NCBI GenBank assembly: GCA_034687125.1
Contig: JAQGBZ010000131.1
Location: forward strand, 62,001 to 126,000
Length of the DNA: 64,000 nt
Origin: Neelides folsomi
Lineage: Eukaryota > Arthropoda > Collembola > Neelipleona > Neelidae
Direction of reading: 5' to 3'
Part shown: piece after piece, positions 1 to 64,000 of the stretch
Position numbering within the stretch: position 1 is the first letter of the stretch
How the letters are laid out: the number at the start of each line of letters is the position of its first letter
Made by a program: the position numbers and the translations under genes
The notes under the pieces: generated by a model
What the model was told of the DNA's origin: nothing
What the model saw: only the letters and a program-made list of their open reading frames with translations
The model's database searches: none

Positions 1-148
1 ATAGTGCATTCACGGAGAATTTAGGTCTGAGTTATACATTGGCCCATCATGTGCATTAATAAAAATTCTCAGTTTAGTTGTTAACAAAATTTAAATAATG
101 CAGGGGCCATCCTATAACTCAGACCTAAATTCCCTGTGAATGCACTAT
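1..148. mobile_element. Short MITE with long terminal inverted repeats
   Basis: The first 35-40 bases (ATAGTGCATTCAC...TTTAGGTCTGAGTTATA) recur as the reverse complement at about 112-148, with only a few mismatches, around an AT-rich core. This is a non-autonomous inverted-repeat element without coding capacity. The left boundary may lie outside the window, so its target duplication cannot be judged. The core motif TTTAGGTCTGA is shared with the inverted-repeat element at 58083-58210, suggesting one family. Confidence 0.75.
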
Positions 149-2235
149 AGCAGGCTAGTACCATACATTACTCAATACTTATACTTCCTAAAGTGAATAA
201 AAGTGAATTGCATAATATGGTATGCTCCATTTTATATATTAAAAAAGAAAGCAACCCTAACCTGTAATTGTAGTTCGTAATGAGCATTTAAATAATTCTG
301 GTATAATGATCTTAAATAATTCTGGTATAATGATCTTAAATAATTCTGGTATAATAATCTTAAATAATTCTAAGATTGAGAATAATTATAACTGTTGTAA
401 ACTTATTTCTTTATTATTAATAATATTACAATGAGATCCGTTAAACAATTTATTTTTAGGCTTAAACTAAACATAAGCTTTACATTTACGTTAATACATA
501 ATTTTACCAAAATTAAAACATTTGTAAGTGTATAAATAAAAACATTTTAGATCATGGGAATTTGATAAAAATTGAAATTTAGTAATAAGTTATATTATCG
601 GCAAATCTATATAGTATGTTAATAATAAATGATTGATTAAGTATCTACTTATAAGTATCTGTAATCTGTATCCTTTACTATTGCAATTAAGTCATTCCAA
701 TTTTGCAATGCGCCATGTGTTTATGTTTAGACAATTAATTTCAATTAATTTATTAGACTCTAGAATCTAGAAGAACATTTTAATCATCAATTTTAAAAAT
801 CAATTTAAATTCCAATTATACTAGGTACTATCAATATATCTTATTGCAAATGGGCACGGTTCATACTTAATTACCAATATTCTTAAAACATAACATGTAT
901 TTATTTATTTAAATAATAAACATTACTTTTCGTAGTTTTTATTAAAATCATTATATTTGGCACAGAGTACATATAAATCCATACAAATACAATTTAATTT
1001 AAATTAATTGTAATTTGTAAGTAACTTATTATGGTTATTTGTTGTGTAAATTTCTATTTTATTAATGCGTTATGTTATTCACAGTGCACTTCCTACTAAT
1101 TAAATATTTTTCAAATTTTATACACATAAAATAGATCAAATAAATATACTTATAGTTTGCAAGTAAAGAATATTATAAATATATTAATGTGTCAAATAAA
1201 CACAATTAAAATAATTGAAATTGTGTAAAATAAAGTACACTTGCATAATTAGCAATTACACATGATATAATATGTAAATAAAAATACTTATATAATTCAC
1301 TAATTAATAATGGCATATATCATATAATGTGTTACCTACTTATGTAGTTATAGTCTTTAACTTGTTTTAACATTATAAATATTTAAATGTCTCGTCACTT
1401 CAAAAGCACCATGTAATAATGAGATGATTCTTTCTCACGTACATTGCCAAAAAAGTCAACATCATATGCTTATCTTATCATGTACAATAATTTTATGAAT
1501 ACTTACACATTTTATCTCTTTTCAAATCAATTTTCTTTAACGTTAAAAAGATACAAGCATAAGCGCATTGAGTAATTTTATAATTTTTATATAATATTAC
1601 CTATTGATAGTTACTGATTTGTATTTCGATCAGTAATTTCAAAAAGTTATGGATGCTAATTAAATTTTTTAAAGGGCATTTTGTATTCAATTTACAAAAT
1701 ATAGATAATATAATATAATTATGTACCTAATACCTTCATACATACATGTAGGTATATGTAAAAAAGTATAGAATAAAGTTCTATTCATTTTATTCATTGA
1801 GAAATGCAAAATATTTTTGTATATTTTTAATTTATTTGATTACGCGCCAAATTGAAGTGCACATTAATTATTTCTGGTTCTTTCAATTTGGAATTGAAAT
1901 TGGAAGGCTTTTTAAAAGGCCATTCAAGACGCTAATGAAAGTAATTGATTAATATGACATATGACACAATGACCAGATATAGTACATTGTCTGTAGTAAA
2001 GGTCTTTGAATTGATGAAGTCTGTAACAAAGCGCAATTTTTAAAAAAAATTATAATTAGTTTGCGTAACTTTACATATACATACTTATAAATATAAAATT
2101 TCCTTTAATAGTAATTTTAGAACTCATTATTTGCTCGATAATGAGAAAGAGATGTATTTGGAATTTAGGAATAAATTTTTATAAAGATTGACATATTTGA
2201 GATTGCATAGAAATTCTACGTATCAATTTACGAAA
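149..2235. other. AT-rich non-coding stretch downstream of the MRL gene
   Basis: No exon-like reading frame was found. The stretch holds a short tandem array (290-371) and AT-rich simple sequence. It must contain the 3' UTR and polyadenylation site of the minus-strand MRL gene. A TTTATT (AATAAA on the minus strand) near 1791 is one candidate, but the site is not resolved. Confidence 0.5.
290..371. repeat. 24-bp tandem repeat, about 3.3 copies
   Basis: The unit AAATAATTCTGGTATAATGATCTT is repeated head to tail about three times plus a partial copy. The units are almost identical, with one G-to-A change in the third. It is probably a small minisatellite produced by slippage. Confidence 0.85.
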
Positions 2236-3573
2236 TCAATTGAAAACAATGTTAGCCGAGAGATGCGTACTTTCAGCTCGTTTCGGTATTGGAGGCGGTG
2301 GTTTTTTATTTCTAATAATTTGTTGACTAATGTTATTAATTTGACTCTTATTTGCTCCCTGAAAATTTTCATAGATAATGACTTGAGGAAGGTTATTTAT
2401 TTGCAAATTAGGTTTTGGGAGAGTAGGTGGGATTAGATGAGAGATTGCTGGATTTCTTGGAAGGCTCCGCTGATTTTGATTTTGAAATATAAGATGAGGT
2501 GGACTGTTCCTTGGGAGGCTATTGCTCTGTGAGGTCTGTTGAAGGATTTTATTGTTCTGAAGTGGCGGCAAATCATCTGCATTGGTTCCATAATGTTGAC
2601 TAACCCAAGCTCTCACATTATTCAAATTAGTTGGAGTTCCAGAATCTGTCATACTCTTCTCAGTAGTGGTCATGGCCGTGGGCTCAAATCGAAACCCTAG
2701 GATCTCGTGAGGGGTTGTGTTTTCAACATTGCATTTCTGTGCTACCTGCCACTTCTTTTCCATTACTCTTTGGAGATCTGTGAGAAAGTCTGGTGGAGGA
2801 TCTTCCATTTTCTTCGGACTAGAAGGATGTGATGATGACAAATTATTTTCATTTATAGACTGAGAGGTCTCTCCATGTACTCCTTGACTTCCATTGCTCA
2901 GTCCGTTGTTTCGATGCATGAGACGCTGAGTGAGTTCATTTGCAAAGGAAACTCCCTTTTTGCTATTATTCAAACTGCTCGTGCTTCCTCCGCTCTTAGT
3001 AGCGAGGATTGTCTTGGGTTGCATTGGAAGTTGAGGTACAAAAGAAGGAGCTGGTGGTGGCACGGGAGGAGGCGGACAAAATTCAATTTGCTCAATGTCT
3101 GGCGACGGCGGGACTTCGTGGTCTTCCATAAGAAGCTCAGGAGGTGGAGGTGGCAAGTCCTCATAGTCAAAAACAGAAGACTCCTCAAAGACTGGCGCCG
3201 GCATTCTCGATACTCCCAAAGGTGGTTTGTTGTTTCCTAGAAGTCTTTGGTTCGAGGGGAGTGGGCTTGTAATTTGGACTTGGTGAAGGGTGCTGGATGA
3301 AGAAGAAGAGTTGGAACTGTTCCCACTCGAACTCCTTTTCCGTTGTAATGTGTGAGTGAGATTGGAATTGTGACTGGCATCGGAATTCATGTGTGCTCCA
3401 ATGTTGATATAGTCACCAACAATGGACCTTGTGTTAATCGTAAGAGGGATCTTCGGATTCAAAACTGTTGACGAGGGCTTCCTCTTGATTGTTCCACCCA
3501 CAGGAGCGTCTGACTCGAAACCCTCTTCCCTTGAAAGTTGCGCTGGAGAAGGAGAAGGTGCCGTTGTAAACAT
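2236..3573 (-). CDS. pico: MRL adaptor, last coding exon: proline-rich tail
   Basis: This is the terminal 445 codons, from an acceptor ending in CAG before ATG TTT ACA to a TGA stop. It is low in complexity, with Ser/Asn runs and several polyproline stretches. LPPPPPEL fits the (F/L)PPPP EVH1 ligand of Ena/VASP. FCPPPPVPPPAP and KKPPPPIPKR resemble profilin- or SH3-binding motifs. The middle holds a conserved-looking helical stretch with PPPDFLTDLQRVMEKKWQVA. The role inferred from the family is recruitment of actin polymerases. Overlapping plus-strand frames at 2875-3240 and 2188-2436 are shadows. Confidence 0.9.
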   Translation of the reverse strand: MFTTAPSPSPAQLSREEGFESDAPVGGTIKRKPSSTVLNPKIPLTINTRSIVGDYINIGAHMNSDASHNSNLTHTLQRKRSSSGNSSNSSSSSSTLHQVQITSPLPSNQRLLGNNKPPLGVSRMPAPVFEESSVFDYEDLPPPPPELLMEDHEVPPSPDIEQIEFCPPPPVPPPAPSFVPQLPMQPKTILATKSGGSTSSLNNSKKGVSFANELTQRLMHRNNGLSNGSQGVHGETSQSINENNLSSSHPSSPKKMEDPPPDFLTDLQRVMEKKWQVAQKCNVENTTPHEILGFRFEPTAMTTTEKSMTDSGTPTNLNNVRAWVSQHYGTNADDLPPLQNNKILQQTSQSNSLPRNSPPHLIFQNQNQRSLPRNPAISHLIPPTLPKPNLQINNLPQVIIYENFQGANKSQINNISQQIIRNKKPPPPIPKRAESTHLSANIVFN

Positions 3574-6500
3574 CTGTCCATGCAAATTAGAAACCAAACT
3601 TAGAAATTGAATTCACAATCAATTTTATTTATAGTGTAGTGCATGCCCATAACTTCTTACCGAATGTTCAATGGAATCATTAATGCGATTAGTAGGAACT
3701 TGTGGGGTTGGATTCGAAAATTGCCTCAGACTTGACTTCTCACCGACCTCCATAGACATGATGTTGTTAGTTGAGATTTGTAGTGGCATTGAAGCCAATG
3801 AGACACTCCTTCCAAATCGGTCCAAATCTTCATGAGCTAAATCCTCCATAAGAGTTCGGTAGTTGTCCCAAAGTCGCTTCCCATACTGCGTAGAAAAAAC
3901 TCATTAGCTCACATTTCCCAAGTATTTATAATACAGATATTAAACATATCATGTAATATGTTATATGTATGACTTTACAAATATGTATTAGTTTCCAAAT
4001 TAGGATCTCCCTATGTCTACCTTGGCGATCCTGAGGCCGACCATCCAAAGCCGAAGAGTCTCGGCGTCTTCCGTACAGAGATATTTCATATGCCTGTGCG
4101 ATTTGACTTGAAGGCGAGACGGTTTGAGAGCAAATCCGAATTCGGTCGGTGCCTTGAACTTTTTCTTCCATCCGATTCCCTCGTAAGCCTTTCAAAGAAG
4201 CAAAAGAAATTCAATCAGTCAAAGTCAAAACCCAATCACTCAAGAGCTTAAGTTAGCTAAAGAAAAATCTCAAGAATCTCGAGTGGCAAAAAGTAGACTA
4301 AAAAGATCGAATTTCGAATCAATTCCATCCGTTTTTCCTTGTACGTAATCATACAAAAGAAAATGAAGGAGAAAGTATAAAAAATACTTTATGAAAATGT
4401 AGACTACATTATGCTACATTTTATACTCACACTTTCAGCAAATAGTTAATATTTTATATAGCTGTGTCTGTACTTAAATACAACATTACTTTCTTGGATT
4501 TACTTTTGTACTATATGTAAGTACAGTTAGTTTAGTCATCTTATTCAAAACCAATGTTGCTTAACATTGACTGAAAATTGATGATAAGGATCAGAAAGGA
4601 ATGACAGAGTAAGATGATATTAGGGATAATGTGAACTTGAGGAATTACCTGTTGGTTGGGATCAATTGGAGCGAGGCAAACCAAATCCTTTGAAGAATTC
4701 ACATGAGCTCGACCTTTGGGATAATAATAAATCCCCGATGCTCGAAGTACGAAAGGAAATTTCTTCCAGGCCTTCTTTCCTTCCGCTTTCAAGAAAAGGA
4801 CTGACTCAACTTCAGGAACTCCGACACACTGAGTGAAGAATTCTTCAATGAGACTATTCTTCGTGTGATCATCCATTGGACCCCCATGGGTCACTCGTGT
4901 CTCGAGGAAATATCGTTGGGGGTTCACAAACATGTCATATTTAACATCTCGCTCTACGAAGTAGATCTTGTTCTTTGAGTCCCTCGTCCACATCATCAAG
5001 TTCTCGACCATGTTCTCGTGGTCCTCATAAATTCTCTCTGGAAAGCGGATCAAATGAGCAATGTAAAATGGCTATGTGTCTTTAACTTACCCATGTGAAG
5101 GTGCGGGATGTGTTCCACCAATGCCCATTTATGGGACAATGGGACATGGTTTTTGTCCGCGAGCAGTGCCAGGACTCGTCCACATGACATTGACTCTTCA
5201 ACCATAAGGGCTTTGCTGCTCCCGTCTGGAGAAAATGCCTTCACATAAAGCCGCGTCACGCTCGCGGCACGCATCTTGGCCAGGGCTTCGCGAATCTTCT
5301 CAGCCTTCTCGTCCTGTAAAGCCAAAGAACCGTGAGTTCATCCACTGGACATCTTCAATCCTTAATCATCCAATTTATGAGGGGCTAACAAGGCGATGCG
5401 GAAGATGAGTAATGCCTCTCTCTTCACTTTACAAGTGGGAAAGGGGAGTAGACAGGAGATTTATTTATGAGTGAACGATACGTATCAGCCAAAGCTTTGT
5501 GTCAACTCCGGACGAAACAAGCGATTCGGAACAAGTTGTTAGATATATATATATATATATAATATTATAGGTAGGGAGTGAAGAAGCGGAAGAGTTCCAC
5601 ACACACAAATCAAAGAGCTTGGTCATAAGTCCTTACGCACGGCTCGTCTTTATCAGCACCATACATAAGGGAATATAAACAACAATGTTTGTGCTGTAAA
5701 CTTTTCCAGACGAATTTTCTCTTTTTCATACAACTTAATAAGCTCTTGAGGAATCCACAGTCCATTATTCCTCATTAGGAAGGAGAAGAAGCATAGAAAC
5801 CTTCCTTTGCCTTTCTCAAGCAAATCCCCTTCAAAAGCATAAAAGAACAATGTTGAAAGAAATGCATCTTTGGAAGCTATTCCTTTTAAAGGCTAATTTC
5901 AACCAGGACAGCAGGAAAGGGGAAACAAGTATGCAAATGAAAATCAAAAAACCAAACCCAGAGAATACTTACAGAAATAGCATTTTGGTCACTCTCTAAT
6001 TTGGCTGTAACAAACGCAGCTAGCTAAAGTTGAAAAAAGAAACCAAGATTTGTAATATTCATTTTCAACTTAAAAGGAATGCAAAAAAGTTTTAATAAGT
6101 AATTCTATTCAAAATACAGAACTGTAAATATGTAGTAACTTATAAAATAATATACTAATCCAAACCCTTTAAAGCAGATAATGCCTATTTTAGAAACTAA
6201 TTATGGATTTGATTGATTGCCCAAGTCTTAAAATAAGAAAAATTTAAAGAAAATAAAAGTAGAGGAGAAGAAATGTCATGTAAGGTTAATAGGAAAGTGT
6301 TGTCCTTAGAATAGAAAACAGGGCGGAGTTTCTTGGTGCTTGCTCATCCGTTCATTCTTATTTTACCTCATTAGCGTGAATAACAGTGGATGGTGGGATA
6401 TTCTTGGGGTTGCAGTTGCTAGTGGTGCTGCTCCCACTACTCGATCCACTCGCCGAAAGTGAGCTCCCACTTGAGAGAAGAGATGCATTATCTGAAAACC

Positions 6501-9500
6501 CTGAGTCATTGTCAGGACTCTCAGTCCTCACCCCTGGAAAATTAATAAAAATGAGAATGAATTAAAGAGAGTGTGAACTAAACGTCATCAATCATTGACT
6601 TAATTGAAGATCCTGATTCATCATTCATCAATTAGAATAATACTGTCCCTCCCTTCACTACAACAAAAGATATGAAGGGAGAAATACAATGTACATTTTA
6701 ATTCAAGCAGGGAAAAAAACTGGGGGTCTGGACTTTTCTTGGACTTCCCTCTTAAGTAAAATATTAGTCTAATTTATCCATTAGATGCATTGTATGGTAA
6801 AATCATCAGATTAGTATTATCTATACAGGGTGAGGCTAAAGTCGCTTCGTTTTTTAATAATTTAATAACTTAAAGGTGATCATTGATAAAAATCTTTTAT
6901 GATAGCAATTCGATGGGGAATATATCAATATATTATGTATATAAATATAAGCCTAAATGGTTAAACATTAAATAAACGACAGTCACTTTATCTTTGAGAA
7001 AACGTGATTTCTCGCAGAAGGGACTTCAGAAAGGAGGTTTTCTGTGTATCGAAGCCAAGATTTAGCTTAATTAACCAGTTAAATTTCATTTTTATATGAT
7101 ATGATATACTCTAAGGAAGATACCAGCCAATTTTAATAAAAATCGATTAAAGAATAAAAAAGATATGATTGATTTTGAATAAAACGAAGCGACTTTAGCC
7201 TCACCCTGTACTAGCCTTTTAAATACAAATTCTTGTGTAAAATAATATATTTACTTTATTACCTAAGTATAGGATACATAATATGTATACTAATATACAG
7301 TAATACATAATTTATTAAGCAAATCTTACCATTATCGCTTCCACCTCCATTTGAAACATTGAGTGTTTTTCGATCTGGTTGTGCTGGTGGGACTTGAAGG
7401 AGGGTCGTAGGTTGTTGCTTGATCTCCTGGTCAAGGCTCATTTGAAGGGCCGATAGCTCCCCTAGAATTGCATTTAACTCATCTTCTTGTGTGTCCTCGA
7501 GGGTCGCTTGAGAAAATCTGAATGGGTCTGCTGGCCGACTCTCTAAGTCCTGGAAGAGAGAATAAAAGTCATAAATAATCTTCAACTTCATGAGAATTCA
7601 TTCATTCATCCTCAAGAAACTTCAAACCGACCCAATTAGGATACGGCTTTAACTCCTTTAGTATATAGTATAACTTAATACTTCCAATCCAAACCTTCGG
7701 CTTTGCTCTGAACATTCCTCACACCAAAAGATTTTTTATACAAACAAAATTCCCATTTCAATTTCATTCCTTCAACTATTAAATCATCCTAGTATAAAGT
7801 ATCCTTTCGACCAAACACTCTTTAAATTGTATATTAGTTTTCCCGATCTTTACAAGCCGACCCCATCTTTTAAATATCTTCACGGTTCGAAAGAACCTTC
7901 AAGGCTTTCAAATGCACACGAAAGAGAGTGAAGGTGTTTGTAAGTCTCTGCGTAGGTAGACAAATCTCACTCTCTTTAATCATATATTATTGACACCCTC
8001 CTCGGCCCATTTATTTCTCAAGAGTGTCTCAAGCTCGAAGCCATACGTGTGCATAATTCAACACCAATTTGTCGGCAGGTTGTCAACAAGAACTGGAGGG
8101 TAAAAGCCATAAACCTTAGAAATCATACATGTCATCGGTATACTGGAGTGTCTGACTCAGAGCCAGGTATGTTCGTAATATATAATATATGAAGTAATAA
8201 CCTTATCCATGCTTCACACTCCCAATTTAAGACCAAAAACAGTGAGCTGCCTTAGTATTTTCGTTGGGAATTTTCTTAGCTTCCCCCCTCTCTTTATAAG
8301 GCGGAGGAGAGGGATCGAGAAGTTTATGGTCATAAGTCATGGAGGAACAAGGGTTTCCAATCCAGACACCTCTTTTTTATCATCTCAATGGACTCAATTC
8401 TTAGTATCTAAGCTTACTCATAACCAAATATACTCCATCGACTTACATCCTGATTTTACTGAAGAGGAGGGGAAGTAAGAGAAATAAGTAACTGCTGAAA
8501 CTGCTCACAAGCCCTAAGCGATTACCTTCATTTGGGAACCTTAATATTGTACTCGTACATATTTGTACTATCACATATTATGTATTATGGATAGATATAA
8601 TGTATAATATGTGTAGGAAAGTTATATTAGCTAAACGAAGAAATATTCGACAATCTTCTCACTCAAATTCTTCCTGGGTCATTTCACCTTGCTATCAGTA
8701 GTTCGGTGCTCATCATCACAATCACCTTTAAGGTCCTCAAGAAGGCTCGCTGCCATTAATTACATTATCGTCTTGAACCCTTTAATCTCCTTCTATCTGA
8801 ATTTGTTATTTGTTCTCTTCCAAATATGGCTGCTAAACTGAGCCTAATAATCAAAGATAATGCACAACCAGCTAATTTAATCTGACAAATGAATTATGTT
8901 ATTTTGAAATTGATCGTCTTCAATTATAGGAAGAATGTCTCCCGTGAGGAACTCATTAAAATGCTCAAGTTTAAAGGAGAATGCTCAGGACCCTTAAAAG
9001 GTAAAATAAATAGCAGCTATAAGTGAAATTAAATTAAAATGGCAATACGCGTCACTTTAGACCTTTTGTTAAATTTAATGGGATCTTAAATTGAAAGTGC
9101 TGGGGTAGTCACTTGAGTTAGATACTCCAGAAGGAGGTGGTAACCTTGTCCAAGTCACTTTGAGCCTTTTAAAATGAAAAAGGGTGTGAGACGTAAACAA
9201 AAGAAACGAAGCTTTGTAAGAGATTTTGAGATGAAATTGCAGGCTTAAAGGAGCATCAACAGTCTCATTCTTCCATCGATGTTCGAAACCAGCCTCCAAA
9301 TCCACGAGTATAAAAGTAAATGTAAAATAAATGAGGAAGAGAGAAAAAGAAAGACTAGGGCTAAATATAGTCAGAAATGTTGACAAGGCATAAAAATATA
9401 AGGGTTGACATTGACACTCAACTCTTCTCAACTCACTCCATCACATTTCATCTTCATTTACACGTGCAAATAATTTCTCCATTCTCCCATTCTCGTCAGT

Positions 9501-12500
9501 CATTCAAAAAATGTAAACTCAACAAGGATCTTTTTTATTACTCCGATTTTTGATCTGACAATGAGCGAGAATAATTTCTTTCCTTGAACAATATTAGGTA
9601 CTGATTTTGTAGTTATTATTATTCGTATTTACATACAGTATAATATAGTGCTATACGTTATATACTGTAATATGTTATAAAATGATTAGTTAATTAGGTA
9701 TTAATTAATACTTAATTAGCTAAAGTAAAATTCACTCACTCACCCTCAGCATATTACTACTCTATGGTAAATACCTTGATAAATAAATATGTAATTAATA
9801 AATATTTATTATGCATATTCACATATGTAATATACGCAAACAGTTATTTGTGCGTTTTTACAACACATTATAAATAGCACTTCAGTATATTTAGGTATAT
9901 TAGGTATACATTATATAGGTGTGTATCGTAAGCATATCCGTATTATGTTACAAATAAAGATAAATGCATCTAAGCTTATTCCACATACCTACATTTGTTC
10001 TTGTTGGAGAAGAAAATGAAAATGGAGGGATATAACACATACATAGTAGTAGGGTCGAGAAGTGAGGGGAAAGTAATAAATGAAAACGGTAAGTGAAAAA
10101 CACATCTCTCGAGCTCTCGAGATCGAAGCATGGATAAGAGACTCACTCAACTCACTCCACTTGGATGGAAGTTAGGAGCGAAGCCATTAAAATACCTCAG
10201 TGAAAGCAAAAAACTCCTCAGAAATTCTCTACAAAGATTCGTTTCATTACAATTCATTTAAACCCAGATATTCCCAAAAGTTTCAACCCTCATGAATTCT
10301 AATAGTTAAGCCTAATCTTATAAACTCATTTACAAACACTAGAGTTTTTAATCGTTGAAATTTCCGCTAATTGAGAGTTTCCCGGAATAAATATTTAATC
10401 ATTCATTTGTTATAGGTATATAGTGCTAGTGTCTAATAAACTTAAGCAATTTAAACAGTACATCACAAAAATGATAAATGCCATAATTTTAACTATTGTT
10501 TTTATTTTAAATGTGAATTAAATAAAATATTGTATGATGTACATATTACATTAACACATAATACCTAGGTAGGCATGTATAAAAACCAATTTGAAAGTAT
10601 TAACATGAAAATTTTTAATAGTGGAGAACACTAACACAACTGTAATTGCGAGAAACCCCTAATGACGTCTGAAACAACCTCTATTTTATTCTCTAATATT
10701 CTTGAAATTGGAGGAAAAGAGTTATTGCTCATGAGTAGAGGTACAAGGGAATCTCTGAAGAAATAATATTTTGATGTTCACTCGAACATAAAAAGGGATC
10801 CAAAGTCCATAAAGAGCCCAAGGGACAATGGTATTCAACCTACACGAGATGAATATAAAAAAAGCTTCTTCTCTATATATGGTACATCGTACATACATAT
10901 TACATAAGAGCAGAGCTCGGTAGTGTTTAAGATTCTCGTAAAGTAAACCCGTCCAAAATTGTCTCATAAAACATTCGATTAATCTAAATTATACCAAAAG
11001 CCCACAAAATAAATGAATGTGAGTTTCGAAAAGAAGTTTAATGAGTAGATGAAGCCATCACATTGAATTACCACTCAAGTTTGACAAACTGCCTTCTTCC
11101 CCATCTTATTAGACCACATGGATACGAATGACTCCTTCGAGCCTCACCAGGAAAGATGAGCCAAAACATTAAGGCATCCGTTCTCTAACTTAATTTAATG
11201 ATAATGATGATGTGTACTGTTAACTCTTATGAAGGAAATCCATTCAGGGTAACTGGAGTTTTTAAGGGGATTTATTCTGAATCTCAATGGAAGTATGAGG
11301 AAAAGTTTAACGCAGCGTTAACTTTTTAACTAACTAGTGAAAATTATATTAGCTTTTATGTAAGTAAGTTTAAAGAAAGATTAACGTATCAGTCATTATC
11401 TTCTCAGGGCATCCTCACGTGAAGTTTTTAATCTGATGTGATGATGTTTTTTGGTAATGAAAGATCTTTGGTCAATTAGAGGATTTGCCGAAGTTTCAAG
11501 AGCTGCTGCCTTCCGCTCCAGTCAGTATGCGAGCAAAGCCTCCCTCTCAATACTTTAATAAATACGAGCTTTATATGGCATTTACCCTCTTATTTAAGTT
11601 TGTAGGGTTTTTTTGTGAAGCTTTAAAAAATCAATTTATTTTCAAAACTGTAAACCCACCTTAACTAAATACTTAGTTAACTACAGATATACGTACTTAC
11701 CTATTATTATTTTTTCTTAGAATTTATAAGTTAAGGATTTGTACATAGTGGTAGTATGTATGTAGGTATGTAACTTATATTTGGTACATACATACTCGTA
11801 ACATAAAGTACTCGTATCTTTAAAATACAGAACATTTGGTCATCATCTCATCATATTCACCCCTGAACGGAATACAAATTTTACTCTCATGCGGTGGAAA
11901 TCTCCAGAAGTGAGTTTTTAAACAAAGTCTTCAAACTTCACCTCTCATGCGACTCAAAAGTGACAGCTTTGGGAATAAAATGCATGATATTTATGATTAT
12001 GATATAATGCAAACAGGATAAGGTCACAGTGAAAGGTTCGGAATAGCTATTTTAGAAGGTATAACAGAAATATTAGTATAGGTAGGATAGAAATGCATTT
12101 TTCCATCTTCGTCTTCAATTTACCTTAATGGAAATCCTTCGTTTCCCTGAGCAGAGGCACAAAGGAGGGAAATAATTCATCATCCACTTCAAACACTTAA
12201 GAATGTTCGAAGATAGGGAAGGGAGTTTTGTATAACGCCCAATGTTATTATTCTTAAAGAGGGGAGACGACTGAAGTTAAAATAGAAAATAAATGATGAA
12301 AGTTTTCTTAAAAGGTTTAAATTGAACTCAAGAATCCGGACGAACAATTTGCATACGAAGAAATCTAAATAAAAATGAATGAATGGAGGGTGGTGGGGAA
12401 AGCCGGAAGACGTTTTTCTTTCTCCATTCTTCGCTTAACTGGTGCTAGGGCAGACAAATGAGAAATGCATCCAGAGAGTATCTGGTTAGAAATGCATAAT

Positions 12501-15500
12501 CCACTATACAAGAACCTTCTTTCGGTCCCCTTCCCAAAGTCATACAGATATTTATTATGTACATTTGTCAGCAAGAATGAATGAGAAACTTGTTTCATTC
12601 CTGGCTTCCAATAGTCAAAATCGAAGAAGAAATTATAAGAACGAAATACATACACTCGTATAAATGCATTTAAAGTATACCAAATTGTTAAACGAAAAAG
12701 TACAGTAGTTTGTATAGATAGAATAAGGTAGGAAACGTACCGGATTAGGAAATCCTTCATCTTCCGAATCATCGGATTCGATTGAGGATGCAATTGCAGG
12801 TGACATTGCAGGGGGTCTCCCCTCCTTCCAGGAACTCAATCTCTCTTAATTACCCCTCTCAACCAATCCCATTAACTTGCTGAAGACGGCGAAGAACGTG
12901 AGGAGTAGAAGCAGGTATACATTGGACGAGCCACACGCTCTCCCTAAACTCCCGAACAAGACTTGGAGGGAATGGAAAGCGGGACCCCAAGTTAATGTAA
13001 TTTACTCGCCCCTTAAGTAATTTCGTAAAGAGACGAAGTTGGAAAAGCTTGTATAAACTCAAATGCGAAAATTTAGCTGGTACTCTTCCACGCTGAATTG
13101 TATTGCAATCACCCGCTGAACGAGTCAAGGAGTAAAAGAAAATAAATCACTTGCACGACTTTTCATAGCAAAGACGAAACTCCTTTTCATCCGTTTAATC
13201 ACCGTGAACTGAACCTTTGAGCTCGCCACCGAACCAACGAGGACAATAAATTTACAAAAGACTTCAACTTCGGTCCGTTAAATGAAGAATTGGACGGAGA
13301 AGCTGAGACAAAGAGTCTAATAAAATATATTATTTCCAACTGAACTCAATTTAACTTTTGGGCGGTAAAGATAAGGAAAAGATTGAGCAGATGTGTAAAT
13401 CTTCAATTCCAATCGTTTCTTCTTTTGTACGCCTCAATGCAGAGCGACAATCAGAGAGAAAACAGATGGGTTGGAAGAGCCGTCTCCACTTCACAACACA
13501 TTTGATTTCGAGAGACGAAGAAACTTTGAAGATTTGGCGAACATTCCCACTCAACCAAATGACATAATAATGAATGGTATTTGAGAGACTGGCTTCTGTG
13601 CCACTCCTTTCCTCAAAGACATTTGAGTAATTCGGCGCCGATTGATACGGAATTATCTGATGAAATGGTAAAAACCTCGTGGAGCCAACACAAGAAATGA
13701 GACTTATATATTAACAAACGTAGTGGAACTTGAAACGAAAATATCCTTTTGGCTCAAGAAGGAACTCAATACCGAAAGTGTGGACGAGAGGGAGAGTGAA
13801 AGTGTAAAGTCAAGGCTGAGGAGTCAAGAACCAGACTGACTCGCCTCTTTGGGAAAAACGAGGAGCTGTGAGAAAGACTCGAATCCAGAGAATCGGGCTC
13901 GACGTAGTACAAGGTTTCCCTATATCCTAAACTTGAAATGGAGGGAGTGAGAGAGCGATAAAGCAAAGAGTCCGAGTAGAGGCATGGCAGAAGTTGACAT
14001 CCGACCAGCCCACACCATTGACTCCTACTTCTGTGTATTTATATCCGAGAGGATCCGGCCCACTCCCGCTCATGTACCTTCTACCTCCCCATTCACTCCT
14101 TTCTCCGAAAAACTATGAAACTGCAGTCCAAAAATAACATCCGCACTCCTCTTCCTTCCGTCTCCTCCTCTTCTCTGCTCAAGTCCTAAGAAGCCTCCTC
14201 TCAATTCCTCCCATACTCGGAGAGGGACCAACAACCCATACATACCCACATTTACGAACATGCATGAATAAATAAGCAGGATGAAAATCCCATGCTTAGT
14301 CTGAGATTTAGACCCTAGAATCTCGTAAACACAAGGAAGAACTCCCGTTTAAATTCAACATTCATTATATTTTCCATCGCTGCACACTTCTGAAACATAA
14401 AAATGATATAGGGAGAACTGGAGGGAAGAGGAAAATAAATATCAGCCCGGTGCGAATGAACTATCTTTAAAAATAATAACTCTCCTTTCAAACCTATATA
14501 ATCTTCTCTCGTGTAGTTAAACTTTCAACGAGGACATTTCTCCCGCTTCTTAATTGAACATCAAAAATGTGCGAGAATTATGAGTTTTTTGACACTTCGA
14601 GTCAAGAGTTCATAAAGACATCTCAAGATACACATGAACAGTTAGGAACTTGGCAAAGCTATCTGTATTTCCCAATTAGCATGCAATATGCAATCACCTT
14701 CGCACATTATTGGTGATGAATTGAGCCTATTAAGTCTACACGCCCTCAAATCTCCCTCAGTCAGTCATGGACCATCGCTCCTTAATCACTTGAATAATGG
14801 ATTAAAGCCCGATGAGGAGACTTTTCACCCATACCATACAGTTTCTCAATCCAAAGTTCCTTTTAAAAGAGAGATTCCTTGAACCTTCATGGTATTCCTG
14901 ACATGACATGGCGAATTGTAAAACCACACGGCGGTGTACTCGTATTTAGATTCACTGATTTCAAAATTCTTAATACATACATACTTACTTTGATGATGAC
15001 TAATGCATCAAAGAAGCAAGACGACATTTACATTCACATTAAACAAACTTCCCCCTCTCAGTTTCGATCGCCCTTTTTTCTGAAAAGAACATTGAAAGTG
15101 GCTACTGAACCAACTCGAGAGAACTGCTTCTTCCCTAGCTTCTTCCCCTGTGGGTAAAACCTAACATTTACACACTCCCTCCCTTTTCTTTGAGGCAGGC
15201 AATACCCATCGAATCCAATAAGCCAGAGAAGGAAGTCAAAGTTCATTAATTTCACTAAACCCCGAGGCAGAAAAATATGCTGAACAGAAGCCTTTCTCGT
15301 AATCTGTCAGGCACAGTTAATGCTTCCTTGCCTCTCGGCTTTAATTAGGTTTCCTCTTGTTGACTCTCGTTCCGTCACTTGCAAACCTATCTGTGAAACT
15401 GATTGTGATTGTGAGACCACAATGCTTAAATTCACATTATGATAAATATTATTAGTAGAAATCCAAACAAATTACGACACTAAAAAGTACATAATTTGCT

Positions 15501-18500
15501 ACATTTACTTATCTGAATCACCATTTGAATTTTTTAAATTATACTTAATGCCCAAAGTTTCTTCCAAGATATGACTTGAGAAAAATTAACAACAGCCCTT
15601 TTATGCAAGTGAATTATACGAAATTCTAATTGTACCAGCTGCTCAGCTACAGATATTAAATACCTAGTAATATGATTGAAATAACTAAACATTTTTTATT
15701 TATCTTCTAATTCTAATGCTTTTAAATAATAAATCTAAAAATTTTGTAGACAAATTCAGAGAGTGTAGTTAATGATATTATGTATACGTAATTAGCATAT
15801 ATAGAAGCTAATAAGGAAGAAGGCTGGCTGGCGTAAATGTCTAAATAGCCATGAAATGAACTTGGGCTCTTCAATCTTTCGTTTTGAGTAGTGGAGACCA
15901 TTTATCTAAACCTCCATCCATTCATCCTCTCTCCCTTTATTAGAGCTGGAAAAAAGTGAACTTTCCATTTTTCTCCCCTGAAATGGTTAGGAATAATAAA
16001 CTCTTGGTCTTTTCAATCCTCCACGTCCACCCTACTCTCAATAGATTTCAATACCTCTCGTTCGTGAGTAAATGCGGTGTTCGGCCAGAGGGTTTGAAGG
16101 GAAAGAAGAAGACGAATAAATACATAAAATAAAGGTCCTAAATCGATTTTCATTTCATTTCTCATTTATGAGTACCGTTGGGGTTGGTTGGAATGATGAT
16201 GATGACCCGGGCGAGAGGAAAATCTCACCAGCCGCCTCATCAGAGTGGTGTGGAGTGGAATCTCGGGTAGTTTCGTACGCTTCCCTCATTTGACATTACA
16301 TTGCACTTTTGATGATCTCTTATTATTATATGCTGCAGTGCTTTGGCTCTCGCCCTCTCCACCCTGCGACGAGGAATAAAGCCTCAAAAGAATATTCGGA
16401 GTTATCTTCTTCAAAGTTGAATCAGAAATGGAGCTTTCTTTCCGCTTTCTCCAAAAGAACGGAAAGAGGCAAGGTTGTTTTCTTCCTATTTTCTTCCTTC
16501 CTTTTCGGTCCATAAACGGCTCCCATACAATCCGTGTGTATTTTTGAGAAGGGGAGAAAATTTCTCCCTCGTCCGCCATGGGTATATGTATTCTGTATGT
16601 ATCCATTGTAGAAACTGTGTACGCCCATGTAGGAAGCTCATACATGGAATATTTATGCACCCACCTCGTCTCTTCCCAAACTCCACTCAATGGCTCAATA
16701 GCTTCACGAGTCTCGTGTCCCATCACTATTATTGCTATCTGACCGTCTCTTTACACCAACGAGAATGAATGTGACAAAGAAAGAAGGTTTTCTCAAGAAT
16801 TGTCTATTCTGACAATGAGATGACCCTTCTGCTCTCTCACTCCTCTTCAACCCACCCACCCTCCTTCGTATAATTGGAGAAGAGGGAGGACAATTATATA
16901 GAGACCCTTGCCGAGCAGAAAGAAAGATACTGAATTGGAAATGCCTTTTGTAGACTGTTCATCATTTATATTTCTTGTTGAGGATTCTTCTCCTCTCCAT
17001 TTTCAATTGAATCCATGAACTACCATCATTATTTGGTAGTTTGGTACGAGAGTAGATATATCATCGGAAGGACAAAAACAGGGAACTAGCTTAATACATT
17101 CTACCACACCCTGTGGACTTTGGACTTCGGACAGAATTGCTGGGAAAAGGGACCGCCGCCACAAAACGATGTTTATCGTCTGTTCTCAGATTTGAAGGAC
17201 TGGGAGACACCAAAAGAGAATTTGTAGATGAACGAAATGAGAAAAGGAGACCCTTCCTGTCAAGTCTCGTTACTTTTGAGCCCTATACGAAGAAAAACAA
17301 AGGGCCTTTTTCTCAATTCACAATAGAGGTTTGAGAAGAATTGACTTCTTTTATTCTCAAAAATAAATTCTTAAAACCATATTTGGGTTTTAATGCGTCT
17401 TCTCCCTGTGGCGAGACAGACACGCAACGTGGCAGGATAAACGATTAAATTGTGAAGAACTGATTTACGAGATAAAATCTATTATGCTTAGAATGCATAC
17501 ATTATTCCTTTTAAACAAACGTTCTGTCTCTTTTAAGTGGACGCATAATGGTTTCTGACTGACAAAAAGCTAATAAATTAAACTCAATGAGCTGAATTAA
17601 ATTAAACGTGAAACTTCCTATTTTAGGCAAAAACTTTTGAAAGTATTCCTTTTAAATGATTTTTATTAATCTAATTAGCTATTTAGGGTTATATGGTACT
17701 TTATCAAATTAAAAACATTTTCGATTTGGCAAACGAAGAAAAATAGTTAGAAGTTCCAAAATTAGATTCCACTCTCTTCGCTTAATCCTTTGAAAAGTCT
17801 GTAAAAAGAACTTTCCACTTTATCTTAATTCAGAAAATATGTAAAATCTTGAGGAAATCTTCATTCTTTGCTTTTATGTATGTATCAAAGCCATATGCAA
17901 CCGTCTCTGCCATTCCATTCTAGGAAAATGAGAGGGGAGAAAAGATTAAGAAAATCCTCTTCTCCTTCACGTAAGTTAGAGAAGTGAAAGAAAAGTTTCT
18001 CAACACACACCCTGGAGGTCTTATGTCTCCAATGAGCAAAAACTCACACGTTTGTTTTCAAATTCAAAGTCAGGGTCTAAATGTTTGCATATAATGATAT
18101 AATATAAACTCAAATGGATGCATTCACGTGCTCAAGCTATCTGTGGAATACGCAAAAATAAAAATATTTACTGTATGAGCTACACTTTCTTCAAAACTCA
18201 TTTTCCAATGCAGCTCAAAGATATGAAGGGATAAGAAGAACTCATCTTCTGAATTTGAAGAGAGGGGAATGGATGAAGAACAATGCTTGGCAACAACTAA
18301 CATCCTCCTCACTCCACACTACACCACAGTATCATCTTCGGCTCACATCCCCATTTTCGAGGATAAGAAAGGATAAGCATCTCTCCTGTCCTTTCGTCAA
18401 GTTGGGATGAGGAGCCAAAGTAAACTCAGATTGAAGCGAAGCAATCAGCCAAAAGATACACACACACATGGATACATATTATACCAAAATTTGAGTCATA

Positions 18501-21500
18501 TGGCCTGTCATGTTCCCAGAAATTCTTCGTACATATCGATATACCAATACTAGAAACTAAAAATGATATGATTATATACCTACTCCCAAAACCAACCTAG
18601 CCGTGCACTTCGGGACTTTAGCGTCATATCAATATTTGAATTTCTCAAAGTGCCCTTTATAGCGTTTTGAACATTTTCTCTATAATTTTTTTCTGAATGG
18701 AGTAAAAGATAATTTCGATGTCATGTGTAAATAACATATTCTCGGTCCATGAACGAGCTGGACTTTGCGGGTGCCATTTTAAAAATTAATTTATTTAGTT
18801 TGCTGTAGCGATTGCTGTAGCGAATTCATCGCTAAAGCAAACTAAATTAATTTTTTTAAAATGGCACCCGCGAAGTCCAGCTCGTTCGTGGACAGAGAAT
18901 ACGTTCATATTGCTTGAGGCAATTTGAGACATTCAAATCTTGATATGACGCTAAAGTCCTGAAGTGCATGGCTAGGTTGGTTTCGGGAGTACGTAGTATT
19001 CTTTAGGTACATTAAATATATATACTATATATGAAATCATTCACAACACTGGAGCTCCCCATGAGTTTGCAGTGATTAATAAAGGAACTTTCCCCCAAAG
19101 ATAGCATTTAGAGTAAATTGCAATTTTGGAAGGTTTGTATGAAAAGAAATGTTCATATTATAATTTTGTCATTAGATGAGCATCCCAAAATCCTACTCGT
19201 AGAATATAAGCTTCCTAGCATTGCTCCTGACTTTGAGAGTTGAAAGCTCGAGCGTTCCACACATGTTTATCATGTTTCCTATTCTCTAACTTCAAGCCTC
19301 CCATATTTCATTTCCAATTCACTGAAGATGACTCGATGGTGGAACATCTGAATTTAATCTCAGCTGAGACTAGTGTACATATTGGATGACATTTCTCATC
19401 ATGACTCTTGTGTCGCCTAACCAAATCTTCTCAACACGAGTAATGCATTTATCTATACATACAATCACGTTTCAATAAGAAAGGTCTAACGAAACATTCT
19501 TCAGTTTTAAAATGCATTTAAAAGGGTTGAAATTCTCGTTAGGATTTTCAAGGTTAAAAATTAAAAAGTCTGGTTGCATGATTAAAGAACTCACGATCAG
19601 CGATCAGTTTACATTGTCTTAAATAGTCGAATCGAACATTGGGGTTTTAAATATTTGTTTTTTATGTACGATTATTTAACTACTTATTTAATAGAAAATA
19701 AACAATTGTATAATTTAAGGTACATACTAGCTTTGTCTAGCTTTTTAATGCAAACAAAGATTGCTAATGGTAAGTGGATTGTAATTAAGTGTTTGCAGAT
19801 TACATGAATAAGAGAATTAATAATACTCACGTAGGATCATCACTCGTGCGATTGAGCTTCAAACAATTTAGTACTATGAGTTATTCATGTCTTATATACA
19901 TAAGAAATTAAAAGTTTGCTAGCTAAAACGAATGCTCGAACCTTCACTCCTAACTCTTTAGTTTTTGTACATTGAAAAAGTGTATTTGCTGATAGAAAAG
20001 CTTTTATTCAAATGAGGCTTCTTCGCGGAAGTTAACTGATAATTGTAAGAAAAGCCATAAATCAATTAGATAAGGACGCATCGCTTAGAAAATAAGTTCT
20101 AATCCTTAATATGTGTGTACATTACATATTAGACGGACATCTGCAACTATACATGGTGTAATATTTAAAAAATAAATAAAAACAATTTGAATGGAGCAAT
20201 TGAAATACCAGACGAGCACATCACTCCTGAATTCAATCGAATGCCTCTGGAGAATTTAAAAGTTCCTCACGCCCATTGAACCGATGCTCATTTCCTTCAA
20301 GATGAAATATGAAGGAAATTGAAGGCCTTGCTTCAACACATCGCCCATTTTTTAAACGAATTAAAAGTTCATCACCCCAAACATACGAAGAGGAGATCAA
20401 TTTTCATTTGAAAGGAAGACCAAATCTCAAGAGACTCTTCATCATCCCATCTCGGGTTGAGGAGAAATGAAACCTAATATGGGAAAAATTAAATTCCTTT
20501 CCTTCTTTCATCTCATATGAGATCAATTATAGAGTAAGCAGACTTAACATAGTAAATGTCCTTCACTCACATGCCTTTATTGAACACTAAATTGAGTTTT
20601 AAAAATTTTACCACTTTAGAAAAAGCTCATTAGATTGATCTTCAATGTCGAACTTTGTGAAATCTGGTCTAAGAAATCGATTCAAATTCTATAGAAAACT
20701 CTATACCCTCTCGGAAGAATAAAATAAGAGCAGGAATAGAAACTTTTCCTCCTCCTTTCAAGCTTAATTAATGGGATGTAATAAAAGTCGAGTCCTTACC
20801 GAGAAGTGGAACCCATATCCTGTAGAAGCTCCAACAGGCTCCGCATAGATATTTGATGAACTCGACCTTGTCTCAGAGCAGAGCGAAGCAGCGGAAGAGG
20901 ACCATGGGAATCCCCGAGACTCTGATTCAATTAGCTTCTCAAACTTACTCTCGACCTGCTCCTTGAGAGACTCAAGAGGCAACGGAGCGGATCTTCTCGA
21001 GACATTTGAGGCTTCACTCGTTCCGGAAGCCCGGGTTCTTGGAGAATCCATGAGGTTAAGGTAGTCACAAGCAAACTGGCACTGGCGGTTCGACCAACTC
21101 ATGAAATACTCATGATCCTCCCGCTTCCGAACTCTCAAAGACCCTTTCCGATCAAAACGGAGACTCATTGTTTCCTCGTATCCGCCCTCGGTTTATCCTC
21201 ACTCAACAGTCGTAGGTCGACACGAAACTCCCACCAATAACAAAGTTATGAATCTTTTGCGCCGGTTGCCCGACGAAAGACACGATCCTCACCCCAAACA
21301 AGTTATGAGGAATAATCACGTAATCAAAAATCAATTACAGGTCTCAACTATTATAATGAGCACACTCCCACACTCTATCCAAATCCTTCTTTGACTCCAA
21401 TTAAATTAATTTTATCTCTCTTTTAATCTCCACGAACTGACTTGGTTCTGTCGTAAAATACAAGTCTCATGTGAATGAAATTTGTCAAATAACCAGAGAG

Positions 21501-24500
21501 GAATCTTCCAAATTGAGTAAATAAATACGGGGATTGAAAAAAACACAAGCGTAGAAAGAGTCACTTAATATTCGAGTGAAAAATGGGACCCTTTGGTACT
21601 TGAGTCAAGAATTGAATGGTTCGATTTCCTTCCTCGCCTCTCCTTCTATTCACTTTCAAGACGGTGGTGGACGAGGATGCTTCCCTTAAGAAGAGGCCGA
21701 AGAGTCCGGCTTCGAGCCGGAGAGCCAATGGAAAGATCAGAGATGAAGGACAGCTGGAAGTATAAGGAGTTGGGTTCGGAAGGGGCCCCTCTCTAATCAC
21801 ATATGAAGTCCCTGGTCGGCAAGTGTGAGGTTTACTACACTACCACTGTGCTCTCCCTCAACTCTGTCCTGGTGTTGGAGGATTGGAAAGAAGATGGAAG
21901 GAGACCCTCAACTCGACCCTGCCCTCGGAAAAAAATAGACCCCCTCGTGAATACATTCAGATTCCAGCTTGGCTTCATCGACTATTCCATGTATACCTTT
22001 TGTATTAAATGGAATATAGAAATGGAAATCAAAGGCCTCTGAACCAACTTCTATTAGATATAACGCTCTCATTTCATCCCCACATGCCATGATTACGTCC
22101 ATCACTCCCGACCAAATAAGGCATTTTCAATGTACGCTTAATCTACTAGTACTCTCTAGCTACATTCTTCATGTATGCCGACATATGAATGTATACAAAG
22201 TTTACTGGAAGGCTGTCAGCCAATCCTCGTTATCGTTTCGGACTCAATTATTTCATTTAATTACGAGCTTCCCCAAAAACACACAGCTATATACATCTGC
22301 CCCTCCTTTTCGGCTTATTTGACCCAACTCATTAAGATTACCAAAAACAATTATTGCGTTTTAAAAAGTTGAAAGAGAAAATATGAGTTTGGCCTGGCAT
22401 TTCGTCCACACATCATTGCTGTTAAATATGAGGCCATATTTAATCCATTTCGCTCTCCTCGCTTTATGGATATGAAAATAAACGAAAAGGATATGATATG
22501 GGTGTTGTATTAAAGTAAGTTAAAAGTTCCATATGGGACCGTAAATGAGGGAGCAGATTATTTTACTTCTTTTCCAACTCCTCTCTAATATCACCTTCAG
22601 AAGAGAATATATATATATATATATATTATGCAGGGAAAGGGGATACGCCATATGGTAAAAGTAACTCAACAATTTTCCCTCATAATGAATCAAATGATAG
22701 CAAAACATGCACATAGATATAATGTATGTTATACTGATGTAATAGATTTAAAATGAATGAAAAATATATAAAAACGAATCCACTTAATGGTTCCATAATG
22801 AATGAATTCATTTTCGTCGTCGCAAGACACGAGGGTTCCGCCATGTGAAAGAGACACTAGATCTCCTATTTGACTCGCCACCCTCCCTCTCACTCACTTA
22901 ATCTTCACTAAAGCTCAATTTAAACATTCGGGAGAGTAAGGTCATATCAAATTCAGATGTGTAATTTTGTACATCCATTTGTAATGCATCCTTACTGCAC
23001 GAGGCATCCACACACCACAGGCAGCTTTTTTTTCTTTTACGGCACATGTCCATCCATAATGGAATATTAGAAACTGTCTATGTATGTAAACTAATACAAT
23101 ATAAGTAATGAAGGCGTGAGTTCAATATTAAATGTTATATTAACTCTTAGCTTGTCGCTAACAAATAATTTGTATCAAACTTAAAGAATCATTTCATAGG
23201 CCTCAGCTCTGTCCCAATTGGTAGATATACTAATAGAATCAATGAATCAATTGGAAATAGTAATAGGACAACCAAGAAGAATCACTTTAAACTTTTTACA
23301 ACCGAGCGTGGGTAATTCCAGCGCCGCCTGCCTTCCTTAGATGTGGTAGCCGTCTCTCAGGCTTCCTATTTTGGTCCTGCTCTCTTCGTTCTAGTACTTA
23401 TTTTTTTGTAATCTTTATAGTCATTATCAAGAAATTCTCAACTTTTTTCAGTGAAAAAATGAGATAATAAGGGAACTTTTTTCATTTCTAAATAGTTGGA
23501 TCCAAGTCAAATTTATGCACATAAGCCCTTTGTAGTTTATCATTTCTTGGCATATCTCCACATTTCGCAATAAAATGCATCATTATTCGGATTCGCACTC
23601 TTGAAAAAGACGGTCTTTAATCAAATGGCTATACGAAAGCTATGGAATATAAAAGGGCAATAATGGCCTTTTCTCAATTTTGCGATTCGAACTTCATCTT
23701 ACCCATCCTCCAACCCTGAGCTCAAATTGCCATTATAACTCAACAGCTAAAATGACACGCAAACGACATAATTCAGTGTATAAAGGAGGATCTATAATAA
23801 ATGTCATTGGTTGAAATATAAAAGTAAATTGCCTCAATTTCCACCACTCTCGCCCCAAGATAAACATAGTCTACATTATTAGCTATCGATTAACTCAATT
23901 TTCATCGGGAAGTTTGGAATCCTTGCATCTGGTGAAGTTGAAGGTGAACGTCATTCTACATATAACTATGCATTTAGGGTAGGTATCTCAACTCGCAAGT
24001 TTTTTCCTCTCTGCCCCTTAGTGCAGATTAAATCAAATAAAAACGTTCGGCCGGCCCTTCATCTTTCAAAAGGAGTAGGGGGAGGTAAAGTGGATGGATG
24101 GATTTTTCTACAAATATGGTCTGAAATTCCATTTTTTCCCAACCTTTCAATCCATTTGATACAAATAAAACCTTTGTAAGGAATAATCTTCAAAACTTTG
24201 CTCCCCTCTCCACGATTACTTTAGCTCAGAATGTGACAGGGTGGGCCATGGAGGGGCCGGAGGAAGTTGGAAAGATGAAGAATGGGCATTCGATGAGTGG
24301 TGAGTGTGGTATTGAATATCCTTCCTTAAACTTTCTTCCTGTTGTCGACTGAATCCCCACCAACACCATGGTCTCAGATGGAGCCGAGGGCTCCTAAGCC
24401 CATCCATATCCTTAATATGGAGAGGGAGACCCTTGGGGATGAAGGAAATGTAAAGGAGGGGACGGAGCACGTGGCATTAGTGTGGAAAAGTGAGACAACA

Positions 24501-26443
24501 AATCTACCGAAGAGCACCTGGCGTGTGCCTAAAATCCAATACGGGAGAAGGGATATACGAAACGAGCAGCCGCTAAGAAAATCCTCAAACCAACAGAACA
24601 GACCGACTTAACCTTCGAGCATAGGAAAAACTTACACATGGCATTAGTCTGCTCCTCCGGTTAGTTAGTGGCGTAAAAGTAAAGTGCGGGTCTTAACTAG
24701 CACGGGAGCTCTCAATAGGAAGGAAAAAGTGAGCGTCGTTAGAACCTTCATATAGTAATACTCTAGTATATAATACATGAAAGTTCCCTATAACCTCACT
24801 CCCTTTAAAAGGAATAGAGAAGGAAGTACAGATCCCGACAGAAGGAAACGGCGGCCTCCGGGCAACGTCAGCTCAACCTCACAATAATATATAAATGAAA
24901 AGGCCATCTTCGACGGACTTGGGTTTCATAACCACACATGGACGAAACACATGCATTCCAGATCTTTCAGGTCGTATATTCTTTTCAATATCCTCCAATT
25001 AAAGGGCGACGCGAGCGAGGGCTTGAACGAAAACACCGGTTGAAAGTTTAAAGAGCAGCTGGCGAGTTCTACGTCCATAGCGATGGGCACAAGGTGGAAG
25101 AACCATATTTATACATTACTCCCATCCAATAATAGGAGGATAATCTTAAGATAAGTTAGAATTGGAGAGTTGAGCCTTTAGTTGCCACACACCTGCTATT
25201 TCAATCTCATGTATTTCGAGAGAGAAAAATACCTGGATGACGTTCTTTTCTGTCATTAGATTAAAGTAGTGGTTACGATCGTATTGTGCTGCTGGAAATT
25301 GAGGCAAAAGAATATTAATGAGCTTTATGAGTTCTTCAAATACAATCTTTAAATTAGTTATTTGACTTTGAACTTTGGATAAGGTTCTAAAGTAAAGTAA
25401 TGTCCTAATGAGTTGAATGAGTGGAGATCATTATTTATATTGTCAAATAATTAATGAAAATTGGGCAGAAATAAGTACATTCACTGTGATGGTTAAAGTT
25501 GTAAGATCGAGATGTTTTATAGTAATGCCTATCGCAATCCCTACAGCGATTTGTATTGGATGAGGACGCCGTGATAAATAAATAAAAGCGAAAAAGTCAC
25601 TTTATTTTTTTGAAAATCGTATATCAGAATTAGCATAAGTCGGGGATTAATCATCCCGAAACCAATTCTGGTCCATTCTTATCTCTATTTCCTTAACATC
25701 CTCAAGTTAGAGTCTAGGCACTTTGATTTCGAAGAAACATTTGGAACCATCTTCCATGTTATCATAATGAAAAAAGTGATAGATACACAACCGAGTAGAC
25801 CTAAAGTGCCAAAGAATATTCTACGCATCTAAATATTTGGTATTAAAATTCATATGTAATGTAATTACCTAATTATCCCCTATCTTACATGTATGTAAAA
25901 GAAAAGAGCTCAAAATGCAAAAGGCGGATGAAGGAACTTTGGTTGAATATTGTACAGCCCATTCTGATTGATTCTTTTTAATAAATGCTGAGGGGAGCAA
26001 AGTTTCGTTCTCATAACAGTAGCAGTAAAGGGTAATGGCTGTTCAATTCTGTTCAATTGGATTAAAGATACTCAGAGGGTGGGGGTCGCCCTCTCTTCAG
26101 GATGAATTAAAATTCATTTTCATTCTAACTTTCTTTACATGATAGGGATTTGGAACTTTGTTTGAGACAAGTTCGAGCTGGAATTGCTCTACTAAACACT
26201 TTGTAAAATACACATCGATGGCCAATAAGTATAAGTGAGTGTAATCCGAAAGTCCTTTAATGAAATCTTTTTGAAATAAAGTAAGTTTCTTACCGTAGAA
26301 AGACTATCAAGTTCGGCAAGCCATGTATCCAATAAAGCATTTGAGTCGCGTGTTCCAATATTATTATTCGCCGATATGTCCTCGTTGTCTGACTCGTCCG
26401 ACTCACTGTCGTAAGGTTGCTCGTGGTGCTCCTCTATTTCCAT
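2236..26443 (-). CDS. pico: MRL-family adaptor (pico / MIG-10 / lamellipodin-RIAM), whole gene
   Basis: This is a Ras/Rap-binding adaptor that, in characterised relatives, brings Ena/VASP proteins and profilin to membranes to drive actin assembly, and links Rap1 to talin and integrins. Shared exons on the minus strand are 7549-7330, 6533-6367, 6023-5973, 5313-5091, 5037-4649, 4188-4021, 3885-3661 and 3573-2236. All junctions are GT-AG and keep frame, giving 926 shared residues. One of three alternative first exons (12806-12741, 21168-20800, 26443-26294) is added, predicting 948, 1049 or 976 residues. In the 976-residue form the RA domain is about 200-290 and the PH domain about 345-465. The tail is proline-rich and contains an LPPPPPEL Ena/VASP EVH1-type ligand. 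The RA-linker-PH order and the linker words EDHEN and WTRD are diagnostic of MRL proteins. Splice sites come from sequence reading only. Confidence 0.93.
3661..3885 (-). CDS. pico: MRL adaptor exon: post-PH segment
   Basis: This 75-codon phase-0 exon begins YGKRLWDNYRTLMEDL, which matches the helix that closes the MRL PH module (lamellipodin has a comparable Y-G-x-x-x-Y-x-N-Y word). The 5' acceptor is CGCAG and the 3' donor is TCG|GTAAGA. The remainder is Ser-rich linker into the proline tail. Confidence 0.9.
4021..4188 (-). CDS. pico: MRL adaptor exon: second half of PH domain
   Basis: These 56 codons read AYEGIGWKKKFKAPTEFGFA and onward to LRLWMVGLRIAK, the final PH beta strands and C-terminal helix with its conserved Trp. 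The acceptor is a TTTGAAAG site and the donor AAG|GTAGAC. No single long frame marks this exon; it was found by reading between flanking exons, and the flanking phases (0/0) agree. PH domains of this family bind phosphoinositides at the plasma membrane. Confidence 0.9.
4649..5037 (-). CDS. pico: MRL adaptor exon: RA-PH linker and first half of PH domain
   Basis: This 129-residue exon starts with 2 bases completing a Glu codon (..HLHM-E-RIYEDHENMVENL). It carries the MRL linker helix and WTRDSKNKIYFVERDVKYDM, then the PH start VESVLFLKAEGKKAWKKFPF and RASGIYYYPKGR. The donor is CAG|GTAATT. In lamellipodin/RIAM the RA and PH domains form one structural unit, and the linker here has the expected length. 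Confidence 0.93.
5091..5313 (-). CDS. pico: MRL adaptor exon: Ras-association (RA) domain
   Basis: This exon reads DEKAEKIREALAKMRAASVT, then RLYVKAFSPDGSSKALMVEE and KWALVEHIPHLHM, an RA ubiquitin fold of the MRL type that binds Ras/Rap GTPases. It begins after a TTTACAG acceptor in phase 0 and ends ATG G|GTAAGT in phase 1, fitting the next exon exactly. The apparent in-frame start upstream lies in the intron and is not used. Confidence 0.93.
5973..6023 (-). CDS. pico: MRL adaptor micro-exon (17 codons) before the RA domain
   Basis: A 51-bp phase-0/0 exon reads LAAFVTAKLESDQNAIS between a CTTTAG acceptor and a GTAAGT donor. It joins HANE of the preceding exon to DEKAEKIREAL of the RA exon and extends the helix that precedes the RA domain. 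It is too short to stand out as an open frame. Being a multiple of three, it could also be skipped without a frameshift. Confidence 0.75.
6367..6533 (-). CDS. pico: MRL adaptor exon with the RTESPDND motif
   Basis: The 2+165-base exon reads GVRTESPDNDSGFSDNASLL followed by a Ser-rich run. The word R-T-(D/E)-S-P-D-N-D-S-(A/G)-F-S-D is shared with vertebrate lamellipodin and C. elegans MIG-10 as I recall them, which makes this the clearest pre-RA family marker. The acceptor is TTTTCCAG and the donor GAG|GTAAAA. Confidence 0.9.
6826..7208. mobile_element. 383-bp Tc1/mariner-like MITE, copy 1
   Basis: A 28-bp inverted repeat beginning CAGGGTGAGGCTAAAGTCGC lies at both ends, flanked by TA on each side, which is the Tc1/mariner target duplication. 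It has no coding capacity. It sits in the MRL intron between exons 6533 and 7330. A second copy, reversed and nearly identical by eye, is at 26627-27008. Confidence 0.93.
7330..7549 (-). CDS. pico: MRL adaptor exon 2, common to all three promoters
   Basis: This phase-0 start after TCTCTTCCAG gives DLESRPADPFRFSQATLEDT, then ELNAILGELSALQMSLDQEI. The amphipathic ELNAILGELSALQ stretch corresponds in position and pattern to the second N-terminal talin-site helix of RIAM/lamellipodin (L-D-A-L-M-A-D-L). The exon ends AAT G|GTAAGA in phase 1. Every alternative first exon ends in phase 0 and can be joined here. Confidence 0.88.
7550..12740. other. MRL intron, proximal part
   Basis: This is intron common to all isoforms. 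No exon was recognised. Apparent open frames at 8209-8478, 9075-9431 and 10722-10967 lack coding character and matching splice sites. The stretch has alternating AT-rich blocks (9600-9960) and more complex blocks. Confidence 0.5.
12741..12806 (-). CDS. pico: MRL adaptor alternative first exon a (22 codons)
   Basis: The ATG at 12806-12804 opens MSPAIASSIESDDSEDEGFP plus NP, then CCG|GTACGT in phase 0. An in-frame TAA lies a short way upstream, so ATG 12806 is the first usable start. The acidic ESDDSEDE stretch echoes the acidic start of the distal first exon, but the talin-binding-like helix is missing. It would give a 948-residue isoform. It is supported by donor quality and phase, with no transcript evidence. 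Confidence 0.65.
12807..20799. other. MRL intron / upstream region of first exon a
   Basis: No exon was recognised. Several C/T- or G/A-rich, less AT-rich blocks (about 13.0-14.3, 15.9-17.3 and 17.9-18.5 kb) stand out from the surroundings and may be promoter or enhancer sequence for first exon a. Short overlapping open frames on both strands there (e.g. 13351-13567, 16286-16768) are by-products of reduced AT content. Confidence 0.4.
18577..18995. mobile_element. 419-bp foldback (hairpin) element
   Basis: Nearly the whole segment is one inverted repeat. The left arm starts TACCTACTCCCAAAACCAAC and the right arm ends GTTGGTTTCGGGAGTACGTA. Inner arms around TTTAGCGTCATATCAA and GAACGAGCTGGACTTTGCGG also pair, leaving a short centre with GTAGCGATTGCTGTAGCG. 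There is no coding capacity. The structure is that of a foldback or long-TIR MITE. Confidence 0.85.
20800..21168 (-). CDS. pico: MRL adaptor alternative first exon b (123 codons)
   Basis: The true ATG at 21168-21166 opens MSLRFDRKGSLRVRKREDHE, followed by SWSNRQCQFACDYLNLMDSP and a Ser/Glu-rich part with ESLKEQVESKFEKLIESES. It ends GGG TTC CAC TTC TCG|GTAAGG in phase 0, fitting exon 2. I do not recognise a domain. The basic N-terminus differs completely from first exons a and c. It predicts a 1049-residue isoform. MIG-10 in C. elegans likewise has isoforms differing at the N-terminus (established knowledge), which supports the interpretation. Confidence 0.7.
22603..22627. repeat. (AT)n microsatellite
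   Basis: A run of about a dozen AT dinucleotides in the MRL intron. Similar short runs occur near 5548 and 40478, the latter followed by (AG)n. Confidence 0.85.
23302..23370 (-). pseudogene. Fragment of 18S rRNA inside the MRL intron
   Basis: Read on the minus strand, about 65 bases contain AGCCTGAGAGACGGCTACCA, then CATCTAAGGAAGGCAG and GGAATTACCCACGCTCGG. These follow the order and spacing of the highly conserved 18S segment with GAGAAACGGCTACCACATC, AAGGAAGGCAGCAGGCGCGC and AAATTACCCACTC, with several substitutions. Flanks do not continue as rRNA. It is a non-functional insertion, either a captured rDNA piece or part of a rRNA-derived SINE. The resemblance is from memory of the conserved 18S sequence and was not aligned. 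Confidence 0.75.
26294..26443 (-). CDS. pico: MRL adaptor alternative first exon c (50 codons), with talin-site-like helix
   Basis: The ATG at 26443-26441 opens MEIEEHHEQPYDSESDESDN, ending with LLDTWLAELDSLST and ACG|GTAAGA in phase 0. The acidic head followed by L-x-x-W-L-x-E-L-D-x-L matches the N-terminus of lamellipodin/RIAM, whose corresponding helix is the first talin-binding site. This exon therefore gives the most family-like N-terminus (976-residue isoform). It lies about 18.7 kb from exon 2. Confidence 0.85.
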
Positions 26444-26569
26444 TTTGCCGCGGTCTCCACACTTCTGTCAAAAGACAAACAAATTGAGTCTTAATAATGG
26501 CTTTCATATAATTAATTTTAAAATATTTATCCACCTAATTATACTACATTTTACATTGGTGTACTAGTA

Positions 26570-28143
26570 CAGGGTGGACCATAAGTATCTTTATTTTTAA
26601 TATTGTTTTCTTAAAAATGAAAGATACAGGGTGAGGCTAAAGTCGCTTGGTCTTGTTCAAAATCAATCATATCTTTTTTATTCTTTAATCGATTTTTATT
26701 AAAATTGGCTGGTATCTTCCTTAGAGTATATCATATCATATAAAAATGAAATTTAACTGGTTAATTAAGCTAAATCTTGGCTTCGATACACAGAAAACCT
26801 CCTTTCTGAAGTCCCTTCTGCGAGAAATCACGTTTTCTCAAAGATAAAGTGACTGTCGTTTATTTAATGTTTAACCATTTAGGCTTATATTTGTATACAT
26901 AATATATTGATATATTCCCCATCGAATTGCTATCATGAAAGATTTTTATCAATGATCACCTTAAGTTATTAAATTATTAAAAAACGAAGCGACTTTGGCC
27001 TCACCCTATACTTATGGCGACTCCAGTACAAAGTAACAGGGAAATAAGATTTAACTAAAAAATTCTATAGTAATTATCCTAATGATTTTACCAACCTAAT
27101 TTGATCATGGTTCATGTATCATAATTTAATGAACTAAATTTGAAGTTAGTATGATTTCATATACATACTATAAAATGGACAGGAAAGTCACCCATTAATT
27201 AAGCATTCATAGAACATTATTCAGATTACTTCAAGGATAACTTACATAAGCTACAAATTCCAATCATAAGAGAGGTGACAAGCGGTCAGCATTGTTGAGA
27301 ACAAAGGAATGAAGAAGGAAGGAGGACGGTTCTCAGCCCTCTCCACCCTCTTGACACACCTTAGTGCTCCTCACGGCTCGTTAGCCGTTGGAGGTCTCCA
27401 CCTCAGCTTACAACTTATTATATATTTACCAATTTATAATTATTCGGTCTGATCATTTAATGTGATTTATATTTCAGTGATTTATTGAGATTAATAAATT
27501 AATCTCAATTTGTTTATTTAACGACTTGTGTGAGTTTATTATTCATAGCAAGTCACATTTGTATTTCTTGCTCATTTATTCTTAGCGATCATCTACATCC
27601 TAAGATAGTTTGTTTTCTCTTCTCAGTTAGGATCTTTAACCAGTGAGGCTGTTAGGTCCTAACTCATTCAATATTTAAGCAGGTTTCGCCTATAACTCCA
27701 AGGAGGTCAAAGGGGAATTTGCTTCATCCATTATAACTATTAATAGTATAATAATATTAATTATTTGTATCTACCATACTTGAATGCTACTGTAATATCT
27801 GTAATATCTGTATGAAAGTATGTATGTGGAGTTTGATAAGCTAATGCATTTTCTAATTGACCATTTATCTGAATGAGAATCGAATGTTGAGAAGAAACAA
27901 AGGACTTTTAATATGAAGTCCAAGGGAGTGAGATCTGGAGAGCTATCTATCCATTGCGCTCCAAAGTTCGCGATTTCTCAAAGAAAAGTAGCTGTCATTT
28001 ATTTACGCTTTGACCATATCAGTTTTTAGTTTGCTTCATAGTAGATTTATAACATAAATCGCCGATGTTTAAAGATTTTTATATTTAATCACATTAAAAT
28101 GGTTGCCCATTAAAAAAAAGAAAGATACTTATGGCCCTCCCTG
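26570..28143. mobile_element. Tc1/mariner-like element(s) with CAGGGTGGACCATAAGTATC ends
   Basis: The left end CAGGGTGGACCATAAGTATC is preceded by TA. Matching inverted ends occur at about 27010-27029 (AAGATACTTATGG..CTCCAG, followed by TA) and at 28110-28143 (AAGATACTTATGGCCCTCCCTG, followed by TA). Either one 1.6-kb element carries an internal terminus-like copy, or a small element of about 80 bp lies beside a truncated relative. Positions 27950-28100 resemble the internal sequence of the MITE at 6826-7208 (TTTCTCAAAGAAAAGTAGCTGTCATTTATTTA), so the families are related. No transposase frame survives. Confidence 0.65.
26627..27008. mobile_element. 382-bp Tc1/mariner-like MITE, copy 2 (inverted, nested)
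   Basis: This is the reverse orientation of the 6826-7208 element and almost identical over its length. It differs in one terminal repeat (CGCTTGGTC against CGCTTCGTT) and a few scattered bases. It is bounded by GATA on the left and TA on the right, so TA is duplicated. It interrupts the AAGATA|CTTATGG terminus of another element, placing its insertion later. Confidence 0.9.
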
Positions 28144-28602
28144 TATACTATATTCCTACCTTCTATCTAAATGGAACAATATTATTGACAATTCACAATG
28201 TGTGTTTTTGACTATTTTGTGTTACATAAATTCTTCTATTTAAATAAATAGCGTAATCACAATAAAGCAATAAATGCCAAATGATTTGAATTTACACCAA
28301 AACGTGAAATATATATTGTGTACTTAATACTAACAAATTGACAACTAACAAAGTAACATATATAATATAATCGTCCTTTACCGTATACGATAAAAATAAA
28401 ATAGATACTCTAAACTAGGTACAAATACTAACTACAAATACATACATAAAGTGTAGTATCTACCTACTATCAGTAATACCGTTTAGGAATCTAAATGAAT
28501 GGTATGTATACATACTAGTAGGTACATTACGTACAGATACATTACATGCATCCTTACATTAACAATTAGTTCCTAGAATGCACTTATTTATTATGAAAAT
28601 AA

Positions 28603-28634
28603 GACCGATAAGTAAGTAGCCTTACTTATCGGTC
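28603..28634. other. Perfect 14-bp stem, 4-nt loop hairpin
   Basis: GACCGATAAGTAAG is followed by TAGC and then its exact complement. No T-run or gene is adjacent. It may be the remnant of a short inverted-repeat element. The function is unknown. Confidence 0.8.
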
Positions 28635-29704
28635 GAGTTCATCGACCATTCAATTTTAATGTATGGGCATAACCTTCTTCTAGATAATAAATAAATGTCT
28701 AAAGATTTCTGGGTAAAAAATCTTAACACGCTCATCTCATCTCTTAGAAAAGTGAATGAAGAACCGAAACAAATTAGGAAAAAATATTACTATAACATAT
28801 TATAGTACATTCATATTTCCTTAAACTGAAATAATACATGAGAGGGTTATGATACATATTATGTATATTATATAGACATTTATTTGTTTAAAATGTTAAG
28901 CTACGAACTACGAACAACGAACATTGAGTGCTTAGTTAGCTAAAAGAAGGAAATTGTAAAATAAATATTTTAGACCATCCTTCCTTTATTCTTGAACAAA
29001 TTTCCTGAGTAGTTTCTTCCGGAACATTAGACTGGGTTAGGAATTTTGAGTACGAAAGAATGAGAAAGGCTAGTTCATATCAGACTGGTCCGATTACTTC
29101 CGAAGCCTGGCCAAAATATATTCGCAATAAGACCTAAAATCCAAGGGTCGGAATTCTCATAACACTGCAGGATATTCGCAATAGGAGCATAAAAGAGGAA
29201 AAATCCTCAATTCTTTTCATCTCCACATACATTTACGTTAAATGAAATTGAGAGGAAACGAGGAGAATTCAGGGATAATGGATGTGTCCGACGATTTCAG
29301 CCTCGCCCTGATAATTAAATACCAAACTACCCGTTTTCCAATGTAAAAATCCCTTGGAATACTTCGTCTTTTAGCCCAATTTACGATTTCTTTAAATGAA
29401 TCGATTAAATTCCGACCTTAATAACCCATCCAAATCACTTTCCATTTTTCTATAAGTATGTATGTGTAAGTGTTTTTCCATTACAGAATACAGATACCTA
29501 AATATATTAAATGACTTTGTTATCATTATAATAGAATAACCGTTAAACTTTAATTGGGTATCTATTATCTATTGCATAGTTAAGATTTTTATTGTCGAAC
29601 AATTAAAATTAGTATACAAAAATGTTGACCCAATAAAAATACTTTATATAAATAGATATTGTCTTGTTCTACCATGCCATTATCTACAATTCTAAGTGCT
29701 TATA

Positions 29705-29893
29705 CAGTTCATACCAACTTCTCTTAATCATAGGAGTAATGAAAATGAGTTCCAGCCATTTTCTCAAAAGTTGAGAAGATTCGAATTTCATTTTTCCTTT
29801 TTCGAAGCTTCATTTTTTGTTTATTTGAGAAATTTCCAATGTTACTAGCTCATTTTCATTTCTCCTATGATTAAGAGAAGTTGGTATGAACTG
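29705..29893. mobile_element. 189-bp MITE with ATACCAACTTCTCTTAA ends, copy 1
   Basis: The left end CAGTTCATACCAACTTCTCT and the right end AGAGAAGTTGGTATGAACTG are exact complements, each flanked by TA. Inner arms (GAGTAATGAAAATGAG / CTCATTTTCATTTCTC, AAATTTC..) also pair, so most of the element can fold. Copy 2 is at 41338-41596. Confidence 0.92.
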
Positions 29894-32800
29894 TATTTAG
29901 TTAGTAATTGTTTGTAGTTAATCACACATACATAATATTTAAATATCTTATAAGTGCAATTTTATTATCTACAGGTTAATAATTTTATAATTAGAATAGA
30001 TAAAAACATATTGTAGGTATTAATCGGAAACATTCTATATCAAAATTATGAAAAGTAATAGTCATAAATTAGAGTATGGGATTATTATTTACGTGACGAT
30101 TGCACCAATATTGTATGGTACATAATATTTTATGATGTAATGTACAGAGTAGGGGGTTGAAGAAATAGTAGAAGAATAAGTAGTTATACCTGAAATGTCG
30201 ATACATTTTTTAAATGTGATTCTATGCATTTTTAGCAAATAAACTAAAAAATCAATTAAATAAAAGAGACTTAAACAGGAAATGATAATTATTCCTAGTT
30301 CGTCAAAGTTAAAAAAGAGTAAAAAGCATGAATATCTATTCTAAACTATTCAAACCTCACCTCCGATTTCCGGTCTCTTTTTTGCTATGTTGGCTATGCA
30401 CTTATGTCTGTTAAGGTCGAACAAATGATGCTCACTTTCAGTATCTGTCCATCAGAAATTGAAGCTAGAAGCGGGTAACTTTGTATTATGCTCGTTTAAA
30501 AGAAAAAGCAGTATTTTAGTATTTCGTCTTCGGGAGTTTTCACTTAGAATAGTTCACAGTTTCACACTCTTCTAGAATGTATAATAAGAGGAGGAAACAC
30601 GTGCCAATAGTTCCTTTATAGCCTCAACATTATTCGAGGCGAAGAGACTGACAGATCACTTCTCTTTTATCTTCTGCCAAGACTCTGCCGAGCAATTTAA
30701 GATTGAGATTGAAATTTTTTCACACTCCTTCAATCTCTGAGGATAAAATGAATTGAGGAAGAAACTTTGGACGTGTTTGTATTTCAAACCTCAATATTTT
30801 GCTTTTGCATTATGAGATAATTCCTCTCTATTTATTTTGTCAACAACAACTTTTAAGGAATTTGATGATACGGCCCGCCATTTTTCTTCAAAATAATCAG
30901 TTAAACCACAATTGTAGGGAAACATATCCGAGCCAAGGCAAAGATATCTGTACACTAAAAGAGAAAAGGCGAGTTTGGGCTCTTCCAGAAGTATGAATGT
31001 GAGTGCCGACTTAAACCACCAGCTCTTCAATTCCTTTCTTTGCACATGACATTCCGTTTGGGAAGGAGACTCTTGTATAGTATTAGGGATAGGATTATTG
31101 TATTACATGTATTCAGCCAATATTAAAAATTGCTGTAGGAGAAGGCTGCAATCCAAACTCGCCTTATGGAATATACACTTTCCATTTTATATCCTTACAC
31201 TGTATGAACTCTTGAGTGAAATCATAATACTTTGTAGTGTGGACAGAGTTGTTTATTGTTCAGTGACAGTTGACAGTGCTACAGAGAGATACTTGACTTA
31301 TTGAGAACCAGTAAGGACTTCCTCTCTCGACTAGCAACTGATTAATTCTGACCATGACTTCGATTTGATTTGAAGCCACAAGCTCATGACTGAAGAATTG
31401 GCATGCAATAGAGTACATTCATATTACCTTTCTCATTTCTGACTTTTTCAAATGCCATACACAGGATGTGAATAATTTTGCCAAATATTTGCTTAGTAAT
31501 AACTTTAAAATTCGCGTTGCCTTTTCATCACTATCTGTTCGTATACTATGGTAAAAATATAAATGTGTAAGATATAAAATGACATTGTGCATTTGTATAA
31601 AATGAATTACCATCTAAAATTATTAGATATTGTTGCAATGTTGTTCTACTTAAAAGTATTTTAGATACATAAAATAAATATACGTACTTATACTATATTC
31701 CAAAGATTCAAATTTTGAATAAGTCTTGGCCACTCGAACAAATAATGAAAGCCAAAAGCAGATGTTCAACACACGACTCCCATAAATTCGTCACTTGTAT
31801 ACCAATAAAGCTTACTGTTAAAGGAAGCCCCCTGATCCACAGCCAACAATGGATGTTGCAGACAACATCTCATGCAGTGCAGCTCATCCTTCCATTTTCT
31901 GCATTCTTTCTCACCTCCCCCGAATCATAAAAACCACATGGTTTTCTTTCATAAATGGAACATTACATAAGACATATACAGATGATGGTAGTAAGATGGT
32001 TCCTCCTCAGGGGTTCCTCATTGACTTCCACTTTTAACTTGGAAGATCTGACTCACGCATGGAATCCGAATTAGACATTTTTCTCAAAATGAAGCGTCTT
32101 ATCAAGCGACCTTCCCCCTTCAACGTGGACTTTCTACTGCTTATAATGTTATAGTATATGTAGTATATCAGTAGGTAATAGCTCTTAAAACATTTTCAAT
32201 CCCCTTCCTTTATTCATGAATTATGCACGAAATGAAATGCCGAGGACTAACTTTTCCCGTTTTGCATACTTCACTCGTTGCAATAAATTAGACAAATTTT
32301 CATAATGGATTATGAAATTGAATTTAAAATGCGTTATTTTGTAATTAGGAAGAAGTAGAAAATATCAGCAGAAATGACAGAAAGATGCAATCAGAAATCA
32401 CTAATGATTATTCACATGATATATTTAAATAGATGATAGTTGTAATAAAGTATGTATGAATATTTTAAAGTAATTAATTTATAATTTAAATTAATTTTCA
32501 ATTACTACCTAACTAAGGTATACATGCATCTGTATTTTATGTAATTAGTTATATGAAAATTCAACTGACCGCTGAGTGCCAACAGGAGATTTACAATACT
32601 AATCTATACTACCTACTATGGTTCATTCGATCCTGTAATAATTAGAATGTTGGGATAAACTGCACTTGTGAGTGTAAATATCCTTTGATATTTAATGAGA
32701 ATGAGAGTGTGAGTGTAACCGACTACTGTTAAGAGAGATAAATTATGTAGAGAAAAGACAAGACAGAACTCCCCATGAATAAGAGGAAACAACAGAAGGG

Positions 32801-35362
32801 GAATGAAATACATTGTAATCTTCACAGCCCCAATTTAACGATAGTTAGAATCAGATTACCCAAATTTAGGACCCTCTGATTACAAGGTAGTGTAGGTGAA
32901 TTATAGAGATTTACTCAGGGGTTCTCCGATTTGTTGCGGTGAGTTCCCTCTGAGTCACCAAACTCTTCATGCCATGATTAATCATCGGAGAGAAGTGAAT
33001 GGAGACACACGTTTCCCCCGATTCTCTCTATTCGTGCAATACTCGGGTATAAGAATGAGGATCGATTTTCCAACCCACTGGCAGTGTCTCTGACTAAGAG
33101 GAAACTCCGGACTCCTTCGTCCCGATCCGTAGTCAGAGGAGGAAAGTGATACGGATATTGGATACAAATTGTACATAGAAACCTTCGTTCCTTTTATTGG
33201 TTTAGTTAAAGATGACTCACCACGCTCAAGGCCCATGATGATGGGAGTGGCAAGGGCGATCAATGAAGAAAATGGTCCTTTTAGTCCACCATCCAACAAC
33301 CTCCTCTGGACAATTGGGGAAGGGAGGGTTAATTAGGAAATAGTGCCGGCTTCCTCTCCACACTGACCCTTCCCTAGCGCAATAATCAATTGATTTCCCT
33401 TTTGCTTTCTATTCACTTTCTCCCCAAATTCGTCCGTTATTCATCCTATTTCCACTCTTATCTCCACTTAAATCTCGCATTATTCTTATAGGGTCGAGAA
33501 TTGAGCGATAAGATGCCACTTGGGATAGGTGCCGTATTTACTTTTCATTTCTCCATATGACTCATAAAATTCCCTTATTACAAGGGGATTCTGAGCTCAC
33601 AACTCCCACAAATTCAATTTCTATTTACTCTCCATTTAAGCGAAGGCTTGAAATTAGCTGACTAAATGAAAATTTTATGAGTAAAATAAATTTTCAAAAT
33701 ACCCGACAAGGAACTCGAATCAAAGCTTTAAATACTTAAACAGTCAACTAACTTTTACAGAATCGTTGTCTGATACTTAAAGAACAATTCTCGGAAGTTT
33801 GAATGGGAAATTTAATATTGAGTCCTTCAATTTCAAGATTCTAAGCATCTAATGCTTTTCTAAATATTATAATACATAATTATGTATAGTACATACATAA
33901 ATTACATAAATTATAGATTACTAAATATAACTTGGATTAGTATCCCCTATGTAATATTTTACAGAATCGTAGGTTCCAACTATAAAATATTAATAGGTAT
34001 ATCTGTATTTCCCCATAACACTAACATGGGACCGCATGAGTTTATGTAATGTATAAGTGTAGTAAGTACAAATTTTATACTATAGAGAATCAATAGGGCA
34101 GTGCTCTCAGCTCAATTAAGTAATTCGTAAATTACTTCGAGTAGCGAAAAACAATGGGGGGAGTGGAAAATGACTGCATTAGCTTTAGAAGATTCAAACT
34201 ATACGCTATGAAAACTACTATAGGTTTGTTCTGATAAACTGAGGGGAACAGACGCATAATATCCCTGTAATAAAATTGTTAAACGAGGGGATAATGCAGA
34301 GCAGGATAAAATGAAATAGCGTCAAAACTTTCATATCCAAATAGCTGAGAATGAACTAAGTGACTGAGAGAGCGAGAGTGGAGCCATATCAAAAGAGATA
34401 GTGCCGAGTAATTTCCTCCTGTCTTGAGGATGCAAGCTGGAGAATCTGGAAATGACTCGAATTTATGCATTCACCATCCTCTCACTCTCATTCGAGAAAA
34501 GAAAGGAGATATCCATATTATATGAAACTATGTATGCATGTAATATACAACTCTCAAAGATTACTCTTCGAAAATGAGTCTTCTATTATCTGACAGTTAT
34601 ACGAAGTCTTGTATGCATGATACCCACAGTGAGATTTCTTATGCAGAAGGTCTTATATCTACAGCTTTCCGTAATGTGAAGAAAGATGAGATTGCCAAAT
34701 TTTGTTGTTATAATAGAGAGTGAGGGTAGTGGAATAGGAGTTAATGCTATTTGTTTTATCTGTATCTGTCTCTCGTGCCATCCATCCGCTACGGGAGTCA
34801 TTCCCAGCCACAGTCCTTCTCATCATCCCTTCTTACTTTTGTATTATCTTCCTCCCTAAATGCTCAGGGAAGGGAAAAAGAAGAGAATACCCATGAAATC
34901 ATTCTCCATCCCTGGCAGGAAATGCTTTGTGAAAGATTTCAAACCCGAAGAAATAAGATGAATGTCAATTAGAAAACCCGAGAGACTGAATAAATAGCAT
35001 AAAGATCTTTCTTCGGGCAACATTTATTTGGTACTACAGATACATATAAGTACAGCGAAAAACTGTGGGTCCATGCAATTTTTCTTCATTGCCCAATTAT
35101 GTAAATTATACATTATTTTTATTCTATTTAATCCTCCACAATGTTCCCCACCAGATACCTTAACTCATTTCTCTTAAGAATAACCTATTACCTATTAGTC
35201 ATTGGACAAGACTCATTTTAGCAAATCTTGAAATTTTCGACTATTTATTTGTAATAAAAGAGCAAAACTACTGCAAGAGAAAACGAAACTAACATTAACA
35301 GTTGTTGAATACAACTTAAATAAGTAAATATACATTATACCAATATGTAGTACGCGTAATTA

Positions 35363-35982
35363 TGCTTGATTCGCGCTGGGAACACGCGTGAGTTTGAACT
35401 AAGCCTCCGTATAGATATCTATATCTATATAGATATAAATAAATTGTAGATTAGATATTCAAGGTATCTACAAGCGTAGATATAGATATAGATTAGATCG
35501 AACCGTTTTGCTGTAGATAAGTTTGTAGATATCCATATGATATCTATAGATATCTATAGATAAATCTAAATATCTATAAGTATAAAAATTATTCTTCGTT
35601 GTCTTTATAAATTGGAAAATCTTTCCATTTTACAATAAATGTCGCCCAACTTACTTATTTACATATAAAAATATTGATAAACCTGTAATAAGTTAATAAA
35701 ATATATAGAAATCTAGAGTTATCTATAGATAACATAGATAAAGATTGGTCAATGCATATCTATAGATTATCTATATAGATATAGATTGGCCATTTATCTA
35801 TAAGCGTAGACATAGATTAGATACGGATTTTTTATCTATACGGAGCCTTAGTTTGAACTAACCGCTTAAATATGCATATGTGGGGCCCAGGTAACGCTTG
35901 TGCACGTTACCATATAAGCCCCGCTTGAGCATATTCAATAATTCGATTAAAACTCACGCCTGGTCCCAGTGCGAATCAAGTA
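35363..35982. mobile_element. TIR element with CTTGATTCGCGCTGGGAAC ends
   Basis: Terminal inverted repeats of about 35 bp match: left TGCTTGATTCGCGCTGGGAA, right the complement of TACTTGATTCGCACTGGGAC. Both continue into GCGTGAGTTT and are flanked by TA. The interior is interrupted by the GATA-rich element at 35403-35847. Next to the right arm, a GC-richer palindromic segment (TGGGGCCCAGGTAACGCTTG.. / ..GTTACCATATAAGCCCCGC) also pairs. There is no coding capacity. Confidence 0.75.
35403..35847. mobile_element. GATA-rich inverted-repeat element nested in another element, with 11-bp flanking repeats
   Basis: The ends AGCCTCCGTATAGATA and TCTATACGGAGCCT are inverted. The flanks on both sides contain AGTTTGAACTA, an 11-base direct repeat that looks like a target duplication. 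The interior is dominated by TATAGATATCTA-type words. A 9-11-bp duplication would suit a Mutator-like (MULE) element rather than Tc1/mariner. The class is an inference. Confidence 0.65.
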
Positions 35983-37678
35983 TAGTAAGTTTTCCCTCAC
36001 TAGAATTTAAATCTTTTACAGACTTTTTAAAACAAATTAACAACTTTCCACGAATTCTTAGCTAAAAAGTATTAACACAATAAATCAATTTACTAAGATC
36101 CTATTTAAACCTTTGTCGAGTGAATATGCTATAAACCTGGAGGTATTACATATTTATTAATCAAAAACCAATTTGTTAAGAGTTATTTGTGTAATCTTAT
36201 CAGAGTATTGTAGATCTGTATGATGCCTTGTTGATCGTTTTCTAAGACTGATAGATGAACAAAGGAAGAAAACTAAGGGAAAATAATGTAATTGGCATGA
36301 AGGGGGAGCTTTTACTTTCATTTTCCTACAGATATAAGTATTGAACGAATTTGTCGGATTTAATCAAGAATCGGTCCGGTCACTCAATACTTTTCCCTCT
36401 CGATTCATCTACAAGAAAGCCCATCAGTTTAGAAATAGCTCACTCCGTCAGATATAATTGTATTTATACAATGCATTTTCTTCTACTCCTGTCATCCTCC
36501 TCATAATGCATTTACAAATAGTATTGGGTATGTACTATATATGCTACCGGATATAATATACAAATCCCGTTTTCAGGATGCATAGATCTTTTACACTAGG
36601 GATGAATTGAACATCTCCCCTTTTCCTCGTACTTCCTTTATTCCAACTCACTGATCTTCTAAAGCCTATTCAGCAAAATAATAAAATTTCTGCACTGTTC
36701 TCTCCTTCACACAGACTCGGCATTCCGATCCTCCGCAACTTCCACTTAAAAACTTTATATTGAAATTCCGATCTGTACCACAGGGATGAGGCTTCTATTA
36801 AATTTATGACTCGCATTAAAATATATGTTTCTCTATTCCATTTGGTTCTATTTTTTTATTTACGAGATCCTCTCGTCCTTATACTTTATGTCGTCTCCCT
36901 ACATTATTCATAGCTGTCGTCGAAGTTGTAATTTAAAACTTCGACTCATTCAAAACGAAGCCTTCCAACTCTACACCTTACATTTATGTATATAGTTCTC
37001 AGCACCAATATTCTCATCTCATAAATCAATTAGAATTAAATAATAAAAACATTATGACTTTCAATTCAATGAATGATTAAATAGATCGTTGAACTCGTCA
37101 CCAAATAAAAGTAAAGATGTCTATGCCTATGTACAGGTATTAGAGTTTTACTATTATGATATTTCTTAATGTCCAATTGTTTTAATAGTACTCACCTTTA
37201 TGTCCAAAAAATGATTTAAGAGAGAAAAACTTCACAACGTAAAAATGAAATTGAGTAATATAGTGAGTACATAATTTTTAAGTTAAACACTTGGCATGTA
37301 TAGTACATACCTACTAGTATTATTTATAGTTCATATATTGGCTTAGGTATGTTAAGTATTATTATTAGGTATTTATTAGGAACGAATTCTTATGATTAGT
37401 TAATAGGAAACTATCAGTATTTAAATGGTGTTGTAGAATACCTAATAATTCAAACAATTGCTAATTGCCAGATTCAAATCCCATTTTTCTGTCATAAAAT
37501 AGAGGGATTTTTGATTAAATGTGGTTTTCACAATTAGAAAAATTAGATAACACGTTAATAATAAATTATTCAAAATATAATGGATTTCAGTGAAAGCGTT
37601 CTTGAATAAAGTTAAGTGTTTAAAAAATAAATGAACATTTAGACATTTCTTTTTATGCATAAAAATATAAGTAATATA

Positions 37679-38203
37679 CTAGATGTCCCATGAAAAGTGT
37701 CCCATGATTTTACCATGATAGTTCAAAAAACAATTCCCGGTTCTCATTTCGTTTCCAATAAATCTTTCGCTTCATTAAAATGATTTTCTAACATTTTTGA
37801 TCGAAATGGCCAATTTTAATAAAATATACTCAATTATTTCACATAAGGCCCAAGTTAAATCAGATTATGGCCATAGAAAATGCGCCCAAGTTTAACTGAA
37901 AAAATAATTGGCCTAACATATTGCCTAATCTTAATTCTCATTTTGAATCATTTTGAGATGAAGTTTTCTCAAAATAACACACAAGTATGGATAATTATAA
38001 AGAAAAAGTTGTATATTTAACCATTGACCGGGAGCGTCTTTTGATCGACTCGTTTAACCTATGTTTAAGGGTGCGTTTGTATTATATGGGAAGATATTTT
38101 AAAAAATACAAATTCTACTCAATTTGCCACACATCAAGCTTCAATTTGTCATATTACATACATATACAATTTTTCTATGGGACATTTTTCGTTGGACACC
38201 TAG
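37679..38203. mobile_element. 525-bp element with CTAGATGTCCCATGAAAAGTG ends
   Basis: The left end CTAGATGTCCCATGAAAAGT and the complement of the right end (CTAGGTGTCCAACGAAAAAT) match at most positions and are followed on both sides by GTCCCAT. TA flanks each end. The interior has a 95-codon frame (37987-38274) that runs past the element border and shows no transposase motif. It is a degenerate non-autonomous Tc1/mariner-type element. Confidence 0.8.
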
Positions 38204-40475
38204 TATATTCTGAAAATGGTATTGTGGTCGTAAAATTTACCTTACTGCAAATTAAATTATGTAACTTCAACTAATGTCTAATGTACATATAACGTATGAT
38301 AATATGATATAGTAATATTGCTTAGTTCTATACAGACATTTTAAATTTTAACAAGTATATGGTAAATACAATATGCAAGGTTGGATGTTTAAGTTTAGCC
38401 TATGAATTAATAGGCATTTAACAAATTTACCGTGTATTGTATTAAGTAACAAGGAAAAAGTGTTTTGGGGATATTTAAACTGATATTATTTCCTCATTAT
38501 GGACATAACCTAAATGAAATTAATGATGTCTCATATAAGGAAAAATGAGAAAACTCCGCACAGAGGGGAAGATATTGGGTTTCCTTTTAAGACTGTACTC
38601 ATCATATTGTAATAACAATCATCTTATTCTTGCAATAATAATAATAAAGATTAGAGAAATAGACTCGGTCCGACATTAGTGTCGGTTCAAAAGGTCATTT
38701 CGGGTCTCGTCCTTGGCATGAAGCACTTCAACTCCAATTGACATTGGAATTCCTTCCACTTCATTTGTCGAAATTGAATTTGGAATCCCTTCACGAATGA
38801 CCGACCACCTGGGCCTTCCTCATCTCAACCCCTTCCAAGACGAGCAGACAAATGGCTTATGGACCCATTACATCCCCATAGCTCCTTCCTCTTACTTATC
38901 CATTTCTCTAATGTTTAATGCAAATGCAAATCTGATTCCTAACCAACATTCTAATGGATGATCACGAACTCCGTATTCTATCGAATACTCACACTAACTA
39001 AATAATACTAATAAATAATACGTATCAATGATAAGGTATCATTATTTACATATTTTACAATATAGTACAAGTATAATATATATTATGTACTTTAATATAA
39101 ATACTCGTACCCATACAAATCTACCAACAATGTACTAATGCCTTTTCATTCTCAAATACTATACAATTGTATTACCCATATTACAATATTATACCTATAC
39201 CATATGTATGTATATGATATTTATTTATTAACTTCTATTGTATAATACAGTATTTATACAATTTCTTTATAGCTCAAAAACTATCCTTGCGATCTCTCCG
39301 AGTAAAGTGCAAATGAGATGAGAACTACAAAAGTCCATTCAAATCAATGTGCCTTTTCTATCTTCAAGAGAGGCTCTTCAGTTAAAGTGATCTAACAGGG
39401 AGGGAAAGGAAGGGTGAGTAATTAGCTAGAAGCAGATCTTTTATAGCTTCCTTCTAACGACCTCGTCTTGTGTTGATTATGCTAATAGCGGCAAAGAGGT
39501 GAGACACACCTACTCACCTGCCTAAAAAAATAACGTTGCAACTATGCACCTGAGCCCACACACTTTATCCTCATTCTCAACAACTAAGCTAGAACAAGAC
39601 ACCCACCTTCAATTATTATGACATTTCCTTCACTCACTCGCTCGCTCATATAAAGAATTTAATAATGATGTTTTAATTTACTTATCATATCATGACTCTC
39701 TTTCTACTAGTAACTTAAAACCAAAATCTTATATCATTTGACAAATACTTAGGTTATTAGGAATTACCTTTTTCTTTCGGGGGAGACGAAAAATTAATCA
39801 GAGGTTTAGTGCCTTCTGAATACCTTACTAATGCAATTGAAAAAGATTTGTATCCCTTTAATAAATTTTAAATATAAGATATTTCTTGAAACAAGTTTTG
39901 CTTCGAGGCATAAAGTATAATTTCTTCTGGGATAATTCAACCTTGCATTAAGCTCAAAAACTTGATCAGAAACGATTCGAAATTTTCATTAAGTAATGAA
40001 AATGAAAGCAGGGCGTCGATGTTAAGGCGTGGTCAACATATCTCTTTTGGGTAAAAGTGCATTTTGAAAGAACAGATTTTTCACTAACATAAGTAGGTAT
40101 GTATATCAATGAAAAGAGGTAGGTATAAACTGTAATATTATAATATTAGAATTAGAAGACAATTACATAGGATGTGAATAAGTACCTAGATACTTTACAA
40201 TAGCAATTTAGCTAAACCAATTTAACTTATCTTACATATATTGATATAAATATAAAATAACATAATACGTACGTTTATATGTATGTACTGATATATGTAT
40301 TATGTCTTGGTATTTTGTCCTTGAATAATATTGAACTTGTTTGACATAGTAAAACCACAAGAGCAATTTTACTCTATCAAATTATAATACCATCAGGAAT
40401 GAATGACTTTTAATTTATAGTGTTCAAATTTTAAATGTAATTTATCTGTTTTAACCAAAAAAGATTTATATATAC

Positions 40476-40506
<31 letters not shown>

Positions 40507-41337
40507 TATATCAATTTTTTATTTTCAAATCATCATTTTGATCTTCAAATTTATAAATATATAGTGGCTCAATGAAGACGAATAAAACTAGATGATTTAA
40601 TCATAAATTATTAAGCTATGAATCCTTGCTAATGACATTGAATAATTTTAATGGTGAGAATAAAGCCTAAGGAACTTGTAAGCGTCCTTGTCCTCTGTCA
40701 TTTGGGATTCTCACCATATCTAATTCCCATTAGTGGAAGTCTTTGCATCTTTAGAACAATCCATGAACGTGGCTCATCTGCAATTCAAATCAGAGGAGTT
40801 AACCGGCTCCTGTCTGTATTAAATATTTTCTCTCTTACCATATCTTCTATGCCTGTACCTAGACGGTTTAAGTATCCATAATATACATATTAAATACATA
40901 TACCATGTATGATATGTAACAAGTATTACAACTACATACTAATATTACTTCTACTTCATAATTAAATACGATTCCATTGCAATCATGCCTCAATTCAAAG
41001 TTGCACAAAAATACTCTTTGTTAGTCATTTCTCATAACCCTACTTCTACATATTATTTATAATATACAGACCTACATATATTATTGGTACAGACAAGTCG
41101 GGATCCTCCAAAAATAAAAAACATGAAAACTTTTCTTAATTATGAGGTGTATCATCTCGTCTCATTTAAGATTTTTGGAATCCAAGTAAATGTTGAAAGA
41201 GGCATGATATCTAGATGTAGATATTCAACATCTAAAGAATCTTTTAGATGTTGATTATTATTTATGAGGAAAATGAGGAATTTTTCTAACTACTAAATAA
41301 GTTCATATACAGGTACCTACTTACATATTATGTAATA

Positions 41338-41596
41338 CAGATTATACCAACTTCTCTTAAATATTGGAGTAATGAAAATGAGTTAGTAACTTAGGAAATT
41401 TCTCAAATAAACAAAAAATGAAGTTTCGAAAAATGAAAAATGAAATTCGAATCTTTTCAACACTAAAGAATATTGCAGTAATACCGAGAATTGGGTTTTT
41501 ATTTAAAGAATTAAAAGTTTTTGTTTATTTGAGAAATTTCAAAGTTACTAACTCATTTTCATTACTCCTATATTTAAGAGAAGTTGGTATAATCTG
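41338..41596. mobile_element. 259-bp MITE with ATACCAACTTCTCTTAA ends, copy 2
   Basis: The ends CAGATTATACCAACTTCTCT and AGAGAAGTTGGTATAATCTG are inverted and TA-flanked. It shares arms with the 29705-29893 copy (GGAGTAATGAAAATGAG, AGAAATTTC) but has a longer centre and an inner AGTTACTAACTC repeat. The open frame at 41418-41618 is an accident of the element. Confidence 0.9.
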
Positions 41597-43563
41597 TAGA
41601 AGGAAAAGTAAAAGATAAAAGAGAGTTCTAATTGACATTTTTTCTCTGCCAAAATATGGATCCGTTCACATTCACATTAAGGAGTTTACTAGAAGGCAGT
41701 CGCCAACATACCTAAGAATATGTTGTGACTTCTAAAACATTTGGCTCCTTGGACTTTTGAATTAATCTAGCAAGAGAATAAGCATGAGTAATTTAAGCCT
41801 TATAAGAGCATTATACCATGTCCAATGAGGTTAGTAAAAAAGCAAGCCTTTTATAATAATAAATGATCCGCCTAACGGCTGTCACTGAAGGCGCCAGCCC
41901 TTTCGTCCTACACTCATCAGGTTTCTTCTAAATCAATCATTGTGAATTATTAAGTTTCCCTAAATGAAAGCTACAATTTTTCATGCAGATGATTTTAGAA
42001 TAATAGTAAGATTTGTTGGACATGTTTTGCAGGAATACATTTTAGAAACTATTATAAGAAAGAAGAATATTTAAGAATACCTAAGCATGTAAGATACTCT
42101 AACTAAGTAAATGTAATTATTGGCTCCACATGTCTACATGTAGCTAATAAGAATTTTAGGTAATAAATTCAAAATAACATTTTACATTCATAACATTTTA
42201 TCAAATTCACTTTTGTGTACTACATCGACTACATGTCTTTGCCATTGACCTATAGTATAAATGTAGGTATACCATATAATAATATAACACAAGTATACCT
42301 TATCTATAATTATATATATATAATATATAGATACCTAGATTCTTATATCTGTAGATGTACCATAGACTCATAGATATATGTAATCTGTAGGGTTATACGT
42401 ATGGTAGGTATTATGTTATGTTACAATTTATTATTATATTTATTTATATTGTTATTATGTTGTACACACATATTCTAACAGTAAATTATCATCATAGTCA
42501 ATGTTGTCAGTTGAATTTAAGAGTAGTGGATTATTGTGCATTGAGAGACAGATATGTACTTGTGGTTAGTTTATTGGTTTAGATGATTTTTCATCCATTT
42601 ATTATATTTTACTGCCATTCGCTAGTGACATTGTAAGTAACATTTAACAGTTATCATTTAATTTAACCAAATGCTCAATTCGATGATATAAAGAAGGCAC
42701 CATTATTATTGGTGGGAAAATGAAAATGATTCAACAAACAAGCGTGTGAGAGAAGCGACTCGACCTGTCTATTATTAAGATCGTTGACAAAAAGTGAGTT
42801 TAGGTATACAATAAAGTGAAACTACTTGATGTAACAACGGCGTACGATGAAAACTCCTGAGTATAATTTAAGAATAATTGTTAATACCAAAGTATTAGGT
42901 TTGTGATAAAATGAACTTGGGACTTTGGTCTCTCTTATTTTATTACATACGTGAAATACATAGGAACCATAGCATACCACTACCCATATATGTACTCGTA
43001 ATATAAAATATATGTATATTGTAGTTACCTACTTATGTGTACTATAATGTAATGTATTAAAAGACGTACGGTCGTGCACTTTTAAGTAAGAGAGCTTCTT
43101 GGGTTCTGGAGGGGTCTTTTTTTACAATTTAAGTTTAGTGTGTTGAGAAAGGATGAACGTGTTCAAGAAAGGAAGTAGTTTTCTCTTAGAATAGAAACAG
43201 AAGCCCTTCTCACATGGATATGCTGATGCTAATGTCTGTGGGAAATGAACCAGGCCGAGTAGAGCTGAAAAATGGTTAGGCTATCAGGGAAAACAAAAGT
43301 CAATTAGTTCCACCAGGTAGGAATATGAACCCCTCCCGATCCTTGTGGTATAACCTCTCGTCTTGAACCCGTATTTCAAGTTCACGAATCTCCCTTTGGC
43401 CATTCATCCTTTTATTTCGTTGGGTGATTTTATTTCTAGAATAAAAGTTAAAACGGTCTACCAATTTATATGTGAATTTATTCTCTGGATATTAATTAAA
43501 TTACGTATTAAATATTATAATATTTTCATATTGGTTTGTGGTCAATTGGTATACCTTTACATA

Positions 43564-43960
43564 CCGTATTAACCCAAGAATTGTCCCGGGGCTTAATTAA
43601 AATTATTGCCTCTGACCCCCGGATATAAATTGAGTACCGGATATAATTAAAATAATTTAGGATTGGACTATTTCAAAATTATGTTTTTATTAAAAATTAT
43701 AAAATTTTAAGCGTCAGAACAAGATTCTTCTGATGAAGAGTCGCTGATATTGTCATAAATAACAGCTTCGTTTGCTTCAAGTTGGAAAAAAAGGGTTAAA
43801 TGAAAAAGAATGCTATTTATATATTTAATTTATCGCGTATTTCAAAAAGTGGCCCGGATATATTTAGGGACCCGGATATAATTAAAAATCTCAGGTTTCA
43901 CCCCCGGACATAAATCGGGGCCGGACATAATTTGGGTACCGGACAATTGGGTTATTACGG
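43564..43960 (-). mobile_element. Tigger/pogo-like MITE, copy 1, with transposase 3' end
   Basis: The inverted ends are CCGTATTAACCCAAGAATTG and, at the right, CAATTGGGTTATTACGG, each next to TA. Sub-terminal repeats of CCGGATATAA / CCGGACATAA occur on both sides. Minus-strand positions 43786-43707 keep a frame reading LEANEAVIYDNISDSSSEES then CSDA and stop, an acidic Ser-rich C-terminus typical of pogo/Tigger transposases. A related, truncated copy lies at 60797-61132. The family assignment is an inference. Confidence 0.75.
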
Positions 43961-45539
43961 TACTATATTTTATACTCGAATACCTAATAACTAATAATGA
44001 TTTGTCAGTTCTTATACGTAGTTAATTTATAATGCTGAAAAATGGATGCAACAACTTACCCAATGTTTGTCTTTAATAAATAATAAAAATATATACGTAT
44101 TATATAAATTATTATAAGTATCATATCTAACTAATTGTACAATAACGTATACTTGTAGAAGTATGCAAGTCTAGCATATTTGAGGGATATGTCTCAAATG
44201 TCTCCTTATATAACATATGTACTATACCATACCATAAAGCTATTTTACTAAATGTTTTATATTTAGAGAATAAGTAAATACCTGTTGGTTCATACCTTTT
44301 TGGATTAGATATGGACACGTATGGATTAAACACAATCCTATTTTTAAATTATTTATAAAAATAATTTCAACACAACTACTAGAAATTATATCAGAGAATT
44401 CGACTTATGACCTCGTATACAAAATGAAATTTGTCAATTTAATGCTTCATACATAATATACATAGTTTCATATAGAAATATTATAAAAGGACCCACTATT
44501 AACTAAAGACTTTAAAATATCGGCTAAAAGTATCTCACCTGATAAAGATGAATTGAGGAATCCTCAATCCCGAACATTTTAACTTTTTTGACAAATTGAA
44601 ATTTCAATTTGATTCCATTCGTTCTTTGTTTAATAAAACTTGTAGAGTACCATATATTGCATATTATTTAAAAAACGATTTTCAAAATTGTGTTCTGATT
44701 TACGACAATGACGAAAATTTTATTTTCGACGAGTTGAAATGTTTATATGTATCGTCATTTAAAATCGATCTTTTAATAAGGTTGAATGTTCGATAATTCA
44801 ATTACTTACCATACTTGTTATTACATACTTCATTATTGAAAATGAGTGTAGAGTAGGTAAGAGAGTGCTCAATGGAAATTCGTTTCTTCAATGGAACAAT
44901 TTGTTTCTTTTTATTTAAAAATAAGGATGACTAAAGGTTGCGGAAAACGGTCATGCCTTCTGTACTTAAACTTGTTTTTCTTTGTCTCAAATAGAACTTT
45001 AAATTGAACGGTTTAAAATTGCACTTAACTGATTTTGATTAAAATGATTATCGAGATTATCTTAAGAACACAGAAGCGTGGCAAGAGCACACACTTGGAA
45101 GATGCCTATGGATAGGCAAGCCGAAGGAGAATGGAAGAGATTTGATGAGAGAGCAAAGGATGAGACATAGATGAGTCATCCATCCCCTTGCCCTTCCTCT
45201 ACCTTATTTCTTTCCCCCTCTCGCTAACTATACTTACTCACTTAATATCCCGCGTATGTACATCATAGTAGTCTTCTTACGTATTCTCCCTATTCATTCA
45301 ATTTTATCCTTATTCTTCAGAATCTCTCTAAATCCAATCTTACTCAATTCTTAAAATCCCTCTCTAGACTCTTAAATATTGCATGCTGCTTATATGTAAT
45401 CTTAACTTTCTTGACTTCTCTTGTGTTTTCGTTAATAATAATAATATTACACTTACAAATGTGTTATAATACTAAATGTGTTATATATATTTTGGATAAA
45501 TAATATTATACTCTATATTCTATCTATATGGGTACCATT

Positions 45540-45680
45540 TAAACTGCAATAAAACAATTCCCTTTTGCAATAATTTTTTAACTATTTTTGTAATATCCTT
45601 GTTTTGCGATAAATTTTATCCTCTGTTTTGCAATAATTTTTTCAATTTGTGCAATAATATATCTTTCTTATATTACAACA
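45540..45680. repeat. Degenerate TTTTGCAATAATTTT repeats
   Basis: The word TTTTGCAATAATTTTTT or a close variant (TTTTGCGATAAATTTTA, TGTGCAATAATA) appears about four times at irregular spacing of 30-45 bases. It is probably decayed tandem or transposon sub-terminal repeats. Confidence 0.5.
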
Positions 45681-45732
45681 ATGTTATTCAAATAATGAAG
45701 TTTATTTGGTTAAAAAGTTTAGTTTTCAAATA

Positions 45733-45830
45733 CAGTAGACTCTGGGTGTAATGAAATTGACGGGAACGGCCGTTTTCGTTCATTAAAACCAATTGTCCGA
45801 TTTATAAATCATTAAAATCAAATTTTGTTT
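45733..45830 (+). mobile_element. Possible single end of a Tigger/pogo element
   Basis: TA-CAGTAGACTCTGGGTGTAA is followed by GGAACGGCCGTTTTCGTTCA and repeated TCATTAAAA / TTTATAAATCATTAAAATC words. This resembles pogo-superfamily ends (CAGT-A/G-GACTC with CGTTATA-like inner repeats). I did not find the partner end, so this may be a solo terminus. Confidence 0.4.
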
Positions 45831-46775
45831 TGTCAAATTATAATCAATTCAATTTTGCCAGATTTCTATAAAGATCTTATTACCTTGATAAAATGCTTGA
45901 ACTGTGTAATATCATATTTTTAATTGCATTAAATTGATTACATTTCTCAAAAAAACGATTACTGCTAAGCAATTGTCGGGGACTTTAGATCAGTAGATCT
46001 ATAGTAGATCAGTAGAATAGAATTCCAGAATATCATTAAATTTTTATTGATGTTATGTAGAACTATATTAATTTATGATACTTTATCTATCGGTGAGATT
46101 GCAAAACTAATAAATAATATTTATGTAGTTATCATATAAAGTATGAAGGTATGTAATATTCTAATATTTCAAATTGTAATCGTATTAGTATGCTTATACT
46201 ATAAGTATATTTTATATGAAAAAGAATGAAAAATGACATTTTAAACACCACTTTAACAAAGTTTAATTGGAGCAATAATATTGATGAATATAAGACTTAA
46301 AAATAATAGTTGAAATTATATTTCCTACTTAATTAAATATAAATATATTAATGTGTTATATCATTATGTGTCTATTTAAACAAATGAAAAAAAGAGAATA
46401 AATTCAACCTACATAAGAATTAATTAACTTTTATTGTGTATTTATTTCACTTTCGACAAATAATTAAAATATGTTGTAAAATTAAATAATTGAAATAAAC
46501 TTTTATAAAATAATAGCGTTGTTTAGAGAAGGAAGTATTTGAAGGGTCGGGAAATTTTATTCGACATTACATATTTGAAAATGGAAATACTATTGATTAT
46601 ACATACTATATAACAATAAAACCTCGAACCTATTTATACACCTAAAACTTTCACTTGTAGAAAATTTGTAATGAACTGTCCAATTAAAGACCTTTTATAA
46701 TCAAAAGAAGTCAAAAGAATTATAATTAATTGGTGTGTAATGTTAACTTTTTAACGTATGTATTTGCCTAACTCT

Positions 46776-46887
46776 TTAATCGTCCTTGTCTGAAGGAATG
46801 GGAGAGCGTTCCCCATTTTTCTCAGGAGACTTGGACCTACTTCTGGAATCTCTTCCTTTGCTCACGCTGCGTGAACGGCTCTTGTCC
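46776..46887 (-). CDS. B52: SR protein last coding exon
   Basis: After the acceptor TTTTTCAG this reads [20 protein letters not shown], then [16 protein letters not shown] and a TAA stop at 46778-46776. It is the end of the RS domain with an acidic terminus. The phase (1 base completing Arg) agrees with the previous exon. Confidence 0.88.
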
Positions 46888-49800
46888 CTGAAAAATGTAT
46901 GTAAATATTGAAATATCCCAATTATAAATTATATTAATTTGTTAGCAAATCATAAACGAAAGGGGAAAAATTTAAGAATATTACCTAGACTTGGAGCGAG
47001 AGCGAGATCGGGAACGGCTCCTGGATTTGCTGTTCGACTCCTTCTTCCCTTTGCTTGGCGAACGGGATTTATCTCTTGAATCACGCCCACTGTACAAAAA
47101 ATTAGAATCGATAAAAATTATAAAAGACCTCTCATGCAAATAACTATCTTTGAAAGAAGGCTCTTGTTCGAATAACAGGGCAATAATTTTACAAAATTTT
47201 GTAATAAAGCTAATAATGTGTTGTATAATAGAGTATATTGAATTTTTTAAATTTATATTTAAACTTACACGGAGCGAGAGCGGGACTTTGAACGACTTTT
47301 TGACCTGCTCTTGCTCCTCGTCTTTGACTTGCTCTTCGACCTAAAATGCAGCAAAGAATCAGATAACAGATCTAATAGATAAAGCTTCTATCTACTCGAC
47401 ACAATTTATTGTACGTATTGCATTCGCATCAATCCTATGCACACCAACAATATTGTAATATTTTAATTGTGCCGTATTAAATTTACGCAGTAATGAACAT
47501 TCGAGTTCGCTAGTGCCTGAGATAAAACGAAAAAATGCCCAATTCATGCCGTCACGTCAGAGCCAAGGAAAAAGATGCCCGAAAGAATCCTCAACCCAAG
47601 CATTACGGATCGACAGTTTTTCCCACTCCTAACATGAATCTGTGTAGGTTTCCAAATTTCCATTTGACACACCGGTCAGAATGAAAATTTGAGGAGTGAC
47701 GCATTTTTTTGCCTTACCTCGACCGCGACCTAGAACGAGAATCACGGCGACCACGAGAACGGGATCGAGACCTGCTACGAGAGCGAGACTTGGAACGGGA
47801 ACGGGATGATGAACGAGAGCGGCGACTTCCACGTCCACGTCCACGATCTTCAACCAGCCTCACACGACGTCCATTTAATTCAGTGTCATCCAACTTTTCC
47901 AATGCGGCTTTCAAATCGGAATAACTTGCAAATTCCACAACCCTAATAAAATAAACCATAATTAAGCCTCCCGAAAAACAATTAACAAACTTAAATGGTT
48001 AAATTAAACTCAGAACACGTTGGGAAAAGGAGTCATCATAAACAACTCAGACCCGAAAGATAAGGATCATCATTAAAATAAAATAAATAATGTGAAATTA
48101 TTTAATTTTTTATTACCCTTCATTCCTTCGTTGTTTGTGGGCATCAGCGTATGTGACCTCGCCAGCTTGGCGCATGTAGTCTTTCAGGTCCTTTGAAGAC
48201 AAAGAAAAGAAGCGGGTGAGGAATTTAGGTCAAGGGGCTTTCCTAGGTTGTGATAAATCAACGCAACAGTTGAGAATCTATGGTTGAGAAGAAGCAACTT
48301 CATGCAAATTATTCAATATGCATGAATTTTAGCTCATTGGTTTCATTTATAATAGGTATATTGGGAATGAGTTGATGAAATGAGAGGAAGAGGAAAAGGA
48401 AGGTTGGTGTTTGAAGGAACTTCAACGAGGATTCCACAGGTTCCAGAGCAGGGGTGGACGGCGGAAACCGAGCAGATGACGAAGAGACCCACTCGTCTAT
48501 TATCATTTGATATTACGTGTAGTGTCCACCATCACTTCTTCTTCATATGGCATTTTCCCCGTTCCCTGTTTACCGACTCTCCGTTCTTTCTTCCGATGGA
48601 ATCCCTTCTATCCTTCCTCCAAGACGCGGCCAACAAAGGTCATTATGACACTTGACACGGCAGGGCTCTTTTCCTCACTATTATTCCATCCGTCCTTCAT
48701 CCTTCAAATTGAGTCGAACGAAAGAAAAGGGAGAAGGTACTGTGTGGTAGTAGAAGGGAAAGAGCGGATTTCGGACAAATTGATATAAATGTACTTTATC
48801 TACCTCCTCGCAAGAATCTCGCCTTGTTCTTTTTTTTACTCAAATACTTAATAATAATTGATTAAAAATTCAAATCATTCAAAACAATCGAAATTATCTT
48901 CAACAAGGAATTAAGTAGATATTTTTTTAAAAAATTTATTAATTGTGCAAAAAGGCATTCAAATAAACGAGTCGTGATGGGTGCGAGGGGTAGGAGGAGA
49001 AATAAAAAAGTTTGTATTCAATGGACAATTTACCTTCCCCAGACAAGAGAGGAACACAAAAGCATTGGCAATCGAAACGGACAATTTGGGGGCTTGACGA
49101 ACGGACTAGTCTGGTTGGCCATCTCCTCAGTGGCGGCTAACGATGAACAGAACGGAGGGTCTGAGCCTCCTCCAGCGGCCCCCGCCCAACCCCCCACCCT
49201 TTCCCACAACACCCTTCATCGTCGTCAGAGATGCAAGTGGCCAAGGCGCGTCTAATCTCAACGTCTCCCTCGAGCGAATTTAGTCATCGTCCCAAGAAGC
49301 CTTATGAACGACCGACCCAGAGGAGGAAGGACTGTGGGATGGGGCCATTCCTCATCATCACGACCGAGCGACCATGGCTTAGGATTGGATCGGGCTTAGG
49401 GCAGAAAAAGAGTTTACCCATTATCATTCCATTCCAACTTCTCTAGACCTCTTCTCGTACTCTAAACCCAATTTTAATATAATTCTTTGAACTTGAACGA
49501 AAGCTTATTTTTAATGAAAGGTTTCATTGATTAAATTATTTACTGATTAATACTATTTTTAGAGAAGCCTATCTTATGAATGTCTGAGTAATCTATTAAA
49601 GTTAATGGGCAATTTATTCACGCGATTTTGCTCATTCTAGTCTTAACAAATTTGGATTATTCTAACTTAAGTTGTTTTAATCTTCTACGAAAAAGGCTAT
49701 GAATACAAATTAAAATTATTCATCTATTCATGAAATAATTTTATGTAAATAAAGTATTTAAAAATTTAAAAATTCAATTTATAGGCAATTGAAATGGCTA

Positions 49801-51435
49801 ATGGATTCTATGAAATAAATTGTTTCAATATCAACTTAATACCTGACAGGATATTTCTAGGAAAAATGTTTCAAACATAAAGCATTCTTGGGAGAAGGCA
49901 GCGATGAATGTTTTAAAATATCAAATATCTAACCTTTGTGAATATATGACTAACTTTCGTAATACATTGGAGACTATTCTCAATTCCTCATCTAAAAATA
50001 TTTAAGCCTAGGTATATGAAAAAAGTAGTAGATATTAAATGAGGCTCGAAAGGTCTGGCGAAGATCAGCAATTACCTGCCAAGATACGCGACTCGAAAGA
50101 TTTTCCACGATGAGTCTGTATTCAGTCCGCGTTGGTGGCCCATACCTGGAGCAGAAACACATATTTAAAATAGCAAAACATGCTTAGAACCTTTTCAATC
50201 AACATAATTTGTATTTTTAAATCATATATTTACATAGATAAATTTATTATGCTCGTAATAATTATTAATTAATTAATATATAAATAAAGAGTATTTTTTG
50301 GAAAAAATGATCGATTTCAGTCAGTAGTTTTTAGCCATTTCAGAGGATAGTAGTGCTCATTGTAAAATATAACTCAACTTACTTGTCCGAGCCTCGAGGT
50401 GGCCCTCGTCGTGATCGACCTCGGCCATCCCGGGGCACGCCTCGAGCCCGCTCCACGATCACTCTGAAACAGCCAAAAACAAACCGTGTGAATCTTTCGT
50501 CTTTCCAGTACGCACTGTTTGGGGCGTCCGCTTCCTCCCGTTGGCTCCCTTCGGTCTCTGTAACCACCACCACCACCACTCCCGCCACTCCCTGTCCGGC
50601 GAGAACCATAACCTCGGGATGAAGCATGTGCCAATTCGACTACAACTCTACACATCACAGAAATATGTTTAGCTGCCGCCCTCGATTCACATGTCCAACT
50701 CTTACCTGCTAAAATATACTAAATATTACTAATCTCCTTTATATGTAAAAATAAATGAATTGAACATGAGAATGAGTAGCGATAAGTTAATTCGATAATA
50801 CATTTAGGTCATTAGACATTACATATCCATCATTATCATTTAGTTTGTAAATTGCTCTTTCACGATTGAAATTAAAAATATTAAAAGTGAACAAATTTAC
50901 TTTAAAAAAATAAAAACCTAAGCCATGCTGCCATAAAAGTGATTCAATGACAAATTTAATCAATAAAGCTTTCGCATAATGCTTTTGCAATATTAATTAA
51001 CTCAATGGCGGCTTTTAAGTTGCCCGTGATGTGTTTAAACGAGATGACAATGAATGTATGAAATGTTTTTTTATTTTTAACAATACCTCTCTCCCAGTAA
51101 ATCCTTTCCATTTAGTTCGTAAACTGCGTCATCTGCGTCTCTGTAGTCGTCGAATTCCTATTAGTTAAAGTAAAATTATGAAAATATTCTTAAACATAGT
51201 TGAAAACTAATTATTTCTCGAGTATACATATTCTAATGTAAAAAAACATTAATTAATGTGAGTTGGAAGATGAGGAAAAAATTACAGAGGTAATGAAAAA
51301 TGTACTTACAACAAATCCATAACCATTTTTAATTAAAATGTCCCGAATCCGTCCGTAACCCTTGAAAAATCTCTCAAGATCTTTCTCCCGGACACCGTAT
51401 GGTAAGCCGCCGATGTAGACTCTTGTTCCTCCCAT
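46776..51435 (-). CDS. B52: SR splicing factor with two RRMs (B52 / SRSF4-5-6 type), whole gene
   Basis: This is a nuclear pre-mRNA splicing regulator that binds exonic enhancers and recruits spliceosome parts through its RS domain. Minus-strand exons are 51435-51310, 51157-51087, then 50647-50516 or 50463-50383, then 50145-50076, 48190-48117, 47942-47718, 47340-47269, 47089-46985 and 46887-46776. All are GT-AG and in frame, giving 328 or 311 residues. RRM1 has RNP2 VYIGGL and RNP1 NGYGFVEF. RRM2 is the pseudo-RRM with SWQDLKDYM. The tail is a long RS domain ending in PIPSDKDD. Lengths and the two-RRM layout match SRSF4/5/6. A candidate AATAAA (complement of 46556-46561) follows the stop. Confidence 0.95.
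46985..47089 (-). CDS. B52: SR protein RS-domain exon
   Basis: The 105-bp exon reads [20 protein letters not shown], followed by [17 protein letters not shown]. The acceptor is TTGTACAG and the donor TCTAG|GTAATA. It is a multiple of three, so skipping would keep frame. Confidence 0.87.
47269..47340 (-). CDS. B52: SR protein RS-domain exon (72 bp)
   Basis: [20 protein letters not shown] plus SRS lies between the acceptor CATTTTAG and the donor TCCGT|GTAAGT. It is a multiple of three with phase 2 on both sides, like its neighbours, so the RS domain could be shortened by exon skipping. Confidence 0.85.
47718..47942 (-). CDS. B52: SR protein exon: end of RRM2 and start of RS domain
   Basis: The exon reads [20 protein letters not shown] and [12 protein letters not shown], then [20 protein letters not shown] and more RS repeats. 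The acceptor is TTTTATTAG and the donor TCGAG|GTAAGG. The downstream intron (47341-47717) keeps an open frame for some distance in the minus direction, so intron retention would add a non-RS tail before a stop at 47629. Confidence 0.93.
48117..48190 (-). CDS. B52: SR protein exon: RRM2 core
   Basis: These 74 bases read [20 protein letters not shown] and RRNEG, nearly the invariant RRM2 helix and strand of B52/SRSF4-6. The acceptor is TTCAAAG and the donor GG|GTAATA. Confidence 0.93.
48191..50075. other. Long SR-gene intron within RRM2, with complex blocks
   Basis: This 1.9-kb intron is the longest in the gene and separates SWQ from DLKDY. Blocks at about 48.35-48.79 and 48.96-49.45 kb are much less AT-rich than the rest and carry overlapping open frames on both strands (e.g. 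48974-49255 and 49030-49212). SR genes commonly hold conserved poison exons in such introns for autoregulation (established knowledge). Whether one is here is not shown. Confidence 0.45.
50076..50145 (-). CDS. B52: SR protein exon: start of RRM2
   Basis: A 70-bp exon reading [20 protein letters not shown] followed by SWQ. It follows the acceptor CTGCTCCAG and ends CAG|GTAATT in phase 0. [19 protein letters not shown] is the hallmark entry to the second RRM. Confidence 0.95.
50383..50463 (-). CDS. B52: SR protein RRM1-closing exon, version B (27 codons)
   Basis: After the acceptor GCTGTTTCAG it reads [20 protein letters not shown], then PPRGSD, ending GAC AA|GTAAGT. It supplies the last RRM1 strand (V-I-V-E-x-A-R-G) and a short basic Arg/Gly linker. 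Its entry and exit phases are identical to those of version A at 50647-50516, and both splice from ..LLGER and to YGPPTRTEY. It is probably used as an alternative to version A. It resembles the usual (R)VTVEHARG form more closely. Confidence 0.82.
50516..50647 (-). CDS. B52: SR protein RRM1-closing exon, version A (44 codons)
   Basis: After the acceptor GATGTGTAG it reads [20 protein letters not shown], then a Gly-rich linker and [13 protein letters not shown], ending AAA CA|GTGCGT. It encodes the same final RRM1 strand (VVVELA) as version B, plus a longer Gly-rich linker. At 132 bp it is a multiple of three in phase 2/2. The gap to version B is only 52 bp, short for an intron, which would sterically favour mutually exclusive use. 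Confidence 0.82.
51087..51157 (-). CDS. B52: SR protein exon 2: RRM1 core
   Basis: These 71 bases read [20 protein letters not shown] followed by LGE and part of Arg. It completes RNP1 (NGYGFV|EF). The acceptor is CTAATAG and the donor GAGAG|GTATTG. Confidence 0.93.
51310..51435 (-). CDS. B52: SR protein first coding exon
   Basis: The ATG at 51435 opens [20 protein letters not shown], then [20 protein letters not shown] and FV|GTAAGT. It has a classic RNP2 (VYIGGL). No other ATG precedes it closely. It lies head-to-head with the plus-strand gene starting at 51571. Confidence 0.94.
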
Positions 51436-51570
51436 GTTGTTTAGATTTATTCAACTTACTCTTTGAAAATGTTTTAATTGCAGGTTGAAAATTTAATTTT
51501 TAACGAGAAGTAAAAGCCGACAGCCACATAGGACTCGTCGAATTGCAGAGTGGTGAGGGAGAATTCCAAT
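51436..51570. promoter_or_regulatory. Probable bidirectional promoter between the SR and coiled-coil genes
   Basis: Only 135 bp separate the two divergent ATG codons, so both 5' UTRs and the core promoter(s) must lie here unless upstream untranslated exons exist. No clear TATA box was identified. On the minus strand AAAGAGTAAGTTG could be a donor of a 5'-UTR exon. Confidence 0.5.
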
Positions 51571-51766
51571 ATGGCTCTCACAGTGGAAACTCCAGCGTCC
51601 TTTGCATCTTGTCCTCTCATTCGACAATCAATCTGGATGGGCGCAATATTCAGCCAACCAATGAACTCCAAGGACCAAATCGAATTTTTTGAGCGAGGAA
51701 AAGAGCTATTACTTTCTAATGTTTTAAACCGCCAAGAACTTCCTTTATCTATCTCCTCAACATTAT
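51571..51766 (+). CDS. Coiled-coil gene, first coding exon
   Basis: The ATG at 51571 begins MALTVETPASFASCPLIRQS, then IWMGAIFSQPMNSKDQIEFF and onward to ISSTL. The earlier in-frame GTG at 51550 is not a eukaryotic start. The strong donor TTAT|GTATGT leaves one base that completes Cys (T+GT) with the exon at 52823, whose frame is open from its acceptor. Confidence 0.7.
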
Positions 51767-54550
51767 GTATGTTTCTTATTTCTCTAAAATGTTATAACTT
51801 GTACTTTTATCATACAGTCTATCGGTAATATACGTAATATACCGATAGACTGTAGACTTAATTATAGCATGGTTGTTATCAAACTACATATTAGGTATTA
51901 CAGTAAGTTATTTTAAAACCACAATTTAATTATCTATTGTCATTCATTCACCGAATTACAATATAAATAAAATAATTTAATTGCGTTTTCAAAATTTCTT
52001 TTAAGTGCTCCAATTATCATAATTGAAGAACGAATTGAACTGGAAACCATTGAATGGTAAAATAGTTTCATAATAAGATCAATTTATATTTTATACATTG
52101 TATTACACCATACACTAATTTACATTTAGTCTACTTAGGGTATACACAACATTACATAATACTAGTTATCATAAATATAAACGAATGCGAATCATTAATT
52201 TTATGTAGCGCCTACAATGATATTTATTATATTGCTTGAAAAATCTACTAAATTCGCTGTATGTACTAATATATAAGTGTAGTAGTACTCTTTTCTCGCA
52301 AATAAATTGATTTGTTAATAAAATAATAGTATATAATGATGGTTTTTCGAAAGTTCTTCGATTATAATTATAACAAAACCAAATATAAATAACGTGTCTT
52401 ATCTACATATTGGTATATCAAGGTATACATATTATGTAGTTAGCGTTGATTTTACGTAGCATACTATTTATATAAGTATAATCACTTGTTTTTCTTACGA
52501 TGTATAATTTTATGAAAACAAATGAATTATTCAACATGATATAAATATTAATCTTTACTGAATGTGAGTCTTACTCCAATATTTCTTATATGTACATACT
52601 CCTCTACATACTCATACATACTTTTAATATAATATCCAAGATAAGCGTATTATTATTTTAATGATTACAGAATTGTAAACTATTATTACGATTCGTGATA
52701 AAAGCACCTAGGAATTGCGTGCTGTAATAAAAGTAATAATAATAGATAATAATTTTACAAAAGAGAAATCCAGAGAAAACACGATCTTGCATTCCTCATA
52801 TACATACATAATATAAATATAGGTACCAATTTTACAAAGACGAATGGCTCTAATGTAAAGTACAGAGAAACATTTGGTCAAATGGGTGCCTTGAAAAAAT
52901 CATCGATTGCGGAAACCGATAGTTGTATCATTCTTTACAAAAAAGGTTCAACCTTGAGTGATTTGGCACAAGAAAGTGAATTGGCAATAGGCGATCATAA
53001 TCCAACCAGTCAAAAGAAAGTCCCTGCAAAAATATATCACAAATCTTCAAAAAAAAATTATATACCACAAAGTGAAAATGACCACTCCTATTTGAAACTG
53101 AATAACTCAATCTTAAATTTAGAATTGGTACCATTTAAATTAATTTACGCATTGGTTCAACACTTCCTTTCACTTTGCTTTATTTATATTATGTACTACG
53201 TATGTATGTATACATATTATATAGAATGGAGTAATGATTTAACAACATGATAGAATGAATTCAATTCAATTTGTTTACATGTATAGCTTTCCGATGAAAT
53301 GAATGACGTAAACGAGCAAATAGAAATTGCCTTTAATAAGAGGGAAGACATAATGGAGAAGATTGTAAATCACAAATCACGTGAAGAGCTCTTAGCCGTG
53401 AATGAAGAAAATTTGAAGAATCAGGAGGAAATCCTGAGGCTGTTATCTTGGGAGGAAAAATATTATTCCGAGGTCCACTCGGTTCAGTAAGTTTCAGTCC
53501 AATAGAGTAAGATCTCGATCGTCAATTTCCTTCATTTTCCCTTGATTGTGTAGCCGTGAAGTGTCAGAAATGGCAGGAAGTGATGTGGATGAGTACTTGA
53601 AATCGCGAATCACTGAGGAAATCGACTCAATCTACGAGTCCTATTACTCCCGCTTCGACATGGTAATGAGATTGAAAGCTCGGCAGAGCGAGGAGATGAC
53701 CAAAGGTCTGGAGAAGTTGATCGAAGAGAAAAAAGTATTGGTGAAAGGGCCTAAGCCCGCAAGGAAGTTGAGACTGACAGACGTCCGAGAACGAGTCAAG
53801 TTACACATGAAAGCCGTCCTGAGAGATAAAGAGATGTCTCGCCGAAAGAAGATTCTCGCCCGTTCCCAGACGCTTGCCAACCTCCAAAAGCTCAACGAAA
53901 GGATCGAAGATGAGAAAAGGGTAGGAGTTAGGATAGTCCGTGAGAGACGTCGCCGAGGTGAGTTGAAGGCTGAGCTGGACAGAAAATGCGAAGCAGCGTT
54001 GATGAACCAAGGACTCAATCCTTTTGTCATCAAGATTAAAAGTCAGCTCCTTGCGAAGGAGAGAAAGGCGGCCAAGGCCCAGCAAGAGAAGGAAGACTCG
54101 GCCGCGAGGAGAATCATAGAGGAGATGAAGGCAGTGGAGAGGAAGGAGAAGCAGACGGAGATAACTAGGAAGAAATGGGATTATTATTGGAAGGAGAGAG
54201 CCGCGAGAATGAAGAAGCTCCAGAAACCCGTCGTCTCGAAGAATGAAGAGATGGTGAGCGGAGATGATGAAGAAAAGGAGAGCAATAGTGGTGGTGGTGA
54301 GCCGGAAGGATCCGCTCGTTCTCTGCTCTCAGGGAAAATCATAGAATTTGACACGCTGGTAAAAGGATGCGAGTCTGGTGGGAGCTTACAGACTCTTCAT
54401 CTTTTCTCATCTACTACCACAAGCTTTGAACGGCTCACTGAAAGGGGAGATGAAGGGAATGAGTCAAATACAAAGGTCTTCTCCGGTGGTAAAGAAAAAA
54501 ATGCAGAGGATGAGGAAGAAGGTGAAAAGAGAGACGAAGGAGAAAGATGA
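51571..54550 (+). CDS. Uncharacterised charged coiled-coil protein, four exons, 565 residues
   Basis: Exons are 51571-51766, 52823-53127, 53287-53486 and 53554-54550 (TGA). Junctions are T|GTATGT to TATAG|GT, TTG|GTACCA to TATAG|C and CA|GTAAGT to TGTAG|C. All keep frame, and the phase agreement across four exons supports a single gene. The N-terminal 170 residues are mixed. From about 170 on the protein is Lys/Glu/Arg-rich and helical, with heptad-like stretches such as IDSIYESYYSRFDMVMRLKA and RRIIEEMKAVERKEKQTEIT. A semi-distinct segment ALMNQGLNPFVIKIKSQLL may be a family marker. The end is acidic and low in complexity. There is no signal peptide or membrane segment. A cytoskeletal or ciliary role is possible, but I do not recognise the family. 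Confidence 0.8.
51813..51854. other. 42-bp hairpin in the first intron of the coiled-coil gene
   Basis: TACAGTCTATCGGTA and its exact complement TACCGATAGACTGTA flank a 12-base AT-rich loop. It lies about 45 bases after the donor. It may be a tiny inverted-repeat insertion. Confidence 0.75.
51855..52822. other. Intron 1 of the coiled-coil gene
   Basis: AT-rich intron sequence with TACATA-type simple repeats. I see no gene or element in it. The acceptor is ATAAATATAG at 52822. Confidence 0.6.
52823..53127 (+). CDS. Coiled-coil gene, second coding exon
   Basis: It begins with GT (completing Cys), then TNFTKTNGSNVKYRETFGQM and ALKKSSIAETDSCIILYKKG, ending LNNSILNLEL|GTACCA. It is Ser/Lys-rich and not obviously structured. 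The reading frame is open upstream of the first ATG (52882) to the acceptor, which supports an exon rather than a new start. Confidence 0.7.
53287..53486 (+). CDS. Coiled-coil gene, third coding exon
   Basis: It reads LSDEMNDVNEQIEIAFNKRE, then DIMEKIVNHKSREELLAVNE and onward to KYYSEVHSV, ending CA|GTAAGT. This is predicted helix. The next exon supplies C to make His. Confidence 0.75.
53554..54550 (+). CDS. Coiled-coil gene, last coding exon (332 codons)
   Basis: It reads REVSEMAGSDVDEYLKSRIT through RKKWDYYWKERAARMKKLQK to an acidic Glu/Lys-rich end and TGA. It is very rich in Lys, Arg and Glu, and long helical segments make up most of it. Codon usage is less AT-biased than the flanks, as expected for real coding sequence. 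The opposite-strand frames (53644-54085) and the +1 frame (54378-54722) are shadows. Confidence 0.85.
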
Positions 54551-54717
54551 AATGAAAAGAAGTGAAAGTTTGAGTTTCGAGAAGAGGGAACGAGTCCACA
54601 CTTTCTATTTATACTTCCAGCAAACAAGAACTTTTCAAAATTACTTTCTATTCATCTTCTTCAAAGAGGACTCAAGGGGAGGGAAGTGTTCCCTCTCCAA
54701 GAATATAATTTGTCTCA

Positions 54718-54723
54718 AATAAA
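54718..54723 (+). terminator. Candidate polyadenylation signal AATAAA
   Basis: AATAAA about 170 bases after the coiled-coil gene's stop codon is the first canonical signal downstream. Cleavage is expected within about 30 bases. Confidence 0.55.
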
Positions 54724-54937
54724 TGAGAAACTTATCGTTACAGGATACGTTCATATTCATACTCATTCAAGTGTCATCGTCTCATCAAAAATCATAGTTA
54801 TTAAGCCATATATTTCTAAATACACAATTCAAATCGTATTACAATAAACGTGTAATTTATTGTAATATGTACAGGAGCAATATGTAGAGCAATTAATTAT
54901 CTTGCTATGTACTTATTTAATAAGTAGTGTACCTATA

Positions 54938-55313
54938 CAGGGTGGTCCAAAGATCGCTGCGTTTTTTTAATCGATCATAAATTTAAGATGGTTAATGCTA
55001 TAAAACTCTTCCGATCTGACCCCCTCGATTTCTTCATCTAGGTTCATGTAAAAAAAACCCTTACTCTGGTTGATTTGAAAGAGGCTAATAGCCAAAAGCA
55101 TTCGCGGAAATCCCGGTTGCTATTTGCAAAAGAGGATGCGGGGTAATCGAATGTTGGTTGCAGAGGTGTATTGAAGTAAATAGGGCTCAATTGACGAGTT
55201 TACTTATATTATACTTTATATAAGGTATATACCTGCCAATTTTAATTAAATTCGGTTATTAAATAAAAAAGTTATCACTCTTTAAAAATACGCATCGACC
55301 TCAGGACTACTTG
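54938..55313. mobile_element. Degenerate MITE with CAGGGTGGTCCAAAGATCGC ends
   Basis: The left end TA-CAGGGTGGTCCAAAGATCGCTGCGT pairs with the complement of the right end (CAAGTAGTCCTGAGGTCGATGCGTATTTTTA), with several mismatches and one gap. It is about 376 bp with no coding frame. It resembles the Tc1/mariner-type MITE families elsewhere in the window by its CAGGGTG start. The right boundary is approximate. Confidence 0.6.
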
Positions 55314-55740
55314 ATACATACTCATGAATGCTACCAGGGGCTCGTTCAATGGCAGAATAACAAATTGTTTTGGAAATAAATTTCAAAAAATATCGGATTT
55401 TAGTTCAATCAACTATTGCCATGTGCAATATGATAAGTGAAATGTGAAATGATTTTAATGAAAATGAAATGTGCAAAAATTCTATTTTCGTTTATCCAAA
55501 CAAGCAACATTGCAAACAAACATTACACATTTCATTATTTTTTGAAATCACTCCCGAGCAGTTACATATTGCATTTATAATATAATCTATAACCTTCTTT
55601 AAACTATCAATTTAATTTAATTCTCGACACGACGGCCGTACTACATAAAAAATAAGGTGAGTATTAAAAAATTAATGATTTTTATGAGATTTAATTGTGA
55701 AAACTTATATAATATAAAATATATAATACATTTAAAAGGG

Positions 55741-56750
55741 ATGAACGCTTTTGGAGTAAACGATTTACTGTTCAACGATTCGGATGACGAAAATGGGGTT
55801 GTCGTGAGAAGAAAAAAATTTTCCGGGTCAGAGCAAACTTCGAGCTACCAATTTGGATTTTCGGGAAAGGTTCCGTCTCAACAGAGAAGAAATGGAATTT
55901 GTCCTCACATCGGGATGGAAATCAAACACGAGACTGATCGGAACTTCGTCAATCACTTGTGACGCTCTACTGGCTGGGAAATAAGGGATCTTACCATTTG
56001 ATCGGATATGCTCACCGGTTAAGCAAAGGGACAGTTTGTACTACAATCAAAAGAGTCATTGGCTCAATTGTTGGAAGAATAAGGAACGACATCATTCGCT
56101 GGCCCGAAGACTGAAAGAAACGTAGTGGGAGCTTACAGGTCGTCCGGATTTCCATCGGTCGGGGGTTGCTTGGATGGAACGTTTATTCCGATTAAGGCAC
56201 CTACAGTTTAAGAAGAAAATTACGTCGATAGGCATGGATAGCATTCCATCAACGTGACAATTGTTTGTGGACATGACCTTGTATTCTACAGTGTTTCCCA
56301 TGGCTGCCAGGAGCAACTCACGATGCGAGGGTACTGCGAAACTCGGATCTTTTTCGAGCATTCGAAGACGGTTGGAGGCCCTTTCCCAATGCGGTCTTGG
56401 TGATTCAGCTTATGGACTTCGCGATTGGCTCATTCCTCCAATACGAAATCGACCCGACGACCCACGCGAACAACGTTTCAATATCGCACACAAGCGTGAA
56501 AGAAGAGTCATTGAATATGCTTTCGGATTTATGAAAGTGTTTTCCTTGTTTGCAATATCTTCGTCTCGAGTCCGAATTTGCTGTAGAGGTCATGCATGCT
56601 TGTGCCATCATGCACAATATAGCGAAGAAAGAAGATTTTGCCTACATTCATGCTGATGATGTCCAAGCTTTCTACGAGGTGGAGGGAAATGGAAATCAAA
56701 AACTTATCGAACTTGTAGCTCTAAGCCCGATCTCGACATGTCGAATCTAA
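55741..56750 (+). pseudogene. PIF/Harbinger (HARBI1-like) transposase pseudogene
   Basis: Successive pieces in shifting frames show MNAFGVNDLLFNDSDDENGV near the start, a helix-turn-helix-like LSKGTVCTTIKRVIGSIVGR about 56010-56080, the first catalytic-Asp region CLDGTFIPIKAP about 56165-56205, then FPWLPGATHDARVLRNSDLF, GDSAYGLRDWLIPPI about 56398-56440 and HKRERRVIEYAFGFMK about 56490-56540. This matches the DDE order of DDE_4-type HARBI1 nucleases. At least two stops and two or more frame changes break the gene. The end shows the family's VMHACAIMHNI word. Confidence 0.85.
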
Positions 56751-56962
56751 TGACATTAGTCCCGTTTCTGTAGGTCAACTTTTACCCGAATTCGGTTTTT
56801 AGCTTTAAGAATTTTGAGATGGGAAATCATAATATTATAGATAAATTTGCATTTAATACAATTATTTATTTATTAAAGTCATAAATCAAGAAAAAAGAAT
56901 CATAAATCAATAAGAATTTTAACAATTTTTTATATAAACACAATTTCATTCAAACATAATAA

Positions 56963-57614
56963 CTAATTTGGAAAATCGTACAATTTAACAGTGAACTTTA
57001 AAGGTCGCAACTCCAACTCACGCTCCAACTTCATAATCTTCAAATCCTTAAGATAAATTTCACGTTCCAAGCAGTCATTTTGAAGTTTTCTCTTCTTTCT
57101 GAGATCTTCTTGAACATCATTTCTCATTTTTGGAATATTTATTCCCTTCTTTGTAGTCGAACAAGTTTGAACATAACCGATATTGGTTATAACCAAGGAC
57201 GAAGTTGAAGGAATTGGCTTCAAGGTTGGATCTTTTAAATCCTCATTCACAATTTCGTTTTTTGGGAGGAAAGTTGTTTCCACTCCTTTGATTCCATCCA
57301 GCAATGGCGATTCCCTTCCAATCATGTCCAAAATTAAATTGTCGCATTCGTTGTAAGCCATTGACTTTCCACCTCCATTTTCTGTCTGTTTTTTCTCGTC
57401 GCGTTTGGCCAAGGTCCTTGACTTCCAAACTGCAAATTTGGAACGAAGCTCTTCGTAAGTCGCTGAAGACTTGTAGAGTTCAAAGGTCTTTGCTTTTTTA
57501 AGAATGGGATCCCAAGCATCTTGCTTCTTCTTGCTCAGTACAGCATTCCATACTCAGCCTTAATCATCGTAATAATGAGCTTCTTTGCTTTCGAATCAAC
57601 TCTCCTCCCCATCT
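56963..57614 (-). pseudogene. PIF/Harbinger Myb/SANT-like DNA-binding protein, one frame break
   Basis: The ATG at 57614 opens MGRRVDSKAKKLIITMIKAE, then the frame breaks near 57540 (a one-base shift gives a stop). From there to 56963 a long frame continues LSKKKQDAWDPILKKAKTFE, TYEELRSKFAVWKSRTLAKR, a Ser/Thr linker and a C-terminal coiled coil (KLQNDCLEREIYLKDLKIMK). The Trp-spaced trihelix is the Myb/SANT module by which these partner proteins bring the transposase to the ends. It is nearly intact except for the single shift. Confidence 0.78.
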
Positions 57615-58082
57615 ATTATATTTAAATTGATTTGTATACAATATTTATAAATAAATCACTTACGTTCGTCTTATTCTTTTGTCGACCCACAATTGATGAA
57701 ATCCCCTGAAGACGAAGGAATTGTCGCTTGTAGAAAGGAATTGGAAAGAGGAAAATAGAATCAAAAGGTAAATTTTCTATTTAGAGTAAATGATCCAATT
57801 TGTTAGAGTCTATTTCCATGCAATTAATTAAATTCAACATTGCACACTACATATCATTCTCGAAATGTGATATATGATATTGAAAACTTGGTTAAAGGAT
57901 TTATCATTGCATATTGCATTTTTTGCAATTTGCAATGGATATTTGCAATCGCAATCTGAAATTTGGCTGAACGAGCCCCAGTATTATTTAGTTATTACAG
58001 TATGTATTATGAATCATGATATCATGAATAGAATGGGCTTCATGGACAACTTATCAATTAGTACTAATTATCAGATTTGTAT

Positions 58083-58210
58083 TATATTTCATTACAGAGC
58101 AATTTAGGTCTGATTTTGAAACAACCGCTTAATTATTTGTATCTAAATGCATGGAAATTATTTTGTGGTTATTTCAAACTCAGACCTAAATTGCTCTGGA
58201 ATGAAATATA
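58083..58210. mobile_element. 128-bp MITE with TATATTTCATTACAGAGCAA ends
   Basis: The ends TATATTTCATTACAGAGCAA and TTGCTCTGGAATGAAATATA are inverted. Inside them TTTAGGTCTGA and TCAGACCTAAA pair, the same core as the element at 1-148. It has no coding capacity. Confidence 0.85.
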
Positions 58211-60215
58211 GTAAATATGGTATACAATACAATATACCTACAATATTGCTTTATCATAATTTTTAGAAAATATCTTAAAGACAATAAAATATTTTAAGCA
58301 AAAATGTATGTATTGTATGGTAATAGTACAATAAAGTAAATAATAAAGTAAGCATAATACTGTAAGATCAATGATAATGTTTGATATAGGCGATTGATTA
58401 AATGATAATATATGTATATTTTACAGCTTATATACTAACAATAAGCATATTATATGTTTTTTTCATAGAAAACTTCAAAGAATTCATCATCATTTGGATT
58501 AAATGATAATTTAAAAAGTTTTCTTGTACGAATTCCTCAATCAATAGTGGTGTTTGAAAGACTTTATGCGCCCATATTTCGATATATCTGTAGTTTATGA
58601 ACGCCGGAGCGAGGACATTGCCTAAATGTATATATTATTGATTTTGACTTGAAGTGGCGCGATGAAAAGAGCTAGGACACAATCTCTTCAAGTGTGTATT
58701 CATTCTCCTACTCATTTAATCACTGAGCGAAATGGGGCTAGTGGAAAATGAAATAAAAGTCATCAAAGTAGAAGAGATGGATTGAATTTTATTAGCCAAC
58801 GAGCTTCCACCCCCTTTGGTCCCAAGTCCGCTTGGACCCCCTCTGCTCTTTTTATGACTATTTCTCATTTAAAGTATTTTTGTCGTAATAATATAATCAT
58901 AAATTGAATTGGTTTTGTTGGTGAATATTGATTTCACAAACATGTCCGATCCATCAACATCATTCAGTATTATCATCGTTTTCATAATATTATTTAAAAG
59001 TTTATAAGATAATAAATATAGTTTAACGTAATAGTATGACATTGATCTTAATTAGTACCATAAAGGAGTTCAAGTACTTAACGAATACTCAACATGTGCA
59101 CACCACACAGAATTTCGATGAAAAATAAATGATCGGGTGACTTTTTTCAAACTTTTTCAAGTTAATACGAATACAGATACACAAAAGTACAGAGATATTG
59201 TAATAGACACTCTATACAATATTTATGTTCAACACATTTCTTTAAGTCAATTCATTTTACATGAAACATACTCGTCAACACAGCTAGCATGTTTTCCACA
59301 TCAGCGAGACATTTATTATCTAGGATATATAATAATAATAGAGTTGTGTAGACAGGTAGGTTTGGATTCGTAGTCGCATTCTTTGTTTTTGTATTTATTA
59401 TTTGTAACATGAGACTATTATAATAATTAATAGGCTTTATTAAGTTAATGTACATACGATAAAGGAGGCTAAAGAGAGATGTTGATTAGATCCGAGCCTA
59501 TATAGAACTATTCATAAAGTAATGTAATAGTTTTCATTTGAATGACGATGACCCTCCCTCATGGTTTTCATTTTGCATATTAACTCTAGAGTAAAGGTGA
59601 TTGATTGATATTCAGGAAGAGCAACAACACACACTTTGTGCCCAAAAAGAGTGCAAATTTGGGAAGAAAATCTTCATCACTTAAATCACAGATTGAACTC
59701 TCACGACTTGTTGTCCTTCTCCATTCCATTTATTGGGTTCGATACGCCAACTGTAAATAAGGAGAAAATGATTATTATTTTAAAAAATGCACATGAATTC
59801 ATGGGAAATATATGAAAACAAAAAACGAAGTATTCCAACATTTTAACTGTACCATAATCATAGAATACACAATACAGAATGACGGTCATAAGAACATGTA
59901 CATTTACTACATTAAGATCTAAAATTAAAGTAGGCAGTTTGGAACACATTAAAAGATATAGAGGATTTTAAACAAACACATTTTATATCATCACATTAAT
60001 CACATTCTAACTTTCACTCTCGAGGGAACATTCAACTTCCTTGCTTTGATCCCTAATTTCCTTTTGGAACAGTAAGAGATGAACGTGAGAATAATTCCCC
60101 TTAACATGATCGATAAATAAATCGTGAAAAGAATACAAAGGCTCAAAGTCAAAAAAGGATTCTTTAGAAGAGAAATCTTCAACTTCTCAACTGTAACGAG
60201 GGAGTGAGTGCCATC
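58211..60215. other. Non-coding stretch
   Basis: This is AT-rich DNA with a less AT-rich block at 58.6-58.9 kb. The short open frames (59137-59373, 59252-59455, 59701-59949) show no domain, splice or codon support. I see no gene here. Confidence 0.4.
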
Positions 60216-60308
60216 GCAAATGGCCAGTGCTCTCCATCCGACAGCCGGATTGGAAATTTCATCCGGCATTACCGTATTGATGCCGGATGAGAATAACGGA
60301 TTGGGAAT
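60216..60308. repeat. CCGGCAT palindrome cluster, copy 1
   Basis: GCAAATGGCC is followed by TCCATCCGACAGCCGGATTG and ATCCGGCATTACCG..TGATGCCGGATGAG, so several CCGGAT/ATCCGG arms can pair. It shares GCAAATGGCC and CATCCGACA-GCCGGAT with the segment at 60641-60728. It is probably a small GC-richer inverted-repeat insertion. Confidence 0.55.
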
Positions 60309-60640
60309 TTGAGACATATATTACATATGAACCTAACGACTGATCAATGAGTTTAAATGTATTCCTTATAAAAAATCAAAGGAATGAATGATTAATTATT
60401 AAAATATAAAATCTAGATAATTTCTTCGAGATGACTATCATTAATTCTTTATTCCGAGTTGAACAAAGTCAAACCGGTAAACCTTGCTAATTTGTTTGAT
60501 TAAATCTTAATCTCACATTCAGTAAATTATATTTTAAAAACTCGTTTGTTTAAATCCGTTCGTTTTATTTTATTTTATTTTATTTAATAGAATATTTGAA
60601 TATTGTCTCTTTCAAAAGGAAAGCAATAGGGCAAGTTTTA

Positions 60641-60728
60641 GCCATTTGGGGACTTCATCCGACATGCCGGATGAATTTTTGCCGTAAGGTACAATCCGGC
60701 AATGCCGGACTGAGCTCTGCAAATGGCC
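60641..60728. repeat. CCGGCAT palindrome cluster, copy 2
   Basis: GCCATTTGGGGACTTCATCC at the left pairs imperfectly with GGACTGAGCTCTGCAAATGGCC at the right. The centre has GACATGCCGGATGA and AATCCGGCAATGCCGGAC. The whole 88-bp unit is a near-palindrome, unusual for its GC-rich words in this AT-rich area. Confidence 0.6.
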
Positions 60729-60796
60729 AACTCTCAACTTATTGGAATCTAGGGGAAATGAAGTAGGTGGGTATACATATATCTCTATTCTATACA

Positions 60797-61132
60797 TTTA
60801 TGTCCGGGGGTGGAACCTGAAATTTTTAATTATATCCGGGCCCCTAAATATATCCGGGTCACTTTTTGAAATGGGCGATAAATTAAATATTTAATACAGT
60901 ATAATATTCTTAACGAAACTGTTATTTATGACAATATCAGCGACTCTTCATCAGAAGAATCTTGTTCTGACGCTTAAAATTTAATAATTTTTTATAAAAA
61001 CATAATTTTGAAATAGTCCAATCCTAAATTATTTTAATTATATCCGGTAAACAAATTTATATCCGGGCCCGATTTATATCCGGGGGTCAGAGGCAATAAT
61101 TTTAATTATGTCCAATTCTTGGGTTAATACGG
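60797..61132 (+). mobile_element. Tigger/pogo-like MITE, copy 2, truncated
   Basis: This is an inverted relative of 43564-43960. It keeps CCGGGGG-TCAGAGGCAATAATTTTAATTAT, the sub-terminal ATATCCGGG repeats and the right terminus TTGGGTTAATACGG followed by TA, but lacks about 50 bases at the left end. On the plus strand ETVIYDNISDSSSEESCSDA-stop is retained at about 60915-60978, matching copy 1 apart from its first residues. Confidence 0.75.
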
Positions 61133-61134
61133 TA

Positions 61135-62462
61135 CCTATATATGGTATTATGGTATATATTATATAATGTTTTGAGAATAAAGGCAGTTAAAGAATGATA
61201 AAGAAATGGATATTACCTCAAGTGCATACTTATGATTAAAAGGAATACGCTAGCGAACGTGTAGAAAATACATGCAATAAGTCAAGGAGCCATATCACTG
61301 CTCAACTATCCTGGTCTGTCTGTATGTGAAGATTTATATTATGTACTAATATATTGAAAATGAAAAGGAGGGACTTCAGAGCTTCGAGATCAATTCTGAT
61401 TCGAATGCAAAGAGTCAAAGCTTGGCCTTAATCCTCTTTCAGATTAAGAAGAGGATTGATGGATTGGAAGTCTAAAATCCGATGTTCCAGCAGGTTCCTA
61501 CTGTTTCAACCGCTATTAGACCGAATGGAGTCGAGGGAGCATTAAGTAAATAATTGAGAGGAAACCCTGACAAAGAGATCTGAGATGTAAGTATTTGAAC
61601 AATATCCATAAATACAGTATGTATGTATGAAACTACTACATACATACCATACATACATTGGGATGGGTACGTATATTAGTAGGCGGATTGGAGCCTGTTG
61701 AGAAGACAGAACGGAAGAGTAGTGATTGACAGCGAGGCTGAATAAAAACGTAAGGCAAGCTCTTATTCCAAACGAGACGCTCCCATTCCTTCACGAAATA
61801 CGGATTCTCTCAATTTCCATGCAAATGGATACAGACATACTATGCATTCATATAATAAAGAATACAGACACACACCGACACTCACAGTACCGGGGAAAAG
61901 GATGAGCGAGACGGAAAGAGAAACGAAATCAATTTTCTCTTTCAAAAGAAATACCGCATACATTCAAACATATAGATTCATGTTGTGGAATAGGAAATTA
62001 AATGAATTTGAATATATAATAAATTTTTTGAAAGACCGTATTTGCACATTGAAAAGTATAGTAGCCTGCGGAAAACGACTGGCTGAGAGTAAAATGGGTT
62101 TTGTGATAGAGATATAATTTAAGAATATCCTTTATTCTCTAGACAAGAAGTTTGGGAGAAGTTCATTTTAATTCCGCTTATCCTCTTCCCCATAAAAAGA
62201 AATTTCATAAAATAATAATGAGCTCGTTATTAAGTCTTTAAAGGATTTACACATAGGGGAGTCACATCACAGTCATATGCGCCACGACAGACTCAATAAT
62301 ATACAATGACGATAAGGGAGGCAACGACGACGACGACGAGACATATGGAAGATGTGAGGAGGATCAAATACCTTGTCCGCAAAGGAAAAGAATACAGAAT
62401 GACCAATTTTTTGAATTATCAGAGAGAGAATGCTATTGCTGCAAAGAGAGGAGGAGGGCGAC
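61135..62462. other. Non-coding stretch before the right-edge gene
   Basis: AT-rich at first, then more mixed sequence from 61.3 to 62.4 kb. No exon was recognised. It may contain the 3' UTR of the minus-strand gene whose predicted stop is at 62463. Confidence 0.35.
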
Positions 62463-62842
62463 TTAGTTGCCGTTTTGTCCCGCTTGACCTCGGTCTTGTT
62501 GAGCCCGGCTCCACGCCTTTTTCATCGCTTCATTCAAAAGTCCACATTTCATATTTCATCCTACACTCATTCCGGCCGAATTGGGTTACAGGCAGAAAGA
62601 TGTTTCAAGTGCCATTACAACTTACCCATTTTCGGTGTGGAGAGAATGTCTTTCGCCGGGTTGCTTTGTTTTAAGGCGTTGAGCCCACGGCGGCCTGGGT
62701 TTGAAGTTGCACCAGGCCCTCCTCCACCCATACCACAGCCGGGAATGCCGCCGCCTGGGCCGCCGGAACGAGGACATGGAGCTGGTCGCAGGGTTTCGAC
62801 CGGAATCACCCGTCTCCTTTTCTTTGGAAGCTTTGCTCGCGC
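62463..62842 (-). CDS. Unidentified Gly/Pro-rich protein, two probable last exons (5' part outside)
   Basis: Exon 62842-62626 follows the acceptor TTGATTCCAG and reads ARAKLPKKRRRVIPVETLRP, a Gly-rich run (SGGPGGGIPGCGMGGGGPGA), then RRGLNALKQSNPAKDILSTP and KM, ending ATG G|GTAAGT. Joined to 62527-62463 (acceptor GAATGAAG, a weak site), it continues AMKKAWSRAQQDRGQAGQNG, N and TAA. The basic KKRRR could be a nuclear signal. The Gly-rich frame was chosen because it runs from a good acceptor to a good donor. A competing frame (62942-62622) with an ATG is Arg/Trp-rich and looks like a shadow. The family is not recognised. Upstream exons should lie beyond 62842 or the window edge. Confidence 0.5.
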
Positions 62843-64000
62843 CTGGAATCAATAACTTCCTTGCAACAATTTTGATTATCTTCAAAGGGAGAGGAATGAG
62901 CTCCAAATGTGGACCGTGAGAGATAAATAATTCTCTAGCCATCTTTCATTTAACTTTTAAGATAAACTGTGTGCGAAAAATGTGATCGTAAATAAAACCC
63001 CTTCTCGTATAAACTTTTTATGGCTACATCTCCTAACACTCTTTCCTTCTACCTCGTCCGACCTCCAAAGATTGTTTATGAGAAAAGTTCTTGGGAGGAA
63101 ATTGCATTAAGTGTACTAACGAGAATAACTCCCTCCAACATCCCTTCACTTTTTCATATACACAGGCTCGGTTTGTAACATCCCATCTACATCTATACAT
63201 TGGAAAGCATCTGGTCGTTCTTGTAGCTGTTGTATCTAATTTAATATCTTGGGAAGATCATCAAGTAACAAAATCATTTTCACCTTTCCATAATAATTAT
63301 GATGCTGGAGCTTTCTCTCTTCACCATCTTCGTAATTTAATAAAACAGATCACAGTATTATTGATGAAATACTGAAGATTGTTAAATGTCGATGGGGTAC
63401 CTAAATTCATCACCATTTACTAAATTGCCTACTTGATGAGAACATTTATGTACTGCATTTACATAACTGATTTATTTCTATTCAATATTTACTCTTGATT
63501 TTCAGCTTTTAGATATGCTGCCTTGAGTATATTTTGTACTTTTTAGTAGTAACATAAGCAATTTCTTAAAATTTCATATTGTAAATTAATAAATTCATTT
63601 AAAGAGAAATATTGAAACATCAAACCTAATATTGCTGAGTTTGCAGATACTACCCTAGTACGACCCTACCTACTCTGAAAGTTAAATTTCTGCGCAGACC
63701 TATTTTTCTAAAATTGTTTCAAGTAACTTCAACTAAAATATCATACCAATAAAATGCAAAAAAACTTGCATGTTATTTGCCTTTGTTGCCCTGTTTTCTG
63801 TCTATTTTTAAAAAGCTACTGAGAAACTGAAACTACTGAATTTTCAGTATTTTCGTAAACAAAGGCAAAATGGGAGAAATGAAACTTTTAATTGTTGCAC
63901 TAAACTAAATGTTTAAAAATACTTTCCATGAACTTCATTGATGAAATTCTTTTTCAAATTTCAGTTAATAATTTACAAATATTTATAATTATCATCTTAG
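62843..64000. other. Right-edge stretch without a recognised exon
   Basis: This is presumably intron or upstream sequence of the minus-strand Gly/Pro-rich gene. The plus-strand frame 63091-63375 has no supporting features. AT content rises after 63.4 kb. Confidence 0.35.

Follow-up and report, generated by a model that had tools for sequence, protein, structure and literature searches.

Alternative splicing of SR genes is known mainly as a means to destroy the message. In the SRSF5/B52 genes, the same subfamily as the gene analyzed here, a poison exon or intron retention at the position of human intron 5 is described as essentially universal across metazoa, and the same paper describes an exon structure strikingly conserved over the range from sea anemone to human, one subfamily member per invertebrate genome as the rule, and SRSF5-like invertebrate genes of the SRSF4/5/6 subfamily (PMC4379411). 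That published event makes no protein, in contrast to the two exon forms presented below, A and B, which are both predicted to be productive. The term "mutually exclusive" is absent from the main text of PMC4379411, whose account of these genes, as far as it is used here, has no duplicated exon at the RRM1 end, and among the matches listed from freely accessible papers no title or abstract presented mutually exclusive exons in the SRSF4/5/6 or B52 genes.

The U2AF1 (U2AF35) gene encodes a splicing factor and has tandem alternative exons, Ab and 3, that alter its own RNA-binding part; one exon of that pair is also the weaker in splice signals, as described in PMC5224494 and PMC6821156. By analogy, U2AF1 is a clear precedent for alternative exons in the RNA-binding part of a splicing factor, and it makes plain that switching of this sort can be important. 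The locus described here differs from U2AF1 in the protein family, in the unequal lengths of A and B (132 and 81 nt, both multiples of three), in the altered region, which is the inter-RRM linker plus the strand end, and in being predicted from DNA sequence. For the OGDH exons 4a/4b, mutual exclusion is ascribed to branch points close to the donor site of the intron between the two (PMC7969005). A branch point near the intervening donor is predicted here too, from one motif, but the entire gap is 52 nt. A productive exon pair changing the RNA grip of an SR protein would be a quality switch, not a quantity switch, with two linker types within one gene, and an invertebrate with a single gene of the subfamily would make the case easy to test.

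The SR gene and its exon structure

In the analyzed stretch of 64,000 nucleotides from Neelides folsomi (the window) we detected a two-RRM SR gene of the SRSF4/5/6 (fly B52) type on the minus strand, beginning at 51435 and extending to about 46800-46780. It carries RRM1 and an RRM2 with SWQDLKD, matches SRSF6, and has a C-terminal RS domain that begins in e6 and continues in further RS-rich frames down to about 46780. The best PDB match of RRM2 is human SRSF6 RRM2 (9hx5, 4.1e-43), and RRM1 matches SRSF6 RRM1 (9r53, 3.7e-31), with SRSF1 (7abg) ranking between these two entries. The first coding exon, e1 (51310-51435, minus strand, as are all exons below), contains the RRM1 start and reads to NGYGFV; e2 (51087-51157) carries the AG of a split Arg codon and ends at the donor GAG/GTATTG, which scores 8.3; e4 (50076-50145) starts RRM2 and opens with YGPPTRTEY; e5 (48117-48190) is a coding exon whose last codon takes one base from e6 (47718-47942), where the RS domain starts and whose 3' end was placed by eye. 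The frames of e1, e2, A or B, e4, e5, and e6 join without a stop. The introns lie after GFV, GE/R, K/YGPP, SWQ, and NEG, positions that may correspond to those of human SRSF5.

The search of the assembly (75.1 Mb in 840 contigs, possibly incomplete) detected no second SR gene of the SRSF4/5/6 type, and no paralogue or spliced retrocopy able to reveal the transcript. With the 133-residue isoform A as query there were 17 matches at E <=1, four of them the gene's own exons and the best of the others at 38% identity (1.1e-5), while the A-to-B DNA query had one match, itself. Pattern searches of two collections without animal DNA matched 14 stretches of viral contigs and 111 stretches of genome contigs, and no relative was among them. 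None of the six listed NCBIfam families scored above the cut-off.

Two exons for the end of RRM1

Exons A and B are adjacent between e2 and e4. Exon A (50516-50647, 132 nt) encodes the RRM1 strand VVVE followed by a Gly-rich linker and is bounded by the acceptor ATGTGTAG and the donor ACA/GTGCGT; exon B (50383-50463, 81 nt) encodes VIVE followed by a short Arg-rich linker, with the acceptor TTTTTGGCTGTTTCAG and the donor CAA/GTAAGT. Each opens with the base A after an AG and completes the split codon AG/A (Arg), and both leave in the same phase, which fits YGPPTRTEY of e4, so that the e2-A-e4 and e2-B-e4 joins each give a complete RRM1-RRM2 protein. The two are thus adjacent exons for the same protein region, with the same phases and an open product each. 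The original prediction of two phase-matched coding exons at one place in the gene, each finishing RRM1 and with different linkers, is supported, and rereading of the sequence confirmed their coordinates, the split Arg codon, the shared exit phase, and the 52-nt spacing.

The start pattern AG-R-[VI][VI]-V-E, read in any frame, occurs at two places, A and B, in 175,546 bases on both strands (the window plus 46 loci, L027-L072), and a looser pattern detected no additional exon starts within the introns. A-only, B-only, A plus B, and neither all remain in frame, as the lengths are multiples of three, so that any exclusion would have to act through the splice sites rather than through NMD. The sole frame-breaking form is gap retention. 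As previously proposed, the A frame stays open over the gap and through B, which is then read in another frame, and the resulting 265-nt A-gap-B form puts e4 out of frame, where a stop is met.

In the reading that we prefer, and consider somewhat more probable than not, the two represent alternative forms of a single exon with mutually exclusive use, B as the default and A as the regulated form.

Exon A as a probable linker-coding sequence

The sole in-phase GT of A ahead of the gap is at the exact point where the linker must end. The A linker aligns with the linker of human SRSF6 (9hx5), isoform A reaching 155.8 bits and isoform B 150.5 bits. Its score was reached by 2 of 5000 residue shuffles, by 14 of 5000 with the Gly runs kept together, and by one of 2782 sampled stop-free 43-residue windows, which was A itself; the linker tail without the Gly run was not significant (307/5000). 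SRSF6 RRM1 (9r53) is matched by B through VIVERARG with 111.6 bits and by A through VVVELA with 106.6 bits. The third-codon-position signal of A was equaled in 2 of 10000 permutations, in 83 without the GGT run, and in 1278 without the Gly codons, and it stems mostly from the Gly codons.

The Pfam RRM_1 profile gave similar scores, 69.2 to 70.3 bits, to the forms with A, with B, with both, and with neither, and was useless for discriminating A from B, since it ends at the last strand. In the comparison of linker types, the A linker was found similar to those of fly B52, SRSF4, and SRSF6, and the B linker to those of SRSF4 and SRSF5, in each case mostly via the shared strand. With the strand removed, the best resemblances were A to SRSF4 (30/2000 shuffles), A to SRSF6 (40/2000), and B to SRSF4 (44/2000). 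The assignment of A as SRSF6-like and B as SRSF5-like was dropped.

Splice-site strength and the probable default form

Splice sites were scored against introns of the same genome. From the PF00118 and PF00069 listings 46 exon pairs were chosen by eye, 45 of which yielded an intron; 14 of the 45 were discarded for a non-zero length deviation and 31 well-placed introns were kept. The choice of the GT-AG pair used the consensus itself, so the scores of the true sites are somewhat flattered. The A donor scores 0.3, a value as low as only 1 of the 31 true donors and matched or exceeded by 61 of 110 decoy GTs, and the A acceptor scores 4.2, with 9 of the 31 true sites at or below it and 13 of 130 decoy AGs as high. 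Both B sites score 6.9, a value reached by 5 of 110 decoys for the donor and 5 of 130 for the acceptor. The A acceptor is fair and the A donor is poor, whereas the B sites are ordinary, suggesting that B is probably the default and A is regulated or rare. Of the two competing exons that had been proposed, the pair stands but an equal rivalry does not, given the A donor. Joining of e2 to B would use ordinary sites; joining of e2 to A would end at a weak donor and probably needs an activator or a particular condition.

The same scores are compatible with B as the sole exon in regular use and A as a former exon, in decay or in use very rarely, with linker-like sequence, a reading that we consider unlikely though not negligible. 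It would account for an A donor among the weakest and for an acceptor that is only fair, and broken exon copies do exist at this locus: in the intron before A, at 50829-50855 (minus strand), we detected a decayed partial copy of e2, identical in 22 of 27 nt to 51127-51101 (AIYKLNDND versus AVYELNGKD). This match is one of 30 exon-intron comparisons, and its score was equaled neither in 2000 dinucleotide shuffles nor in the 268 other window segments. Against a former exon, A shows 132 nt without a stop or frame damage and both boundaries in phase, yet a second frame of A is also open, so that openness alone is weak evidence; its linker is still SRSF6-like.

The e2 fragment suggests that an old local duplication took place in this part of the gene, but does not prove that the A/B pair arose thereby. 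At the DNA level A and B are not similar (their score was equaled in 409 of 500 shuffles), and the proteins show a weak global similarity (score reached by 10 of 2000 shuffles); a common origin of the two exons is not proven by these comparisons.

Alternatively, the acceptor of A could be an alternative 3' splice site of a long exon. Such an exon would run either to the B donor (265 nt, with a premature stop and mRNA decay) or to an in-phase donor at 50419 inside B that scores 5.3 (228 nt, an in-frame long form). The poor A donor would thereby be avoided, and the frame shift and stop in e4 of the 265-nt form would agree with the unproductive splicing that SR genes are described as usually showing (PMC4379411). 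Why A ends as an SRSF6-like linker right at an in-phase GT would be left unexplained, and the 21-residue read-through part is not linker-like; we regard this explanation as improbable.

Joining of A to B

The gap between A and B (50464-50515, 52 nt, GT...AG) had been called too short for a normal intron, which is overstated. The shortest of the 31 well-placed introns are 54, 63, 74, and 80 nt, and the 54-nt intron, in an AGC-type kinase gene (L061, G000:C85:38000-39400), is authentic by the kinase reading PEYLAPEVLED, so that 52 nt is at the edge of the range and not beyond it. Steric exclusion in human exon pairs is described for a donor-to-branch-point distance of <50 nt (PMC5740500). One yUnAy motif was found in the gap, TTCAC with its A at 50489, the sole consensus branch-point-like sequence, 26 nt from the A donor; this distance, obtained by motif prediction in a genome that does have a 54-nt intron, should hinder the joining of A to B. 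Joint inclusion of both exons, which had been judged unlikely, is thus disfavored by the predicted branch point, while the argument from size is weakened.

That A would be an optional cassette, spliced to B across an intron of 52 nt so as to form a single long linker, appears very improbable. The frame would be kept on double inclusion, the gap has GT-AG ends, a strong acceptor, and the branch-point-like TTCAC, and an intron of 54 nt is known in this genome; however, all 31 well-placed introns are longer than 52 nt, the A donor is poor, and the last RRM1 strand would recur inside the linker.

RNA structure was rejected as a switch between A and B. The fold predicted for 50720-50360 is within the normal range (z -1.18, 14 of 100 shuffles), and the only inverted repeats found are AT-rich.

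Predicted effect on RNA binding

According to the preferred reading, mutually exclusive use of A and B, the protein would contain either an Arg-rich 27-residue or a Gly-rich 44-residue segment between the RRM1 body and RRM2. Recounting up to e4 confirmed these two linker forms as they had been described, and gave a net charge of +5 for A and +6 for B. The Glu ending RRM1, aligned to solved structures, is kept in both forms; the residues after it are LAHASS in A but RARGVP in B. The corresponding Glu of SRSF1 (E87, strand 4, at the end of RRM1) is described as setting the base preference, E87N allowing uridine binding, and the flexible SRSF1 linker as permitting RRM1 to bind on either side of RRM2 (PMC7813835); for SRSF1/9, the nonapeptide ending RRM1 is described as affecting splicing through its Arg residues (PMC10512959). 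A and B diverge directly after the conserved RNA-contacting Glu, suggesting that specificity may change. The choice of exon would alter the residues past this Glu as well as how long and how densely charged the tether is and, by analogy with SRSF1, we infer that the two forms should be unlike in their RNA preference or in the spacing of the RRM grip.

Proposed autoregulation and other elements of the locus

Autoregulation through the A/B pair, put forward in the original prediction, found no support; the autoregulatory device published for the subfamily operates at a different intron, by unproductive splicing (PMC4379411). A G+C-rich island (0.57) in the e4-e5 intron, at 49394-49034 on the minus strand, is a possible poison exon, with a donor of 9.0, an acceptor of 0.3, and a stop in frame. 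The e4-e5 intron presumably corresponds to human SRSF5 intron 5, judging from the exon boundaries.

We additionally detected a fused acceptor-donor, TATTTAGTATATTTTAGCAG/GTAAGAGT, at 50705-50706 (minus strand), with the intron starting at 50705. The donor CAG/GTAAGA scores 9.7, the best in the e2-e4 interval, and is fused to an acceptor of 7.8. No other fused AG/GT site as good was found in the 175,546 bases on both strands, an observation made after the fact, and 12 GTs there score as high as this donor. The site may be a recursive splice site or a relic; it may also serve as donor to a poison exon such as the 31-nt segment 50736-50706, which has a stop in frame.

A recursive site would allow an extended form of the mutually exclusive reading, in which the SR factor switches its own RNA-reading surface at the RRM1 end, together with the inter-RRM tether, and the choice is set at 50705; we regard this reading as very improbable. 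Splicing of e2 at 50705 would regenerate the donor GAG/GTAAGA, 58 nt from the A acceptor and 242 nt from that of B; B would then be the expected outcome of the two-step path, and A of the direct one. The resulting protein could feed back on the choice between A and B.

Elsewhere in the window, frames at 2236-5337 (minus strand) resemble an actin-regulating protein of the RIAM/lamellipodin type with a Pro-rich tail, and a 196-residue frame at 56963-57553 (minus strand) resembles a MADF-type DNA-binding protein.
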